Origin: Pedobacter nanyangensis
Lineage (GTDB): Bacteria; Bacteroidota; Bacteroidia; Sphingobacteriales; Sphingobacteriaceae
DNA length: 64,000 nt
Reading direction: 5' to 3'
Assembly (NCBI RefSeq): GCF_003313505.1
Contig: NZ_QMHO01000001.1
Location: forward strand, 496,001 to 560,000
Shown here: piece by piece, positions 1-64,000 of the stretch
How positions within the stretch are numbered: the stretch's first letter is position 1
Layout of the letters: each line of letters opens with the position of its first letter
The notes under the pieces: generated by a model
Told to the model about the DNA's origin: nothing
What the model saw: only the letters and a program-made list of their open reading frames with translations
The model's database searches: none
Program-made: the position numbers and the translations under genes

Positions 1-14
1 TAAATTAAAAGATT

Positions 15-34
15 AAAAAGCGTTAGGCTTTTTT
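15..34 (+). terminator. weak hairpin with T-tract
   Basis: A 7-base stem (AAAAAGC / GCTTTTT) with a 5-base loop runs into a short T-run. It probably ends a gene lying left of the window. The rest of 1-149 holds no gene I can support. Confidence 0.4.
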
Positions 35-149
35 ACTGTCGATAAAAATAGCAATTTTTGTACCGCAATAAATAAAGTTGGCAGTTTTTAGTTTGCGGTT
101 GACAACGTTCCAACCTCCTAACTTTTTCAACGTTCCAACAAATTAAAGA

Positions 150-1373
150 ATGAATAAAAAGAAAATCATCAACGACCCCGTTTACGGTTTCATTACCATA
201 CCCTCGGAACTTGTTTTTGACCTCATTTCGCATCCCTACTTTCAGCGCTTAAGGTATATTAAGCAGTTGGCCATGACGCATATTGTTTATCCAGGGGCAT
301 TGAACACCAGATTTCACCATGCCCTAGGAGCGATGCACCTGATGAGCCTGGCACTTGAAGTGCTCAAAAGTAAGGGACATGACATTAGCCCCGACGAAGA
401 AGAGGCAGCAAACATTGCTATTTTATTGCACGATATTGGCCATGGCCCTTTTTCGCACGCCTTAGAGCACACTTTGGCCCAGGGAATTAAGCACGAAGAC
501 ATCTCGTTGTTGATGATGAACAAGCTGAATGAACAATTTGGCGGACGGTTAAATAAGGCCATCAGCATATTTAAAGGGCAATACCCACGGAAATTTTTCT
601 GCCAGCTCATTTCCGGGCAGGTTGATCTTGACCGGATGGATTATCTTAACCGCGACAGTTTTTACACCGGGGTAAGCGAGGGAGTAATTAGTTTTGACCG
701 CATCATCAAAATGTTTAATGTGGTTGATGACCAATTGGTGGTAGAGGAGAAAGGAATTTATTCCGTAGAAAAATTTTTGATAGCCCGAAGATTGATGTAC
801 TGGCAGGTGTATCTCCATAAAACCGTAATTGCCGGAGAACAGCTTCTGGTGAAGATTTTGGAAAGGGCCAAAGCGCTTACCTCAAGGGGGCAGGTACTTT
901 TTGCTACGCCCGCACTTCAGCATTTCCTTCAGAATGATGTTAGCAGCGCTAATTTTTTTGAGGAAGACCTCCATTTGGCACAATTTGCGAAACTGGATGA
1001 TCAGGATATTTATGCCTCTATCAAGGTTTGGGCCGATAATGACGATCACATCCTGGCCAAGTTATGCAGAATGCTTAGCGCCCGCCAGCTTTACAAGGTT
1101 GAAATTAGCAACGAACCGCCAGATCCGGAAAGAGTAGAAAAATTAGCGCTTAGAACCGCCCAGGCTTTGGATGTAGGAGAAGATGATCTTTCATACTTTG
1201 TTTTTACAGATACTATTACCAATAGGGCTTATAACGCCGAGAGCAGCAATATTAACATTTTAATGAAAAATGGGACACTGTCTGATATCGCAAAAGCCTC
1301 AGATTTGTCTAATTTAGAATCATTGGATAGAACGGTTAAAAAATATATACTGTGCTACGTAAGAGATATTTAG
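150..1373 (+). CDS. HD-domain phosphohydrolase (dNTPase/SAMHD1-like)
   Basis: Probable metal-dependent phosphohydrolase of the HD superfamily, close to the YwfO/dGTPase-like group that removes phosphates from nucleotides; the exact substrate cannot be told from sequence. The 407-residue protein is soluble, with no signal peptide. The metal-binding signature is visible in order: RFHH (54-57), the HD pair H94-D95 inside LLHDIGHGPFSH, H107 and H115, and a late aspartate in GQVDLDRMDYL (D161/D164). The start ATG follows an A-rich leader without Shine-Dalgarno, normal for this phylum. A hairpin at 1386-1413 separates it from lpxD, which has its own promoter, so it is probably transcribed alone. 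Placement next to lipid A genes is seen in related genomes as far as I recall, but gives no firm clue to its job. Confidence 0.85.
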   Translation: MNKKKIINDPVYGFITIPSELVFDLISHPYFQRLRYIKQLAMTHIVYPGALNTRFHHALGAMHLMSLALEVLKSKGHDISPDEEEAANIAILLHDIGHGPFSHALEHTLAQGIKHEDISLLMMNKLNEQFGGRLNKAISIFKGQYPRKFFCQLISGQVDLDRMDYLNRDSFYTGVSEGVISFDRIIKMFNVVDDQLVVEEKGIYSVEKFLIARRLMYWQVYLHKTVIAGEQLLVKILERAKALTSRGQVLFATPALQHFLQNDVSSANFFEEDLHLAQFAKLDDQDIYASIKVWADNDDHILAKLCRMLSARQLYKVEISNEPPDPERVEKLALRTAQALDVGEDDLSYFVFTDTITNRAYNAESSNINILMKNGTLSDIAKASDLSNLESLDRTVKKYILCYVRDI

Positions 1374-1385
1374 CTTTTTTTAACA

Positions 1386-1413
1386 AAATAACGAGCTAAT
1401 TTTCTCGTTATTT
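1386..1413 (+). terminator. hairpin downstream of the HD gene
   Basis: A perfect 10-base stem (AAATAACGAG / CTCGTTATTT) with an 8-base loop starts 12 bases after the HD gene stop codon. Only three T follow, so termination may be weak. Confidence 0.5.
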
Positions 1414-1441
1414 GAACTCATCAATATTGAAGCGTGACAAT

Positions 1442-1471
1442 TTGTTCATATCAATTTAACATTTAACTTTG
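1442..1471 (+). promoter_or_regulatory. promoter of the lpx operon
   Basis: TTG at 1442-1444 (inside TTTG), a 19-base spacer and TAACTTTG at 1464-1471 match the Bacteroidota consensus TTG / TAnnTTTG. The -7 box ends only four bases before the lpxD ATG (1476), so transcription would begin at or within a few bases of the start codon. Confidence 0.7.
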
Positions 1472-1475
1472 TAGG

Positions 1476-2549
1476 ATGCAATTTACTGCCAAGCAGATAG
1501 GCGAATTTTTAAATGGAACCATAGAAGGCGATGAAAACGCTCAAGTGAGTACGCTTTCTAAAATAGAGGATGGCGCTGCTGGCTCCCTTTGCTTTTTATC
1601 CAACCCCAAATACGAGAATTATCTCTATAAAACAGAAGCATCTGTGGTCATTGTTTCCCAAGACTTTGTGCCGGTGCAACCCGTAAAAAGTACCTTGGTT
1701 AAGGTAAAAGACCCTTACAGCGCTTTTTCCGTTTTGTTAGACAAATACAACGAAGTGGTTAACATGAGCCAGGATGAGGTTGGGATACACAATTCATCCT
1801 ATGTCCATCCCTCGGCAAAAATTGGCCAAAATGTATACGTGGGGCCGTTTTGTTGTATTGATAGCAATGTAGAGATTGGAGACAATACCAAAATATATGC
1901 TCAAACCTACATCGGCGCCGATACTAAGGTGGGCACTGATGGGATCATTTTTCCGGGGGTTAAGCTTTATAAGCACACCGTGGTAGGCAATAGGGTAATT
2001 ATCCATGCAAATGCAGTGGTAGGAAGCGATGGCTTTGGCTTTGCGCCTCAAGCTGATGGCTCCTATAATAAAATAGCCCAAATAGGAAATGTGGTGATAG
2101 AAGATGATGTAGAAATTGGTGCAAATACAACTATCGACCGGGCAACAATGGGATCTACCTACGTACGCAAGGGCGTTAAGCTAGATAACCTGATCCAAAT
2201 TGCGCACAACGTTGAGGTAGGCGCAAACTCGGTAGTGGCGGCGCAGAGCGGAATTTCCGGCAGCACCAAATTGGGAGAAAACTCAGTAATTGGTGGGCAG
2301 GTTGGCATTGCTGGACACCTTAATTTGGGCAAAAGAACCCAAGTGGGTGCGCAGGCAGGGATAAATTTTGATACCGAAGAAAACAAGCAATGGCATGGAA
2401 GTCCGGCCCAACCTTTAAAGGAATGGATGCGCTCAACCGTGATATTTAAAAAACTGCCAGAAGTTGACAAAAGAGTAAGAGAACTAGAAGCTAAGATAGC
2501 AGATCTTACTGCTATCATTGAGAAATTGACAACAACACAAACAGGATAA
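1476..2549 (+). CDS. lpxD: UDP-3-O-acylglucosamine N-acyltransferase LpxD
   Basis: Third step of lipid A synthesis: adds the N-linked 3-hydroxyacyl chain to UDP-3-O-acyl-glucosamine, using acyl-ACP, in the cytoplasm. The N-terminal uridine-binding region opens with the family-typical MQFTAKQIGEFLNG; residues about 105-320 form a left-handed beta-helix of hexapeptide repeats (for example VEIGDN, KIGQNV). The motif GSDGFGFA is at 183-190, and the catalytic histidine is expected to be H244 in QIAHNVEVG. The C-terminus is a helical tail with coiled-coil character. At 357 residues it is normal length. Its stop overlaps the lpxC-fabZ start by one base (TAATG), pointing to translational coupling. 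The N-terminus is conserved, so the start codon is secure even though it sits almost on the expected transcription start. Confidence 0.97.
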   Translation: MQFTAKQIGEFLNGTIEGDENAQVSTLSKIEDGAAGSLCFLSNPKYENYLYKTEASVVIVSQDFVPVQPVKSTLVKVKDPYSAFSVLLDKYNEVVNMSQDEVGIHNSSYVHPSAKIGQNVYVGPFCCIDSNVEIGDNTKIYAQTYIGADTKVGTDGIIFPGVKLYKHTVVGNRVIIHANAVVGSDGFGFAPQADGSYNKIAQIGNVVIEDDVEIGANTTIDRATMGSTYVRKGVKLDNLIQIAHNVEVGANSVVAAQSGISGSTKLGENSVIGGQVGIAGHLNLGKRTQVGAQAGINFDTEENKQWHGSPAQPLKEWMRSTVIFKKLPEVDKRVRELEAKIADLTAIIEKLTTTQTG

Positions 2550-3961
2550 TGAACGTTAAGCAAAGAACTATTAAAGGCGAAATCTCGGTTAAAGGCGTTG
2601 GACTTCATACCGGAGCAAATGTAACCTTGACTTTTTGCCCGGCACCAGAAAACCACGGTTTTAAATTTCAGCGTGTGGATTTGCCCGGAGAACCAGTTAT
2701 TGATGCAGACTGTGATAATGTAACCGACACAGCCAGAGGAACCACCATTTCGCAAAACGGCGCTAGCGTTAGTACCGTAGAGCACGTTATGGCTTCCCTG
2801 GTGGGAATGGACCTGGATAACGTTCTGATCAAAGTTAATGGCCCCGAAACACCCATTATGGATGGGAGCTCCATCAAATTTATTGAGGTATTAGAGGAGG
2901 TTGGGGTTGCGTTGCAAAATGCAGATAGAGAGTACTATACCATTCCACATAACATCACCTATGCTGAACCAGAGCGGAGTGTAGAAATTGTAGCGATGCC
3001 GTTGGACGACTACCGCTTTACCTGCATGATTGACTACAACTCCCCAGTGTTGGGCAGCCAGCACGCCGGGATCACCAGTATTGGAGAGTTCAAAAAAGAA
3101 ATCGCTTCTTGCCGTACTTTTTGTTTCCTGCATGAATTAGAATACCAGTTACAACACAATCTTATTAAGGGCGGCGATTTAAACAATGCCATCGTTATTG
3201 TAGATAAGGAAGTTACCCAAGACGAATTGAGGCACCTGGCAAAAATATTCAATAGAGAAGAAATTGACGTTGCGCCACAAGGTATTTTGAACAATATGGA
3301 GCTTCGCTATCAAAATGAACCAGCCCGCCATAAGCTACTGGATATGATTGGTGATCTGGCTTTGGTAGGCGTGCACCTGAAAGGCCATATCATGGCTGCA
3401 AGACCAGGCCATGCCGCTAATGTGGCATTTGCCAAGAAAATTAAAGCCGCAATTAAAAAAGATAAAGGTAAAAAGAAAACAACCGCATACGATGTAAACG
3501 CTAAACCGCTTTTTGATGTGGTGGATATCATGAAGATTTTACCACACAGACAGCCGTTTTTGTTTCTAGACAAAGTGATGGAGCTTTCGAAAACCCACGT
3601 GGTGGGCGTTAAAAACGTGACCATGAACGAAGAGTTTTTCAAAGGCCATTTTCCTGGCGCTCCGGTATTCCCCGGAGTATTGCAGGTAGAAGCCATGGCT
3701 CAAACCGGCGGAATTTTGGTGTTAAGTACCGTTCCTGACCCTGAAAACTACCTTACCTACTTCCTTAAAATCGACAATGTTCGCTTTAGGTCACAGGTAA
3801 CCCCAGGAGACACCATCGTTTTCAGGTGTGATCTGGTAGAGCCTATCCGTAGGGGAATTGCACAAATGAAAGGAGTGGGAATGGTTGGTGATAGAATAGC
3901 CGTGGAAGCCGAAATGATGGCGCAAATAGTTAAAGTAAAAGATAGCGAAACCGCAAAATGA
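2549..3961 (+). CDS. lpxC/fabZ: bifunctional LpxC deacetylase / FabZ dehydratase
   Basis: Fusion of two enzymes that share 3-hydroxyacyl-ACP metabolism. The N-terminal part (about 1-300) is the zinc-dependent UDP-3-O-acyl-GlcNAc deacetylase, the committed step of lipid A synthesis: zinc ligands H79 (STVEH), H261 and D265 (HKLLD), with H288 as the catalytic-region histidine. A lysine-rich linker (about 299-312) leads to a hot-dog fold 3-hydroxyacyl-ACP dehydratase: LPHRQPFLFLD at 331-341 and the active-site stretch GHFPGAPVFPGVLQVEAMAQ with H367 and E381. The fusion is characteristic of Bacteroidota. It starts on the last base of the lpxD stop and overlaps lpxA by four bases (ATGA), so all three are probably translated together. 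Both active sites look complete. Confidence 0.97.
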   Translation: MNVKQRTIKGEISVKGVGLHTGANVTLTFCPAPENHGFKFQRVDLPGEPVIDADCDNVTDTARGTTISQNGASVSTVEHVMASLVGMDLDNVLIKVNGPETPIMDGSSIKFIEVLEEVGVALQNADREYYTIPHNITYAEPERSVEIVAMPLDDYRFTCMIDYNSPVLGSQHAGITSIGEFKKEIASCRTFCFLHELEYQLQHNLIKGGDLNNAIVIVDKEVTQDELRHLAKIFNREEIDVAPQGILNNMELRYQNEPARHKLLDMIGDLALVGVHLKGHIMAARPGHAANVAFAKKIKAAIKKDKGKKKTTAYDVNAKPLFDVVDIMKILPHRQPFLFLDKVMELSKTHVVGVKNVTMNEEFFKGHFPGAPVFPGVLQVEAMAQTGGILVLSTVPDPENYLTYFLKIDNVRFRSQVTPGDTIVFRCDLVEPIRRGIAQMKGVGMVGDRIAVEAEMMAQIVKVKDSETAK

Positions 3962-4743
3962 TACAACCCCTAGCATATATACATCCGCAGGCAAAAATTG
4001 CCGACAACGTAGTCGTAGAACCTTTCGCAGTGATACATAAGGATGTAGAGATTGGAGAAGGCACTTGGATTGGATCCAACGTCGTGATTATGGATGGCGC
4101 CCGAATTGGCAAAAATTGCCGTATTTTTCCAGGCTCGGTCATTTCCGGAATTCCTCAGGACTTAAAATTTGCGGGAGAAATTACCACCGCCGAAATTGGC
4201 GACAACACCACGATTAGGGAATGCGTAACCATTAACAGGGGCACCAAAGATAAATGGCGTACCGTAGTGGGCAGCAACTGCTTGATACAGGCCTACTCAC
4301 ACATCGCCCATGATTGCTACGTAGGAAATAACTGTATATTTTCAAACAGCACCACCCTTGCAGGGCATATTACCATTGGCGATTATGTGGTTTTGGCAGG
4401 CCTGGTGGCTATCCATCAGTTTGTTAAAGTAGGCTCGCATGCTTTTGTTACCGGAGGTTCTTTGGTACGTAAAGATGTTCCACCTTATGTAAAAGCTGCC
4501 CGTGAACCACTTTCCTATGTGGGAATCAACTCCGTAGGGCTGCGCCGCAGAGGATTTTCTTCAGAGCAGATCAATGAAATCCAAGAGATTTATCGTGTAC
4601 TTTTTGTGAAAAACAACAACGTAACCAAAGCATTGGACATGATTGAGGCAGAATTTCAACCTACTGAAATTCGTGACGAGATCGTTGATTTCATCCGCAA
4701 CTCTAACCGCGGCGTAATGAGGGGTTTCGGCTCAGGAAACTAA
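3958..4743 (+). CDS. lpxA: acyl-ACP--UDP-GlcNAc O-acyltransferase LpxA
   Basis: First step of lipid A synthesis: transfers a 3-hydroxyacyl chain from ACP to the 3-OH of UDP-GlcNAc. The protein is a left-handed beta-helix of hexapeptide repeats (about 1-185) followed by a helical C-terminal domain (about 190-261). The catalytic histidine is expected at H118 in the HIAHDC motif; TIRECVTINRGT lies just before it, and the conserved DVPPYV loop is at 173-178. 261 residues is the usual family length. Start overlaps the lpxC-fabZ stop (ATGA), and the ABC ATPase begins five bases after its stop. All early lipid A acylation genes are thus in one operon here. Confidence 0.96.
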   Translation: MIQPLAYIHPQAKIADNVVVEPFAVIHKDVEIGEGTWIGSNVVIMDGARIGKNCRIFPGSVISGIPQDLKFAGEITTAEIGDNTTIRECVTINRGTKDKWRTVVGSNCLIQAYSHIAHDCYVGNNCIFSNSTTLAGHITIGDYVVLAGLVAIHQFVKVGSHAFVTGGSLVRKDVPPYVKAAREPLSYVGINSVGLRRRGFSSEQINEIQEIYRVLFVKNNNVTKALDMIEAEFQPTEIRDEIVDFIRNSNRGVMRGFGSGN

Positions 4744-4748
4744 TAGGC

Positions 4749-5366
4749 ATGCGTATTACCCTTGAGCATTTAGGTAGGAGGTTTAATAAAGAGTGGATCT
4801 TTAGAGAAATCAGCTATACTTTTGCCCAGGGACAGCGATATGCCATCTTGGGCCCAAACGGCTCAGGAAAATCTACCTTATTGAGCGTTCTTTTGGGAAG
4901 CCTGACCCCTTCAGAGGGCAAAATCACCTATGCCGAAGACCAGGAAATCCTCCCGGAGCATATTTTTAGTCATATCAGCCTGGCAGCGCCTTACCTGGAT
5001 TTAGTGGAGGAATTTACCTTACAGGAGACGATAGACTTTCACTTTAAGTTTAAAAACTATCAAAAGGGATTTGATGCAGCCGCAGTACTCGAAATACTCG
5101 CTCTAAGCAAAGCGCAAGATAAACCTTTGAAATATTTTTCCTCTGGGATGAAGCAAAGAACAAAATTGGCCTTGGCGGTATGTGCAGATACACCTATTTT
5201 GGTGCTGGATGAACCCACCTCTAATTTAGATGCCCAGGGAACCGATTGGTATTTAGGCCTGATCGAGAAATGGACCAAGAACAGAATGGTTTTGGTAGGC
5301 TCTAACCAAGCTTATGAGTACGAATTTTGTAAGCATCAGCTCAATATTTTAGATTATAAAAAGTAA
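4749..5366 (+). CDS. ABC transporter ATP-binding protein, lone subunit
   Basis: Single ABC ATPase domain of 205 residues, without a fused or neighbouring permease. Walker A is GPNGSGKST (35-43), the signature is YFSSGMKQR (variant of LSGGQ), and Walker B is LVLDEPTSNLD. The switch region near the C-terminus reads VGSNQ (183-187), where most ABC ATPases have a histidine (for example STHD), so the usual catalytic H-loop histidine appears to be replaced by N186. It is the last gene of the lpx operon, five bases after lpxA, which suggests a role in envelope lipid handling, but the partner membrane protein is not in this window. It could also act outside transport. Confidence 0.85.
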   Translation: MRITLEHLGRRFNKEWIFREISYTFAQGQRYAILGPNGSGKSTLLSVLLGSLTPSEGKITYAEDQEILPEHIFSHISLAAPYLDLVEEFTLQETIDFHFKFKNYQKGFDAAAVLEILALSKAQDKPLKYFSSGMKQRTKLALAVCADTPILVLDEPTSNLDAQGTDWYLGLIEKWTKNRMVLVGSNQAYEYEFCKHQLNILDYKK

Positions 5367-5443
5367 AATTAATATGATAAAAGTGCGCAAAACTGGCTAT
5401 AAACGACTTAAAAGCACTTTAAAAAAATATTTTAAAATCACTA

Positions 5444-5474
5444 TTGTTTAATTAAAAAATAGTCTATACCTTTG
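5444..5474 (+). promoter_or_regulatory. promoter of efp
   Basis: TTG at 5444-5446, a 20-base spacer and TACCTTTG at 5467-5474 match the Bacteroidota promoter consensus well. The leader to the efp ATG would be about 40 bases. Confidence 0.75.
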
Positions 5475-5520
5475 CGGCACGAAATGAGGCCTAAAAGATA
5501 GGCGTAAATTTCAAAAGAAA

Positions 5521-6081
5521 ATGGCAAAAGCATCTGATATTAAAAATGGAAATATTCTTCGCTTCAACGGAGATTTGGTACAGGTAGAAGAGTTTATTCA
5601 CCGTACGCCAGGAAATTTAAGAGCTTTCTATCAGGCAAAAATGCGTAACGTAAAAACTGGTAAACTGGTTGAGTACCGTTTCCGCGTTGATGAAGAGGTA
5701 GAAATTTGCCGTGTAGAAACCAACGATTATCAATATTTGTACGAAGATGGTACTTTCTTGGTAATTATGGACAACACTACATACGAACAATATAACGTAC
5801 CTAAGTTTTTATTTGGCGAAGGTGTTAAGTTCTTAAAAGAAGGAATGAACGTAATTGTAGCTTTCGAAAGCGAAGAACCAATTATGGCTCAATTGCCTCA
5901 AAACGTAGAGTTGGAAATTACCTACACTGAGCCTGCAGTAAAAGGCAATACTTCAACTAACGCACAAAAGTATGCAACGGTTGAAACTGGAGTTGAAATA
6001 CGTGTACCAATGTTCATTAACCAAGGCGATAAAGTTAAGGTTGATACCAGAACAGGGGATTACATCGAAAGAGTAAAATAA
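5521..6081 (+). CDS. efp: translation elongation factor P
   Basis: Relieves ribosome stalling at polyproline stretches by binding between the P and E sites. The three beta-barrel domains are all present in 186 residues: KOW-like domain I (1-65), a central OB domain (66-128) and the C-terminal OB domain with the family signature near ITYTEPAVKGNTS and the ending IDTRTGDYIERVK-like region. The domain I loop that normally carries the modified lysine (PGKG) or arginine reads TPGNLRAF here (29-36), so asparagine N32 stands in the usual modification position. No EpmA, EpmB, EarP or YmfI gene is in the window. Own promoter and a strong terminator make it monocistronic. Confidence 0.96.
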   Translation: MAKASDIKNGNILRFNGDLVQVEEFIHRTPGNLRAFYQAKMRNVKTGKLVEYRFRVDEEVEICRVETNDYQYLYEDGTFLVIMDNTTYEQYNVPKFLFGEGVKFLKEGMNVIVAFESEEPIMAQLPQNVELEITYTEPAVKGNTSTNAQKYATVETGVEIRVPMFINQGDKVKVDTRTGDYIERVK

Positions 6082-6116
6082 ATTTTCATAGTTTAGTTTT
6101 AGGTTTAGGTTGATTG

Positions 6117-6152
6117 TGGCTTCGGAGTGGTTCCCGAAGCCATCTTTTTTTT
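6117..6152 (+). terminator. terminator of efp
   Basis: A perfect 9-base stem (TGGCTTCGG / CCGAAGCCA) with an 8-base loop is followed by a T-rich tract (6143-6152). Confidence 0.9.
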
Positions 6153-6177
6153 ATACCTTAGCCATCAACGTTAACCC

Positions 6178-6202
6178 GTCATTGCGAGGCTCGAAGCAAT
6201 CT
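6178..6202. repeat. candidate dispersed intergenic element
   Basis: The stretch beginning GTCATTGCGAGGC and ending GAAGCAATCT resembles a short repetitive sequence I recall from intergenic regions of many Bacteroidota genomes. Only one copy is in this window, so repetition cannot be shown here. Confidence 0.3.
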
Positions 6203-6272
6203 TTCAGCTATTCACGATAAACTTCTTGCTTCCAAACTTGGATTGAAAAATTAATCGATATTAAACACCACA

Positions 6273-6833
6273 ATGCTTAAAGCTGTCATTAGAAAACAGA
6301 ACTTAAAACGGCGAGCCGAACTTACGGACGAGGATTTTTTGGTGTTGAACCAACTACTTTTGGCGCAATTTAAAACACTCGATTTTTCTGGCATTAACAG
6401 CATCCATGTCTTCTTGCCCATTGTGGAAAAGCGGGAACCTGATACGTTTCTTTTGATTGACTGGTTGCAGGAAAATCATCCAAAAATGAGCATTGTCGTC
6501 TCTCGGTCTAACTTTAATGACCATTCGATGAGCCATCACCCCTATCAAAAAGAGGATTTAAAAGCAAATCACTATCATATTCCCGAGCCACAAACCACCG
6601 AGGTTTTCAAAGGCGAAATAGACATGGTATTGGTGCCATTGCTGGCCTTTGACCAAAGAGGTTACCGCGTAGGTTACGGAAAAGGGTTTTACGATCGCTT
6701 TCTGTCGGAAATTAAAACCAAAAAAGTAGGCATTTCGCTATTTGGTATGCTGCCTGAGGAAATCTCAGATGTACATCAGGACGACATCACGTTAGACATT
6801 TGCATTACGCCAAAACAGATTTACCATTGGTAG
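6273..6833 (+). CDS. 5-formyltetrahydrofolate cyclo-ligase
   Basis: Cytoplasmic ATP-dependent enzyme converting 5-formyl-THF to 5,10-methenyl-THF, returning a storage/inhibitory folate to the one-carbon pool. The 186-residue protein matches the YgfA/MTHFS family in length and carries the basic N-terminal helix RKQNLKRR and the nucleotide-binding loop GYGKGFYDR in the second half (about 135-143), preceded by MVLVPLLAFDQRG. The start ATG is preceded by an A-rich stretch. Stands alone between efp and a small gene. Confidence 0.92.
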   Translation: MLKAVIRKQNLKRRAELTDEDFLVLNQLLLAQFKTLDFSGINSIHVFLPIVEKREPDTFLLIDWLQENHPKMSIVVSRSNFNDHSMSHHPYQKEDLKANHYHIPEPQTTEVFKGEIDMVLVPLLAFDQRGYRVGYGKGFYDRFLSEIKTKKVGISLFGMLPEEISDVHQDDITLDICITPKQIYHW

Positions 6834-6936
6834 GGCCTATTGTCTTTGCGTCCTTTGCGGGTCTTCTTATTCCTTTGCGGTAAAACCCCCAATACGGCGG
6901 ATTAGCTTGAAATAACGAAGCTTTAAATCTTTTTTA

Positions 6937-6944
6937 TACCTTTG
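6937..6944 (+). promoter_or_regulatory. -7 box before the 53-residue gene
   Basis: TACCTTTG fits TAnnTTTG, but no TTG lies at the right distance upstream. If used, it rules out the TTG start at 6942 and supports the ATG at 6966. Confidence 0.4.
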
Positions 6945-6965
6945 AGTTCATTTCTCAACTTTGTT

Positions 6966-7127
6966 ATGGAAAAGGATCTTAGAATAACGACCGCAAAGCA
7001 ATACGAAGAAACGATGATTGCTATTTTTGAAATGCAGGAGCAGGAAGAGCCTTTGACCAAATCGCAACTGGCGGAGATGGAAATTATGATGAAGGCTGCC
7101 CAGCGTTACGAGGACGAAGAGCTTTAA
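6966..7127 (+). CDS. small acidic protein, HigA N-terminal-like
   Basis: Predicted 53-residue soluble, highly charged helical protein. The ATG at 6966 is preferred over an in-frame TTG at 6942, because a -7 promoter box covers 6937-6944. The layout (ITTAKQYEETM..., then acidic LAEMEIMMKAAQRYEDEE) is reminiscent of the helical N-terminus of HigA-type antitoxins, but there is no helix-turn-helix and no toxin gene beside it, so no function is assigned. Its last 44 bases overlap tail-to-tail with the end of hutG on the other strand. Gene reality rests on the promoter box and the sensible reading frame. Confidence 0.55.
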   Translation: MEKDLRITTAKQYEETMIAIFEMQEQEEPLTKSQLAEMEIMMKAAQRYEDEEL

Positions 7128-8100
7128 TGAAATCACTGATCAAGTAGGCCATGGCTTTGCCTGTGGTTGCTTCACTTCTGCCGTCTTTTAATTGCACTGC
7201 ACCTTCGCAGAGATGTAAGTAGCAAAATTCTTTTCGGGCGGTTAATATCAAATTACGGACTTCATTTAGGGAAAAACCCGTAGGGGTGGCTGCACTGGAA
7301 AGCATCCCGATGATGCTGTCCAAATCAATCTCTAGGCCCAAAGGCAATTTTACGCCATTTAAGAGTGTTTGTAGGGCTGATGCGGGTTCTTCTCCGCTGG
7401 ACAGTAAATCGTCGAAATATGCGGCCTTAATGTTGCCATTTGCTGCAATAAAATCCAACTGGGATTCGCCCACATAGTTTTGATGCAAGCCAAAGATCCG
7501 ATACTGCTCCAAAAAGCCATCCATCACTGCCGTACTAAAGCCGTTCCCGCTATGTCTGCCCTCGCCGGGGTCACGCAAATCGGTATGCGCATCAATATTG
7601 AGCACGTTTATTGCTCCTCCTTTTGCTAAAGAGGCCCCTTTAAGAATGGGATAGCAATTGTTGTGCCCTCCCCCAACCACAATAGGGGTTTTTCCCGCTA
7701 GTACAATGGTTTGAATAATGGGAAACACCAAATCATCAATTTCCTTTACTGAATTTCTTAGTACAACAACATCGGTAGAGGAATTTTCTGAAATTTCAAA
7801 CTCGCCTAGTACCAAAACATCTTCGCCCCTTAGGAAAGGGTTTTGTTGCAGGTTTAAAAACGCTTTCAAAGCAGGTTTCCATGCGGTATCTGCGCCACCA
7901 ATTCCATAATTAGCCCTTACGCCAATATCCTCGGGAATGCCTAAAAGCACAAATTTGGCAGAAGATCTTTTCAAAGAAACTGTAGAGATGGCCTTCCGCT
8001 CCCCAAGGCACGCTACCCTTTCGCCAAGCTTGGTTTCTCCCTTGCGGGTATTCACCAGGTTTAGAATGTCGCTTTGCGAAAATATTTTGAAACTAGTCAT
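7084..8100 (-). CDS. hutG: formimidoylglutamase (arginase family)
   Basis: Last step of histidine degradation: splits N-formimidoyl-glutamate to glutamate and formamide. Metal-binding motifs of the ureohydrolase fold are present: GGGHNN (143-148, H146), NIDAHTDLRD (D170, H172, D174) and LEIDLDSI near residue 250, all suited to a two-manganese site. The start chosen (8100) lies inside the hutI tail, giving an 8-base ATGACTAG overlap and 338 residues; an upstream in-frame start at 8115 would add five residues. Translational coupling with hutI and the pathway match make the assignment firm. hutH and hutU are not in the window. Confidence 0.9.
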   Translation of the reverse strand: MTSFKIFSQSDILNLVNTRKGETKLGERVACLGERKAISTVSLKRSSAKFVLLGIPEDIGVRANYGIGGADTAWKPALKAFLNLQQNPFLRGEDVLVLGEFEISENSSTDVVVLRNSVKEIDDLVFPIIQTIVLAGKTPIVVGGGHNNCYPILKGASLAKGGAINVLNIDAHTDLRDPGEGRHSGNGFSTAVMDGFLEQYRIFGLHQNYVGESQLDFIAANGNIKAAYFDDLLSSGEEPASALQTLLNGVKLPLGLEIDLDSIIGMLSSAATPTGFSLNEVRNLILTARKEFCYLHLCEGAVQLKDGRSEATTGKAMAYLISDFIKALRPRNAGQPSS

Positions 8101-9331
8101 GGTAAATTTTCCCATTTAAAATTACCGTTTCTATTTGGCTTTGACCAAAACTATAAGGTAAATATGCCAATGAAGTCATCGGTCTGGTGATCATCAGGTT
8201 TGCTTTTTTGCCAATGGCGATACTGCCCACCTGTTCGCTCAATTCCATTGCCGCAGCACCGTTAATGGTAGCAGCATTAATGGCTTGTTCAGGAGTCATT
8301 TTTAGCTTAATGCAGCCTAAAGAAACCACAAAATTCATATTGCCAGAAGGTGTTGAGCCAGGATTATAGTCGCTTGCTAGCGCAACAATGGCATTGTGTT
8401 CAATGAGCCCCTTGGCGTTGGCAAAAGGAATATTGATGTAAAATGAGCAAGAAGGCAAAAGCGTGGCAATGGTGTTGCTTTTGCTTAATGCTGTGAGTAC
8501 TTCTTCATCGGTTTCTTCCAAATGGTCAACAGAAATGGCCTGGTGCTTAACGCCCAATTGTACGGCGCCAGAAACCGAAAGTTGATTGGCGTGGATTTTA
8601 GGTTTAAGGCCATATTTTGCTGCGGCTTCTAAAATGAGGGCCGTTTCTTCTAACGAGAAGAAGCCTTTTTCGCAAAAAGCGTCGATATAATCCGCCAGGT
8701 TTTCGTGGGCTACCTGCGGAATCAACTCATTGATGATTAGATCAATATAGCCTTTGTGGTTCTCTTTAAACTCTGCTGGATAGGCATGAGCCGCCAACAA
8801 GCTTGCTTTAATGGGAATCGGAAATGCAGCCTTAAGGCGCTGAATTACACGAAGCATTTTCAGCTCGCTTTCTACCGTTAAACCATAACCACTCTTGATT
8901 TCCAAGGCGCCTGTGCCCTGTTTAATCATGTCGCTTAAACGGACGCTGGCGCTTTCAAATAGTTCATCCTCGGTAGCTTGCTGTAATTTGTTGGCCGAGT
9001 TTAGAATGCCTCCACCGGCTGCGGCAATTTCCTCGTAGGTTTTACCTGCAATTTTTAGGGCAAATTCTTCTTCGCGAGGGGCTGCAAACACAATATGCGT
9101 GTGGCTGTCGCACCAGGAAGGGAATACAAAACGACCTTTGGCATTTAGCGTTTCAAATTTTGCACCTGAAGAAGGAACGCTCTCCATTGGCCCAAAATCC
9201 TTGATTAAGCCATTCTCTAACAACAGCCAGGCGTTTTCTAGAACAGGAAGCTGGTTTAATTTGCTGCCGCGAAGAAAACTTGTTTCCTTTGGATGTACGC
9301 CAACAAGGGCTTTGATATTGGTGATTAACAT
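8093..9331 (-). CDS. hutI: imidazolonepropionase
   Basis: Third enzyme of histidine degradation: hydrolyses imidazolone-5-propionate to N-formimidoyl-glutamate, the substrate of HutG encoded next. Amidohydrolase fold with the metal pair CDSHTHIVF (H77, H79), substrate-loop KSGYGL, further histidines in KIHANQ and SVDHLEE, and the late aspartate region ALASDYNPGS. 412 residues is the usual length. The start is preceded directly by direct copies of TTGGTTAATTGTT rather than a ribosome-binding site. Overlaps hutG by eight bases. Confidence 0.95.
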   Translation of the reverse strand: MLITNIKALVGVHPKETSFLRGSKLNQLPVLENAWLLLENGLIKDFGPMESVPSSGAKFETLNAKGRFVFPSWCDSHTHIVFAAPREEEFALKIAGKTYEEIAAAGGGILNSANKLQQATEDELFESASVRLSDMIKQGTGALEIKSGYGLTVESELKMLRVIQRLKAAFPIPIKASLLAAHAYPAEFKENHKGYIDLIINELIPQVAHENLADYIDAFCEKGFFSLEETALILEAAAKYGLKPKIHANQLSVSGAVQLGVKHQAISVDHLEETDEEVLTALSKSNTIATLLPSCSFYINIPFANAKGLIEHNAIVALASDYNPGSTPSGNMNFVVSLGCIKLKMTPEQAINAATINGAAAMELSEQVGSIAIGKKANLMITRPMTSLAYLPYSFGQSQIETVILNGKIYHD

Positions 9332-9397
9332 TGGTTAATTGTTTGAATTGTAAAATTGGTTAATTGTTAAACAGTTTCAACGCCTAACCAATTAACC
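9331..9397. repeat. TTGGTTAATTGTT repeats before hutI
   Basis: Two exact copies of TTGGTTAATTGTT (9331-9343, 9356-9368) start 25 bases apart, with an inverted relative AACCAATTAACC at 9386-9397. They fill the 68-base spacer between xth and hutI. Confidence 0.7.
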
Positions 9398-9399
9398 TT

Positions 9400-10167
9400 T
9401 TACGCTAACTCCAGTAAAATAGGGCAATGGTCGCTATGCAAGGCATCAGGTAAAATGCGTACATTTTTCAAGCGGTTTTCCAATGCTTTGGTGGTTAAAT
9501 GATAATCGATACGCCAACCCAAGTTCTTGCCCCTGGCACCGGCACGGTAGCTCCACCAGGTATAGTGGTGCGGATCTTGGTTAAAATGACGGAAAGAATC
9601 AATAAAGCCATTATTAATGAAAAGCTCCATCCATTCCCTTTCTTCGGGTAAAAACCCAGAGGAATTGGCATTGGATTTCGGGTTGTGAATGTCTATCGCC
9701 TTGTGGCAAATATTATAGTCTCCAGAAATGATCAAGTTTGGATGGGTCCTCCTCAGTTCGTCGATATAGCCATTAAAGAAAGCCATGAACTCATATTTCT
9801 TCGCTTGTCTTTCGTCGCCGCTTGAACCCGAAGGCATGTATAAGCTCATTAACGAAAAGCCATCAAAATCGGCCCTTAACACCCTGCCTTCCGCATCAAT
9901 CCACTGTTCACCGCAACCATATTCTACGTGGTTAGGCTTTATCTTGGTAAGGATGGCTACGCCACTATATCCTTTTTTCTCGGCCGGAAACCAGTAGTGG
10001 TGATAGCCCAATTGCTCAATAAGCGCCAAAATATCGGGAATTTGTTCCTTAAGCGCTTTTACTTCCTGTAGGCAAACCATATCTGCATCGGTAGCTTGTA
10101 GCCAAGTAAAAAGTCCTTTGGTGGCCGCTGCACGAATGCCGTTAACATTATATGATATTATTTTCAT
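9400..10167 (-). CDS. xth: exodeoxyribonuclease III / AP endonuclease
   Basis: DNA repair nuclease of the exonuclease III family, acting at abasic sites and 3' ends. Diagnostic motifs: SYNVNGIRAA at the N-terminus, CLQEVKAL with the metal-binding glutamate E35, SGDYNICH in the middle, LGWRIDYHL and the C-terminal HSDHCPI catalytic histidine. 255 residues, complete. It lies upstream of hutI on the same strand with a 68-base gap, so co-transcription is possible but not shown. Confidence 0.95.
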   Translation of the reverse strand: MKIISYNVNGIRAAATKGLFTWLQATDADMVCLQEVKALKEQIPDILALIEQLGYHHYWFPAEKKGYSGVAILTKIKPNHVEYGCGEQWIDAEGRVLRADFDGFSLMSLYMPSGSSGDERQAKKYEFMAFFNGYIDELRRTHPNLIISGDYNICHKAIDIHNPKSNANSSGFLPEEREWMELFINNGFIDSFRHFNQDPHHYTWWSYRAGARGKNLGWRIDYHLTTKALENRLKNVRILPDALHSDHCPILLELA

Positions 10168-10250
10168 CTCTATAAAAATTTTTCAATGGTGATGAAGCCG
10201 ACCATGTTTGTTCGTACCACGTTGTGGTTTGAAAAACCCTGATGGTTCCA

Positions 10251-10952
10251 TTATTTCTTAGCTTCTGCCTTTTTTAATTCCTTTTCCAGTTTTCTCGCTT
10301 CCCGCTTTTTAAGAACGGTAACGGTCATTTTCACATCTTCTTTGGGGCGGTTGGCCTCTCCAGTTTCTACGCTGGCAATGGCATCTATCATTTCTATTCC
10401 CTTAACTACTTCGCCATAAGCGGTGTAGTTTCTGTCCAGATGTGGCGTGCCGCCAATGGTTTTGTAAATTTCCCTTTGATAAGCGGGAATTTGATGTTTT
10501 AACCGGTTCTTTTCAATGTTGTTCAGTTGCTCGTCGGTTAAAACTTTGCCCTGTACCAGATAAAACTGGCTCCCGCTTGATGCTTTTTCGGGATTGTTGT
10601 CCCTTGCCGCGGCCAAAACGCCTTTTTTGTGAAAGATACTATCGCGAAACTCTGCCGGAATTTTGTATTCCGGGCCTCCATTGCCCAGGGTAGCTTCGGG
10701 TGTGGCATTTTTCGAATCGGGATCACCGCCCTGAATCATAAAATCTTTGATTACCCGATGGAAAATAGTGCCATTATAGTAGCCCTCTTTAGCGAGCTTC
10801 AAAAAATTATCGCGGTGCAATGGGGTTTCGTTATAAAGCCTTACAATACACTCGCCTTTGCCAGTACTAATTTTAATATATTGATATTTAGGCTTTGCGG
10901 CAAAAGTTACTTGGCAAAGTAACACTGCACAAAATAGCAACAGTTTTTTCAT
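10251..10952 (-). CDS. exported peptidyl-prolyl cis-trans isomerase (cyclophilin)
   Basis: Cyclophilin-type isomerase that speeds proline peptide-bond rotation during folding. A Sec signal peptide (MKKLLLFCAVLLCQVTFA) is followed by the cyclophilin domain with the active-site stretch FHRVIKDFMIQGGDP (arginine and Met-Gln of the family), GTASSGSQFY-like region SSGSQFYLVQG, and GEVVKGIEMID. Compared with a minimal bacterial cyclophilin, it has an insertion of about 35 residues after YLVQGKVL (rich in basic residues) and a lysine-rich C-terminal tail, giving 233 residues. Expected in the periplasm. Confidence 0.92.
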   Translation of the reverse strand: MKKLLLFCAVLLCQVTFAAKPKYQYIKISTGKGECIVRLYNETPLHRDNFLKLAKEGYYNGTIFHRVIKDFMIQGGDPDSKNATPEATLGNGGPEYKIPAEFRDSIFHKKGVLAAARDNNPEKASSGSQFYLVQGKVLTDEQLNNIEKNRLKHQIPAYQREIYKTIGGTPHLDRNYTAYGEVVKGIEMIDAIASVETGEANRPKEDVKMTVTVLKKREARKLEKELKKAEAKK

Positions 10953-11062
10953 GAGAATTGGTTTGGTGCTAAGTTATTTAAAAAGCAAATCATTGTCTAA
11001 GTAAAGTTGAATTATTCTTCCCGATTTTAAGCTGTAGAATTTATTATCTACTTTAGTGATTA

Positions 11063-11620
11063 ATGAAGCTTTACATTAAAAATATGGTATGCAACCGCTG
11101 TAATATGGCGGTAAGTGATGTTTTCGAAAAGCTGGGCCTTAAAACAAAAACCATCACCCTGGGAGAGGTGGAGTTGGATGAAAAGGAGCTCAGCAACGAA
11201 CAGTATCAGCGTGTGAAGCTAGCTTTGGAAAACCTTGGTTTTGAATTGTTGGAAGACAAAAGGAAGATGCTGGTTGCACAAATCAAGGGAGCGGTGGTAG
11301 ACTTGGTACACCACACCAAGGAATCACTGAAAGTGAACCTTTCTGATTTTCTGGCCAGCAAATTAAATACGGATTATTCTAGTTTGAGCAGTGTTTTTTC
11401 TGCCGAAGAAAAGAATACCATTGAACATTACTACATTCAACAAAAAATAGAAAGGGTGAAGGAGCTTTTGAGCTATGGTGAACTGACCTTGAGCGAAATT
11501 GCCTTCCAGTTAAATTATAGCAGTGTTGCCCATTTGTCGGCACAGTTTAAAAAGGAAACAGGGATAACACCGTCTGAGTTCAAGCAAGATTTGAAGCGAA
11601 AAACGCTGGATCAGGTCTAA
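11063..11620 (+). CDS. HMA-like domain fused to AraC-type HTH
   Basis: 185-residue protein with two parts. Residues 1-70 look like a heavy-metal-associated ferredoxin-like fold with the metal pair C10-N-R-C13 in MVCNRC; residues about 95-180 form an AraC-family DNA-binding domain with two HTH units, the second reading LTLSEIAFQLNYSSVAHLSAQFKKETG followed by ITPSEFK. That combination suggests a transcription regulator whose activity may depend on binding a thiophilic metal or on redox state of the CxxC pair; this is inference. It is separated from YceI by 79 bases on the same strand. Confidence 0.85.
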   Translation: MKLYIKNMVCNRCNMAVSDVFEKLGLKTKTITLGEVELDEKELSNEQYQRVKLALENLGFELLEDKRKMLVAQIKGAVVDLVHHTKESLKVNLSDFLASKLNTDYSSLSSVFSAEEKNTIEHYYIQQKIERVKELLSYGELTLSEIAFQLNYSSVAHLSAQFKKETGITPSEFKQDLKRKTLDQV

Positions 11621-11665
11621 GTTACTTTCTTATCATACATCAACCTTTTCATGAATTTGCTGTTG

Positions 11666-11673
11666 TAGCTTTG
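11666..11673 (+). promoter_or_regulatory. -7 box before the YceI gene
   Basis: TAGCTTTG fits TAnnTTTG; the -33 TTG is not clear. It would give a leader of about 20 bases to the ATG at 11700 and argues against the TTG start at 11673. Confidence 0.4.
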
Positions 11674-11699
11674 TGTTCATTAACAAAAAGACAATAGCC

Positions 11700-12275
11700 A
11701 TGAAGCGATTATTCTTATTTTTATTGGCGACGAGCTTAAGCGTAGCGACGTTTGCCCAAACTCAATGGAAAGTTGATCCGATGCACTCCTTTGTGAATTT
11801 CTCGGTTAAACATTCTGGAATTTCACTTGTAGACGGTGCTTTCAAAAAATTTACGGGCGAATTTACTTCCTCGAAAGCTGATTTTACCGATGCGAAGATC
11901 AATTTTTCTGTAGATGTAGCAAGTATTAACACTAGCGTAGATATGCGTGATAATCACTTGAAGTCAGACGACTTCTTTAATGCAGAAAAGTTCCCTAAAA
12001 TGACTTTTGTAAGTACTGCATTCAAGAAAGTGAAAGGTAATACCTATGCGCTTACTGGTAAATTAACCATCCGCGACGTCACTAAAGATGTTACTTTTAC
12101 CGTAGTTTATGGCGGCGCCGCAAAAGACCAAAAAGGAAATGCCAAAGTTGGATTTTCTGCTTCTACAACCATCAACCGGTTAGACTACAATATCAAATAC
12201 GACCCAACTGGTGCAGGTGTTGCAAAAGATGTAAACATTGTCTTGAATTTGCAGTTTGCACAAGCGAAGCAATAG
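11700..12275 (+). CDS. YceI family exported lipid-binding protein
   Basis: 191-residue exported protein of the YceI lipocalin-like family, which binds isoprenoid or other long-chain lipids in the periplasm. A signal peptide (MKRLFLFLLATSLSVATFAQ) is followed by the typical opening WKVDPMHSFVNFSVKH, then MRDNHLKSDDFFNAEKFPKMTF and LTIRDVTKDVTF, all hallmarks of the family. The ATG at 11700 directly begins the signal peptide; the upstream TTG at 11673 falls inside a promoter-like box. An inverted repeat separates it from the next gene. Confidence 0.93.
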   Translation: MKRLFLFLLATSLSVATFAQTQWKVDPMHSFVNFSVKHSGISLVDGAFKKFTGEFTSSKADFTDAKINFSVDVASINTSVDMRDNHLKSDDFFNAEKFPKMTFVSTAFKKVKGNTYALTGKLTIRDVTKDVTFTVVYGGAAKDQKGNAKVGFSASTTINRLDYNIKYDPTGAGVAKDVNIVLNLQFAQAKQ

Positions 12276-12287
12276 AATATTTTCCCA

Positions 12288-12354
12288 CAGATGTTCGCAG
12301 ATAAGGTAAATCAAAGTTAACCCTTAAGATCTGTAATTTTTTTGCGAACATCTG
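12288..12354. repeat. inverted repeat between YceI and dioxygenase genes
   Basis: CAGATGTTCGCA (12288-12299) and its perfect reverse complement (12343-12354) enclose 43 bases. Stem length is 12; no T-tract follows. Confidence 0.7.
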
Positions 12355-12371
12355 CGGTTAAAGCGAAAGCA

Positions 12372-13196
12372 ATGGACACACTAAATCAATTCAAAACATT
12401 TACCTCTAATTTAGCGCAAAGCGATTTAATGCCTGTACTTTTCATGGGGCACGGTTCACCAATGAATGGTATTGAGGTAAACGAATTTAGTAACGGCTGG
12501 GCAAATATGGCCAAGTCCATTCCACGGCCTGCTGCGGTTTTAGTGGTTTCGGCTCATTGGTTTACGTTGGGCACTAAAATTACCGCAATGGATTTTCCAC
12601 CAACCATTCATGATTTTGGAGGCTTCCCGCAAGCGTTGTTTGATGTGCAATATCCAGCGCCAGGCAATCCCGAATTGGCAAAAGAAACTGCGGGCTTAAT
12701 TACTGCTAGCTCTGTAGCTTTAGATCATGACTGGGGCTTGGATCATGGGGCTTGGACCGTCATTAGGCATATGTATCCCAATGCCGATATCCCCGTGCTA
12801 CAGCTCAGTATTGATTTTAGCAAGGGTGCGCAATATCATTACGATTTGGCCAGGGAATTATCCGCCCTGCGAAGAAAAGGGGTTTTGATTTTGGGAAGTG
12901 GTAACATGGTGCACAACCTGCGCATGCTAAGCTGGGAAATGATTAATGGCGGGGGCTATGATTGGGCGTTGGAAGCCAGTGAAAAATTCAAAGCAGCCAT
13001 TCTCAATCATGATCATCAAGCACTTATTAAGTTTGAACAAATGGGCAGCGACGTACGTTTGGCAGTGCCTACGCCCGAGCACTATTTACCTTTAATGTAT
13101 ACCTTAGGCTTACAGCAGCAGGGGGAACAGGCGTTTTTATTTAACGACAAAGCCGTGGGCGGCTCGTTGACCATGACCTCAGTGAAGGTGGCTTAG
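12372..13196 (+). CDS. ygiD: 4,5-DOPA dioxygenase-like extradiol enzyme
   Basis: Class III extradiol ring-cleavage dioxygenase family (LigB fold), similar to YgiD, which cleaves DOPA between C4 and C5; the natural substrate here is unknown. Family motifs: MPVLFMGHGSPMN (H27), VVSAHWF (H62), LDHDWGLDHGAWTVIRHMYP and LGSGNMVHNL. These supply the histidines of the metal site. The ATG at 12372 (274 residues) is chosen because an upstream TTG at 12342 lies within an inverted repeat. No signal peptide. Confidence 0.9.
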   Translation: MDTLNQFKTFTSNLAQSDLMPVLFMGHGSPMNGIEVNEFSNGWANMAKSIPRPAAVLVVSAHWFTLGTKITAMDFPPTIHDFGGFPQALFDVQYPAPGNPELAKETAGLITASSVALDHDWGLDHGAWTVIRHMYPNADIPVLQLSIDFSKGAQYHYDLARELSALRRKGVLILGSGNMVHNLRMLSWEMINGGGYDWALEASEKFKAAILNHDHQALIKFEQMGSDVRLAVPTPEHYLPLMYTLGLQQQGEQAFLFNDKAVGGSLTMTSVKVA

Positions 13197-13305
13197 TTTA
13201 ACGGAAGTTCGGAAAAAGCGTTTTGTTGTTTTTCATTATCTCCGGCCTTAGCAATTCTCCAGGTTCTACTGAAATCGGAACCTGTTTGGTTACATCTGGA
13301 AAAAC

Positions 13306-13773
13306 TTAGTTCACTTTTTTATAAGGGAACGCTATTTTTCTGCGCTTTCCGCCCATATCTCCCTCAATCCAAGCGAGTAGCTCTGCTTTTCCTTTATTTT
13401 GATAAACAATTTGTTGCGGGAAATCATGCTGTTTGTTCTCGAAGGTGAAGGTGTTGTTTTGATTGTTTATTAATTTGAAATGGGTAATGCCCTCATTGTT
13501 TTTCTCGTAGCCCGTTACGCAGAAAGTCCATTCGCCTTTGATTTTTTTGAGCACAATAGATTCCGTTAAAATGCTATCACCGGTGTCTTTAAACCGATGG
13601 GATTGGCCTGTAAGGCTATCTTTGTGCAATTGCCAGCGTTCCACAATCTTTCCATTTTTGGTTTTCATTTCCCATCTTCCGAGCAAAAAATCGAAAGATT
13701 TCAGGCTTGGTTTTTGTGCCGAAGCAGCAGCGGCCAGGGTAAAAAGGATGAAGCCAAAGAGTAATTTCTTCAT
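13306..13773 (-). CDS. exported DUF6265-like protein
   Basis: 155-residue exported protein of unknown function. Signal peptide MKKLLFGFILFTLAAAASAQ, then SFDFLLGRWEMKTKNGK, a lipocalin-like beta-barrel opening typical of DUF6265-type proteins (FDFLLGRW), and later FENKQHDFPQQIVY. The family name is given from memory of these motifs. It begins 18 bases after the aldehyde dehydrogenase gene on the same strand, so the two are probably co-transcribed. Confidence 0.75.
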   Translation of the reverse strand: MKKLLFGFILFTLAAAASAQKPSLKSFDFLLGRWEMKTKNGKIVERWQLHKDSLTGQSHRFKDTGDSILTESIVLKKIKGEWTFCVTGYEKNNEGITHFKLINNQNNTFTFENKQHDFPQQIVYQNKGKAELLAWIEGDMGGKRRKIAFPYKKVN

Positions 13774-13791
13774 GATCTGTTTGGTTTGAAG

Positions 13792-15189
13792 TTACATGAT
13801 TTTTCTCAATAGTTTGAGTACCCACTGTTTGGTGGTGTAAGGAGGATAAACCAGGCGGTTAAAATCAAGCGATCGTTGTGCCACTACGCTACGTTCGTGC
13901 GAGAAATTTTTAAACCCGAAAAACCCATGGCTACTGCCTGTTCCGCTATGGTTTACGCCGCCAAAAGGAAGTTTTGGATTGGCAATATGTACCAAAACAT
14001 CGTTAACGCAGGTGCCACCAGCGCTGGTTGATTTAATGATTTTCTTGATGTTCTTATCGTTTTTGCTAAAAATATACAGGGCCAAAGGTTTGGTTTTTCG
14101 GTTCACAAAATCAATGGCTTCGCTTAAATTGTGGTAAGGAATGATCGGTAAAATGGGGCCGAAGATTTCTTCGTTCATCACTTGTGCTTCTAATGGCACC
14201 TGTGTTAAGATGACGGGATAAATGCGCTGCATCTTTTCGTCAGACTTGCCGCCCCAATTGATCCTTGCCCCCTTTTCCATTGCATCGCTCACCAAATTTT
14301 CCAGTCTATCAAAGTGCCTTTTGTTGATGATTTTACCATAAACCTTTGGGTCAATTTCCTCCTTTGCCTTAAAATACATTTCGCTGGCAAATCGCTTAAA
14401 CAAACCCACAAACTCATCAACTAAATCCTGGTGGATTAAAATATAATCCGGAGCGATGCAGGTTTGGCCTGCATTAACCAGCTTGCCCCAAGCAATTTTT
14501 TGTGCCGCTTTGGCTAAATTCACGTCCTTATCAATAATGGTTGGAGACTTTCCGCCTAATTCAAGCGTTACCGAGGTAAGATTCTTGGCCGCAGCGCTCA
14601 TCACTACTTTACCAATTTCAGTACTTCCCGTAAAAAAAATATGGTCAAATGGGAGCTCTAAAAGCTGCTTTGCAATCTCGGCATTGCCTTCAATACAGGC
14701 AATTTGTTCTTCCTCAAAAGTATTCAGTATAATTTTACTGATGATTTTGCTGGTTGCAGGGCTAAGTTCCGAAGGTTTCAGCATTACACAGTTTCCTGCG
14801 GCAATGGCCGAAATCAACGGTGACATTACCAGCTGAAAAGGATAGTTCCACGGGGCGATAATCAAGCAAATGCCTTTCGGTTCGTAGTAGATTCTGTTTT
14901 TCGCCAAAGGATTGCTCAGCGTTTTGCCCATGCGCTTGGGCGCCATCCAGCTACTAAGGTTTTTAATGGCGAAATCAATCTCCCCATAAATGAAAAAAAC
15001 CTCGGTAACGGCGGCTTCAAAACGGTTCTTGGCCAAGTCTTTGTACAGGGCCAAGAAAATGTCGTCTTCATTTTCTGCTATCGCCGCCTTAAGCTTCCGG
15101 AGCTGTTCAATTCGCTCTGCGGCATTAGTTTGCCTTAGCGCAAAATGATGCGCCTGCTGATTTTTAAAAACGCAGCCAATCCTGTTCAT
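13792..15189 (-). CDS. aldehyde dehydrogenase (class 3-like)
   Basis: NAD(P)-dependent oxidation of aldehydes, probably medium/long-chain or aromatic, to acids. 465 residues, the short form typical of class 3 / fatty aldehyde dehydrogenases such as YwdH/AldH. Motifs: APWNYPFQL (cofactor site), FFTGSTEIGK, VTLELGGKSPT with general base E210, and NAGQTCIAPDY with catalytic C244; late motif EEIFGPILPI. No transmembrane anchor is visible at the C-terminus. Upstream of the DUF6265-like gene by 18 bases. Confidence 0.93.
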   Translation of the reverse strand: MNRIGCVFKNQQAHHFALRQTNAAERIEQLRKLKAAIAENEDDIFLALYKDLAKNRFEAAVTEVFFIYGEIDFAIKNLSSWMAPKRMGKTLSNPLAKNRIYYEPKGICLIIAPWNYPFQLVMSPLISAIAAGNCVMLKPSELSPATSKIISKIILNTFEEEQIACIEGNAEIAKQLLELPFDHIFFTGSTEIGKVVMSAAAKNLTSVTLELGGKSPTIIDKDVNLAKAAQKIAWGKLVNAGQTCIAPDYILIHQDLVDEFVGLFKRFASEMYFKAKEEIDPKVYGKIINKRHFDRLENLVSDAMEKGARINWGGKSDEKMQRIYPVILTQVPLEAQVMNEEIFGPILPIIPYHNLSEAIDFVNRKTKPLALYIFSKNDKNIKKIIKSTSAGGTCVNDVLVHIANPKLPFGGVNHSGTGSSHGFFGFKNFSHERSVVAQRSLDFNRLVYPPYTTKQWVLKLLRKIM

Positions 15190-15292
15190 AGCTCACAAAG
15201 TGGAAGAATAATTGTTAAATATAGTTAAACCCCGATAAAACTTCTTATAATTATCGGCAAATTAGTAGCGTAGTACCACATGTTATAACACC

Positions 15293-16492
15293 ATGAAAAA
15301 GTATCTGTTTCTATTTTCCGTATTCTTCCTGTCGTTTCAGCTAAGGGCGCAAACCATCAAACCAGATGTTTTTGTGATTGGAAATAGCAATGCTGCCGTA
15401 GCGGCAGCCATACAGGCAGCGCAATCTAATGTTAAAACAATATTGTTGTTGCAGGCAGGGGGCTTTGATATTGAGCCCATAGGGAAAGATCTGCACTCTG
15501 GCGTGCAGGCTACTTTTTTAAGTAAGGTGAAGAAGCTTAAACCGTTGAACGATAGTATTGGCGAAGTACAGTTTGATAAGCAAACGGCCAATCAAGTGTT
15601 AACTCAATGGACGGACAGCATTAAAAACCTAACGGTCATCAAAAATGTGCAGTGGATAAAGGCAGACAGATCGGGCAAGGGCTGGGTGTTTAAATTGTCG
15701 GACGGTAAAACCATTAGGCCCGAGATTTTCATAAACGTGGCTGATCAAAAACTGAACGCCGCCCTAAAAATTGATGCCTCGGCAGGGGGAACTTGGGAAA
15801 AGCTCAGCTATCAAAACCCCATCTACAAAACCAATGTTGCGGTAGGTAAGCAAATTAGCGGCAGTACGAGCACCTTTTTTTCATTGTACCAGTTATTAAT
15901 GCCTACGCAGGAGAATTTGGTTTACGTGAGCGATGCCTCAAGCATGTTGTTGGGCCAGGCGGCAGGTGCGGTAGCGGCCTACGCTGGATTTTTTGATCTA
16001 AGAACCTCCGAATCAAACCTGAAGAAAATACAGGGCGAGCTGATTGCCCATAACAGTAACCTGATGCCTTTTGTGGATGTGGGCATAAAAGATGCCAATT
16101 GGAAATCTATCCAAATGGTAGGTGTTTCCGGGGTGATCAAGGCCGATGAAACCAACGGCAAACTGCTTTTTAATGGCGAAAAACTGGTGAGCACCGCTGA
16201 AATTAAGGAGCCTATCAAAGAGCATTACTACAAGGCCCAAATTTGGTTTGATGACCATAAAAGCGAGATCATTACCCTTGGAAATGCCCTGGATATGATT
16301 TGTTATGTAGGGAACAAAGCCGCGGAAAGTACACTTAAAGAGGTGGAGAAAAAATGGAAGACAACTTATGGTTTTACTTCAAAATTTGAGCTGGGGCGAC
16401 AAATTTCGCGACGCGAACTCGCCGTGTTGCTGCAGGATTATATGCCTCCATTTAACGTAACGATAGATAAAGCAGGCAAAATCATCAGGTAG
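15293..16492 (+). CDS. exported FAD-oxidoreductase-fold protein, degenerate
   Basis: 399-residue exported protein (signal MKKYLFLFSVFFLSFQLRAQ) whose ends resemble the FAD-dependent oxidoreductase family of PF12831 type: an N-terminal Rossmann-like strand DVFVIGNSNAAVAAAIQAA and a late GQAAGAVAAYAGF, matching the family GQAAGTAAALA helix. The dinucleotide motif GxGxxG is, however, GNSNAA (30-35): the second and third glycines are replaced, and the middle of the protein is shorter than in the full enzymes. The C-terminal 130 residues look like a separate domain. Whether it still binds FAD is doubtful. A terminator-like hairpin precedes the peptidase operon. Confidence 0.6.
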   Translation: MKKYLFLFSVFFLSFQLRAQTIKPDVFVIGNSNAAVAAAIQAAQSNVKTILLLQAGGFDIEPIGKDLHSGVQATFLSKVKKLKPLNDSIGEVQFDKQTANQVLTQWTDSIKNLTVIKNVQWIKADRSGKGWVFKLSDGKTIRPEIFINVADQKLNAALKIDASAGGTWEKLSYQNPIYKTNVAVGKQISGSTSTFFSLYQLLMPTQENLVYVSDASSMLLGQAAGAVAAYAGFFDLRTSESNLKKIQGELIAHNSNLMPFVDVGIKDANWKSIQMVGVSGVIKADETNGKLLFNGEKLVSTAEIKEPIKEHYYKAQIWFDDHKSEIITLGNALDMICYVGNKAAESTLKEVEKKWKTTYGFTSKFELGRQISRRELAVLLQDYMPPFNVTIDKAGKIIR

Positions 16493-16528
16493 CTCCTTGC
16501 CGTCTGTAACATTTGTAACATCTTGTTT

Positions 16529-16555
16529 TGGGCTGCGCTAGCCCAGCACTTTTTT
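16529..16555 (+). terminator. hairpin before the peptidase operon
   Basis: TGGGCT (16529-16534), a 5-base loop and AGCCCA (16540-16545) precede a run of six T after four bases. Confidence 0.5.
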
Positions 16556-16585
16556 GCATAACTTGCATGCATAACCGTAACCAAA

Positions 16586-18232
16586 ATGAAGAAAAAGCTT
16601 TACCTATCCCAATTATTTTTTTGGGCTGTTACGCTTAGTTCCTTTGCCCAATCAACGCAAAACTATAGCAACAGCGCCAGCTTGGCCCAGCGGATCAAAA
16701 CGTTGACCAGCAAATATCCCAGCTTAATCAAATCAAGAACACTTACCCAAACGCTTGGTGGAAAAGACATTTGGATGCTCACCCTGGGCGCTCAAAACGC
16801 TGATCAGAAACCGGCTATTGCTGTGGTTGGCGGGGTCGATGGCAAACATCTTTTAGGTGTAGAAATGGCCATCGGCTTTGCCGAAAAACTATTGGCAAGC
16901 TCAAACACCGATAGCGTTAAAAACCTGTTGAACAAACAAACCTTTTACGTATTTCCAAACATGAGCCCCGATGCTACCGAGCAGTATTTTGCAAAGCTGA
17001 AATACGAACGCAGTGGCAATGCTACCAAAACCGATGATGACCGTGACGGCAGGATGAACGAAGACGGGTTTGACGATTTAGATGGCAACGGTAAAATTAC
17101 CTGGATGCGCGTGAAAGATGCCACAGGAAAATACAAATTGAACCCAGACGATCCCCGTTCGCTGATTTTGGCCGATGCTGCCAAAGGCGAAAATGGCGCA
17201 TATCTTCTTTTGCAGGAAGGAACGGATAACGATAAAGACGGACTGTTTAACGAAGATGGAGAAGGCGGGGTGAATTTCAATAAAAACGCAAGCTTTAATT
17301 ATAAGAATTTTGTTCCCGGAGCAGGAGAGTATGCGGTTTCTGAAAAAGAGAACAGGGCGTTGTTCGACTTTCTTTTTGATGCCTTCAATGTATATGCCGT
17401 AGTCACCTTCGGACCAATGAACAACCTTTCATCGCCTGTGGCATTTAATCCAGCGGGTTTGAGTAAGAGAGTAATCACCAGTTGGTTTGAAGCCGATGTA
17501 AAATCTAATGCGTTGGTTTCTGAACGTTACAATAAAATCACTAAAACCAAAGAGGCTCCCAAAACACAGGCAGAACCGGGTGATTTTTCGCAGTGGGCTT
17601 ATTTTCATTATGGCCGTTTGAGTTTCAGTACTCCGGGATGGTGGGTGCCAAAAGTAGCGCCAGATTCGGCGAAGAAAGAAAGGAAATTTACCAATGATGA
17701 TCCTGTGGCAGCCTATTTACGTTGGGCGGCTAAGGAAGGAATTACCGATACCTACACCCCGTGGAAAGCGGTTTCGCACCCAGATTTTAACGGAAAAACC
17801 GTTGAAATAGGCGGGATAGATCCTTTCGTGCTTAACAACCCGCCGTACAAGTTGGTAGACAATATTGTAGCCAAGCATACCGATTTTTTGGTAGCCCTTG
17901 CTGCCATGGCACCTCAAATTGAATTTGTGAACCTCAAAACCGAGAAAGTAGCCGATGGGCTAACACGGGTAACACTGCAGCTGCTTAATGCCGGTGATCT
18001 GTCTACCTATACCAAAATAGGCGACCGTAGTTATTTTCTTAAAAAGATTGCCGTAAAAGTGAACGCCAAAAATGGGCAAGAAGTGGTAAGTGGCCGTAAG
18101 AGCCAAACCATCGACAGTTTGCAGGGCAAGGAGTTTAGAGAATTAACCTGGCTGATCAAGGGCAATGGAAAAATTACCATTGATGCAGGTTGTCCAACCA
18201 CAGGAAACAAATCAATAGAGGTTACACTTTAA
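16586..18232 (+). CDS. exported M14 carboxypeptidase homologue, likely inactive
   Basis: 548-residue exported protein, clearly a paralogue of the next gene: GGKDIWMLTLG / DQKPAIAVVGG / FYVFPNMSPDA align without gaps to its neighbour. Yet every catalytic position differs. The zinc pair HxxE of the neighbour (H107, E110) is D85 and H88 here; the third ligand (H303, SYHNNGG) is G276 (TFGPMNN); the substrate arginines of NPDAR and NRDW are T and K; the catalytic glutamate of FSNELW is lost in FSTPGWW. Three acidic loops of DxDxDG type (150-170 and 213-225) remain. Signal peptide MKKKLYLSQLFFWAVTLSSFA. It is the first gene of a three-gene operon. Probably a binding or regulatory pseudoenzyme. Confidence 0.85.
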   Translation: MKKKLYLSQLFFWAVTLSSFAQSTQNYSNSASLAQRIKTLTSKYPSLIKSRTLTQTLGGKDIWMLTLGAQNADQKPAIAVVGGVDGKHLLGVEMAIGFAEKLLASSNTDSVKNLLNKQTFYVFPNMSPDATEQYFAKLKYERSGNATKTDDDRDGRMNEDGFDDLDGNGKITWMRVKDATGKYKLNPDDPRSLILADAAKGENGAYLLLQEGTDNDKDGLFNEDGEGGVNFNKNASFNYKNFVPGAGEYAVSEKENRALFDFLFDAFNVYAVVTFGPMNNLSSPVAFNPAGLSKRVITSWFEADVKSNALVSERYNKITKTKEAPKTQAEPGDFSQWAYFHYGRLSFSTPGWWVPKVAPDSAKKERKFTNDDPVAAYLRWAAKEGITDTYTPWKAVSHPDFNGKTVEIGGIDPFVLNNPPYKLVDNIVAKHTDFLVALAAMAPQIEFVNLKTEKVADGLTRVTLQLLNAGDLSTYTKIGDRSYFLKKIAVKVNAKNGQEVVSGRKSQTIDSLQGKEFRELTWLIKGNGKITIDAGCPTTGNKSIEVTL

Positions 18233-18245
18233 TCGAACAGAACAG

Positions 18246-19979
18246 ATGACGATGAAGAAATACATGCTAATGGCTGCGGTGATTTTGTGTGCCGTAACCT
18301 TAAAAGCTCAAAAACCAGAAAATATATTAGCGGCAGTAGGTACGCCACCAAACCCAAAAGTGCCCATCAGCTGGAACCGGTATCACGATTATGCGGCCAT
18401 TACGGAAATCTGTAAAAAGCTGGCAGCAGCCCACCCCAACCTGATCAAGTTAGAAACCATCGGGAAATCTTACCAGGGCAAAGATCTTTGGGTCATGAGC
18501 ATCAGCGACCATAAGGTGGGCAATGCCGATCAAAAACCGGCCATGTACATTGACGGGAATATCCACTCTAATGAGATACAGGGAAGTGAATTTGCGCTGT
18601 ACACGGCTTGGTATTTGGTAGAAATGTTTGCGGCCAACAACCAAATGGTGCAGTCGCTTTTAGCCGATAAAACCTTTTACATCGTGCCCACCATCAACCC
18701 TGACGCCAGGGATAGTTTTATCCATAAAGCCAACACCGCACATTCCCCACGCACAGGTTTAATTCCTATTGACAACGATAGGGATGGCGCAGATAATGAA
18801 GATGGTTTTGACGACCTGGATGGCGATGGGCACATCACCATGATGCGCCGTAAAAATCCGAACGGCCGTTATAAGGTAGACCCAAGCGATCCACGAAGAA
18901 TGATTGTGGTAGGCTACGATGAAAAAGGAGAATATGAGCTTTTGGGTTCCGAAGGGATTGATAATGATGGCGATGGCCTGGTGAACGAGGATGGTGAAGG
19001 CGCCTATGACCCTAACCGCGATTGGGGCTGGAACTGGCAGCCGAACTACATTCAAGGTGGCGCCTATAAATATCCTTTCTCTATTCCCGAGAACCGTGCG
19101 GTGGTAGATTTCGTGATGAAACACCCCAACATTGCTGCGGCACAATCTTACCACAACAATGGCGGCATGATTTTGCGTGGCCCAGGAGCGGCAGAAGATG
19201 TGGATACCTACAACGCACAAGATGTGCGGGTATATGATGCCCTTGGTAAAAAAGGCGAAGAATTGTTACCAGGTTATCGTTACTTAGTGGTTTATAAAGA
19301 TCTGTATTCGGTTTTTGGTGGGGAGTTGGATTGGTTTTACGGCGGACGGGGAATTTACACCTTCTCCAATGAACTTTGGACCGGCTATGCCATGTACAAT
19401 AAGGCAGGCGCAGATAACACCCAGGATCAGCTCTACAGTTTCGACAAGGATTTGCTAATGAAAGATGCTTTTGTAGACTGGAAACCCTATAAACACCCCC
19501 AATACGGAGATATTGAGATAGGAGGTTTCAAAAAAACTTACACCCGCTTACATCCAGGCTTTTTGCTGGAAAGCGACGCACACCGAAACATGGCTTTTAG
19601 TGTCTTCCACGCCTACAATACACCAAAATTGAGTGTTGACGAAATTGAGGTGAAAGAAATTGGAGCAGGACTAAAACAGGTTACCGCAGTAGTTAGTAAT
19701 TTACGGATGATCCCAACCCACTCCAGCCAAGACATTAAAAACAATATTGAAATCCCGGATATCATTTCGCTAACCGGTGGAACTGTGGTTGCGGGAATGG
19801 TAGTGAATAACCGTGATTTGGGGATTACGACCGAGCAAAAGTTAGACCCAACCAATATCAGGGTAGAAAATATCCCAGGCAACTCTTATGTAACCGTAAG
19901 ATGGCTGGTAAAAGGCGGAGCTAAATTCACCGTGAACGTGAATAGCAAAAAAGGCGGATTAGCAAGTAAATCAAACTAG
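18246..19979 (+). CDS. exported M14 zinc carboxypeptidase
   Basis: Zinc metallocarboxypeptidase of family M14 removing C-terminal residues from peptides, exported (signal MKKYMLMAAVILCAVTLKA). Zinc ligands H107 and E110 (GNIHSNE) and H303 (SYHNNGG), substrate arginines R155 (NPDAR) and R258 (NRDW), and catalytic E376 (TFSNELW) are all present. Between ligands two and three lies an insert with repeated calcium-loop-like sequences: DNDRDGADNEDG (176-187), DLDGDGHI (190-197) and DNDGDGLVNEDGEG (239-252). The C-terminal 150 residues are a beta-domain. Starts 13 bases after the inactive paralogue; ATG at 18252 is an equally possible start. 577 residues. Confidence 0.92.
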   Translation: MTMKKYMLMAAVILCAVTLKAQKPENILAAVGTPPNPKVPISWNRYHDYAAITEICKKLAAAHPNLIKLETIGKSYQGKDLWVMSISDHKVGNADQKPAMYIDGNIHSNEIQGSEFALYTAWYLVEMFAANNQMVQSLLADKTFYIVPTINPDARDSFIHKANTAHSPRTGLIPIDNDRDGADNEDGFDDLDGDGHITMMRRKNPNGRYKVDPSDPRRMIVVGYDEKGEYELLGSEGIDNDGDGLVNEDGEGAYDPNRDWGWNWQPNYIQGGAYKYPFSIPENRAVVDFVMKHPNIAAAQSYHNNGGMILRGPGAAEDVDTYNAQDVRVYDALGKKGEELLPGYRYLVVYKDLYSVFGGELDWFYGGRGIYTFSNELWTGYAMYNKAGADNTQDQLYSFDKDLLMKDAFVDWKPYKHPQYGDIEIGGFKKTYTRLHPGFLLESDAHRNMAFSVFHAYNTPKLSVDEIEVKEIGAGLKQVTAVVSNLRMIPTHSSQDIKNNIEIPDIISLTGGTVVAGMVVNNRDLGITTEQKLDPTNIRVENIPGNSYVTVRWLVKGGAKFTVNVNSKKGGLASKSN

Positions 19980-19991
19980 AAATACAGCATC

Positions 19992-22397
19992 ATGAAAAGA
20001 TATATTGCATTTTTAACCCTCTCTATGTGGCTAGGTGCATCGGCACAGCAACTGGCGCCATTAACCGTTCAAAAAATTATGCGTGACCCCAAGTGGATGG
20101 GAACTTCGCCCGAAGCCTATCGCTGGTCAGCAGATAGTAAAACGGTTTTCTTTAACTGGAACCCTGAAAATAAAGATAAGGCACAGCCCTACAAAGTAAA
20201 TGTAGCGAGCTTAAAGATAGATAAAGCGGAAAATGAAGAAGCAGATAAAAATGCGGTGCTCAACTACGCCTACAATAAAGACAAATCCCTGGGCCTGATG
20301 GAAAAAGGAGGTGATCTTTACCTTTCAAACTTCAAAGCCAAAAAAGAAACCCGTCTTACCAATACCATGGAGCGGGAAAGCAACGCCAGGTTTTTGTACA
20401 ACAACGACATCGTTTTTCAACGCTCAGAAAATGTGTATCAGTTGAACTTGTCTACCGGCGAACTAAAACAACTGACCAATTTCATCAAAGGAAAACAAGA
20501 AGGTTTTGGCATGCCCTTGGGTAAAGGCCCAGCCCGTTCAACAGGCGGTTCGCAGCAAGATACTTGGCTAAGGAACGACCAAACCGCATTGTTCGATATT
20601 ATCAAAAAGCGAAATGCCGAAGGCACAAACAGAGGTGCCGGTGGTGGAAGACGTTTTGGCGCTCCTACAGCCAGCTCGGCGCCAGCCAGAACCATTAAAC
20701 CTATTTATTTAGAAGAAGATTTTATGGCGGGCTTAACCGTTAGCCCAAACGGTAAATTTGTAAGCTATCGATTGATCAAGCAAGCCGTTGGAAACAAAAA
20801 CACCATTGTGCCCAATTATGTAACCGCTTCGGGCTATACCGAAGATATTAACGGCCGTACCAAAGTAGGAGAAACGTTGTCTACCAGTATTACCTATGTT
20901 TTGGACTTGGATAAAGATTCAGTTTATGCTGTAAATGTTTCACAAATTCCGGGCATTAAAGATTTGCCAGACTATGTAAAAGATTATCCCAAACAATTGG
21001 AGGAAAGAACCAAAAAGAACGAAGATAGAAAGGTAAACCTGAGCGTAGTGAACTGGAATGAAAGTGGTTCTTTTGCGGTAGTGACCGGCCGGGCACAGGA
21101 CAATAAAGATTTCTGGATCTTGAAATTGGATCCCTCAACGGGCAAACTAACATTAATTGATCGCCAGCGTGACGAAGCTTGGGTAGGTGGCCCAGGCATC
21201 AGCAGAGAGGTAAGATGGATCGACAATCAGCGGTTCTATTTCCAAAGTGAAGCCACGGGCTACTCGCATCTATACACCTACAATGTGAATACTGGAGAAA
21301 AAAAACAACTGACCTCGGGAAAATGGGAAGTTCAGCAAGTGCAGCTCTCTAAAGATAAAAGCACTTTTTACATCAGCGGGAACAAAGCGCATCCCGGCAT
21401 TACCCATTTCTACAAAATTGGGGTAAACGGAGGCGATTTGGTGCAAATTACCAGTATGAAAGGCGGTAACGAAGTAACCCTGTCACCTGATGAGAAATGG
21501 TTGGCCATCAATTATTCGTACATGGATAAACCTTGGGAGCTCTATATCCAAGCCAACAAACCCGGAGCAAAAGCCGTAAAAGTAACCCAATCTACTTCAG
21601 CAGAATTTGACAGCTACCAATGGCGTCAGCCTGATCTGGTATCATTTAAAAACCGCTACGGCGATGAAGTGTATGCCCGGGTTTACCCTGCTAAAAACCC
21701 GCATCCCAATAAGCCTGCGGTGGTATTTGTGCACGGAGCGGGCTACCTGCAAAATGTGCACTACTGGTGGAGCCAATATTTCAGGGAATACATGTTCAAT
21801 AACCTGCTGGCCGATAATGGCTATACCGTGATTGATATTGACTACACGGCAAGCTCAGGCTATGGGCGTAACCACCGCACTGGAATTTATCGCCACATGG
21901 GCGGAAAAGATTTGACCGATCAGGTAGACGGCGTGAAAATGTTGGTAGAAAAATATGGGGTTAATCCTAAAAACGTAGGTTTATACGGCGGATCTTATGG
22001 TGGCTTTATCACCCTAATGGCACTTTTCAACGAATCAGATACCTTTAGGGCGGGAGCGGCGCTCCGATCGGTAACGGATTGGGCGCATTATAACCACGGC
22101 TATACCTCAAACATTCTTAACGAACCATTTAATGATCCCGAGGCCTATAAAAAAAGCTCACCAATTTATTTCGCCAACAAACTTAAAGGCGATTTGGTAA
22201 TGCTGCACGGTATGGTTGACGTGAATGTGCATTTCCAGGATATTGTACGCTTAAGCCAGCGGTTGATCGAGCTGGGAAAAGATAACTGGGAATTGGCCGT
22301 ATATCCGGTAGAAGACCATGGCTTTGTAGAGCCCAGCAGCTGGACAGATGAGTACAAGCGGATATTCAAGCTGTTCGAAAGTACGTTAAAGAAATAA
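19992..22397 (+). CDS. exported S9 peptidase (DPP IV / prolyl oligopeptidase family)
   Basis: Serine peptidase of family S9, probably cleaving di- or oligopeptides in the periplasm or at the surface. Signal MKRYIAFLTLSMWLGASA; residues about 60-520 form the WD-like beta-propeller; residues about 540-801 the alpha/beta-hydrolase domain. Catalytic triad by motif: S668 in GGSYGGF, D743 in HGMVDVNVHF, H776 in VEDHGFVEPSS. A low-complexity stretch with glycine and alanine (about 205-235) lies in the propeller. Begins 12 bases after the M14 gene, completing an exported-peptidase operon. Confidence 0.95.
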   Translation: MKRYIAFLTLSMWLGASAQQLAPLTVQKIMRDPKWMGTSPEAYRWSADSKTVFFNWNPENKDKAQPYKVNVASLKIDKAENEEADKNAVLNYAYNKDKSLGLMEKGGDLYLSNFKAKKETRLTNTMERESNARFLYNNDIVFQRSENVYQLNLSTGELKQLTNFIKGKQEGFGMPLGKGPARSTGGSQQDTWLRNDQTALFDIIKKRNAEGTNRGAGGGRRFGAPTASSAPARTIKPIYLEEDFMAGLTVSPNGKFVSYRLIKQAVGNKNTIVPNYVTASGYTEDINGRTKVGETLSTSITYVLDLDKDSVYAVNVSQIPGIKDLPDYVKDYPKQLEERTKKNEDRKVNLSVVNWNESGSFAVVTGRAQDNKDFWILKLDPSTGKLTLIDRQRDEAWVGGPGISREVRWIDNQRFYFQSEATGYSHLYTYNVNTGEKKQLTSGKWEVQQVQLSKDKSTFYISGNKAHPGITHFYKIGVNGGDLVQITSMKGGNEVTLSPDEKWLAINYSYMDKPWELYIQANKPGAKAVKVTQSTSAEFDSYQWRQPDLVSFKNRYGDEVYARVYPAKNPHPNKPAVVFVHGAGYLQNVHYWWSQYFREYMFNNLLADNGYTVIDIDYTASSGYGRNHRTGIYRHMGGKDLTDQVDGVKMLVEKYGVNPKNVGLYGGSYGGFITLMALFNESDTFRAGAALRSVTDWAHYNHGYTSNILNEPFNDPEAYKKSSPIYFANKLKGDLVMLHGMVDVNVHFQDIVRLSQRLIELGKDNWELAVYPVEDHGFVEPSSWTDEYKRIFKLFESTLKK

Positions 22398-22724
22398 TAT
22401 AATCTGAGTTCGATTATTATATGGCTAATCCCGAAATAAAATCGGGAAGACGCTAAATCAACGTTCTGTACATGTTGACCACGAAGTAGCGGCGAAGCAA
22501 ACCGAACCTTGGCATGCTTAACGGAGTTAATTTATTGCAGCATCAGATTTGAAGGTTAACTACAAGTGGTTATCAATCGAGCTCAGGTAAAATATGGCTG
22601 GCGAAACCAGATATTATTTTATCCAAAGGAGATGCAATTTTAATCCTTTGAAGCTTGTTTTTTGGAAAAGATTGGCCGTAAACGATTTTATATATAAGTT
22701 AGCGATAACCCTAAATTTTAAAAG
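22398..22724. other. 327-base spacer, no gene seen
   Basis: Between the S9 peptidase and the DUF4886 gene. A short inverted repeat (CCCGA ... TCGGG near 22431-22451) is present, with no T-tract. I see no promoter match, RNA gene or reading frame I can support. Confidence 0.6.
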
Positions 22725-23624
22725 ATGAATATTAGATTTTTCAAAAAGCAGTTTGTTTGTTTTCTCGCAACGATATGCTTTTTAACCATTGGTAGCCAAT
22801 ACGTACAAGCCCATGATTTAGGGCATGTAAGCCTAGAGCGGCCTAATAAGGATAGTGTGATTAGAATTTTGGCCATAGGCAACAGCTTTTCTGAAGACGC
22901 ATTGGAGCAATATCTTTATGGATTGGCCAAGGCGGGAGGCTATAAGGTGATCATCGGGAACTTATATATTGGCGGAGCTCCGCTAGATCTGCACCTGAAA
23001 AATGTGCAGGAGAATAAAGAAGCCTATGAATATCGTAAAATAGGCTTAGACGGCAAGAAAGAGCGCTTCCCCAAAACCAGTATCGCAAAGGCACTTGCCG
23101 ACGAAAACTGGGACTACATCAGTTTGCAGCAAGCCAGTCCCAAATCTGGATTGTTCGAAACTTATTCAGGGCCATTGCCGCCGCTGTTCAACTACGTGAA
23201 AGGCCAAGCCACCAATTCCAAGGTGAAGTTTGTTTGGCACCAAACCTGGGCCTATGCGCAAAACTCAACCCACAGTGGTTTTGCCCGCTATGATAAAGAT
23301 CAGATGAAGATGTACCAGGCAATTATGGACGCTTCAAAAAAAGCCCTCAAACTAGTGCCTTTTGATCTTTTGGTGCCCTCTGGAACCGCCATACAAAATG
23401 CACGCACCAACTTTGGCGATGTCATGTGCAGAGACGGCTACCACCTTGATCTTAACATTGGACGCTATACAGCTTCATGCACTTGGTACGAAGCCATCTT
23501 TAAAAAAAGTGTAATAGGCAATACCTATAAGCCAGAAAAAATAAGCGACGAACAGGCGAAAATAGCCCAGAAAGCTGCACATGAAGCAGTAAAAAAACCA
23601 TTTAAGGTCTCAAAAATCAAATAA
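22725..23624 (+). CDS. exported SGNH-type hydrolase, DUF4886-like
   Basis: 299-residue exported protein with the SGNH/GDSL hydrolase fold, of the DUF4886 type common in Bacteroidota. Nucleophile serine S54 in ILAIGNSFSEDA, an oxyanion-type glycine/asparagine region in GNLYIGGAPLDLH, and the catalytic pair D237-H240 in DGYHLD near the C-terminus. Such proteins are presumed esterases acting on carbohydrate or other esters; the substrate is unknown. N-terminal signal runs about 1-29. A strong palindromic terminator follows. Confidence 0.82.
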   Translation: MNIRFFKKQFVCFLATICFLTIGSQYVQAHDLGHVSLERPNKDSVIRILAIGNSFSEDALEQYLYGLAKAGGYKVIIGNLYIGGAPLDLHLKNVQENKEAYEYRKIGLDGKKERFPKTSIAKALADENWDYISLQQASPKSGLFETYSGPLPPLFNYVKGQATNSKVKFVWHQTWAYAQNSTHSGFARYDKDQMKMYQAIMDASKKALKLVPFDLLVPSGTAIQNARTNFGDVMCRDGYHLDLNIGRYTASCTWYEAIFKKSVIGNTYKPEKISDEQAKIAQKAAHEAVKKPFKVSKIK

Positions 23625-23646
23625 GAGCCAATTCTTTTTTAACCTT

Positions 23647-23672
23647 AAAAGCCGCACAGCTGTGCGGCTTTT
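23647..23672. terminator. perfect 26-base palindrome terminator
   Basis: AAAAGCCGCACAG is followed at once by its reverse complement, so the real loop is the central AG/CT bases; the T-run closes the hairpin. It can work in both directions and ends the DUF4886 gene. Confidence 0.85.
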
Positions 23673-23853
23673 AATTTTTTAATGCGTTTTCTTGCGTTTT
23701 AAATTTAGTTTTCGTATCATTATCTTATTGAAATAGCGGTGATATGCTTTTTTGACTGTTTAAAACCTGCAAATTGTTGCGTTGCGAACAGTAATAGGCC
23801 TTTTTGCTCTTTTTCACTAACCAAACTAATCTTTAATCCCTTAACCAAAACGT

Positions 23854-25416
23854 ATGAGAAAACTTTTACTATCCATTGCTTTTTTTACATCAGGTTTAGC
23901 CTCCTTTGCGCAAACCGTGCCGCTTACCAGAAATTGGTATATTGCGCCTGTAGCTGCAACGGCTGTAACCACAACCAACTCAACTATTGCCTATAATAAA
24001 GGAACAGGCAAGTTATATGTTGCGGATCGTAACAACAAGATCTATATCGTAGATCCATCAAATGGAAGCTGGAGCGCTGCTAATTTGATAAACACAACCA
24101 CCGTGGGCTCCGAGAGCTACAAGTACACCAAAATTAGGGTTGCCGATGATGGAGCGATATACGCTATTTCGATGGGAACAGTTAGCGCAGGCGTGGCAAA
24201 ATTAGTGGTATATAAATGGAGCTCGGAAACGGATGCTATACCAACGAGATCAGAAATCAACGTTACCAAAAGAGTAGGGGAATCATTAGCGGTTTTAGGA
24301 ACAGGAGTTAATACCGTTTTGTATGTAAGTGGTGCCACCAATAACGAAATATACAAACTTACTACAGTTGACGGTGAAAGTTTTACCCTTAGTCAAACAA
24401 TCACTCTGGGGGCAAATAACCAAGCTTGGGGCAGTATTTCACCTATTTCTAGCACAGAATTTATAATCAATGGTCCACAAAGCGTAGGGATAAGGAAAAT
24501 TACTATAGACAATACAGGAACAATTACAAACACAACACTTATTCCTGCGCCAATTGAGCCAGTGTATTCAAATGCAGAATACTTTGAAGACGGTGCCAAA
24601 AAATATTTGGCCCTGTCGGGAACTGTGGTTGGTTCTGCGGCGCCATCAACCAATACGGCAGCCAGAATAAGGATCTATGACATTACAACAATAACCAGTC
24701 CTGTGTTGGTTTCATCTGCTGAAATGTTCGCTACCCTGCCCGTAACCAATTCAAACCCTAGCGGATATGCGGATGTAGCGGTGCTTAAAAATGGAGATGG
24801 CACAACCACCTTTTTCCATGTGGTGCATGGCAGTGGTTTAGCCTCCTACACCACCACCGGAACATTGCCAGTTACCTTAAGAGATTTCAGTGCAGCTTTG
24901 GTGAAGGGCCAAAGTACCCTCTCGTGGCAAACCGTTTCAGAAACCAAAAACAAAGGCTTTGAAGTATGGCGTGCCAATGATGATATGAAATTCTCAGCCA
25001 TTGGTTTCGTAGACTCTAAAGCACAAAATGGCCATTCGTCGGAAGTGTTAAACTATAGCTTTATAGATCGTACCGCCAAGGTAGGAGAAAACTATTACAA
25101 ACTAAAACAAGTTGATTTGGACGGCGCAGAGCAGCAGTTCGGAAAAATAGTGAACGTAAAACTCAGCTTTGATGATCAAAGCATTGTAGCCTTCCCCAAT
25201 CCAACCACTAAATATGTAACGGTTAATGCCGGATCGACCGATTATAGCGCTGTTAAATACGAACTATTTGACCTTAGCGGGAAAAAAGTGCTCAGCGAAA
25301 AAGCCAAGGCAATTCAGCAGGAAATCAGCCTAAATGGCCTGCCTTCTTCTATCTATTATCTTAGGATTTCAAAAAACAACGAGCTTCAAAAAACCGTTAA
25401 GCTCATTAAACAGTAA
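23854..25416 (+). CDS. type IX secretion cargo protein, beta-propeller-like
   Basis: 520-residue surface or secreted protein. Signal MRKLLLSIAFFTSGLASFA; residues about 25-340 contain repeated strands such as KLYVADRNNKIYIVD and AIYAISMG, in keeping with a beta-propeller. Residues about 345-435 form a fibronectin-like domain (TLRDFSAALVKGQSTLSWQT ... GENYYKLKQVDLDG), very common ahead of T9SS sorting tails. The last 75 residues are a T9SS type A sorting domain: FPNPTTKYVTV, ELFDLSGKKV, LPSSIYYLRIS, KTVKLIKQ. No enzyme motif is seen; a binding role is possible. Confidence 0.88.
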   Translation: MRKLLLSIAFFTSGLASFAQTVPLTRNWYIAPVAATAVTTTNSTIAYNKGTGKLYVADRNNKIYIVDPSNGSWSAANLINTTTVGSESYKYTKIRVADDGAIYAISMGTVSAGVAKLVVYKWSSETDAIPTRSEINVTKRVGESLAVLGTGVNTVLYVSGATNNEIYKLTTVDGESFTLSQTITLGANNQAWGSISPISSTEFIINGPQSVGIRKITIDNTGTITNTTLIPAPIEPVYSNAEYFEDGAKKYLALSGTVVGSAAPSTNTAARIRIYDITTITSPVLVSSAEMFATLPVTNSNPSGYADVAVLKNGDGTTTFFHVVHGSGLASYTTTGTLPVTLRDFSAALVKGQSTLSWQTVSETKNKGFEVWRANDDMKFSAIGFVDSKAQNGHSSEVLNYSFIDRTAKVGENYYKLKQVDLDGAEQQFGKIVNVKLSFDDQSIVAFPNPTTKYVTVNAGSTDYSAVKYELFDLSGKKVLSEKAKAIQQEISLNGLPSSIYYLRISKNNELQKTVKLIKQ

Positions 25417-25440
25417 ATAGGGTTAGTTTAAATAAGTTAG

Positions 25441-25468
25441 GGCTCCAATTGATGTTGGGGCCTTTTTT
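25441..25468 (+). terminator. terminator of the T9SS protein gene
   Basis: An 8-base stem (GGCTCCAA / TTGGGGCC, one G-T pair) with a 6-base loop runs into six T. Confidence 0.85.
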
Positions 25469-25536
25469 GTGATAACCATATCTTATAAATGAATCGCATA
25501 GACACATAGAAAACTCAGACTGATGTCGTGTCTTTG

Positions 25537-25563
25537 CTTACGAAGTTTCAAAAACTTCGTAAG
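25537..25563. repeat. hairpin with ACGAAGT core
   Basis: CTTACGAAGTTT, a 3-base loop and the exact reverse complement. It sits alone in the 352-base spacer before ahpC, with no T-tract. The core is shared with the terminators at 32621 and 48748. Otherwise the spacer 25417-25768 contains only the terminator at 25441 and the ahpC promoter. Confidence 0.7.
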
Positions 25564-25705
25564 TCTTGTTTTAGTACTAACTGATGCGGATCCCGAAAAG
25601 TCAGGACAGCACTACGCCAGGTGGGCCCATAATCAGAAACTAATTCTTTAACGAAAAGTATCATTTTTATCTATAGCGCTATCAAGATTAAGTATGGTTT
25701 AGGCA

Positions 25706-25736
25706 TTGCCTTACAGGGCTTTTTAAACTATCTTTG
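25706..25736 (+). promoter_or_regulatory. promoter of ahpC
   Basis: TTG at 25706-25708, a 20-base spacer and TATCTTTG at 25729-25736, followed by GCGGCACGAAA as also seen after the efp promoter. A 10-base palindrome ATAGCGCTAT lies at 25673-25682, upstream of the -33 element; its role is unknown. Confidence 0.8.
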
Positions 25737-25768
25737 CGGCACGAAAATTAAAAAAACACTAAAATATT

Positions 25769-26401
25769 ATGAGTTACGTAGGTAAAAAATTCCCGAGTAT
25801 TACAGTTGATGCCATGTCTGAAATGGGCGATGATTTGAAAATCAACGTTTTTGAAGAAGCAGTAAAAAATAACTCTAAAGTATTGTTGTTCTGGTACCCA
25901 AAAGACTTCACTTTTGTTTGCCCAACTGAATTGCACGCTTTCCAAGCCGCTTTGGAAGATTTCAAACAAAGAAACACCATCGTGATCGGTGCATCTTGCG
26001 ATACCAACGAAGTACACTTTGCATGGTTAAACACCGCAAAAGACAACGGCGGGATCGAAGGCGTTACCTATCCATTAATTGCTGATACCCACAGACAGTT
26101 AGCCGGTACTTTAGGAATCTTGGACCAAGAAGTAGAATACACTGAAGAAGGAGAAGAAGTTTTCTCTGGTTCTAATGTTTCTTACCGTGCTACCTACCTG
26201 ATCGATGAAACCGGTAAAGTATTTCACGAAAGTGTAAACGATATGCCATTGGGCAGAAACGTAAAAGAATACTTGCGCCTAATTGACGCTTATGCACACG
26301 TACAAAAACATGGCGAAGTTTGTCCTGCTAACTGGGAAGAAGGAAAATCTGCAATGAATGCCACCAGAACTGGCGTAGCGGAATACTTAAGCGCAAACTA
26401 A
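25769..26401 (+). CDS. ahpC: peroxiredoxin AhpC/Prx1 type
   Basis: Thiol peroxidase reducing hydrogen and organic peroxides, cytoplasmic, 2-Cys type. The peroxidatic cysteine is C51 in DFTFVCPTEL, the resolving cysteine C185 in GEVCPANWEEG, and the C-terminal TRTGVAEYLSAN region matches the family. 210 residues. A strong housekeeping-type promoter precedes it. No ahpF lies nearby; instead a single-domain thioredoxin-like protein follows 198 bases downstream, which may supply electrons (inference). Confidence 0.95.
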   Translation: MSYVGKKFPSITVDAMSEMGDDLKINVFEEAVKNNSKVLLFWYPKDFTFVCPTELHAFQAALEDFKQRNTIVIGASCDTNEVHFAWLNTAKDNGGIEGVTYPLIADTHRQLAGTLGILDQEVEYTEEGEEVFSGSNVSYRATYLIDETGKVFHESVNDMPLGRNVKEYLRLIDAYAHVQKHGEVCPANWEEGKSAMNATRTGVAEYLSAN

Positions 26402-26435
26402 GCGAAAGCTTAACGGAGGCTGTTCATGCCGACGC

Positions 26436-26501
26436 TTGTCACATTGAGCTTGTCGAAATGTTCTTTTTAGAATAAGGCTTCGACAAGCTCAGCTTGACAA
26501 A
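26436..26501. repeat. imperfect inverted repeat element after ahpC
   Basis: Left arm 26436-26457 (contains GAGCTTGTCGAA) and right arm 26478-26501 (contains TTCGACAAGCTC) form a long hairpin with about 20 bases between. The TTCGACAAGCTCA sequence resembles a dispersed intergenic element I recall from many Bacteroidota. Confidence 0.65.
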
Positions 26502-26599
26502 TATAAATTACCCTCTTTTCAAACCAATAACTATGCGATTTCTAAACTGACACAAGGCTGTAAAAGTAGTGTGATTGCATAGCTATTAAATTTTATATC

Positions 26600-26908
26600 A
26601 TGTTTTTAGAATTAACAGAAGATAATTTAAGCCAATACCTTTCAGATAATCCAAAGGTGATGGTACAATATGCAGCTTCGTGGTGTGGTAACTGCCGTAT
26701 CATGAAACCAAAGTTTAAAAAATTGGCTTCAGAAAATGAAGACGTAGCATTTTTAATTGTAGATGCGGAGAAATTTCCAGAGTCGAGAAAATTTGCAAAG
26801 GTGGATAATTTACCAACTTTCGCAGCCTTTCAAAACGGATCTTTGGTTGACCAGGTGCAAACCAACAAAGCCGAAGTTTTAACCGATTTATTTGCTAAAA
26901 TCAAGTAA
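26600..26908 (+). CDS. thioredoxin-fold protein with WCGNC site
   Basis: 102-residue cytoplasmic thioredoxin-like protein. The redox site W28-C29-G30-N31-C32 lies in YAASWCGNCRIMKPKF, and the cis-proline region is VDNLPTFAAF. The NC instead of the thioredoxin GPC loop suggests a specialised partner. Two bases separate it from the following small gene; ahpC is directly upstream on the same strand, so peroxide defence is the likely context. Confidence 0.9.
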   Translation: MFLELTEDNLSQYLSDNPKVMVQYAASWCGNCRIMKPKFKKLASENEDVAFLIVDAEKFPESRKFAKVDNLPTFAAFQNGSLVDQVQTNKAEVLTDLFAKIK

Positions 26909-26910
26909 TT

Positions 26911-27159
26911 ATGAAAGTTCCAGTAATTAGGCAGTTTTTCGAAAATGCAAGCCCCGAGCAACTGAACGCAACCCTTGAAGTGTTAGAAGCATTTTGCGAA
27001 TTTAGGGGCGTAAGTGAAGCAGAGGTTGACGTAGCCGGAGAAATGATCACCAATATTTGTGGTGCCTTAGAAGTGCACCAAAGTGTAAAGGGCGGCATGG
27101 CCGAAAGAGAGGCGTTAAATGCATTTTCTCAAAAAGTAATGGGCTCTATTGATCGGTAA
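26911..27159 (+). CDS. small conserved protein (DUF6952-like)
   Basis: 82-residue acidic, helical, soluble protein with three cysteine-containing segments: LEAFCEFRG, TNICGALEVH. It follows the thioredoxin gene by two bases and is probably translated with it. I recall this small family next to thioredoxin/peroxiredoxin genes in Bacteroidota; the family number is from memory. No function is known to me. Confidence 0.75.
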   Translation: MKVPVIRQFFENASPEQLNATLEVLEAFCEFRGVSEAEVDVAGEMITNICGALEVHQSVKGGMAEREALNAFSQKVMGSIDR

Positions 27160-27192
27160 TTTTCTATAGATCCCCCACCTTAAAGATTATTG

Positions 27193-27226
27193 AACCTCGC
27201 AGATTTTCAAAGTTTGCGAGGTTTTT
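27193..27226 (+). terminator. terminator of the thioredoxin pair
   Basis: AACCTCGCA and TGCGAGGTT form a 9-base stem with a 13-base loop, followed by TTT. Confidence 0.85.
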
Positions 27227-27279
27227 TAATGTACAGGTGGTCGCGTTTTTAGGTTATCTAAATTGAACCACATATATAC

Positions 27280-28104
27280 CTAAAAACTCTTTTTGTACAG
27301 GTTATAAAGCACCTGCTTATCAAAGTCTGTAAGCGTTTGGGTAATGTCCGTTTGGATATAATGGATTTTAAAAGCTTCAATGGCGTAGTTTAAACGCTGC
27401 ACATTGTAGCCAATCACCTTTAAAGCCGCAGTGGTGTCAAAGTTTTCGGGCACACTGTCTAAAACATCATCATACCAAAGTCCATATCCCTTTTGCGCCA
27501 AAGTTTTCCACGGGAAATTCTTCGGATCGTTTTTACGTCCAGGAGCAAAATCGGCGTGTCCAATAAAGTTGGCCGTTGGAATACTATATTTCTTTTTTAA
27601 GGTGCCCAGTAAGGCACACAAACTATTGATTTGTGCATCAGTCCAAATATCGGTAGTGCCGTTGTTGTCCATTTCAATGCCTATGGAGCAGGAGTTCATG
27701 TCCGTAACGCTGCCCCATTTGCCCACACCTGCATGTTGTGCCCTCAAATAGTCGTTCACCATTTGCACTACTTTACCATCTCTGCTTACCACATAGTGGG
27801 AGCTGGTGCCAGTTCGGGTTAGGGTAAAAGTTCTGAGGGTTTGCTCCAAGGAATCCTGGGCCGTGTGGTGTATGATGACGAAGTTTGGCTTCCTGATGCC
27901 CATATTGGTGGTGCCCACAAAATACTGCTCACTATACAGCGAGTCAATTTTTTGGTTTTCGGGCGGGGTAGCTTTAATGATTTCTGAAAAAGCCTTTGCG
28001 TTGTTTTTGTACACCTTGTCGGTAGCTTTATACTTGTAAGTGCTGCATCCTGCAACTAACAGCCCAAATGCTGCGGCAAGAAATAAAGATTGGTATCGGT
28101 TCAT
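27280..28104 (-). CDS. N-acetylmuramoyl-L-alanine amidase lipoprotein (AmiD-like)
   Basis: Zinc amidase of the amidase_2 family cleaving the bond between MurNAc and the stem peptide of peptidoglycan, anchored to a membrane by lipidation. The start at 28104 is chosen because it places a lipoprotein signal MNRYQSLFLAAAFGLLVAGC at the N-terminus (Cys20); an upstream in-frame start at 28215 would put 37 unrelated residues ahead. Zinc-site residues: FVIIHHTA (H79/H80), IGHADFAPGRKNDP (H183, D193), with SSHYVVSRDG in the core. 274 residues. Divergent from the M49-like gene. Confidence 0.92.
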   Translation of the reverse strand: MNRYQSLFLAAAFGLLVAGCSTYKYKATDKVYKNNAKAFSEIIKATPPENQKIDSLYSEQYFVGTTNMGIRKPNFVIIHHTAQDSLEQTLRTFTLTRTGTSSHYVVSRDGKVVQMVNDYLRAQHAGVGKWGSVTDMNSCSIGIEMDNNGTTDIWTDAQINSLCALLGTLKKKYSIPTANFIGHADFAPGRKNDPKNFPWKTLAQKGYGLWYDDVLDSVPENFDTTAALKVIGYNVQRLNYAIEAFKIHYIQTDITQTLTDFDKQVLYNLYKKSF

Positions 28105-28232
28105 CGAAATAAAATGTGTTTTGTTATTGGCCGAGTTAAAGGTGAAATCCTCAGCAAATAAAGTGCTGCTATTCTTCCTCAACTTTTTTACTAATTTAGG
28201 GCTTTCAAATAACATCCGAAAGAATATTATTT

Positions 28233-29909
28233 ATGCAAAAAATAACCATGCGTGTAGCTAAAAACCTGATCCTCGGAGCAGTTTTGTCAACCTCAATTAC
28301 CGCCTGTACAAGCAAAAACTCAACACAGGGAAATGCCGCAAATGGCGAGCTCGACTCTTTACAGGAGTATGTGGCGCAAAGGCTACCGATTTACGAGAAA
28401 GTGAGGCTAAGCACTGATCTTAACCTGCTTACCGCTAACGAAAGACAAGTTTTGCCTTTACTGATAGAAGCCGCTCAAATTATGGATGAGCTTTTTTGGA
28501 AACAAGCCTATCCGCAACGCGATAGTTTGTTGGCCACAATCAAGGACGAGAAAACAAAGGATTTTGTAAAAATCAACTACGGTCCGTGGGACAGGCTTAA
28601 TGGCGATAAACCTTTTGTAGCGGGCATTGGCGAAAAACCCCTGGGAGTAACCTTTTATCCATTGGATATGACCAAAGAGGAGTTGGAAAAGTCGGATGTA
28701 AAAGATAAACAGGGCCTTTATTCGGTCATTAGAAGAGAGCAGGGCAAATTGGTTTCTATTCCCTACCACATCTATTTTGCTACCGAGCTGCAAAAAGCCA
28801 GCAGCTTGCTGAAACAGGCCGCTTTAATTACGGATGATGCGGGGCTGAAAAAATACCTGAACCTACGTGCCGATGCTTTGGTGAGCGATAATTATACCGC
28901 CAGTGATTATGCTTGGCTGGACATGAAAACCAACGGATTGGACATTATTATTGGGCCTATTGAAAACTATGAAGACAAATTGTTTAATGCCAGGGCCTCT
29001 TTTGAAAGCTATGTACTGGTGAAAGATAAGGAATGGAGCAAGCGTTTGGCCAAATATGTAGCGCTTTTGCCTGAGCTCCAAAAAGGACTGCCAGTACCCG
29101 ATAAATACAAGAAGGAGGTTCCCGGAACTGATTCGGAATTGAATGCCTATGATGTGGTTTACTATGCTGGCGATTGCAACTCTGGCTCCAAAACCATTGC
29201 GGTGAACTTGCCTAACGACGAAAAAATCCAACAGGAAAAAGGCACCCGTCGCTCGCAATTGAAAAATGCAATGAAAGCTAAATTCGATAAAATTTTAGTG
29301 CCAATTGCCAATGTATTGATCGACAAGGAACAACAGAAATATATCAAATTTGATGCTTTTTTCGCCAACGTGATGTTTCATGAAGTGGCACACGGCCTGG
29401 GCATAAAAAATACCATAACAGGCAAGGGAATGGTGCGCAATGCGCTGCAAGAGCAATATTCGTGGTTAGAAGAAGGCAAAGCCGATGTTTTGGGCCTGTA
29501 CATGGTGACCGGTTTGCTTAAAAAAGGAGAGCTACAGGGTGATATCAAAGACTATTACACCACTTACATGGCTGGTATTTTACGCTCGGTACGCTTTGGG
29601 GCCTCTAGTGCACATGGTAAAGCCAACATGCAATGCTTTAACTTTTTCCAGGAAAAGGGAGCTTTTGAAAGAACCGCACAAGGCACTTATAAAGTTAACT
29701 ACGAAAAATTCGCTTCGGCCATGAACGAACTGAGCGCCGTTATCCTAACCTTACAGGGCAATGGCGATAAAGTAGCCGTAGAAAAAGCACAAATGGAAAG
29801 AGGGCTGATCAAAGCCCCGCTGCAAGCCGATTTAGACAAACTTGCGCAGAAAGGTATTCCTGTAGATGTGGTTTTTGAACAAGGCGTAGATGTTTTAGGG
29901 ATGAAATAA
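28233..29909 (+). CDS. M49-like zinc metallopeptidase lipoprotein
   Basis: 558-residue lipoprotein (lipobox SITAC, Cys25) resembling the dipeptidyl peptidase III (M49) family and its relatives. The zinc motif is a five-residue HEVAH (383-387) followed by EEGKAD (413-418), which corresponds to the EExxAE/D third-ligand motif of M49; classical DPP III has a six-residue HELLGH form. Such proteins are often mislabelled. It is expected in the periplasm or at the outer membrane, unlike cytosolic DPP III. An alternative start at 28248 would leave the signal intact. A strong terminator follows. Confidence 0.75.
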   Translation: MQKITMRVAKNLILGAVLSTSITACTSKNSTQGNAANGELDSLQEYVAQRLPIYEKVRLSTDLNLLTANERQVLPLLIEAAQIMDELFWKQAYPQRDSLLATIKDEKTKDFVKINYGPWDRLNGDKPFVAGIGEKPLGVTFYPLDMTKEELEKSDVKDKQGLYSVIRREQGKLVSIPYHIYFATELQKASSLLKQAALITDDAGLKKYLNLRADALVSDNYTASDYAWLDMKTNGLDIIIGPIENYEDKLFNARASFESYVLVKDKEWSKRLAKYVALLPELQKGLPVPDKYKKEVPGTDSELNAYDVVYYAGDCNSGSKTIAVNLPNDEKIQQEKGTRRSQLKNAMKAKFDKILVPIANVLIDKEQQKYIKFDAFFANVMFHEVAHGLGIKNTITGKGMVRNALQEQYSWLEEGKADVLGLYMVTGLLKKGELQGDIKDYYTTYMAGILRSVRFGASSAHGKANMQCFNFFQEKGAFERTAQGTYKVNYEKFASAMNELSAVILTLQGNGDKVAVEKAQMERGLIKAPLQADLDKLAQKGIPVDVVFEQGVDVLGMK

Positions 29910-29920
29910 AAATTTAAATT

Positions 29921-29960
29921 AAAAAAAGCGGCCTAATTGCAAAATTAGGCCGCTTTTTTT
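29921..29960. terminator. strong bidirectional-type terminator
   Basis: An 18-base perfect stem (core AGCGGCCTAATT) with a 4-base loop and seven T ends the M49-like gene. Confidence 0.95.
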
Positions 29961-29976
29961 ATGCCTTTAGGAATAG

Positions 29977-30027
29977 TTGCCCAAAAAAATGAAAATTTCT
30001 TGTAACCTTTTGCAAAACTCTTTCGTC
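29977..30027 (+). promoter_or_regulatory. ECF-type promoter of the outer-membrane barrel gene
   Basis: TTGCCC plus seven A (29977-29989), TGTAACC at 30001-30007, a 16-base spacer and CGTC at 30024-30027. The same arrangement precedes the ECF sigma gene at 50358-50407. TGTAACC/CGTC is a known pattern for ECF sigma factors. Confidence 0.8.
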
Positions 30028-30102
30028 TACATGCTACAAACTATCCGTAGGGATTTCCCTTTTTTGAAAAACTAAGCAGAAAAATTTAAAAAAGAAAAAA
30101 AA

Positions 30103-30128
30103 TGCGCTAAAAGCGCACAGGCTTTTTT
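30103..30128 (+). promoter_or_regulatory. leader hairpin with T-run, possible attenuator
   Basis: TGCGCT, 3-base loop, AGCGCA (30103-30117), then CAGGC and six T (30123-30128), inside the roughly 130-base leader of the barrel gene. An alternative pairing GCAC (30115-30118) with GTGC (30129-30132) exists. The gap between stem and T-run weakens it as a terminator. Confidence 0.35.
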
Positions 30129-30162
30129 GTGCCCAAAATTTTAACGATAAAACAACACACAA

Positions 30163-32604
30163 ATGAAAACTTTATACCTTTTGATCTTCACTTTGTTCGC
30201 TTCTACAGCACTTTATGCTTCGCCTGTTAAGGCCAAACAAGCAGAAGTTAGTGGCCTGGTTTTGGACGAACAGCGTAAGCCCATAGATTACGCTACGGTA
30301 GGCTTGTTCAAGTCCTCAGACTCATCGTTGGTAAAAACCGCCATGACTACGCCCGATGGAAAATTTAGCTTTCCAAGCATCGCTGCGGGAAGCTACTACA
30401 TTAAAATCAACATGATGGGCTACCAAATTTATAAAGGCAAGGCTTTTACCGTTGCGGAGCAAGCCTTGAATTTGCCAGAGATTGTTTTGGTGGCCTCCAG
30501 TAAAATGTTAAATGCCGTAAGCATTACTGCCGTTAAGCCGCTTTTGGAGCGTAAGGCAGATAAATTGGTGATGAACGTTGAAGCCAGCTCGGCTGCGGTA
30601 GGCTCATCGGCATTGGAAGTGCTGCAAAGAGCGCCAGGGGTTACGGTAGACCAAAACGACCGGATTTCGATGCAAGGTAAACAGGGCGTACTGATCATGT
30701 TGGATGGTAAACAAACCTACATGAGCCAGGCTGATGTGGCCAATTTGCTGCGCAACATGCAAAGCTCTGAGATTGAAACCATTGAGCTAATTACCAATCC
30801 ATCCTCCAAATATGATGCATCGGGCAACTCCGGAATCATCAATATTAAAACCAAAAAGGCTCGTAGCGGCGGTGCAAACGGCAGCTTTAACGCAGGCATG
30901 GCCTACGGAAAAAACCTTAGGGGAAATACCGGGCTGAACCTTAATTACCGAAACAAAGGCGTTAACGTTTTTGGTAGCTACAACTTTAACAAGGGCGCAA
31001 GGGATAATTTTATTAGTATCGACCGTGTCTCTAAAGGTTCTGGGGCCAACCCCGATACTTATTTTTCCCAAAAAGGGGACGATACCCGTGATTTTGAAAA
31101 CAACAACTTTAAAGTTGGTGCCGATTTCTTCCTCAATAAGAACAATACCATTGGTGTTTTGGTGAATGGCTATTTGAACAGTGGCGATGAAAAATCAGCC
31201 AATCGAACCTTGATCGGGAAATCGTTTACGCAAATTGACTCGACCCTGATGGCCAATAACACCCAAAAATCAAGCTATCGGAACTTCTCTTACAACTTAA
31301 ACTACAAATCTGTTTTAGACACTGCGGGGCAAGAGCTCACCGCCGATGCCGATTATTCGAGATACCACGGTAAGGACAATGCCGAACTGGTAAACGATTA
31401 CCGTTATCCTGATGGCTCCTTGGTAAAGCCTGTAGGCCGCTTAAGAAACAACACGCCAAGCGTAATTGATATTAAAGCGGTTAAGGTAGATTATGTTTTG
31501 CCAATTAATAAAACCATGAAGTTTGAAGCCGGGGCGAAAAGCAGCTGGGTAGAAACAGATAATGATTTGCGTGCCGAAGAATGGGTAAGTAACGCATGGC
31601 AAAATGATGTGCGCCGTAGCAACAGGTTTGTGTACGATGAAAATGTGAACGCCGTGTACACCAATTTGAACAAGCAATTTAAAAGTACCAGCGTTCAATT
31701 GGGGCTACGGATGGAGCAAACCAACTCTAAAGGTCATTTGATTACCACCAACGAGGTTGTAAAACGCAGTTACTGGGATTTTTTCCCTACCATCTACATC
31801 CAGCAAACGCTGTCTAAAAACCATCAGGTTGGCGTTTCCTACGGACGCAGGATTGACAGGCCTAGTTACGACGCATTAAACCCATTTATGTACTATCTGG
31901 ACCAATATACCTACAACAAGGGTAATCCTTTCTTAAATCCACAGTACACCAACAATTACGAGGTGAATTATACTTTCATGCAAAAATACTTTTTGAATTT
32001 TGGCTATAGTGTGGTAAACGATGCAATTACCGAAGTGATTTTGCCTGATGAAAAACAAAAAGCTTTATATCAAACCAATGCCAACATTGCCAAAAACACG
32101 ACCATTTCAGCAAATCTTTCGGTTCCGGTAAAAGTGCGCAAATGGTGGACCATGAACAACAACCTGAATGTTTTTCACCTGGCTTTTGAAACGCCAGACC
32201 TGGAAGGAAGAGCCCTGAAAACTGGCCAAACTTCTTATCAGGTTCGTATGCAGAACAACTTCATCATCATGGATGGTTTAACGGCCGAGATCAATGCCAA
32301 CTATGAATCGCCTTTAACTTATGGTACCCTTGCGCTTGAGGAAAGGGCTTACGTTGACCTCGGAATCAGTAAAGCTATCCTGAACAAGAAAGGAAGCATC
32401 AGGTTTGCCGTTTCGGATGTTTTTGATACCAACAGAACCAGATTGAGCAGTGCGTATCCAGGGTTGAACTATAACCTTTATCAAAAGAACGAAACACAGT
32501 TGTTTAGGGTTAACTTTAGTTACAGATTTGGCAAAAATGAAATTAAACCTGCCCGCAGAAGATCAACAGGAACAGAATCGGAGCAAGGCAGGATGAAGAA
32601 TTAG
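30163..32604 (+). CDS. outer-membrane beta-barrel receptor (OMP_b-brl_3 type)
   Basis: 813-residue outer-membrane protein. Signal MKTLYLLIFTLFASTALYA; a carboxypeptidase-regulatory-like domain at about 28-110 (VSGLVLDEQRKPIDYATV); a plug-like region 120-235 (ALEVLQRAPGVTVDQNDRI ... GIINIKTKK); then a C-terminal barrel with repeated aromatic-ended strands. It resembles TonB-dependent receptors but belongs to the branch without a classical SusC layout, and no SusD is next to it. The substrate is unknown. The ECF-type promoter suggests stress or envelope control by the sigma factor at 50420. A convergent terminator follows. Confidence 0.9.
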   Translation: MKTLYLLIFTLFASTALYASPVKAKQAEVSGLVLDEQRKPIDYATVGLFKSSDSSLVKTAMTTPDGKFSFPSIAAGSYYIKINMMGYQIYKGKAFTVAEQALNLPEIVLVASSKMLNAVSITAVKPLLERKADKLVMNVEASSAAVGSSALEVLQRAPGVTVDQNDRISMQGKQGVLIMLDGKQTYMSQADVANLLRNMQSSEIETIELITNPSSKYDASGNSGIINIKTKKARSGGANGSFNAGMAYGKNLRGNTGLNLNYRNKGVNVFGSYNFNKGARDNFISIDRVSKGSGANPDTYFSQKGDDTRDFENNNFKVGADFFLNKNNTIGVLVNGYLNSGDEKSANRTLIGKSFTQIDSTLMANNTQKSSYRNFSYNLNYKSVLDTAGQELTADADYSRYHGKDNAELVNDYRYPDGSLVKPVGRLRNNTPSVIDIKAVKVDYVLPINKTMKFEAGAKSSWVETDNDLRAEEWVSNAWQNDVRRSNRFVYDENVNAVYTNLNKQFKSTSVQLGLRMEQTNSKGHLITTNEVVKRSYWDFFPTIYIQQTLSKNHQVGVSYGRRIDRPSYDALNPFMYYLDQYTYNKGNPFLNPQYTNNYEVNYTFMQKYFLNFGYSVVNDAITEVILPDEKQKALYQTNANIAKNTTISANLSVPVKVRKWWTMNNNLNVFHLAFETPDLEGRALKTGQTSYQVRMQNNFIIMDGLTAEINANYESPLTYGTLALEERAYVDLGISKAILNKKGSIRFAVSDVFDTNRTRLSSAYPGLNYNLYQKNETQLFRVNFSYRFGKNEIKPARRRSTGTESEQGRMKN

Positions 32605-32620
32605 CATCTTGACCATTGTT

Positions 32621-32660
32621 AAAAGCCTCACGAAGTACTAAAAAACTTCGTGAGGCTTTT
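32621..32660. terminator. bidirectional terminator with ACGAAGT core
   Basis: AAAAGCCTCACGAAGT and its exact reverse complement enclose 8 bases; T-runs lie on both sides. It serves the two converging genes. Confidence 0.95.
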
Positions 32661-32694
32661 AATTTTTGAATCGTTTCTAACAGCAAGCCGGATG

Positions 32695-35364
32695 TTATTG
32701 CTTGATGATTTTTGTTGTTTCCATAACGCCGGTCCCGGTTAAGCTGATGAAATAGATGCCCTTAGGGTAAGCGGATAAATCTATCGTGATGTTGGTTGCT
32801 TTTGGGCTAATTGGTATCTGCTCGATTTTTCGTCCACTTTGCTCAAATACGTTAATTGAGCCATATCTGCTTGGAATAAATGAAACGGTTACATGCTGTA
32901 AAGTTGGATTGGGAAACGCGTGTATATTATTGCTCCCAAAGCCAAAAGTTAAATGTGCTGTTCCCAAATCTGTAGTGGTTGCATCTTGGTTCACTAACAT
33001 TAACTGATAATAATTGGTACCGTTTAACGGGGCTTTATCATAAAAAGTGTAGCTATTGTTGGCATATTGGGTGTTGGCCGCTAAAGTCCCTATTTTAGTA
33101 AAGGCAGTTTCATCTGTACGGCGGTAAATATCAAAGCTTTTTACGTTTTGCTCTGATGCGGTTTGCCATTGCAATAAGGCCAATTGATCAAACGTTTTGC
33201 TGGCTTTAAATGAAATTAGCTGTAGCGGGAGCGTACTTGGTGGTAAAGTAATTTTTTTGACAAAAATCCCTTTTGATGAGTAGGCCATAAGCAGTTCGGT
33301 TTGAGTGGTTGTTAGGCTGCTATAGGTGGTGCTTGAGGCAGATGCTGGACCTGATCCTACCAACTCCCAAGTATTTTGGTTAAACCGCTTAACGAAAGCC
33401 TTATTTTCATCGCCGGCATCACTGTAGCCAACGTATGGCATACCGTCATAAAATAGCATTTTGATATAGTTGGCCGCACCAAGCGAAAACCCGCCAGAAC
33501 CTAAGGTTTCCCAATTGGTGCCGTTAAATTTCTGGACAGTAATTTTACTGTTTGCGTTTCCATCTTGATAAGCAACGTATGGTGTGCCGTTGTGAATTGC
33601 GAGGTCAGCGTAGAGCGCCGACCCAGCTGAAAATTGCGGAGACCCAACGATTTCCCAATTGACCCCATTAAACCTTTGTACGGTTATCTTTAGGCTATTT
33701 GGTATATCGGTATAGGCAACATAGGGCACGTTGTTGTAAATGGCTATAGCCGTAAAAGCTACGGCACCTGGCGAAAAACCACTATTACCAACAAGCTCCC
33801 ATGACGTACCGTTGAATTTTTTTACGGTTGCCCTGCCTGAGTTGTTTGCGTCCCGATAAGCGACATAGGTGACCCCGTTGTGAACGGTCATGTCGTTAAA
33901 CTGGGCAGAGCTTTCAGAAAATGCGGCATTACCTACCGTTTCCCATACGGTACCATTAAATCTTTTAACAAAGCCCTTGTAGGAATCACTGGCATCACAA
34001 TAGGCCACCTGTGGCGTATTTCCGTTAAAAGCAATGCTGTTGTAAAATGCAACCCCCGCCGAAAAACCTGCCGCACCAACGTTTTCCCAGGCAGTTCCGT
34101 TGAATTTTTGTACGCTGGCTTTTCCATTGTTTGCAAGATCTTGGTAAAGTACATAGGGAACACCAGAGGCATTGCTTTCAACAGCAACGTAATCTGCCGT
34201 ACCAGCAGAAATTCCGTTGACCCCAAGCGGTTCCCAACCAACACCATTGAACTTTTTAACATAGGCTTTGTTGTAGTTGCCGTTGTCGTCATAAGCGATG
34301 TAGGGAACCCCATTGTATATAGCAAGGGAGAAATAGTTGGTCGTGCCGATAGAAATCGCTTGTTGTCCAACAATTTCCCAATTGGTTCCATTAAATTTTT
34401 GCACCGTAGGTTTGTTACTGCCATCTCGGTAGGTAACGTATGGCGTACCGTTGTGGTCTACAGCAATGGCATTTTGGGTAACGCTTGTTCCTGAAAACCC
34501 AACATTGCCAACGGGCTCCCAGCTGGAGCCATTTAGCCGCTGTACCGTAGCTTGGTTTCCATTGGAAACATCCTGATAAACTATATATGGGATATCTTGA
34601 TAGAAGGCAATGTCAGAATAATTCATTGCCCCGCCTGAAAACCCAACATTGCCAACAGTTTCCCAATGGGTTCCGTTAAACTTTTGAACGGCGGCTTTGT
34701 TGCCATTAGCGCCATCTTGATAAACAATGTAAGGCGTGCCGCTGCTGTTTACCGCAATGGCATTGAAATAGGCAACTCCCGGGGAAAAGCCAGCTGTACC
34801 TACCGTTTCCCATAAGGTGCCATTGAACTTTTGAACGGTGGCCTTACTGTTATTATAAATATCACAATAAACCACATAGGGGGTGGTGCCATCAGTACAG
34901 AGCGAAATATAGGATGCCATACCCTCTGAAAAACCAGGTGTACCTACGGGTTCCCATGAAGTACCATTGAATTTTTGTACAGTTATTTTGCTGTTGTTGG
35001 CGATATCCTGATAAGCCACATAGATTGAGCCTGAATGATCAGTGGCAGTAACAACTTGATAGGCCGCACCTGCACTGAAACCTGCCGCACCTACCGTTTC
35101 CCATTCGGTGCCGTTAAATTTTCGGGCAGTTAATTTATTGTTTTGGCTCTTGTCTTGAAAAATAAGGTGGGCAACACCGTTGGGCAATTCAAGATTGGAA
35201 TAAGCGGCTTCATCGTAGCTTGCCTGAATAAAATCACTGGGGCCTATTGCCTGCCAATTTTGTGCGTGGGTGGTAGCAGGAAAATGGAAGATGGTGAAAG
35301 CAGAGATTGCATAAAAAGAAGAAAGCGTTCTGGAGAGAGCTTTTTTGAGGCGGAATTTGAACAT
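32695..35364 (-). CDS. T9SS-exported protein with about 14 propeller-like repeats
   Basis: 889-residue surface or secreted protein. Signal about 1-34 (ending TTHAQ). Residues about 35-680 are a run of about 48-residue repeats with the core KFNGTxWExVGxxGFS and xPYVxYQD; I count 13 FNG/LNG-type units plus an initial WQAIG, 14 in all, which would suit two seven-bladed propellers. Then a fibronectin-like domain (LPLQLISFKAS ... NYYQLMLVNQD) and a T9SS sorting tail (FPNPTLQHVTV, YPKGIYFISL, TTKIIKQ). Each unit is rich in Asp/Asn, possibly calcium-binding. No enzymatic residues recognised; adhesion or glycan binding is a guess. Confidence 0.88.
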   Translation of the reverse strand: MFKFRLKKALSRTLSSFYAISAFTIFHFPATTHAQNWQAIGPSDFIQASYDEAAYSNLELPNGVAHLIFQDKSQNNKLTARKFNGTEWETVGAAGFSAGAAYQVVTATDHSGSIYVAYQDIANNSKITVQKFNGTSWEPVGTPGFSEGMASYISLCTDGTTPYVVYCDIYNNSKATVQKFNGTLWETVGTAGFSPGVAYFNAIAVNSSGTPYIVYQDGANGNKAAVQKFNGTHWETVGNVGFSGGAMNYSDIAFYQDIPYIVYQDVSNGNQATVQRLNGSSWEPVGNVGFSGTSVTQNAIAVDHNGTPYVTYRDGSNKPTVQKFNGTNWEIVGQQAISIGTTNYFSLAIYNGVPYIAYDDNGNYNKAYVKKFNGVGWEPLGVNGISAGTADYVAVESNASGVPYVLYQDLANNGKASVQKFNGTAWENVGAAGFSAGVAFYNSIAFNGNTPQVAYCDASDSYKGFVKRFNGTVWETVGNAAFSESSAQFNDMTVHNGVTYVAYRDANNSGRATVKKFNGTSWELVGNSGFSPGAVAFTAIAIYNNVPYVAYTDIPNSLKITVQRFNGVNWEIVGSPQFSAGSALYADLAIHNGTPYVAYQDGNANSKITVQKFNGTNWETLGSGGFSLGAANYIKMLFYDGMPYVGYSDAGDENKAFVKRFNQNTWELVGSGPASASSTTYSSLTTTQTELLMAYSSKGIFVKKITLPPSTLPLQLISFKASKTFDQLALLQWQTASEQNVKSFDIYRRTDETAFTKIGTLAANTQYANNSYTFYDKAPLNGTNYYQLMLVNQDATTTDLGTAHLTFGFGSNNIHAFPNPTLQHVTVSFIPSRYGSINVFEQSGRKIEQIPISPKATNITIDLSAYPKGIYFISLTGTGVMETTKIIKQ
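33350..35260 (-). repeat. tandem coding repeat, about 144-base unit
   Basis: The repeat protein above is encoded by about 13 diverged tandem units averaging 144 bases, readable from recurrent stretches such as CCCATGAAGTACCATTGAA-like blocks. Units differ enough to suggest old duplication rather than recent expansion. Confidence 0.75.
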
Positions 35365-35478
35365 GGCGTTTTTTTGGCAAAAGTAGCAAATACCCTAAAA
35401 TCAACCAATAGTGGTTTGAATAATGCCGCCAGAAATATGAATAAAGATTGTTTTATGGGTTTGTGAGCCATGCTCGGG

Positions 35479-35841
35479 CTATTTCCCAATCATGGCAACC
35501 ACAATTTCTTCCAATTGGTCAATATCAAAGGGCTTGGCCAAATAGCTTTCTGCGCCGGCAGTTTCGGCCAGCGTTTTGATGTCGTTATTTGCCGAGAAAT
35601 AAATCACCGGAATATCTTTGTACAAAGGATGCCTTTTAAGCTCCTGGGTGGCCTCTATGCCGCCCACATCGGGCAGCCAGTTGTCCATTAGGATCACGTC
35701 AGGCTGGTAGCCCGCAATTTGATCAATAATGTGGTTTGAGGTAGATGAGGTTTTAGTTTCATATCCCGCCCCTTCTAAAATAAGGGTGCAAAGTTCCAAA
35801 ATGTCTTTGTTGTCATCAAAAATGAAAACCTTTTTGCTCAT
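35479..35841 (-). CDS. single-domain response regulator
   Basis: 120-residue CheY-like receiver with no output domain. Phosphorylation site D53 in VILMDNWLPD, acidic pair D9-D10, and conserved K103 in LAKPFD. Last gene of a six-gene signalling operon, three bases after cheB. It probably relays or quenches phosphate from the kinases encoded upstream. It carries the unusual DNWLPDVGG rather than D-x-x-M-P after the phospho-site. Confidence 0.92.
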   Translation of the reverse strand: MSKKVFIFDDNKDILELCTLILEGAGYETKTSSTSNHIIDQIAGYQPDVILMDNWLPDVGGIEATQELKRHPLYKDIPVIYFSANNDIKTLAETAGAESYLAKPFDIDQLEEIVVAMIGK

Positions 35842-35844
35842 CTT

Positions 35845-36411
35845 TTAATAATTTAGAGAATTGATATAATTGGCCATTTCTTCGATTTTTAGTATGGCAG
35901 AAACGTTGGCTCTTAAAATAGCTTGCTCGGGCATGTAAGTGACCTGTGCCGACTCGGGGTCCTGGACCAGCGTAATCCCGCCATTTTTTTTGGCGGAGAT
36001 CAGCCCATTCACGCCATCAGCATTGGAGCCCGAAAGCAATAGGCAAACCAATTGGTTTCCGTAAGCATCGGCTGCCGTTTGAAAGGTAACGTCAATGGAG
36101 GGCCTAGAGTAATTGATCTTCTCCGAATAATCCAAGGAGAAGGTAAGGTCTTTTTCGATAAGCAGATGATAGTCTGACGGGGCGATGTACACATAGCCCT
36201 GATTGATTTTCTCTTTTTCGTCGGCCTCTTTTACTTTCAGCTTGGTACGATAAGAAAGAAGGTCACTGAGCAAAGAATCCGTGCCCTGTTTGCGATGCAC
36301 AATAATAATAATCGGGAAATCGATTTTGGGGCTTATCTCGGGCAATATCTTTAAAAGTACGTCCAAGCTACCTGCGGAACCCCCTATCACCAATGCAGCG
36401 GCCCTTTTCAT
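35845..36411 (-). CDS. CheB-type methylesterase, without receiver domain
   Basis: Protein-glutamate methylesterase/glutamine deamidase catalytic domain, 188 residues. Catalytic triad by motif: S12 in IGGSAGS, H39 in IIVHRKQG, D132 in LLSGSNADG. The N-terminal receiver domain of chemotaxis CheB is absent, so it is not controlled by phosphorylation of its own receiver; neighbouring free receivers may do that. Overlaps cheR by four bases. Its partner substrate should be a protein methylated by that CheR. Confidence 0.93.
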   Translation of the reverse strand: MKRAAALVIGGSAGSLDVLLKILPEISPKIDFPIIIIVHRKQGTDSLLSDLLSYRTKLKVKEADEKEKINQGYVYIAPSDYHLLIEKDLTFSLDYSEKINYSRPSIDVTFQTAADAYGNQLVCLLLSGSNADGVNGLISAKKNGGITLVQDPESAQVTYMPEQAILRANVSAILKIEEMANYINSLNY

Positions 36412-37235
36412 GTTTTAGTTTTCCTCCAAATTTTTTCAGGCCCTACTTTATTATAGTTTGATGATATGGGCGAGAAATCAATGGTTTCTTTGCTGCCCAG
36501 CGCCAAATAGCCCAAATTTTCAAGGCTTTGGTCAAACAGCTGTAGCACGCGAAACTGCAGCGGCCTATCAAAATAGATAAGTACGTTACGGCACAAAACC
36601 AACTGGAATTCGTTAAATGACCTATCGGAAACCAGATTGTGTGTAGAAAAGATCATTTTTCGCTTCAGGTCCTCGTCAAATTTGGCCAAACTGTAGTTGG
36701 CCGTGTAATAGGAAGAGAAATCCTTAATTCCACCAGAGGCGATGTAGTTTTCAGAATAACTTTTCATTTGGCTAAGCGGAAACATGCCGTTGGATGCTTT
36801 TTCCAACACTGTTGGGTTGATATCCGTAGCATAGATCAATGATTTTTGCAACATATTGAGCTCTTTCAGCAGAATTGCGATAGAGTAAGCCTCCTCGCCA
36901 GTGGAACATCCGGCCAGCCAAATCCTGATGAAAGGGTAGGTGTTTAAATTTGGGAGTATTTTTTGCCGTAACAAATGATAAAAGGACGGGTCGCGGAACA
37001 TTTCGGTTACGTTAACCGTTACACCTTCTACAAAGTGCTTGAAATATACCTCGTCATTCAGGGTCTTGTATCTAAATTCTGCAAAGCTCACGTGCTTGTC
37101 CAGGCTGTACAATCGGGATAAACGCCTTTTAAGCGATGCCCTGGAATAGCCCGTAAAATCGTAGCCATGATGCTCCAGCACATCATTGATGAGGATTTCC
37201 ACTTGTTCGTCAGATATGATCCCGGACTGAGGCAC
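36408..37235 (-). CDS. CheR-type protein-glutamate methyltransferase
   Basis: S-adenosylmethionine-dependent methyltransferase modifying glutamates. N-terminal CheR domain (about 5-65) and the catalytic domain with NVTEMFRD, the SAM loop LAGCSTGEEAYS, YATDINPTVLEKA and LVLCRNVLIYFD, all characteristic. 275 residues. No methyl-accepting chemotaxis protein, CheA or CheW is in the window. Overlaps both neighbours (1 and 4 bases), so it is translated with the receiver upstream and CheB downstream. Confidence 0.95.
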   Translation of the reverse strand: MPQSGIISDEQVEILINDVLEHHGYDFTGYSRASLKRRLSRLYSLDKHVSFAEFRYKTLNDEVYFKHFVEGVTVNVTEMFRDPSFYHLLRQKILPNLNTYPFIRIWLAGCSTGEEAYSIAILLKELNMLQKSLIYATDINPTVLEKASNGMFPLSQMKSYSENYIASGGIKDFSSYYTANYSLAKFDEDLKRKMIFSTHNLVSDRSFNEFQLVLCRNVLIYFDRPLQFRVLQLFDQSLENLGYLALGSKETIDFSPISSNYNKVGPEKIWRKTKT

Positions 37236-37609
37236 TATAGGTGTTGGTTTATGAGTTTAATTAATTCGTCAACATTTACTGGTTTTGAAATATAGCCTGC
37301 CGCCCCCGCTTGCAGGCACCTTTCCCTGTCGCCAAGCATGGCCTGTGCAGTAACTGCAATTGCCGGAACGTTTTTCAGTTGTTCATCTTTCCGCATTTTA
37401 ACCAGGGTCTGGTAGCCGTCCATGTCTGGCATCATCATATCTAGCAATACCACGCCCACATTTCCATCTTTTTTGATTAGCTCTAATCCCTCTTCGGCAT
37501 TATTGGCGGCTAGGCAAACATACTTTTTAGCAGTTAAAACAGCTTTTAGTGCAAAAATGTTTCTGCTGTCATCGTCAATAATTAAAATTTTCTTCTCTGT
37601 GCTCTGCAT
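37235..37609 (-). CDS. single-domain response regulator
   Basis: 124-residue receiver: acidic D12-D13-D14, phosphorylation site D57 in VVLLDMMMPDMDGYQ, and lysine in YISKPVNVDE. It closely resembles the last receiver of the hybrid kinase encoded just upstream (10-base gap), suggesting duplication within the operon. Overlaps the cheR start by one base. Confidence 0.94.
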   Translation of the reverse strand: MQSTEKKILIIDDDSRNIFALKAVLTAKKYVCLAANNAEEGLELIKKDGNVGVVLLDMMMPDMDGYQTLVKMRKDEQLKNVPAIAVTAQAMLGDRERCLQAGAAGYISKPVNVDELIKLINQHL

Positions 37610-37619
37610 ATATTAGTGC

Positions 37620-40600
37620 TTAATTAGACTTGTCGTAAAGCCAAACCCTCAATAATGAAATCAGCTGATCTATATCCACGGGTTTGGAGATATAATCAGA
37701 TGCACCTGCAGCGATACATTTTTCTCGGTCTCCCATCATTGCTTTTGCGGTTACGGCTAAAATTGGAAGGTTTTTATAGGCCGCCATTGCCCTAATTTGC
37801 TTGGTCGTTTCGTAACCGTCCAGCTCGGGCATCATCATGTCCATCAGTACTACGTCAATTTTTGGATTGGCCTTGATGGTGGCCAGGGCCTCCCTGCCGT
37901 CTGTTGCCGGAAGTACCTTCATTTTATGCGGTTCCAAGGCTTTGGTTAACGAAAAAATGTTTCGTACGTCATCATCGGCAATAAGGACTACTTTGTCTTT
38001 GAGCACATCGCTAACGTTTTGCAGTGTTTCGCTTTTAACTTCTTTATTTTTATGCCCTTTTTCTTCCACTAAATGAAGAAACAGTGCTGCTTCGTCTAAA
38101 ATTCGTTGGTAAGAGTGGGCGGTTTTTACCACAATGGAATCTGCATACTGCTTAATCCTGTTCTCTTCGCCTTTTGACAGATTTTTACCCGTAAAGATGA
38201 TGATGGGCAGGTTTTCCAGTCCTTCGCTCTTTTTGATGGTTTCCAACGTTTCGTAAGCATTTTTGTCGGGGATGCCCATGTCTAAAATCACACAGTCCAC
38301 TTCTTTTTGGTGCAGGGCCTCAATACTGTCGCTGATGTTTGAGGCCACAATGGTTTGCAAGCTGGCCGAACTTAGGAACTGGCTCAGCGCTAGGGCATGT
38401 TGCTGATTTTCTTCAACAATAAGGACTTTTTTGGGGTTTTTGCTAAGTGCAAGCTCCAGTTTTTCAAAAATCTGTTTCATGTGCTCCAGGGCAAAAGGCT
38501 TATTGATAAAGTCTACGGCGCCTTTTTGCAAGCTTTGTCTTTTTGCCGAAAGCGAAGACATGATGTGCACCGGAATTGGCCGGGTTACGGGGTTAGACTT
38601 GAGCTCGTCCATCACTTGCCAACCATCTTTAACAGGAAGTTGGATATCAAGCAAAATGGCCAAAGGTTTGTATTTTTGTGCCATTTCTATGCCCACATCG
38701 CCGCGTACCGCAACTAACCCCTTATAGTTGCGCTTTCTGGTGAAATCCAGTAATGTTTTGGCGAAAAAAGTATCATCTTCTATAATAAGGATTACTTTGT
38801 CCTGCGGGCCTAGGGTGTGCCTATCGTCTTCTACCTCTTCGGGTATTTTGGCAACTACAAACCGCTCTTCTTCCCGTTGTTGCTCAACTTTTTCCTCTGC
38901 CGCTTTTTCTTCTTCCTGTAAATCGGCAAACAGGGCGCCTGCTCTTTCGCTAAAGTGCGCTGGAATAATCAGGGTAAAGGTACTGCCTTCATGCTCCTTG
39001 CTTTCCAGCTTAATGTTACCGCCCAACAAATGGGCCAGTTGTTTACTGATGGACAGGCCTAAACCAGTACCGCCAAACTTGCGGCGCGTGGATCCATCTG
39101 CTTGCTGGAAAGCCTCAAACACAAGCCCTTGTTTGGCTTTTGGAATGCCAATGCCGGTGTCGGTAACCGCAAAGGTAAGGGCCTGCTCCTTGCTAAGATA
39201 TCCAATGGAAAAGCTTACTTTTCCTTTTGAAGTAAATTTGAAGGCATTGGACAAAAGATTCTTTAAAATTTGGGATAAACGCATCCGATCTGTAGTAAAC
39301 GTGCTCGGAACGTCATCAGAAACTCCAATAACCAAATCCAGGCGCTTGTCTTTGGCAATTGGCATAAATAGCGACCTGATATCGGCCGTAACTTCGTCAA
39401 CCCTAACTTCATTAATCTCCAGCTCCATTTTGCCGGCCTCTATCTTCGAAAGGTCCAAAATCTCGTCAATCAAGCTTAACAAGCCTTGGCCAGAGCTTTG
39501 GATTACGGCCGCATATTCTGTGTATTCTTTTTCCAGCTGTTCGCTTTCTGCCATTAGTTTAGACAACAGCAAAATGGAGTTTAAAGGCGTGCGGAGTTCA
39601 TGCGACATGTTGGCCAAAAACTCAGATTTGTAACGCGTGCTTTGTTCCAGCTGCTCGGCTTTTTGCTTGATTTCCAGGTTTCTTTCCAAAATCAACTGGT
39701 TGCGTTCTTCCAGTAAGCTGCTCCTTTCTTCAAGCTCTTGGTTGCTCTGTAGGAGCTCTTCCTGTTGTACCCTCAATTCTTCTTCTGAAGCTTGTATTTT
39801 TTGGGTTTGCGCTTCCAGTTCTGAGTTTAAGGCCTCCAGCTCGCTATGTTGGGCTTGCAGTTCTTCGGCTTGCGATTGGGTTTCTTCCAAGAAATCCTGT
39901 AGTTTCTTTTTGCTCTGGGCTGCATTAATGGCAATGCCAATGTTTAACGAAATGCTGTTCATAAAATCCAACTTCCGCTGCGGATAGGCATTAACGGTGG
40001 CCAGTTCAATCACCCCCATGGCTAATCCGTTTCTGATGATTGGGAAAGCAACTACGCAGGTAGGTTTGGTTTCGCCTGTGGCATAGCTGATGGTGGCCTC
40101 CTGATTGGGTACTTTTTCGAGGAGGATTAATTTTTCAGACTGGAAAGCCTGTCCAACCAAGCCCTCGCCAATGGCGATTTTTTTCCGTTGCAGTTGCGAA
40201 TTTAAAGCATACCCATTAACGAGATGTAGCTCCTGGTCTTCTTCCAAAAGATAAAAGGCGCCCACAAAACTTTTGGTATGCGCAACTACCGCTTCCAAAA
40301 TATCTTTGGTAAGTAAATGGACTTCTTTGTCGCCTACCATTTTGTCGTTCAGCAAGGCAATTCCCGTTTGCATCCAGTCCCTGTCTTCTAGCTGTGTAAA
40401 AGAGAATTGGAGTGACTCGGCCATACTATTAAGGGAGGTAGACAGCACGCCAAGCCCATCTTTGGAAGTTTCGTGAAGCCTAACCTTGTAGTTGCCGCTG
40501 GATATTTGATGGGCAATGCTCTTGATGGTATCTATACGTTTGGCGGTATCTTCGTTAATGTGCTGTAGCTGCTGGAAAAGGGCTACACGTTCGTTAAATT

Positions 40601-41210
40601 CGGAACTTACTTTTTGATAGAAGAAAACAGTGCTAAGAATGGAAAGTATGGCCGCAATTACGATCAGGATAGGAGAAAATCCCGCCAGGGCATTCATTTC
40701 TTTAGTTTTTGCGGTTAAAGAGTTTTTTTCTTCAACCTTAATTTCCCGGATAATTCTTCGGGCATTGTCCATATAAACTTTGCCTTGTAAGAGGGCGGCT
40801 TCAAGAACTGTTCCTTTATTTCGTTTGGTTTGAATGGTGCTTATCAAGATTGCCATCCTTTTTTCAATCACCTCCCTTAGCTCTTTGAGTTTTTGTTGTT
40901 CGTAGGCATTGTCCTTGGTGGCCGCAGTTACCTTCGAAAAAAGTGAGTCTGTCCTTCTTTCGCTGTTGTTGTAGGGCTCTAAGAAACTTGTGTTTCCAGT
41001 AAGCAAAAAGCCTCTTTGTCCGGTTTCGGCATCTTTCAACGCCGAAACGATATTGTCTACATCGTTGATGATGGTGTTGCTTTCAACGACCAGGTCGGCA
41101 CTTTTGATCAAGTTTTGGATACTGATATAAGATGCGGTGGAACTGATGATCAACAATATCAGCGATATTCCTAAACCAATGCGCAGGTTAGTTTTTAGGG
41201 ATAGTTTCAT
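37620..41210 (-). CDS. hybrid histidine kinase CHASE3-HAMP-GAF-HisKA-REC x3
   Basis: 1196-residue membrane sensor. Order: transmembrane helix 10-30, CHASE3-like periplasmic region 31-175 (DAETGQRGFLLTGN), second helix about 178-198, HAMP-like region 225-270, GAF domain about 280-430, a long Glu/Gln-rich coiled coil 436-525, HisKA with H537 in MSHELRTPLN, ATPase domain about 640-765, then three receivers (about 815-930, 945-1065, 1080-1190) with phospho-aspartates in LLDIQLP, ILDMGIP and LMDMMMP contexts. The third receiver resembles the free receiver at 37235. Second gene of the operon. Confidence 0.94.
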   Translation of the reverse strand: MKLSLKTNLRIGLGISLILLIISSTASYISIQNLIKSADLVVESNTIINDVDNIVSALKDAETGQRGFLLTGNTSFLEPYNNSERRTDSLFSKVTAATKDNAYEQQKLKELREVIEKRMAILISTIQTKRNKGTVLEAALLQGKVYMDNARRIIREIKVEEKNSLTAKTKEMNALAGFSPILIVIAAILSILSTVFFYQKVSSEFNERVALFQQLQHINEDTAKRIDTIKSIAHQISSGNYKVRLHETSKDGLGVLSTSLNSMAESLQFSFTQLEDRDWMQTGIALLNDKMVGDKEVHLLTKDILEAVVAHTKSFVGAFYLLEEDQELHLVNGYALNSQLQRKKIAIGEGLVGQAFQSEKLILLEKVPNQEATISYATGETKPTCVVAFPIIRNGLAMGVIELATVNAYPQRKLDFMNSISLNIGIAINAAQSKKKLQDFLEETQSQAEELQAQHSELEALNSELEAQTQKIQASEEELRVQQEELLQSNQELEERSSLLEERNQLILERNLEIKQKAEQLEQSTRYKSEFLANMSHELRTPLNSILLLSKLMAESEQLEKEYTEYAAVIQSSGQGLLSLIDEILDLSKIEAGKMELEINEVRVDEVTADIRSLFMPIAKDKRLDLVIGVSDDVPSTFTTDRMRLSQILKNLLSNAFKFTSKGKVSFSIGYLSKEQALTFAVTDTGIGIPKAKQGLVFEAFQQADGSTRRKFGGTGLGLSISKQLAHLLGGNIKLESKEHEGSTFTLIIPAHFSERAGALFADLQEEEKAAEEKVEQQREEERFVVAKIPEEVEDDRHTLGPQDKVILIIEDDTFFAKTLLDFTRKRNYKGLVAVRGDVGIEMAQKYKPLAILLDIQLPVKDGWQVMDELKSNPVTRPIPVHIMSSLSAKRQSLQKGAVDFINKPFALEHMKQIFEKLELALSKNPKKVLIVEENQQHALALSQFLSSASLQTIVASNISDSIEALHQKEVDCVILDMGIPDKNAYETLETIKKSEGLENLPIIIFTGKNLSKGEENRIKQYADSIVVKTAHSYQRILDEAALFLHLVEEKGHKNKEVKSETLQNVSDVLKDKVVLIADDDVRNIFSLTKALEPHKMKVLPATDGREALATIKANPKIDVVLMDMMMPELDGYETTKQIRAMAAYKNLPILAVTAKAMMGDREKCIAAGASDYISKPVDIDQLISLLRVWLYDKSN

Positions 41211-41227
41211 CTACAATAAATTAAACG

Positions 41228-42352
41228 TTAAACGTCGGTCATTAACTGGTCAATAGGAATGGTAAAATAAAATTCGGAGCCTTCGCCGTAAACAGAATTT
41301 ACGTTAATTTGGCCGCCGTGACGCTTGATGATTTCCGAGGAAATATACAGGCCTATGCCTAGCCCTTGGAAACGGTGAGAGGTTTCTTCTACACGATAAA
41401 ACTTTTCAAAAACTCTTTTTAATTGTTCCGGCTGCATGCCAATGCCAAAATCCTTAACACCAATGTATAGCTCATTGTTTTGTAGGCGTACATTTAGCAA
41501 TACTTCGTTGGTGCCGGGCGAGTATTTGATGGCGTTGGTTAAAAAGTTGACGATGACCTGCTCGATACGCATTTCATCGCCAAAAACCTTAACCTTAACT
41601 TGGCCTTTTTTGGTAATTTTAAAGTCGGGGGCTGATTGGTGCATCACTTCAACGATATTGTCCAGCAAGGTGTCCATGTCAAAGTATTGCTTGTTGAACT
41701 TGAGTTTGCCGCTTTCGATTTTTGAGATATCGAGCAGGTCGGCAATTAGCCCGTTTAATTTTTCCAATTGTATTTGGGCTTTGGATAAATGGCTTTTCAC
41801 CAAGTCGATATCGCCCTTGGCTAAGCCCCTTTCTAGCAGTTGGATATAGCCTTTTACACTGGTTAGCGGTGTTTTAAGTTCATGGCTGGCAATGCTGATG
41901 AACTCATCTTTTTTAAGCTCGGCTTCTTTCCTAAATTCAATCTCTTCCAAAAGTGCTTTTTGTACTTCGCCCAACTTGCGGTTTTGCTCGTAAATGCGAT
42001 AAAAGGTTTTGATTTTAAGCAGGAGGATATTGATGTCGACCGGCTTGGTGATGTAATCTAAGCCGCCGGAAGAATAGCCTTTGGCGATGAAGCGAAACTC
42101 GGTGTTTGCCGCGGAAAGGAAAATAATGGCGGTTTCTTTGGCCTTGCTGTATCCAGAAATAACTTCGGCCACCTCAAATCCATCCATTTCTGGCATTTGT
42201 ACGTCCAAGATAATAAGTACATAGGAGTTTTTAAGCACTTTTTTAAGTGCTTCTTCACCCGAGTTGGCGGTATCTACTTCAAAACCATGTTTTTCGAGAA
42301 CGTTTTTCAAAGAGATGAGGTTCTCTGGAGTATCGTCAACAAGTAAGATCAT
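41228..42352 (-). CDS. receiver-histidine kinase (REC-HisKA-HATPase)
   Basis: 374-residue soluble kinase with a receiver in front: D50 in IILDVQMPEMDG, a linker helix, HisKA with H156 in SIASHELKTPL, and an ATPase domain with NAIKYSPG, KDFGIGM and GLGIGLYI motifs. The start at 42352 is chosen as it begins directly with the receiver strand MILLVDD; an upstream in-frame start at 42397 would add 15 residues. First gene of the signalling operon, 17 bases before the hybrid kinase. Confidence 0.93.
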   Translation of the reverse strand: MILLVDDTPENLISLKNVLEKHGFEVDTANSGEEALKKVLKNSYVLIILDVQMPEMDGFEVAEVISGYSKAKETAIIFLSAANTEFRFIAKGYSSGGLDYITKPVDINILLLKIKTFYRIYEQNRKLGEVQKALLEEIEFRKEAELKKDEFISIASHELKTPLTSVKGYIQLLERGLAKGDIDLVKSHLSKAQIQLEKLNGLIADLLDISKIESGKLKFNKQYFDMDTLLDNIVEVMHQSAPDFKITKKGQVKVKVFGDEMRIEQVIVNFLTNAIKYSPGTNEVLLNVRLQNNELYIGVKDFGIGMQPEQLKRVFEKFYRVEETSHRFQGLGIGLYISSEIIKRHGGQINVNSVYGEGSEFYFTIPIDQLMTDV

Positions 42353-42424
42353 TTTCAAATGTAGTAAAAAATGAACGGATATGACTTTCTGCAACAACTT
42401 CCTGTTGTAAAAGTCTTGTTCCCT

Positions 42425-43255
42425 TTAAAGATCGGTCGCTTTAAACGTATCGCCTTGACGCATATCTCCTGTATCGAATCCTTTTTTGAACCAGTACATT
42501 CGTTGCGCGGAGGTACCGTGGGTAAAGGAATCGGGCACAACTTCACCTGTGGCCTGTTTTTGGAGCTTGTCGTCGCCTATGGCATTGGCTGCCGTCAGCG
42601 CTTCTTCAATGTCCCCGGGATCTAGCTTGAAATCTTTGAGGTTTTGGGCATGGTGCGCCCATAACCCTGCATAAAAATCAGCCTGTAGCTCCAGCATTAC
42701 CGAAAGCTTATTGTATTCGGTTTGGCTCAGGCGGTTTCGCATCCGCTGTACTTTTTCCGAAGTGCCCAGTAAGTTTTGTACGTGGTGGCCAACTTCATGG
42801 GCAATTACATAGGCTTGTGCAAAATCGCCGGCGGCACCGAAACGATTTTTGAGTTCGTCAAAGAAAGAAAAGTCAATATAAACTCTATTGTCTGCCGGAC
42901 AATAAAATGGCCCTACGGCCGAACTTGCTCCGCCGCAAGCCGTGGAGACATTTCCTTCAAATATGGTTAAGATGGGTTTTTGATAGGTTAGGCCCATTTT
43001 TTCAAATTCTTTAGTCCACACGTCCTCGGTGTCAGCAAATACCACTTTAATAAACCGGGTTTGATCGTCGTTTATTTCCGTTTGTGGTGTTGTTTGGTTT
43101 TCAACAGGAAGCTGGCTTAGCAGGCCTGTAAAATCTTTTCCAAATAATAAACCGAGTACCACGATGATGATTCCAAGGCCTCCTCCAATGGCCAGTCCGC
43201 CTTTTCCTCGTCGGTCATCTACGTTTTGACTTTCTCGTCTTCCTTTCCACTGCAT
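42425..43255 (-). CDS. YpfJ-like neutral zinc metallopeptidase, membrane anchored
   Basis: 276-residue protein of the putative neutral zinc metallopeptidase family (YpfJ). A basic N-terminus (WKGRRESQNVDDRRGKGG) with a transmembrane helix about 20-38 is followed by the domain with CGGASSAVGPFYCPADN, VYIDFSFFDEL and the zinc motif HEVGH (153-157), then LELQADFYAGLWAH supplying the third ligand. The proteolytic activity of this family is not well proven. Stands alone. Confidence 0.92.
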   Translation of the reverse strand: MQWKGRRESQNVDDRRGKGGLAIGGGLGIIIVVLGLLFGKDFTGLLSQLPVENQTTPQTEINDDQTRFIKVVFADTEDVWTKEFEKMGLTYQKPILTIFEGNVSTACGGASSAVGPFYCPADNRVYIDFSFFDELKNRFGAAGDFAQAYVIAHEVGHHVQNLLGTSEKVQRMRNRLSQTEYNKLSVMLELQADFYAGLWAHHAQNLKDFKLDPGDIEEALTAANAIGDDKLQKQATGEVVPDSFTHGTSAQRMYWFKKGFDTGDMRQGDTFKATDL

Positions 43256-43323
43256 ATTAAAAAGTATTGGTAATAAAAATCCTGTTCTTGATTAGGGAAC
43301 AGGATGGGTGAAATTAAAAATCA

Positions 43324-43530
43324 TTATTGTAGACAAGCCATTTGTCTTTCGTGTTTTGTAGGATAGTGATGCTTGGCCATATATTCCATAGAAATATATG
43401 AGAGGGGCGTATCACCTTGGCCATTTGGGTTTGTACAGCAATCGACTGCATTTGCAGAAGGGCGCTTGGTCCGTTCCGTTGCCGCTAATGCCTGTTTCAT
43501 CTCCTTTATGGTCAACAATTCCTTTTTCAT
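43324..43530 (-). CDS. small protein with CC motif, unknown
   Basis: Predicted 68-residue protein starting at the ATG 43530 (an upstream in-frame start at 43599 would overlap gltX and is rejected). The N-terminal MKKELLTIKEMKQALAATE is amphipathic and leader-like; the rest is hydrophilic with a C-C pair (VDCCTNPNG) and one late cysteine (MACLQ). No signal peptide, helix-turn-helix or known family recognised. It lies 49 bases downstream of gltX on the same strand. Confidence 0.55.
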   Translation of the reverse strand: MKKELLTIKEMKQALAATERTKRPSANAVDCCTNPNGQGDTPLSYISMEYMAKHHYPTKHERQMACLQ

Positions 43531-43579
43531 ATTTAATAAGGTTTGAAGTTTACTAAATATAGCAAAAATATCAATGGGC

Positions 43580-45091
43580 TCAAATGTTAAATTCGACAAT
43601 GCCCCTGGCTATCCTGGCTGAAGTTTCCGCTTTGCCCAAAAGTTTAACAATATCAAAAACGCCTGGTCCAAATTTGCCGCCAACCAACATGATACGCAAT
43701 GGCAACATTACTTCGCCGGGTTTTAGCCCTTTGGTTTCGGCCAAAGTTTTAAAGTTTGTTTCTAAATCTGCAGCGCTTAGCTCAACATTTAGGGTATTTG
43801 CGAATTCTTCAAAAAAAGCAGCTTTATCGTTGTTCCATTTAGGTTTTACTGCTGCGGCATCATACGTTGATGGGCTGGCAAAAAAGTAAGAGGTTTGTGT
43901 AACGAAATCAGGTAATAAAGTACACCGGTCTTTAACGAGCTCAATTACTTGCGCAAGCGTTTCGGCATGCGTTACCTCAATGCCATTTTCGGCAAGCATA
44001 TCTTTAACAACTAACTGTAAACGGTTAGCCGCCGATTGTTTGATCCACTCATGATTGAACCATTTTGCTTTTTCAAAATCGAATTTTGCGCCCGCCCTGC
44101 TAATTCTTTCCACAGAAAAGGCTGCTTTCAATTCTTCTAGCGTAAATATTTCTTGGTCAGTTCCGTCATTCCAGCCCAACAACGCCAAAAGGTTTACAAA
44201 GGCTTCAGGCATAAAGCCCAATTCTTTAAAACCTTTGGTTAAATCACCGGTTTTAGGATCTGTCCAGTTCATGGCATACACTGGAAAGCCCAGCCTGTCA
44301 CCGTCTCTTTTGCTCAGTTTGCCGTTGCCATCAGGCTTAAGAATTAAAGGTAAGTGCGCCCAGGCAGGCATTTCACTTTCCCAGCCAAGATATTTCCAAA
44401 GCAACAAGTGTATTGGAGCAGAAGGCAGCCATTCCTCGCCCCTGAAAATGTGCGAAATTGCCATGGCCCTGTCATCAACAACTACCGCTAAATGGTAAGT
44501 TGGCATGCCATCGGCTTTAAGCAAAACTTTATCGTCTACTAAATTGGTATCAAAGCTAACCACGCCTCTAATCATGTCCGTAAAAGTTACCAGCTCATCA
44601 ACGGGCATTTTAATACGGATCACATGGGGGGTGTTTTGCGCCAGTAATTCGCTTACTTCATTTTGTGTTAAGGTAAGGGAGTTGCGCATTTGCATACGGC
44701 TTTTTTGGCCATATAAGAAATTAGGTTCCTGGGCCCTTTTTGCGTTCAGTTCTTCGGGTGTATCAAAAGCGTAATAGGCATAGCCGCTTGCAATTAGCTG
44801 CTCGGCATATTGCCTGTAGCTGGGTTTGCGCTCGCTTTGGCGATAAGGGCCAAAAGCGCCGGGTTTTTGTGGGCTTTCGTCGGCGGCAATGCCGCACCAT
44901 TCCAAGCAATCAACAATATATTGCTCGGCACCTTCCACAAAACGGGTTTGGTCGGTGTCTTCTATCCTTAAAATAAACGTTCCATTGTTTTTCTTCGCAA
45001 AAAGGTAATTAAACAGTGCTGTTCTAACACCTCCTAGATGTAAACCACCAGTTGGGCTGGGTGCAAATCTTACTCTAACTTCTCTGTTCAT
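43580..45091 (-). CDS. gltX: glutamyl-tRNA synthetase
   Basis: Charges tRNA-Glu with glutamate. Class I synthetase: PSPTGGLHLGGVR (11-23; HLGG for HIGH), LRIEDTDQTR, and the KMSKS-equivalent KLSKR at 258-262. 503 residues, complete, with the C-terminal anticodon-binding helices. The start at 45091 gives the family-typical opening VRVRFAPSPTG. A -7 box on the minus strand at 45175-45182 may drive it. Confidence 0.96.
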   Translation of the reverse strand: MNREVRVRFAPSPTGGLHLGGVRTALFNYLFAKKNNGTFILRIEDTDQTRFVEGAEQYIVDCLEWCGIAADESPQKPGAFGPYRQSERKPSYRQYAEQLIASGYAYYAFDTPEELNAKRAQEPNFLYGQKSRMQMRNSLTLTQNEVSELLAQNTPHVIRIKMPVDELVTFTDMIRGVVSFDTNLVDDKVLLKADGMPTYHLAVVVDDRAMAISHIFRGEEWLPSAPIHLLLWKYLGWESEMPAWAHLPLILKPDGNGKLSKRDGDRLGFPVYAMNWTDPKTGDLTKGFKELGFMPEAFVNLLALLGWNDGTDQEIFTLEELKAAFSVERISRAGAKFDFEKAKWFNHEWIKQSAANRLQLVVKDMLAENGIEVTHAETLAQVIELVKDRCTLLPDFVTQTSYFFASPSTYDAAAVKPKWNNDKAAFFEEFANTLNVELSAADLETNFKTLAETKGLKPGEVMLPLRIMLVGGKFGPGVFDIVKLLGKAETSARIARGIVEFNI

Positions 45092-45174
45092 GATATGTTT
45101 AGTTGTTTGGCGTAATTGCGTGTGGCCTAAAGCGTTTCAATTGCTTAGCGCCCTGCGCAAAAAGCAAGACGTTG

Positions 45175-45182
45175 CAAAGATA
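45175..45182 (-). promoter_or_regulatory. -7 box of gltX (minus strand)
   Basis: Read on the minus strand, TATCTTTG fits TAnnTTTG, about 80 bases before the gltX start. No clear TTG at the -33 distance. Confidence 0.4.
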
Positions 45183-45318
45183 TGTTTTTCATCTGTTTTT
45201 GTGTTGTTTTCATAGGCGATGAAGTGCTTATGCTTTTAAAATGATTAATGATCGGGATTTTGAAAAAGCATAATGGTTTTAAGGTTTTTCCGTTCTGATA
45301 TTGTATTTTGGCTAAGAA

Positions 45319-46548
45319 ATGAATCCATATCAGAAAAAGCTCCGCTGGAAATTGTTTTTATTGGTTTTTGCCGTGGTGATTGGTATTGCATCGGTAGCTT
45401 ATACCAATTTTTTTGTGCAAAAGATGGAGCGGGAAGAAGGGACACAGTTTTTGCTTTGGATCAAGGTGGCTGAACAACGGATGAAAATGTACGACAACGA
45501 GCAGCTGACCGACGTTTTTGAAACCATCAAAAAGAACAATAAAATGGACGTAATCATTACCCGAACAGATGGCTCCATTTATTTGTGGGATGGTTTGGAT
45601 ACTACCAAAACATTGTATCCCGACAACAAATCGAAACAATATGACACGGTATATTTTGCCAAGCAACTGCAGAAGATGAAGGAGCAGCATAAGCCTGCTA
45701 AAATGAAGGGAATTAATGAAGAACAACTGATTGCGTACTACAAGGATTCAAATATTTTAACGCAGTTGAGGTATTTTCCATACATCCAATTAGGAGTAAT
45801 TGCTCTTTTCCTGATTACTGCCTACGTTGGTTTCAGCGCTGCAAGAAGGGCCGAACGGGACCAGGAGTTTGTAGGGATGGCCAAGGAAACCGCCCATCAG
45901 TTGGGGACGCCAATATCATCGCTGATGGCTTGGGTGGAACTCATTAAAACCCGGTTCGATGCCGAGGAAGATCCATTGGTGGCCGAAATGGAAAATGATA
46001 TTCAGCGGTTAGAAATCATTGCGGATCGTTTTTCAAAAATCGGCTCTATGCCAATATTGGAAGATCATGTTGTGTATATTATCATCAACAACTTTGTACA
46101 GTATTTCAAAGTTCGGGCTTCCGATAAGATCAATTTTATCATTACCGGAGATACCCAGGTAAGGGCTATGCTATCGGCGCCGTTGTTTGATTGGGTAATT
46201 GAAAACTTACTTAAAAATGCTGTAAACGCCATAGATAACGATGGAACAATCACCATCAGTATTATTGAAAACCTGGCCAAGGAAGAAGTTTTGATTGATA
46301 TCACGGATACGGGAAAGGGAATTCCCCGGTCTAAGTTTGACACGGTTTTCCAGCCCGGCTACACCACCAGAAAAAGAGGTTGGGGCTTGGGCCTAACCTT
46401 AACCAAAAGGATTGTGGAGAACTATCACCGCGGACAGATTTTCGTGAAAGACTCGGAATTAGGCAAAGGAACCACCTTTAGGATTATTTTAAAAAGTAGT
46501 ATTACTTATGAACCCACCACAAATACACGAATACCCACAGTGGTATAA
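45319..46548 (+). CDS. membrane sensor histidine kinase
   Basis: 409 residues with two transmembrane helices (about 11-30 and 154-172) around a 120-residue periplasmic sensor region. The phospho-acceptor region is ETAHQLGTPISSL with H193, differing from the standard HELRTPL box; the ATPase domain shows LLKNAVNAID, DTGKGIP and GLGLTLTK. No response regulator is adjacent. Its last 41 bases overlap the DinB gene. Confidence 0.9.
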   Translation: MNPYQKKLRWKLFLLVFAVVIGIASVAYTNFFVQKMEREEGTQFLLWIKVAEQRMKMYDNEQLTDVFETIKKNNKMDVIITRTDGSIYLWDGLDTTKTLYPDNKSKQYDTVYFAKQLQKMKEQHKPAKMKGINEEQLIAYYKDSNILTQLRYFPYIQLGVIALFLITAYVGFSAARRAERDQEFVGMAKETAHQLGTPISSLMAWVELIKTRFDAEEDPLVAEMENDIQRLEIIADRFSKIGSMPILEDHVVYIIINNFVQYFKVRASDKINFIITGDTQVRAMLSAPLFDWVIENLLKNAVNAIDNDGTITISIIENLAKEEVLIDITDTGKGIPRSKFDTVFQPGYTTRKRGWGLGLTLTKRIVENYHRGQIFVKDSELGKGTTFRIILKSSITYEPTTNTRIPTVV

Positions 46549-47011
46549 AGGCTACATTAACCTGGTTGAAGGCAATGTTTTGAGCGTATTAGAAACGCAG
46601 GCCGAAGCTTTTGCTGATTTTGTGAACAGCCATGCTGATAAGGCGGATTACGCTTATGCTCCAGGTAAATGGACCATTAAGGAAATGTTTGGCCATATCA
46701 TAGATACGGAGCGGATTATGGTTTTCCGTTTAACCTGCTTTGCGAGGGGCGAAAAAGCAGCAATCCCGGGCTTTGATGAAGATGAATATGTAAAAAACGC
46801 ACACTTTAAAGATCGTAGTTTGCAAAGCTTGTGTGAAGAGTTTGTGGCTTTAAGAAAATCGACCATGTTTTTGCTCAACTCTCTTAACGAGGATGAATTG
46901 AATAGGCGTGGCACTGCTAACGCCAATGAAATTTCGGTAAGGGCCTTGGTTTTCATTTTAGCAGGGCACGTGATGCACCATCAGAACGTTATTGTAGAAA
47001 GATACTTGTAA
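46508..47011 (+). CDS. DinB-family protein (putative metalloenzyme)
   Basis: 167-residue four-helix-bundle protein of the DinB superfamily. Three histidines expected to bind a metal: FGHIIDTER in the first half, and GHVMHHQN near the C-terminus. Members include thiol-transferases and detoxification proteins; the role here is unknown. The opening PGKWTIKEMFGHI is typical. It begins inside the sensor kinase gene (41-base overlap), suggesting coupling. Confidence 0.88.
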   Translation: MNPPQIHEYPQWYKGYINLVEGNVLSVLETQAEAFADFVNSHADKADYAYAPGKWTIKEMFGHIIDTERIMVFRLTCFARGEKAAIPGFDEDEYVKNAHFKDRSLQSLCEEFVALRKSTMFLLNSLNEDELNRRGTANANEISVRALVFILAGHVMHHQNVIVERYL

Positions 47012-47102
47012 GGGTTCAGTTAGTATTAAAGGTGTAAGGTTAAAAGGTATGCGTGGCAGCACAACTTTTTGACTTTTTATTTTGGATTTTTAACTTAAAT
47101 AC

Positions 47103-47531
47103 ATGATTTGGTTTAAGGAATTTACTCCCGAAATGTTGAACAGCCGGCCTAAAAACCACATTGGCGCATTGTTGGGCATAGAATTTACCGAAGTTGGCGA
47201 AGATTATCTTGCCGCTACCATGCCAGTTGATGAGCGCACCCATCAGCCTGCCGGAATTTTACACGGAGGCGCATCGGTGGTACTGGCCGAAACTTTGGGA
47301 AGCATCGCTTCTTATATGTGTATCAACCCGGACAAACAGATCGCAGTGGGCTTGGAGGTAAATGCCAATCACATTAGGCCGGTGAGTAGCGGATTTGTAA
47401 AAGGTATTTGCAAGCCCTTGCACATTGGCGGGAAAACACATCTGTGGGAAATAAAACTTTATACCGATAAAGGGAAAATGAACTGTGTGAGCCGTTTAAC
47501 TGTGGCCATTTTGCCCAAGCCACAAGTTTAG
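47103..47531 (+). CDS. hot-dog fold acyl-CoA thioesterase (PaaI/MenI-like)
   Basis: 142-residue hot-dog protein likely to hydrolyse acyl-CoA thioesters, in the YdiI/PaaI group that includes the DHNA-CoA thioesterase of menaquinone synthesis. Motif GILHGGASVVLAETLGS with H54, G55 and catalytic E63; GLEVNANHIRP follows. Menaquinone synthesis is plausible as its role but no men gene is nearby. Confidence 0.9.
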   Translation: MIWFKEFTPEMLNSRPKNHIGALLGIEFTEVGEDYLAATMPVDERTHQPAGILHGGASVVLAETLGSIASYMCINPDKQIAVGLEVNANHIRPVSSGFVKGICKPLHIGGKTHLWEIKLYTDKGKMNCVSRLTVAILPKPQV

Positions 47532-47688
47532 TTGAAAAATTATGGGTTGCCTTGGCGGCCAGGTTTGGGCCGGGCCAACAGTCCGACGAGGTTTTGAGTT
47601 GCCTTATGCCTTAAGACGGCAAAATCAAAAGGGCTGAAACTGGTCAAACTATTTCCTTCTCCTTTTTGTTGTGCCATAAAAAAGAAAT

Positions 47689-48738
47689 ATGGTAAGTACT
47701 GCTGAGGTGATCAACAACAGCCAGTTGGTTTTTGTAAGCCCCGAAAAAGGAGGCCTATATCGGAAAGGGAAGCCCGGTAAATTTAGTTACGAAGATGACC
47801 ATGGGAATAAAGTAACTGATGACGCCGTTTTAGCACGCATTCAAAAACTGGTACTGCCGCCAGCATGGACGGATGTTTGGATTTCACCCAAAAAGAATGG
47901 ATACCTGCAAGCCGTAGGCATTGACATTGCCGGAAGAAAGCAGTACCGTTATCACCCAGAGTGGGTTAACCGCCGGGCTGATCATAAATATTTCCGATTA
48001 CTGGAGTTTGGGAAAGCATTGCCAAGGGCTAGGAAGCTTTTAGAAAAAGATCTTCGCAGGAAAAACCTAGACGAAAGGAAAGTGCTGGCCATTTGTGTTG
48101 CGGTTTTGCAAGACACCTTAATTAGAATAGGCACAGTAGCTTACCAGAAAAACTACAATAGTTATGGTTTAAGCACATTGAAAGATAAGCATGTAAAGCA
48201 TAAAGCCGGAGCAACATTCCTGTCGTTTGTTGGAAAAAAAGGAGTTAAACAAGAAATACGCTTAACGGATAAGCGGCTGGTTAAACTCGTAAAACGATGT
48301 AAGGATATTCCTGGGCAAGATCTATTTCAGTTTTATACAAAAGATCGTCAACGTAAGGCGGTGGATTCGGGAATGATCAACCAATATATCAGGGAAATCA
48401 CGGCAGATGATTTCACCGCAAAAGATTTTAGGACCTGGGGCGGTACCTTGGAGGCTATGCGGCAATTGGCCATTTGTACCAGTGAAAACCCCGAAGTTTC
48501 TGCAAAGAAGCTAGTGGTTACGGCCTTAGATTGTGTAGCTGCAAAACTCGGTAACACCAGGGCTGTTTGCAAAAGTGCTTATGTTTATCCTATTTTACTG
48601 CAAGCTTTTGAAGCGGGAGATTTGCAGCGCTACCTGAAGAGCATTGCGCTAAATGAACATGACGAAAAAAAAGCCTTAAAAAATGATGAGGCAGTGCTTA
48701 TTCGGTTTTTGAAAGCGGTTAAACGTAAGCAGAAATAG
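47689..48738 (+). CDS. DNA topoisomerase IB (poxvirus type)
   Basis: Relaxes DNA by transient 3'-phosphotyrosyl cleavage. 349 residues: N-terminal domain with VLPPAWTDVWI and GRKQYRYH, catalytic domain with IRIGTVAYQKNYNSYGLSTL, KDFRTWGGT and active-site tyrosine Y298 in KSAYVYP. Complete. Type IB enzymes occur in scattered bacteria and this family is regular in Bacteroidota. Terminator follows at 48748. Confidence 0.94.
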   Translation: MVSTAEVINNSQLVFVSPEKGGLYRKGKPGKFSYEDDHGNKVTDDAVLARIQKLVLPPAWTDVWISPKKNGYLQAVGIDIAGRKQYRYHPEWVNRRADHKYFRLLEFGKALPRARKLLEKDLRRKNLDERKVLAICVAVLQDTLIRIGTVAYQKNYNSYGLSTLKDKHVKHKAGATFLSFVGKKGVKQEIRLTDKRLVKLVKRCKDIPGQDLFQFYTKDRQRKAVDSGMINQYIREITADDFTAKDFRTWGGTLEAMRQLAICTSENPEVSAKKLVVTALDCVAAKLGNTRAVCKSAYVYPILLQAFEAGDLQRYLKSIALNEHDEKKALKNDEAVLIRFLKAVKRKQK

Positions 48739-48747
48739 TCCTAAAAC

Positions 48748-48778
48748 AAAAAAACTTACGAAGATTCGTAAGTTTTTT
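48748..48778. terminator. bidirectional terminator with TTACGAA core
   Basis: Run of A, CTTACGAA, two bases, TTCGTAAG, run of T. It separates topoisomerase IB from the converging membrane protein gene. Shares its core with hairpins at 25537 and 32621. Confidence 0.9.
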
Positions 48779-48798
48779 GTTCAATCACATCCAGATGA

Positions 48799-49158
48799 TT
48801 ATGGCTGGTTATCAAGCCACTTTTTTTCAATAACGTAAGAGGTTATTAAGCCCAATCCGCCAAAAATAAAGATGCTCCCAAAATAAACAGCTACTGCCTG
48901 GCCTTCTTCGCCATTGGTCATTTCCGAACCAAATACCCCTCTAACGGTAAACAGCGCTACCAATAGCCCCAAACCTACACCAACCATCAGCAAACCAAAC
49001 TTTAGGCTTAAAAACGGTTTTGGAGTTGATTTTCGGGCCCCAGGATCAAATCCTCTTTCTATCAAGGCCATCTTTTCTTTATTTAAAAAATACCTGATAC
49101 CAAAAACTAATGCAAATGCGCCAACAAACATCGTGATGGCTACTAATTCTCCACTCAT
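48799..49158 (-). CDS. small membrane protein (DUF6249-like)
   Basis: 119 residues with three hydrophobic helices (about 5-24, 53-72, 88-108) and a basic loop between the first two (RGFDPGARKSTPKP). It resembles the DUF6249 family of small inner-membrane proteins; the number is from memory. Function unknown. Divergent from the Crp-like gene. Confidence 0.8.
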   Translation of the reverse strand: MSGELVAITMFVGAFALVFGIRYFLNKEKMALIERGFDPGARKSTPKPFLSLKFGLLMVGVGLGLLVALFTVRGVFGSEMTNGEEGQAVAVYFGSIFIFGGLGLITSYVIEKKWLDNQP

Positions 49159-49212
49159 GGTTATAATTTTTTGTTAAACATTTCAATTGTTGTGAACCGT
49201 GTTCTGTGAGTT

Positions 49213-49857
49213 ATGACAACAGTTAAAAAAAATAGGTTACACTATTCGCAGAAAAAAATTAAATTGTGTGGTAAAACCTTACCGTTGACTATAGTTTCAA
49301 ATAAAATAGATGAAATTTCTCTCCTCCCTCCCCTAGAGAAGGAGCTGTTCATGGCTCGCCTTGAGCGAATTGAAGTACGCAAGGGGGCCACGGTAATCAG
49401 TGCCGGGAAAACCGAACGTTACGTATATTTTATAGAAAGGGGTATTGCCAGGGCTTACAAACAAACCGAAAGGGGTGAGGCGACCATTTGGTTTGGAGCG
49501 GATGGTGATGTGATGCTGTCTTTCCTGAGTTTTTTTAGAAACGAACCCGGTTATGAAAGCATTGAAGTGCTAGAGGAAAGTGTACTGTACCGCATTTCCG
49601 GTAAGCAATTGCAGCAGCTTTACAGTCAGTATATCCACATGGCCAATTGGGGCCGTAAGCTGGCCGAGTACGAACTGATTAAAACGGAACAGCGTTTTAT
49701 GGAACTACAGTTTAAAACCGCTACCGAGCGCTATCAAAATCTCATGCGATATACGCCAACAATTTTGCAGCGCGTGCAATTGGGATACATTGCTTCCTAT
49801 CTGGGTATTACACAGGTGTCGTTGAGTAGAATTAGGGCCGCCGCAAAAGGGTCGTGA
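49213..49857 (+). CDS. Crp/Fnr-family transcription regulator
   Basis: 214 residues: cyclic-nucleotide-binding-like beta-roll (about 30-135; PPLEKELFMARLERIEVRKGATVISAG) and a C-terminal winged HTH reading LGYIASYLGITQVSLSRIRA. The phosphate-binding cassette of cAMP receptors is not evident, so the ligand is unknown. It lies 117 bases before the SMR exporter on the same strand; similar Crp-SMR neighbours may reflect control of the exporter, which is inference. Confidence 0.88.
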   Translation: MTTVKKNRLHYSQKKIKLCGKTLPLTIVSNKIDEISLLPPLEKELFMARLERIEVRKGATVISAGKTERYVYFIERGIARAYKQTERGEATIWFGADGDVMLSFLSFFRNEPGYESIEVLEESVLYRISGKQLQQLYSQYIHMANWGRKLAEYELIKTEQRFMELQFKTATERYQNLMRYTPTILQRVQLGYIASYLGITQVSLSRIRAAAKGS

Positions 49858-49973
49858 TAAGTACGTGGAGAGGCCACATCCCTAAAATATTTCTTTGGCT
49901 CTAGGTGCTTTTTTATCATTTGTTAAAAAAAGGTAATGCTGTACTACCGATTTTTGCAGCAAATTAAGAACAC

Positions 49974-50300
49974 ATGAATTGGATCATATTAATTATTGCT
50001 GGACTTTTTGAAGTGGCATTTGCCTCTTGCCTGGGCAAGGTGAAGGAAACCAGCGGCTCAGAAGCCGCCTGGTGGTTTGTAGGCTTTTTGGTTTCGTTAA
50101 CCATTAGTATGTTGTTATTAATCAAAGCGACACAAACCCTTCCTATTGGAACGGCGTATGCCGTTTGGACTGGTATTGGAGCAGTGGGAACGGTGCTTAT
50201 GGGCATTTTGGTTTTTAAAGACCCCGCTAGTTTCTGGCGCTTGTTTTTTATCGTTACCCTCATTGGCTCTATCATTGGGCTGAAAGCAGTTTCTCATTAA
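49974..50300 (+). CDS. SMR-family exporter, guanidinium exporter (Gdx) subtype
   Basis: 108-residue four-helix small multidrug resistance protein. The proton/substrate glutamate E13 lies in AGLFEVAFA; the signature LPIGTAYAVWTGIGAVG is that of the SugE/Gdx branch that exports guanidinium rather than the EmrE branch. Upstream (49858-49973) I see no guanidine riboswitch fold. Whether it exports guanidinium needs testing. Confidence 0.88.
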   Translation: MNWIILIIAGLFEVAFASCLGKVKETSGSEAAWWFVGFLVSLTISMLLLIKATQTLPIGTAYAVWTGIGAVGTVLMGILVFKDPASFWRLFFIVTLIGSIIGLKAVSH

Positions 50301-50357
50301 GATCGTTAATGGCATAGCGACGCACGAAACAGTTAGCCAGTTGCCGATCCCAAACAA

Positions 50358-50407
50358 TTGCCCAAAAAAACGTAATTTGCTGTAACCTGATGCAAAAACC
50401 TTGCGTC
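50358..50407 (+). promoter_or_regulatory. ECF-type autoregulatory promoter
   Basis: TTGCCC plus seven A (50358-50370), TGTAACC at 50381-50387, a 16-base spacer and CGTC at 50404-50407. Nearly identical to 29977-30027. The start of transcription would be about 50414, which excludes the in-frame ATG at 50390 as sigma start. Confidence 0.85.
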
Positions 50408-50419
50408 ATAAGGCTAACT

Positions 50420-51001
50420 ATGCAGGAAGTGGAAACAGATCTAGACCTTATCAGCGCTATTTTAGCTGGCGATACGGGCAGTTATGCTGTGTTGGTCAAG
50501 CGCCATCAGAGGTTTGTTTTTACCCTGGCCTTGCGCTTTGCTAGGAGTAGGGAAGATGCCGAGGAAATTGCACAAGACTGTTTCATAAAGGCCTATAAAG
50601 CATTGGGAACTTTCAAGCAAACCTCAAAATTCAGCACTTGGTTGTACACCATTACCTACACCACGGCCATGACCTACCTTCGGAAGAAAAGGTTCAATTC
50701 GAGCTCGATTGACGACGAAGAACAGGTTTTGCAATTGGCTAATAACGACAGTTCTTTTGATGCCGATGCGGTGGAGAAAAAATCAACCTATAAGTACCTG
50801 AACGAAGCCATTGCGATGCTTTTGCCAGATGATGCGGCAATTATCACCCTTTTTTACAAAGGTGAGCAGAGCTTGGAAGAAATAGGACAGGCCTTGGCCA
50901 TGGACCCCAACACGGTGAAAGTGAAACTGCATAGAGCAAGGCATCGGCTAAAAGAAAAATTACAGTTTTTGTTAAAAGAAGAAGTAAAGGAGTTGATATG
51001 A
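50420..51001 (+). CDS. ECF RNA polymerase sigma factor
   Basis: 193-residue extracytoplasmic-function sigma factor. Region 2 (VFTLALRFARSREDAEEIAQDCFIKAYKAL, in parts, about 30-60, with FSTWLYTITYTTAMTYLRKK) and region 4 (SLEEIGQALAMDPNTVKVKLHRARHRLKEKL, about 145-178) are clear. The ATG at 50420 is chosen since 50390 lies in the promoter spacer. It overlaps the next gene by four bases (ATGA). An ECF-type promoter precedes it, pointing to autoregulation. Confidence 0.94.
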   Translation: MQEVETDLDLISAILAGDTGSYAVLVKRHQRFVFTLALRFARSREDAEEIAQDCFIKAYKALGTFKQTSKFSTWLYTITYTTAMTYLRKKRFNSSSIDDEEQVLQLANNDSSFDADAVEKKSTYKYLNEAIAMLLPDDAAIITLFYKGEQSLEEIGQALAMDPNTVKVKLHRARHRLKEKLQFLLKEEVKELI

Positions 51002-51498
51002 CAAAGCAGGAAGAGCAACTTTGGAACTATATTGATGGTTTTTGCACTGATCAGGAAAAAGCAGAAATAACGGCAAAATTGGCCGTGGATGCTGAATGGC
51101 AGATGCTTTATAGGCAGTTGTTGGAAATCAACAAGCAGCTGGCCGCACATGTAGAAATAGACGAGCCTTCTATGGCGTTTACCCGTAACGTTATGGAACG
51201 TGTACAGCATGAAATTGCTCCGGTGGCTTTAAAAACCAGGGTAGACCAACGGATTATTTATGCTATTGGAGGCTTTTTTACCCTTACCTTGCTGGGCATT
51301 TTGGGCTATGCCTTTGCAACAGCCGATTTTAAGGATATTAAACTGCCAAACTTGGGGCTAAGCACCGAAATTGATCAGTTGGTTAACCCCATGGTATTGA
51401 GGAGCTTTCTTTTTATCAATGCGGTACTTTTGCTGATTTGCCTGGACAGTTTTATTCGGAAAAGAAATAAAAAAGCACAAAAAAAGGGAGAACTTTAA
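50998..51498 (+). CDS. putative membrane anti-sigma factor
   Basis: 166-residue protein: cytoplasmic N-terminal region of helices (LWNYIDGFCTDQEKAEITAKL..., about 1-50) like an anti-sigma domain, but without the zinc HxxxCxxC motif; transmembrane helix about 85-105, a short outside region (KDIKLPNLGLSTEID), second helix about 133-150, basic end. Coupling to the ECF sigma gene (ATGA overlap) supports the role. FecR-like features are absent. Its stop codon lies in the loop of the following terminator. Confidence 0.8.
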   Translation: MTKQEEQLWNYIDGFCTDQEKAEITAKLAVDAEWQMLYRQLLEINKQLAAHVEIDEPSMAFTRNVMERVQHEIAPVALKTRVDQRIIYAIGGFFTLTLLGILGYAFATADFKDIKLPNLGLSTEIDQLVNPMVLRSFLFINAVLLLICLDSFIRKRNKKAQKKGEL

Positions 51499-51510
51499 TT
51501 CTCCCTTTTT
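51481..51510. terminator. bidirectional terminator containing a stop codon
   Basis: AAAAAGGGAGAA, a 6-base loop CTTTAA, TTCTCCCTTTTT. The anti-sigma stop TAA (51496-51498) is in the loop. It serves the converging DUF2911 gene too. Confidence 0.92.
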
Positions 51511-51528
51511 TATTGATCAGCCAAGCGA

Positions 51529-52098
51529 TTATTTCTTAAATCCGATAGGCAAAAAAACTTGCGTATTGTCCCAGGCCATGGCTAAATTTGCGCCTTCCGG
51601 GGCATCAATAAACGTCATGGAAAACGCTTCTACAGTTTTTTCTATCTTGTTTACCTCCACATCAGTTCTAAGCACATCTTTTTTCTCGTCATAAGAAAAG
51701 GCACCCCATTTATCTTGTTGTTTGTTGATAATGATAGTCCATTTATCCTTGCTAGGAATTGCAAAAAGACTGTATCTGCCAGCTTTAATTTTTTTGCCAG
51801 CAATGGTTACCGTTTTAAAAAACTGGATTTCTGTGCTTTCGTTAGCCCCTAAGCGCCAAACTTTATCAAACTGCTCCAATACACCAAAAATTTCTCTTCC
51901 CTTTTTCTGCGGACGAGAATATAAAACACGCATTACCGGCTCAACCAGCTCTTTAGATTTTGTGGTGTTTAATGGATAATATACCACATCCAACGGGCTG
52001 GCATCCACTTTTGGAAAAGTAACGCCCGTAGTTATGTTTTGTGCATTTACAGCCAATGTTCCTGCCAAAAGGAATATCAATAAGCCTAAATTTTTCAT
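51529..52098 (-). CDS. exported DUF2911 protein
   Basis: 189-residue exported protein of the DUF2911 family, common in Bacteroidota, function unknown. Signal MKNLGLLIFLLAGTLAVNA; family-typical VWRLGANESTEIQFFKTVTIAGKKIKAG and MTFIDAPEGANLAMAWDN. The ATG at 52098 is chosen over a TTG one codon upstream. Confidence 0.9.
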   Translation of the reverse strand: MKNLGLLIFLLAGTLAVNAQNITTGVTFPKVDASPLDVVYYPLNTTKSKELVEPVMRVLYSRPQKKGREIFGVLEQFDKVWRLGANESTEIQFFKTVTIAGKKIKAGRYSLFAIPSKDKWTIIINKQQDKWGAFSYDEKKDVLRTDVEVNKIEKTVEAFSMTFIDAPEGANLAMAWDNTQVFLPIGFKK

Positions 52099-52159
52099 CA
52101 AAATATTATAGTTGGTTGTGTATCTTGATATTATAGCTTTAGAAACGGGGATTGGATAC

Positions 52160-52342
52160 TTAGTATTCTCTGCCCTTAACTACCTTATGCAAGAAAACTC
52201 CACCAAAAATTAACCCGATGATAGCCGCAAGGAAAAGATAGCCAATGTGTAAGGTAACGGCAGAAAAAGCAAGTACAAACGCCACCATTCCAATTACATA
52301 CCAAACCCAATCAAAATTGTTTTTATTTTCTGAATTGCTCAT
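52160..52342 (-). CDS. small membrane protein, two helices
   Basis: 60 residues: hydrophilic start (MSNSENKNNFDW), then helices about 13-31 and 33-52, ending HKVVKGREY. No known family recognised. A TAnnTTTG-like box reads on the minus strand at 52359-52366, just upstream of the start, which supports expression. Confidence 0.6.
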   Translation of the reverse strand: MSNSENKNNFDWVWYVIGMVAFVLAFSAVTLHIGYLFLAAIIGLIFGGVFLHKVVKGREY

Positions 52343-52487
52343 ATTTAAAACTTTTGCGCAAATTTAGTTATTTCAATGAGAAAGAACACATTTGTTTGAA
52401 TAAAATAAAGCCTATGTACAGATGGGCTGATTTGCGAAGGCAATTCAGCTTGTAAATGATGATGTCTTGAAATGGGCTAATAAGGCA

Positions 52488-54989
52488 TCAGTTTCTTAAT
52501 AGTTGGGTTATAGTAACCGATTTGTAGCCATTTTGCTTAAGATAACGCAACAGTTCGGGCAGTTTATCGTAAAACTTGTCCTTTCTTCGGGGGTCGGTAC
52601 CTACGTGCAACAACAAAATAAATCCATTTAAGCCCTGTTGTTTTTCGTAGTCGATGATAGATTGATAAATTTCTTCGCTGCTCCGGTATGATTTGCCCAG
52701 TTCCGGATAAGTATAATCGGCGTTGGAACGTGTACCAGAGGTGAAGTTGATCAGCTGAAGCCCCATATCTTCTGTCCAATTGGCAACAGTTTGGTTGTAC
52801 CATTCAAAGGGCGGCAGGAAATACGGTGCTAACTTTTTGGTAATGCCGTATTTTTCCATCGCTTTGTAGTTGGCATTAAGGTCGTCTTCAAACTGTTGTT
52901 TGGTTACCAAAAGAGAGTCCCGTTTTTTCCAATCGGCATAAAGTAGATGTTGATCTGAGTGGGCTCCCAAATAGTGGCCTTTAGCCCTTGCGGTTTTTAG
53001 GAAAGATGAAAAGGCCGCGTTTCGGTAAAAGTTGCCCGTTAAAAAGAAAGATGCTTTGACTTGCGCTTTGTCCAGTGTAGCCATGATTTTTTGCCCTCCG
53101 TCAGCATATTCGTCCCCAGTAAAAACAATGGCCAGTTGTTTCTCTTTAACATCGCCCCTAATGATTGCGCCCTGCTCCTTCTTGTAGCGATTAAACGTTT
53201 TATTGGCCCTGCTATCATAAGCGGCAAGTAAATAAACTAAAGATGCGGTACCGTCCATCGTGGGCTCGTTAGTGCTATAATCGCCATAATCATCATGGTA
53301 AACCGCTAAATCGCTTTGAAATTCGGCATAAGCATCGGGCTTTGTTAGTTGTATGCCAATTAGGTTTTTATAGATACTGGTATAAACAGGTCCATCAACC
53401 AAGCCGCCGTCAATAGGATATTTGCCCAAATGAGTAAAAGCAGAATGCGGATCGGTAGGTGTATCACCCCAGCTTGGCAGGCCATAAACCATGCTTGTCC
53501 CCCAAGGATTACAGCCCAACAGCCAGTCAAAATTAGCCTGCTCCAGTTCAGAAAAGGTGCCATCGCCGCTTAATTGCTCGTACCACATGCACTGCATGGT
53601 AAAAGCCACGGTTAAATTGTTGCTGCACCAAATAAAGGGCACACCACGATAAAAAGCGTTTTCTTTTGCTCGGTTCCAAACATGGGTAATGCCTTGTTTA
53701 TAATAGTCAATGAGTTCTCGTTTTCGGTTGCCGGTAGATTGTTTGGCCAACTCGTAATGGCCTAAATTGATAAACGGATACCATTGGTAATGCTTGGCAG
53801 TATCGGCAATGAGCCATGGGGTAACAGGCTCCTGGAGTGCATAGTAAAAAGCCGAGTCAAGCGCCTTGGTTCCGTAGCCATTTATCCTGCCCACCTTGGC
53901 CAGGGCTAGCTCCATGTCGTCTGCCCAGTTATCTTCCGCATAAATGTAGGGCGATTTTACCGAAGCAGTTTGCGTAACACCTTTTTTCTTGATCGCATAT
54001 TGATAAGCTGTTTTCGATTTCTCGGCAAGCTGTTGGCTATAATTTTTGTCTTTTGGATATAGTTCGCTGCCCAAGGAAAAAGCACTGGCAAATTTAGCGG
54101 CAGTTGAGCTGGTTCCTTTGGTATCGTTCATGAACTTGCCTCTTTGCTGCGGTTTGCCATCGATAAAATATAGCGGGCGCTCAAAACCTTTCCCGTATTG
54201 GCTGTCTTCCTTGGGGATGCGCATGCTGATGTGATCGCGATCATCCGCCAGTTGGTTGAACATGATATTTGCCGAGGGGTGCATCTTCATCAACCAGTCC
54301 AAGCCCCATCTGGCTTCATCCAGTACATCGGCTACGCCGTTTTTGCCATCAAGGCCGGTGGCAAGCTTTTGGTCGCTGAAAGCTTTTGGGAAATCTCGGT
54401 AGGCCATGAGCAAATGATAGGTAGCATTGGCCGTAGTGGTTGAATATTGCAGATAATCACTGGCATCGTGCCAACCACCTACCGCATCAAAATGGGTGCT
54501 GTCTTTAATGCCGCCAGCTTTACCGTAAACCACAAACCCATCGTGGGTGTGGCAGCTGTCTTTTAAAAATGGATTGTACCCGCAGCGCTGCTGGCGCATG
54601 TACCTTAGGGCAAAATCGGCGGTATTTTGATAAACATCTTCTCCAATAATCACTTCCGGAGAAATAATGCCACCTACCTTTAGGTAATAGCGGCCAGGAG
54701 TTTTAAATTCTGAGAAATTTAGCCGAGCGGCACTTGCAAAAGGCCCGTAAGCGCCAAAAATTTTAATGTTGCTGGAGGTGTATACCGTTTTGCCGCCAAT
54801 TTTCTCTATCAGTTCAAATTTTTTTGGAAGCGAGGTCCCCTTGCTTGCCCATACAGCTACTTTGATGGATTTTGGCTGGTAACCTAACAGGTTAATCCTG
54901 ATCCAACTTTGTTCTTCCTTAGGTTTAAAGGCTAACAAAATAAAGAAACACAGGGCGATGGACAGCGATAGGCGCAAAAAAAACTTCAT
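52488..54989 (-). CDS. GH9 glycoside hydrolase fused to polysaccharide deacetylase
   Basis: 833-residue exported enzyme. Hydrophobic N-terminal signal/anchor (3-22); cellulase N-terminal Ig-like domain (about 28-115); GH9 catalytic domain (about 120-592) with AVGGWHDASDYLQY (D175, D178) and the acid E575 in YSTNEPTMDG; then a NodB-like deacetylase domain (about 615-830) with FTGDEYADGG (D626, E627), AHSDQH (H677, H681), FFLTGNFYRN and YFLPPFEWY. GH9 enzymes cleave beta-1,4-glucans or chito-oligosaccharides; CE4 domains remove N- or O-acetyl groups, so a deacetylate-and-cleave function on an acetylated polymer is plausible. No CBM or T9SS tail seen. Confidence 0.9.
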   Translation of the reverse strand: MKFFLRLSLSIALCFFILLAFKPKEEQSWIRINLLGYQPKSIKVAVWASKGTSLPKKFELIEKIGGKTVYTSSNIKIFGAYGPFASAARLNFSEFKTPGRYYLKVGGIISPEVIIGEDVYQNTADFALRYMRQQRCGYNPFLKDSCHTHDGFVVYGKAGGIKDSTHFDAVGGWHDASDYLQYSTTTANATYHLLMAYRDFPKAFSDQKLATGLDGKNGVADVLDEARWGLDWLMKMHPSANIMFNQLADDRDHISMRIPKEDSQYGKGFERPLYFIDGKPQQRGKFMNDTKGTSSTAAKFASAFSLGSELYPKDKNYSQQLAEKSKTAYQYAIKKKGVTQTASVKSPYIYAEDNWADDMELALAKVGRINGYGTKALDSAFYYALQEPVTPWLIADTAKHYQWYPFINLGHYELAKQSTGNRKRELIDYYKQGITHVWNRAKENAFYRGVPFIWCSNNLTVAFTMQCMWYEQLSGDGTFSELEQANFDWLLGCNPWGTSMVYGLPSWGDTPTDPHSAFTHLGKYPIDGGLVDGPVYTSIYKNLIGIQLTKPDAYAEFQSDLAVYHDDYGDYSTNEPTMDGTASLVYLLAAYDSRANKTFNRYKKEQGAIIRGDVKEKQLAIVFTGDEYADGGQKIMATLDKAQVKASFFLTGNFYRNAAFSSFLKTARAKGHYLGAHSDQHLLYADWKKRDSLLVTKQQFEDDLNANYKAMEKYGITKKLAPYFLPPFEWYNQTVANWTEDMGLQLINFTSGTRSNADYTYPELGKSYRSSEEIYQSIIDYEKQQGLNGFILLLHVGTDPRRKDKFYDKLPELLRYLKQNGYKSVTITQLLRN

Positions 54990-55330
54990 GATGAAACGGA
55001 CTGAGAGATATTGGTTAACTTAAAAATAGCATTAAATTTTTGAATAGGAGAAAAGCCCATAAAACTACTGGAAAATAAAACGCCCCCAACTTTTGGTCAG
55101 GGGCGTTTATCCCAAAAAATTAACAATTTTTTACAAAACCCATAAAACAAGATTTTGTAATGCTTTTAAAAGATTGTTGTTTAACCTTTCATAGGTACAA
55201 GGTATAAACTTTTTCGGATATAATCAAATCTGCTTTGATACATCTTTAGGTTTTGATTAAAAGTCTATCAAAATACTCGATAAAATCCATTTTTATTTTT
55301 GTAACAAACTAAATATACTTATTTTTCGGG
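54990..55330. other. 341-base divergent spacer
   Basis: Between the GH9 gene (minus) and ppc (plus). It contains the hairpin at 55078-55108 and a TATTTTTG box at 55294-55301 that may be the ppc -7 element, though no TTG sits at the right distance. No gene seen. Confidence 0.5.
55078..55108 (-). terminator. terminator-like hairpin in a divergent region
   Basis: AAACGCCCC and GGGGCGTTT (9-base stem, 13-base loop); on the minus strand it is followed by TTTTATTTT. It lies upstream of the GH9 start, where no transcript is expected to end, unless the GH9 leader contains it. Confidence 0.5.
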
Positions 55331-57913
55331 ATGCAATTAAATCAACCCAGCCAACGCGAATATTATTTTAACAACGAGGTTGTTTCTCGTTTCGAATTGT
55401 ACAACAGTTTGTTTCTTACGCTTCCGTTTTATAAAATCAAGGATACCGGAACACTATTGCCACTTTTTTTCAAGAGTTGCGAAGACGGGATCAAGAACCA
55501 CGAAAAACCAGAAGCGCTGATTGAGAAATTTTTCGAAAAATATGTTCAAGATAAGGGTGAAGAAAGTATTATCGATTTGCTGTTCCGTTTTATCCAATAT
55601 GTAGAAAGGCAGGTAGTGCTTTTTGACGCCGTAGAAGATGCTTCTTTCACCAAACTGAATACCAGCGACGAGCAAAGTTCTTTAAGGGCATTGTTCCAGA
55701 AAGCTAATGACAATGCGAGCCTGCACGAGCAAATAGATCAGTTGGTAGAGGAGTTTTCCTTAAGGCTGGTGCTTACCGCCCATCCAACGCAGTTTTACCC
55801 TGGGCCGGTACTGGGAATCATCAACGACCTTACGGCGGCCATCAAATCAAACGACATCACCACCATTAACCAGTTGTTGCAGCAATTAGGTAAAACGCCT
55901 TTCTTCAATAAAAAGTCGCCAACACCGGTAGATGAAGCCATGAGCTTGGCCTGGTACCTGGAAAATGTGTTTTATTTTGCCGCAGCAAATATCCAAACGG
56001 GATTAAACCAACTGTTGAGCGAATACCACATTGATCCCAAAAAGGTTATTGAACTAGGCTTTTGGCCAGGCGGCGATAGGGACGGGAACCCCAACGTGAA
56101 AGCACAAACCACCCTAGAGGTTTCTAAATTGCTGAGACAGATCCTATTCAGGTGTTACTATCGCGATTTTAGGAACGTTAAAAGGCGCATCACTTTTAGA
56201 GGGGTAGAAGAAGATATCAATAAACTTCAGGAAGTGTTCTACGAAAATGCCTTTAGCCCTACCCTGGAAGAAAAGGATATTTCAGAGGAAATCATCAAGC
56301 ATCTGAACAACATCATAGAAATTTTAAATAAGTACCATGATGGTTTGTTTGTAAACATTGTTCAGGATTTGTTGAGGAAAGTAGAACTTTATCGCTGCTA
56401 CTTCGCATCGCTGGACATTAGGCAGGACAGTAGGGTATTGCGCAAAGTGCACGAGTATTGCAGAACGCAAAAGCCAATTAACTCCCTGTATGCCGAAAAC
56501 TATGGCGAGCTTGCCGAAGAAGAAAAGTTAAAGGCCATTTCCTTAAGAAATGCCAGAATTATTTATTCGGATGAGCAGGATGACCTGGTCAAAGATGCCT
56601 TGCAAACCATTGCCGAAATCAAAGATATCCAGCAAAAGAACGGAGAAGAGGCCTGCCATCGTTTCATTATCAGTAATTGCCAACAGGCAAGTGATATTTT
56701 ACAGCTGATGGAGCTTTTCCTTTGGAATGGCTGGGAGGCCGAAAGCCTGAGCATTGATTTTGTGCCGCTGTTTGAAACAGTTAACGACCTATCTGGAGCG
56801 GGCGAAATTATGAAGACGCTGTACACCCATCCTTTCTATCAAAAGCATTTGGCTTTAAGGGGCGGTAAACAGCACATTATGTTGGGCTTTTCTGATAGTA
56901 CCAAAGACGGAGGTTATTTGATGGCCAACTGGTCTATCTTTACCGCTAAGGTAGCTCTAACCAAAGTAGCCGAGGAACATAACATTCAGTTGGCATTTTT
57001 TGACGGTAGGGGCGGGCCTCCTGCTCGCGGCGGCGGCAAAACCCACCGCTTTTATGCATCGATGGGAAAGGAAATTGCCAATAAAAATATCCAGCTTACG
57101 GTACAGGGGCAAACCATCAGTTCGCAATACGGATCAGTGGATAGCGCCACCTTTAACATGGAGCAATTGATCAATGCAGGGATTTCTTCCGGGGTGAAAA
57201 GCAAGCATAACGTGCTTTTGGATAAGGAAAACTTCGATATCCTGAACAAAATGGCCAAAGATAGCTACAATGCCTATATCGCCCTGCGTAACGACCCCTT
57301 GTTTCTGGAATACCTCGAGAAATTTTCACCGCTAAGCCTGTTGTCAAAAATCACCATCAGCAGTAGGCCGGTAAAAAGAAACGCCGGAACCAAACTGAAA
57401 TTAGATGACCTGCGTGCCATTGGCTTTGTTACTTCGTGGAGCCAGCTGAAACAGAACGTGCCGGGCTACTACGGCGTTGGAACGGCGCTTAAGACACAGG
57501 AAAACCTCGGAAATTGGACGCAAGTACAAAAAACCTATCAGCAGTCGGGGTATTTTAAAACCATTGTGGATAACTGTATCATGTCAATGAGCAAGTCTGA
57601 TTTTGAGATTACGGCATATTTGGCCAACGACCCTAAATTTGGCTCGTTCTGGAAGCAGCTGCATGATGAGTTTGAGCTTTCTAAGGCCATGTTGCTAAAG
57701 CTTACGGGGCACAGCTCGTTAATGGAAAACTATCCGGTAGAAAAAAAATCTATTGCCGTGCGTGAAAAGATTATCCTGCCGTTGGTATTGATCCAACATT
57801 TTGCCCTAGATAGGTTACAGCACGATTTAAGCGAGGAAAAGCAGCAGGCATACGAAAAACTGGCCATCAGAACGGTTTACGGTATTGTAAATGCTGGCAG
57901 AAACTTGGCCTAG
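55331..57913 (+). CDS. ppc: phosphoenolpyruvate carboxylase, divergent
   Basis: Carboxylates PEP to oxaloacetate, refilling the TCA cycle. 860 residues, near family length. The key histidine H151 is in VLTAHPTQ (usually TAHPTE); WPGGDRDGNPNV and GFSDSTKDGGYLMANW match family motifs; the loop FHGRGG of classical enzymes is FDGRGGPPARGGG, i.e. His to Asp. The C-terminus ends RNLA, where E. coli ends RNTG. The overall fold is clearly that of PEPC, but the divergent active-site loops mean regulation and kinetics may differ. Confidence 0.9.
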   Translation: MQLNQPSQREYYFNNEVVSRFELYNSLFLTLPFYKIKDTGTLLPLFFKSCEDGIKNHEKPEALIEKFFEKYVQDKGEESIIDLLFRFIQYVERQVVLFDAVEDASFTKLNTSDEQSSLRALFQKANDNASLHEQIDQLVEEFSLRLVLTAHPTQFYPGPVLGIINDLTAAIKSNDITTINQLLQQLGKTPFFNKKSPTPVDEAMSLAWYLENVFYFAAANIQTGLNQLLSEYHIDPKKVIELGFWPGGDRDGNPNVKAQTTLEVSKLLRQILFRCYYRDFRNVKRRITFRGVEEDINKLQEVFYENAFSPTLEEKDISEEIIKHLNNIIEILNKYHDGLFVNIVQDLLRKVELYRCYFASLDIRQDSRVLRKVHEYCRTQKPINSLYAENYGELAEEEKLKAISLRNARIIYSDEQDDLVKDALQTIAEIKDIQQKNGEEACHRFIISNCQQASDILQLMELFLWNGWEAESLSIDFVPLFETVNDLSGAGEIMKTLYTHPFYQKHLALRGGKQHIMLGFSDSTKDGGYLMANWSIFTAKVALTKVAEEHNIQLAFFDGRGGPPARGGGKTHRFYASMGKEIANKNIQLTVQGQTISSQYGSVDSATFNMEQLINAGISSGVKSKHNVLLDKENFDILNKMAKDSYNAYIALRNDPLFLEYLEKFSPLSLLSKITISSRPVKRNAGTKLKLDDLRAIGFVTSWSQLKQNVPGYYGVGTALKTQENLGNWTQVQKTYQQSGYFKTIVDNCIMSMSKSDFEITAYLANDPKFGSFWKQLHDEFELSKAMLLKLTGHSSLMENYPVEKKSIAVREKIILPLVLIQHFALDRLQHDLSEEKQQAYEKLAIRTVYGIVNAGRNLA

Positions 57914-57958
57914 TTGATCAGGGAATTTGCGGAGAAACATGAATGATCTCCAATAAAG

Positions 57959-57987
57959 AATAAGGACGGCAAGGGGCCGTCCTTATT
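57959..57987 (+). terminator. terminator of ppc
   Basis: AATAAGGACGGC, 5-base loop, GCCGTCCTTATT: perfect 12-base stem, though the T-run is short. Confidence 0.85.
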
Positions 57988-58058
57988 GAAATTTATACCA
58001 TATGATAAGCTTCGGCGGTAAATACATGCACAAAGTGTGATGGGCGTGTTGTAGGTTT

Positions 58059-58241
58059 TTGACCCTAAACCGCCAAAGTGGAAGATACGATTACAGAGGT
58101 AGCCATCGTCATCTGGAAGCTACTTGCCGGAAATGCAGTTCAACCAATGTTGTTCGTGTGCCCAACCAGAAATGGTCCCGCCGTTTTTACATCCATTTTG
58201 ATGCGCTTAACGTTATTCCCAGGATTGCGAAGGGGAAATAG
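58059..58241 (+). pseudogene. possible broken zinc-ribbon gene
   Basis: An open frame of 60 codons from a TTG contains CRKCSSTNVVRVPNQKW, typical of small zinc-ribbon proteins. A second frame directly downstream reads RYSQDCEGEIVKAKG, like the second half of such a protein, but is shifted and preceded by stops. This suggests a small gene broken by frameshift in the run around 58190-58215. The rest of the 414-base spacer 57914-58327 holds only the ppc terminator. Confidence 0.3.
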
Positions 58242-58327
58242 TTAAAGCTAAAGGCATTCCTTTAAGTTAATATCTTTATCATTGCCAAAAAAAACAATTA
58301 GTCTGTCATTTATTTCTTCAAAAAATA

Positions 58328-58783
58328 ATGAAAACGCCAACACTTAACTGGACATACAAACACTTCGACCAGCTTACTACAAGGGAGCTATATGCCATAT
58401 TAAGCCTGCGCAGTGAAGTATTCGTGATGGAGCAGCAATGCAATTATCAGGACCTAGACGGGAAAGATCTTAAGTGCCACCATTTAATGGCCTGGGACGA
58501 CGATAAGCTTGTGGCCTACACCAGGATAGTTCCAGCAGGGGTTTCTTTCGTAGAGGCCAGTATTGGCCGTGTGTTAACCAATGCCAGTTATAGGAGGATT
58601 GGTGCGGGAGTTACCCTTTTGCAGAAAAGTATCGAAAAGGTTTATGAAACCCACGGTAGGCAGCCAATCAGGATAGGTGCACAGCTTTACCTGAAAAAGT
58701 TTTACGAAAGTTTTGGCTTTGTGAAGGATAGCGACGAATACCTGGAAGATGATATCCCGCATATTGAAATGATATTGGCTTAG
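58328..58783 (+). CDS. ElaA-like GNAT acetyltransferase
   Basis: 151-residue GNAT-fold protein of the ElaA group, probably transferring an acetyl group from acetyl-CoA to an unknown amine. Typical opening (LYAILSLRSEVFVMEQQCNYQDLDG, in parts), ASIGRVLTNASYRRIGAG as the acetyl-CoA loop, and FYESFGFVK near the end. Flanked by decayed spacers on both sides. Confidence 0.9.
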   Translation: MKTPTLNWTYKHFDQLTTRELYAILSLRSEVFVMEQQCNYQDLDGKDLKCHHLMAWDDDKLVAYTRIVPAGVSFVEASIGRVLTNASYRRIGAGVTLLQKSIEKVYETHGRQPIRIGAQLYLKKFYESFGFVKDSDEYLEDDIPHIEMILA

Positions 58784-58844
58784 GCTTTTTTACCCACAGG
58801 ATGAACACAGGCCGTAGTCATTTGGGACATGGCCGAGAAATCAT

Positions 58845-58991
58845 TCAGGTTGAATACAGACTAAAGTACAGCGACTTCATTTTACTTCGTAGCACTTTGG
58901 GTGTCACACCCGTTTGGTTGCCGTAGAAATAACCGAATAAGGCCTGGCGCAATGCAAATGGACCAGCCAGGTCTAGGCGCTGCGTACATGC
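58845..58991 (-). pseudogene. possible remnant of an AraC-family regulator
   Basis: Minus-strand translation gives LFGYFYGNQTGVTPKVLRSK before a stop at 58845, much like the last helix region of AraC regulators (...TGVTPKVYR). The rest of the gene is missing: the open frame is only about 49 codons. AraC regulators often neighbour siderophore receptor genes such as the one at 59210. The remaining spacer 58784-59126 shows nothing else. Confidence 0.35.
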
Positions 58992-59126
58992 TTAATTTAA
59001 TGTGCCTGGTAACTCCCTACTTGGCTACAGGCCGGCATCTTTTTAAGGTGAAATACGCCACGTAAAACCAGGGTAATGGCCCCCATGGTTTAGCCCCGCA
59101 ATAACTAAACAAGCATGATACCACCA

Positions 59127-59147
59127 TTTTTAGATTAAATGTAAAAA
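59127..59147. promoter_or_regulatory. Fur-like palindrome, upstream site
   Basis: TTTTTAGATT-A-AATGTAAAAA: arms match at 9 of 10 positions around a single central base, the 7-1-7 style of Fur boxes. It ends four bases before the -33 TTG. Confidence 0.65.
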
Positions 59148-59151
59148 TCCC

Positions 59152-59182
59152 TTGACAAAGAATGGATTCGATTCTATCTTTG
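59152..59182 (+). promoter_or_regulatory. promoter of the siderophore receptor gene
   Basis: TTG at 59152-59154, a 20-base spacer, TATCTTTG at 59175-59182. Transcription should begin within or next to the second palindrome. Confidence 0.8.
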
Positions 59183-59186
59183 CGCA

Positions 59187-59205
59187 ATTAAGATTTAATC
59201 TAAAT
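59187..59205. promoter_or_regulatory. Fur-like palindrome, downstream site
   Basis: ATTAAGATT-T-AATCTAAAT, arms matching at 8 of 9 positions around one central base. It overlaps the expected transcription start and ends just before the ATG at 59210. Confidence 0.65.
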
Positions 59206-59209
59206 AAAA

Positions 59210-61615
59210 ATGAGAATAAAATTTATATCTACCTTATTCGTTTGTGTGTTAGTTGGCCTGTTTTCAATGGCAGTATATGGGCAAAAGGGTAAATCAAACC
59301 TTTTGGGAACGGTTAAAACCAACGACGGAAGTGCCGCTAGCCATGTTACGGTAAGTTTAAAAGGGATTTCGACCCAAACCGACGAAAATGGACGTTTTGT
59401 GTTCAGGAGCCTAGCCGCTGGCACTTACCAGGTAACGGTTTCGGCTGTGGGCGTTAAATCTGTGCAGCTTGATGTACAGGTAAAGGAAGGCGATAATCAA
59501 ATGAATACCATTGTGATTTCCGAGTCGGCCTCGCAGTTGCAGGAAGTAGCCATTAGCACTTATAAATCATCTAACAATAAACCTGCAACGTTAGGCAAGG
59601 TAGCAATTGCACCACGAGATTTGCCTCAATCAGTACAGATTATTACCAGTGAGGTGATTCAAGACCAACAAGCAGATAGACTTGGCGATGTGATGAAGAA
59701 TGTGAACGGCGTAGCCCTGGGCGCTAACCGTGGCAGTGTAGGCGAGAACTTTTATGCCAGAGGCTACAGCCTGGGCGCCAATAATGTCTTTAAAAATGGT
59801 GCACGTACCAGCATTGGCGGCAGTCCCGAGGCCAGTACCTTAGAGTCTGTTGAGGTGTTAAAAGGCAGTGCCGCCTTATTGTATGGTGGGGTAACGGGAG
59901 GCGCCGTGGTTAACATGATTACCAAGAAACCAAAATTTGAGCAAGGAGGAGAAGTAGCTTTTCGTACGGGAAGTTATGGGCAGTACAAGCCAACGGTAGA
60001 TCTTTACGGTCCCATTGACGATAAATTTGCCTTCAGAATTATTGGAACAGGAGAAAAAGCGGAGAGCTTTAGAGATCAGGTAGAATCAAAGCGGTTTTAC
60101 ATCAATCCCTCTTTGTTATATAAGGCAAATGAAAATACGGAGATATTGTTCCAGGCCGATTACCTGAGCAGCAATTATACGCCAGATTTTGGTATAGGTA
60201 CCGTAAACAATAAAATTGTTGATTTGGGCAGAAATAAATTCATAAATACCCCCTGGGCCTACAACAAAACCAATACTACCACCATTCAGCTAAACGGAAA
60301 CCATAAGTTTAACGAGTTCTGGAAACTTAATGTAGTTGCCGCATACCAATCATACGATAGAGACTATTATGGGGCAGAAAGACCAGTAGGAACTGCTGCG
60401 GGTATAGCTCCCAGGGCGCTTACAAGATCTAAAATCCAAGAATATACCTATAACCAACAACTTAATTTAACCGGAACTTTTAAGGCTTTGGGTATCAAAA
60501 ACACCCTGTTGGTTGGGGTAGATGCCGACCAGTCGAGAACTACCAGCAATGGATTTAACTTCATAAACAAAGCGGGGCAAAGGGTTTCTACGTTTAGCTA
60601 TGAATCGGTAAACCTTTTTGATCCTACAACTTACTATGGTAGCGGTTTTATGCCTACAACAGTAGCCGTTTCAGAAACCTTAACTCCCGTGTACCGATAT
60701 GGAGCATTTATCCAAAACTTGTTCGAAATTACCAGCAAATTTAAAGCATTGGCGGGCATTCGCTATACCGACCAGAAAAGCGCCCGGATTGTGCCCGTTG
60801 CATTAAGCAACGTTCCCGTAGCCTTGCCTACCGCAACCAAGTTTGATGATGCGTTTTCGCCCAAATTAGGATTGGTTTACGAGCCATTTAAAACCACTTC
60901 AATTTATGTGAGCTACGCAAACAATTTTACCATCAACACCGGCCAGGATATTTACGGCGCAGCTTTAAAACCGTCTATTATAGATCAGTACGAAGGAGGG
61001 ATCAAAAACGATTTCTGGGGCGGAAGGCTTTCGGTAAACGCAACCTACTACGTTATTAAAAATGCCAACTTTGCCCAAATGGCCCTTTTTAAAGCCGATG
61101 GCTCAACCAATGCCGATGCAAATGTTAAGGAATTTTCAGGAAGCACGCAAAGTGATGGCTTTGAACTGGATGTTAAGGGAAGTTTGGCAAAGGGACTCAA
61201 TATTATGGCTGGTTATGCGTATAACTACATGCGCTATACCTCAACCTTGGCCGCCAGCGGCATTGTAGAAGGCGAGCGGGTAGTTGGTACCACCAAACAT
61301 ACGGGCAATGCCACCCTGTTTTACACCGTGCAAAACGGAGCAGTAAAAGGCTTAAAGCTTGGTGCGTCGGCATTTTATACCGGTGATAGGAATGGCGGCA
61401 GGAATACCAACAAAAGCGGAACTTCATCGGGCATTATCCCGCTAAAGGCATTTACCACGGTTGATTTATCGGCAGGATATTCCTGGAGGAAGATTTCCCT
61501 ATTGGCCAAGATATCCAACCTTACCAACGAACTAAACTATTTTGTTCACGAAAACTATAGCGTTAACCCCATACCGCCACGCCAGTTTTTAACCACACTG
61601 TCGTACAAATTGTAA
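59210..61615 (+). CDS. TonB-dependent siderophore receptor
   Basis: 801-residue outer-membrane receptor importing ferric siderophores by TonB energy. Signal about 1-24; carboxypeptidase-regulatory-like domain 28-108; TonB box region and plug 115-240 with ATLGKVAIAPRDLPQSVQII, RGSVGENFYARGY and LLYGGVTGGAVVNMITKKP; 22-strand barrel to the end, closing with PPRQFLTTLSYKL. The plug sequence is that of the FhuE/FpvA/ferrichrome type. Promoter with two Fur-like palindromes supports iron control. No siderophore synthesis gene nearby. Confidence 0.94.
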   Translation: MRIKFISTLFVCVLVGLFSMAVYGQKGKSNLLGTVKTNDGSAASHVTVSLKGISTQTDENGRFVFRSLAAGTYQVTVSAVGVKSVQLDVQVKEGDNQMNTIVISESASQLQEVAISTYKSSNNKPATLGKVAIAPRDLPQSVQIITSEVIQDQQADRLGDVMKNVNGVALGANRGSVGENFYARGYSLGANNVFKNGARTSIGGSPEASTLESVEVLKGSAALLYGGVTGGAVVNMITKKPKFEQGGEVAFRTGSYGQYKPTVDLYGPIDDKFAFRIIGTGEKAESFRDQVESKRFYINPSLLYKANENTEILFQADYLSSNYTPDFGIGTVNNKIVDLGRNKFINTPWAYNKTNTTTIQLNGNHKFNEFWKLNVVAAYQSYDRDYYGAERPVGTAAGIAPRALTRSKIQEYTYNQQLNLTGTFKALGIKNTLLVGVDADQSRTTSNGFNFINKAGQRVSTFSYESVNLFDPTTYYGSGFMPTTVAVSETLTPVYRYGAFIQNLFEITSKFKALAGIRYTDQKSARIVPVALSNVPVALPTATKFDDAFSPKLGLVYEPFKTTSIYVSYANNFTINTGQDIYGAALKPSIIDQYEGGIKNDFWGGRLSVNATYYVIKNANFAQMALFKADGSTNADANVKEFSGSTQSDGFELDVKGSLAKGLNIMAGYAYNYMRYTSTLAASGIVEGERVVGTTKHTGNATLFYTVQNGAVKGLKLGASAFYTGDRNGGRNTNKSGTSSGIIPLKAFTTVDLSAGYSWRKISLLAKISNLTNELNYFVHENYSVNPIPPRQFLTTLSYKL

Positions 61616-61619
61616 TAGC

Positions 61620-61668
61620 CCCAAAACAAAAAGTCCCGAGGTAAGCCGTCGGGACTTTTTGTTTTGGG
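61620..61668. terminator. strong bidirectional terminator
   Basis: A perfect 20-base stem with a 9-base loop (CCCAAAACAAAAAGTCCCGA and its complement) separates the receptor gene from the converging aspS. Confidence 0.97.
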
Positions 61669-61684
61669 AGCATTCAATAACAGA

Positions 61685-63433
61685 TTAAGCTTCCGTCTTA
61701 ATCTTCAGCTCTTTCAATTGCTTATCATCAATCGTGCTTGGGCTATCAATCATTACGTCGCGGCCCGAGTTGTTTTTAGGGAAAGCAATCACATCTCTGA
61801 TGGTATCCAGACCCGCAAACAAAGAGCACAAACGATCGAAACCGAAGGCCAAACCACCGTGCGGAGGAGCGCCATATTCAAAGGCATCTAATAAGAAACC
61901 GAACTGTTTTTGTGCCTCTTCGGTACTAAAGCCCAAATGCTTAAACATTAATGACTGTGTTTCCTTATCGTGGATACGGATAGAACCGCCACCAATTTCG
62001 GTGCCGTTCAGCACCATGTCATAAGCATTTGCCCTTACCTCGCCCGGTTTGGTATCCAACAAAGGAATGTCCTCTGGTTTTGGCGAGGTAAACGGATGGT
62101 GCATGGCGTGGTAGCGTTCAGTTTCCTCGTCCCATTCCAGCAATGGAAAATCCAATACCCAAAGGGCGGCAAACTTATCCTTGTCACGCAAACCTAATCG
62201 AGAGCCCATTTCCAGGCGCAACTCGTTCATCTGCTTGCGTACCTTATCCTGGTTTGGCCCGGCCAATACCAATACCAGGTCGCCTGGTTGGGTATTTAAT
62301 GCCGCCGACCATTTTTTCAGTTCGTCTTCGTTATAAAACTTGTCAACCGATGATTTTAGCGAACCATCTTCATTGTGGCGCAGGTAGATCAGGCCGGTAG
62401 CACCAATTTGCGGACGTTTAACAAAATCCGTCAGTTCATCCAGCTGTTTACGGGTGTAGTGCGCACAGCCTTTGGCGTTGATGCCCACTACCAGCTCTGC
62501 ATGGTCAAAAACAGCAAAATCTTTTCCCTTTACAATATCGTTCAGTTCTACAAAAAGCATTTCGAAACGGGTGTCGGGCTTATCGGAACCATACAGGCGC
62601 ATCGCATCGCTGTACTGCATGCGGGGAACTTCCGGTAAATCAATCCCTTTAATTTCCTTAAATAAAGTTCTAATCAGGCCTTCAAAGGTGTTTAAAATAT
62701 CCTCTTGCTCCACAAACGACATCTCGCAGTCAATTTGGGTAAATTCAGGCTGTCTGTCGGCACGTAAATCCTCGTCCCTAAAGCATTTCACAATCTGGAA
62801 ATACCGGTCGAAACCAGAAACCATCAACAACTGTTTAAAGGTTTGTGGTGATTGTGGCAGGGCGTAAAACTCGCCGGGGTTCATACGGCTAGGCACCACA
62901 AAATCGCGGGCGCCTTCTGGCGTAGATTTGATCAAAACAGGTGTTTCAACCTCTATAAAATCCAGGCCGTCCAAATATCGGCGTACCGATTGGGCCATTT
63001 TGTGGCGCAGTACCATGTTGTTGCGCACAGGGTTGCGGCGCAAATCCAGGTAGCGGTATTTCATGCGCAAATCATCGCCGCCATCGGTTTCGTCGGCAAT
63101 TAAGAAAGGCGGCAGCTTGGCCGCATTGAGTATTTCCAAGGCCGATACCTTAATTTCGATATCGCCCGTTGGGATTTCCTTGTTTTTGTTAGAGCGTTCA
63201 ACCACTGTTCCGGCTACCTTAATCACATATTCGCGACCAAGATCTCGTGCTTGCTGGCATAAATCGGCATTGTCATTCATGTTAAATACCAATTGGGTAA
63301 TACCATAACGATCGCGGATGTCTATGAAAGTCATCCCGCCCAAATCCCTAGAGTTCTGCATCCAGCCGCACAAGGTTACATTTTCGCCCAAGTTTTCGAG
63401 GGTCAATGCACCGCAAGTAGTTGTTCTTAACAT
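61685..63433 (-). CDS. aspS: aspartyl-tRNA synthetase
   Basis: Charges tRNA-Asp. Class II synthetase of bacterial type, 582 residues: anticodon-binding OB domain (about 1-105; [18 protein letters not shown]), motif 2 ([16 protein letters not shown]), GAD insertion domain and motif 3 (GLAFGFDRL). The start at 63433 ([16 protein letters not shown]) is chosen; upstream in-frame TTG at 63457 would add eight unneeded residues. Confidence 0.96.
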
Positions 63434-64000
63434 ATTTATTTCATGTTTAAGCGGCAAAAATACGAATTGATTGTTGATTTTAGATTTACGAATTTAGATT
63501 TGCCATACAATACGCCTAAAACACTGGTTTTGTAGCGCAAAGCCTGTTTTTCAATCAGCGGTGGTCCCGCTGTACGCTCCAACTCCTCGGCTGCGCTACG
63601 CTGGCCTGCGGGGTTTCTGCTGCCATCGGGGCTATCTGCAACTGGTGCAGGTCAAATACCTCCGTTCCTTTACCATCTCGCTGGTGCTATCGTAGTGGCT
63701 AAATGAAACTGTAGGCCTGTCCAGTTGATCATTGGATATTGCGCTATTGCCTTGGCTGTATTTTTCCTTGTGCCGCTTTCAAAAGCAGCGTAAACGGTGT
63801 GCAATGTTTCCTTAACCCCTCATTCATTTTTTCCGCTACAGCTGCGCCCTCCTCGGCAATGCGGTGCGGCTAGGGTTTTGGTGGTGGTGGTTAGTATATG
63901 ATGGCATTGCTGCGCAGATTTGGACCAGGCACATCACCATTGTTGATCCCAAGGATTGGAGAAGGCGGGGTTGCTATGAGAAAAATGATTGCCCTCTCCC
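63434..64000. other. 567-base end region, no gene seen
   Basis: No supportable reading frame to the window end. From about 63550 the base composition becomes GC-richer, with a hairpin CAGCGG / CCGCTG (63556-63572) and text such as TGCCATCGGGGCTA that resembles a dispersed sequence I recall from Sphingobacteriaceae intergenic regions. No second copy is in the window. Confidence 0.5.

Follow-up and report, generated by a model that had tools for sequence, protein, structure and literature searches.

The receptor locus and its two palindromes

The stretch of DNA analyzed here (the window, 64 kb) lies on contig C1 of a Pedobacter-like genome of 4.74 Mb and contains a gene for a TonB-dependent siderophore receptor (Table 1) whose product scores 263.5 bits against TIGR01783, for which the cut-off is 223.5. 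The nearest named relatives of this gene are found in Nubsella zeaxanthinifaciens and Pedobacter species. Upstream of it are a TTG and the sequence TATCTTTG, which we take to be a promoter of the Bacteroidota −33/−7 type. This type of promoter is stated for the phylum in PMC5609570.

Table 1. Receptor gene, promoter elements and palindromes in the window
Feature	Coordinates	Strand	Description
Upstream Fur-type box	59127..59147	.	TTTTTAGATTAAATGTAAAAA, arms 9/10; 17-mer core 59129-59145 TTTAGATTAAATGTAAA
TTG of −33 element	59152..59154	+	Assigned from sequence
−7 element	59175..59182	+	TATCTTTG (TAnnTTTG); assigned from sequence
Downstream Fur-type box	59187..59205	.	ATTAAGATTTAATCTAAAT, arms 8/9; 17-mer core 59188-59204 TTAAGATTTAATCTAAA
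TonB-dependent siderophore receptor	59210..61615	+	801 aa; CarboxypepD_reg, Plug and barrel domains

Two palindromes flank this promoter. The downstream one starts 5 nt past the −7 element and ends 4 nt short of the ATG and, because of where the TTG and the −7 element lie, it would span the transcription start predicted from these elements as well as the short leader. Both sites are odd-centered inverted repeats with a spacer of 5 bases (N5) between TTTAGA/TCTAAA-type arms, with deviations in one arm of the upstream site (TGTAAA) and in the downstream site (TTAAGA). The initial annotation had placed the two palindromes on either side of the promoter and had recognized half-sites TTTAGATTAAAT and ATTTAATCTAAA as reverse complements of each other. 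Its coordinates and arm matches were reproduced, each half-site is unique in the window (positions 59129 and 59193), and the flanking arrangement was borne out, with the first palindrome ending 4 nt 5′ of the −33 TTG and the second lying over the presumptive start. The region between the GNAT gene and the receptor (58784-59126) is about 340 bp of intergenic DNA in the window versus a close relative (L046) in which the end of a GNAT-like gene nearly adjoins the box. A repeat origin of the intergenic positions 58790-59120 was rejected since this stretch has a single copy in our genome.

Symmetry of this kind is close to expectation across the whole window, where single-center palindromes with 8 of 9 arm matches numbered 13 against 8.4 expected and those with 9 of 10 numbered 2 against 3.6 expected, and the case is therefore not based on symmetry. 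Two palindromes inside 90 bp had a simulated P of 0.0024 at the local, AT-rich base composition. A search with the shared sequence, allowing up to 3 mismatches, found just these 2 sites in 64 kb (shuffle mean 0.40), and at least 2 sites were seen in 6 of 100 shuffles, or in 27 of 100 with the shorter 17-mer. These window-only statistics are modest, and the decisive evidence is conservation among relatives. Chance palindromes were rejected as an explanation because, although the symmetry alone is unremarkable, the pair is conserved.

Conservation of the pair and recurrence of the motif

Boxes in related promoters were scored against TTTAGAATnATTCTAAA with a threshold of at least 11 of 16. A pair in which TTTG immediately precedes the downstream box was found in all 30 same-genus receptor promoters (the best 30 receptor matches from 60 genomes searched, our own included), with spacings of 58 (12 promoters), 59 (16) and 60 bp (2). 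A pair was also present in 71 of the 80 loci from named relatives. In both sets the sequences are related, and the counts are not independent events. The 9 named loci lacking a pair had one box (L120, L125, L127, L131, L140, L153) or none (L122, L128, L130). Pedobacter-like pairs (n = 43) were spaced 56-60 bp apart, with 58-60 bp in 41, while the 28 Chryseobacterium-like pairs fell at 39-40 bp (22 pairs) or 50-51 bp (6 pairs). In 66 of the 71 pairs the downstream box begins 6-7 nt past the TTTG of the −7 element. Shuffling of upstream regions (1600 shuffled sequences) produced a pair sum of at least 22 in 1.8% and of at least 24 in 0.3%, and a sum of 24 was reached by all 71 pairs of the named relatives. 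The two shorter spacing classes, seen in L134-L164 (Chryseobacterium and a relative), are one helical turn apart.

Among the 22 promoters whose boxes are spaced 58 bp apart, conservation is highest in the columns of the boxes. In Pedobacter the outer half-sites are best kept, namely the left arm of the upstream box and the right arm of the downstream box, and these are the mutually reverse-complementary half-sites of the initial annotation. The upstream box is near-canonical in Nubsella and off-consensus in the sister site of P. chitinilyticus. In our own strain it is without the TTA/TAA flanks and may be weak or partly decayed.

A motif model (R1) was built from 40 of 70 distinct boxes, all from other species and with own-genome boxes excluded, and gave the consensus TTATTTAGAATnAnTCTAAATAA. 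Scanning our own genome with this model at E ≤10 returned 30 rows corresponding to 19 distinct places. The downstream box of the window was among these matches; the upstream box was absent from the 30 rows and is therefore the weaker partner in this strain. Other matches lie before feoA-feoB (C16:40.6k), at a second TIGR01783 receptor (C1:666.7k), at a DUF6607 gene that adjoins the cluster of that receptor and has two boxes with starts 58 bp apart, at a TonB receptor with two boxes 41 bp apart (C3:215k), before another TonB receptor (C9:61.6k), at a gene for a DUF6686-like small protein (score under the Pfam cut-off), and at genes for a ferredoxin (assigned by sequence) and a ferredoxin reductase-like flavoprotein. 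Genes near model sites that had no Pfam match were named by eye. Matches of doubtful relevance were found at an ankyrin protein, a Gfo/Idh-like gene, a cytochrome c and the nuoA-nuoB gap; a further one lies about 600 bp ahead of a ferritin-like gene, and three more are weak. The initial annotation had proposed that absence of the motif from other iron-uptake promoters would count against a Fur-type operator; in genome-wide searches with sequence patterns and with the model it recurs at such promoters, including those of feoAB and other TonB receptors.

The same distribution is seen beyond our strain, since in other Pedobacter genomes too the best matches are upstream of genes for TonB receptors and DUF6686-like proteins. 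Pairs spaced 57-60 bp occur before other receptor groups (L239, L240, L245, L249, L252, L253), and pairs spaced 41 bp occur at L244 and L254. The box before the small cysteine-containing DUF6686-like protein (C5:159970-159992; also L229, L234, L250) is a strong one of the Fur type that is found in several Pedobacter genomes, and we consider this protein a candidate new member of the iron regulon. The Fur-type box in the nuoA-nuoB gap (C11:141230-141250) has a better counterpart in a second Pedobacter genome, where it lies at the corresponding gene (L233).

Fur as the probable regulator, and other explanations of the pair

The genome encodes one strong Fur protein (C5:293796-294272, 104 bits) in the gene order rel-fur-purA, with rel and purA assigned by eye. 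Its closest solved structures are Fur proteins, and its scores fall under the NCBIfam equivalog cut-offs. In Flavobacterium psychrophilum fur likewise precedes purA, and the hfp receptor operon is repressed by iron (PMC9331221). No box was seen by eye in the upstream region of fur itself, and autoregulation of fur was rejected on this basis.

The recurrence of the motif at other iron-uptake promoters, its agreement with the published Bacteroidota Fur box and the presence of Fur in the genome together support the Fur-type operator suggested by the initial annotation. We consider it very probable that the two palindromes are operators of this Fur, which would block the promoter at both ends, with binding, repression and the response to iron all predicted. 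With ample iron, Fur dimers loaded with metal would occupy both boxes, one against the −33 element and the other over the transcription start, and would deny polymerase access to the receptor promoter at either end. Under iron limitation, Fur would depart and the siderophore receptor would be produced.

The initial annotation had added that a regulator bound at both sites could loop the DNA. The narrow spacing within each lineage, with about 58 bp found again at L239, L240, L245, L253 and the DUF6607 gene, is in favor of a loop joining two Fur dimers, as is the separation of the Chryseobacterium classes at 39-40 and 50-51 bp by one turn. We nevertheless judge this improbable. The boxes are 5.3-5.7 helical turns apart in the Pedobacter relatives versus 3.7-3.8 or 4.8-4.9 in Chryseobacterium, so that the phase is constant only within a lineage, and because the phases differ between lineages the looping idea is left unsupported. 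The positions of the boxes follow the promoter elements, which accounts for the spacing without a loop, and the roughly 42 bp between box cores is short for one. Plain blocking at both promoter ends is enough, and a loop is unnecessary.

We regard it as quite unlikely that the sites serve the DtxR-family regulator of the MntR type that is also encoded in the genome, even though its half-site is nearly identical. The palindrome TTTAGATTTGTCTAAA lies 22 nt before mntR in the mntR-mntH operon (C5:273720-273735; L165:1278-1293), where the DtxR-family gene adjoins mntH. In the genus, TTTAGA-N4-TCTAAA is found at 11-12 of 12 positions in 26 of 30 DtxR-family loci, nearly always 36-37 nt before the ATG; the N4 site is lacking in the other 4 (L207, L208, L217, L218), and L212 has a differing sequence at the N4-site score. 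This conserved palindrome, however, has a spacer of 4 and an even center, whereas the spacer is 5 and the center odd in the two window sites and in each of the 40 receptor boxes aligned, which puts the window sites outside the pattern of the MntR operator; the MntR/DtxR reading was rejected for this difference of one base. The N5 boxes are found at iron genes including feoAB, while the perfect N4 sites are at mntR-mntH, one TonB receptor and the interior of one ORF. The Fur box published in PMC5609570 is also N5.

The N4 palindrome was present at mntR in all of 16 mntR regions, which are not independent evidence because they were chosen from N4-positive genomes. Intergenic counts in these regions for spacers of 2 to 8 were 1, 2, 18, 1, 0, 0 and 1, with 2 of the 18 N4 sites not at mntR. 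With one mismatch allowed, the N4 pattern showed no overall enrichment in our own genome (42 forward versus 61 in the reversed control), and inspection of N4 matches in this genome was confined to the three perfect sites. One of these (C5:279006-279021; L220) is the same 16-mer TTTAGATTTGTCTAAA, inverted, 34 nt before a gene for a TonB receptor of 756 residues, which is a candidate for a manganese-controlled outer-membrane receptor. Since the outer arms are the same at both types of site, the iron boxes are distinguished by a 5-base spacer and the putative manganese boxes by a 4-base spacer. This suggests that a spacing code of one base pair may separate iron from manganese control.

Two more FUR-domain proteins are encoded in the genome (C20:21525 and C17:40867), and Fur-family paralogs have a common core motif, so that a PerR- or Zur-like paralog might bind the boxes instead of Fur. 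This is more improbable still, with scores for the two proteins that are weaker (31 and 29 bits versus 104 for Fur), an apparent metal-efflux gene (assigned by eye) adjoining one of them, a regulon that consists of iron uptake and a published box that belongs to Fur. A hairpin in the leader RNA, as might be imagined for a palindrome sitting at the start of the message, was rejected as extremely improbable because the leader, at −2 kcal/mol (z +1.48), folds no more stably than its shuffled versions, of which 192 in 200 did as well, the upstream copy is not in the message and the sequence itself is conserved.

The Fur helix and comparison with known operators

The DNA-reading helix of our Fur contains the motif ATVYNTL versus ATVYRTL in the aligned solved Fur. 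Each of the 30 Fur loci compared, which come from across the phylum, has Asn at this place (the best 30 of 103 genomes with a match, from 118 searched). Our reading of the motif is that this Asn probably occupies the position of canonical Arg57, in which our Fur would differ from that of E. coli and other canonical Fur proteins. The half-site of the consensus, TTAGAAT, differs at the guanine from the canonical Fur half-site, TGATAAT, which fits with Asn in place of Arg57. In the Fur-DNA structure described in PMC4506495, Tyr56 and Arg57 read bases, Arg57 pairs with a conserved guanine and the R57A change abolishes binding. PgFur of Porphyromonas gingivalis is described as also failing to bind the E. 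coli box (PMC6613475). As a tentative proposal, which we hold at somewhat less than even confidence, Pedobacter and its relatives may use a common half-site with a code of N5 for Fur and N4 for MntR, accompanied by the change of Arg57 to Asn in Fur, and two Fur dimers may clamp the iron promoters at fixed positions flanking the core promoter.

As a probable Fur box, the operator belongs to a type described before in Bacteroidota, and we count it as largely familiar for this reason. The consensus agrees with the box of Riemerella anatipestifer, ATTTAGAATTATTCTAAAT, which is reported in PMC5609570 together with gel shifts for a selection of promoters. Further accounts describe a metal-dependent gel shift and a fur mutant in which rhuB, a TonB receptor gene, is derepressed (PMC10986502), as well as derepression in a Fur-box mutant (PMC11967795). 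Contrary to these papers, PMC7976709 quotes for R. anatipestifer a Fur box of the E. coli type.

For Pedobacter-like soil bacteria, the literature searches made here listed no published Fur motif, and the present analysis provides this group with a predicted iron regulon and a well-supported consensus for the Fur operator. Neither the conserved bracketing pair nor the one-base contrast with MntR was found in print, which is weak evidence of novelty given that the literature coverage was partial. The paired layout would account for tight control of the siderophore receptor, and the contrast between N5 and N4 bears on how two metal regulators from separate protein families keep from interfering with each other at sites that are nearly identical.

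The MntR/DtxR-family operator of the genus is like the boxes described here in its outer half-sites and in its similar place near the start codon, but differs in having a spacer one base shorter, an even center and manganese transport genes downstream. The E. coli Fur box, quoted in PMC5609570 as GATAATGATAATCATTATC, is likewise an odd-centered inverted repeat on iron-gene promoters, but the downstream site agrees with it at 7 of 19 positions by eye and is not of the E. coli type. The pair instead has the features of the Riemerella type, with N5 arms, a place at an iron-uptake promoter, recurrence at iron genes and a Fur protein encoded in the same genome. As described, the R. anatipestifer box is also odd-centered with TTTAGA/TCTAAA outer arms and stands before TonB receptors and iron genes, and by eye the downstream site matches ATTTAGAATTATTCTAAAT at 16 of 19 positions and the upstream site at 13 of 19. 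The table of PMC5609570 gives a single box per gene in R. anatipestifer, in contrast to the conserved pair that brackets the promoter here.
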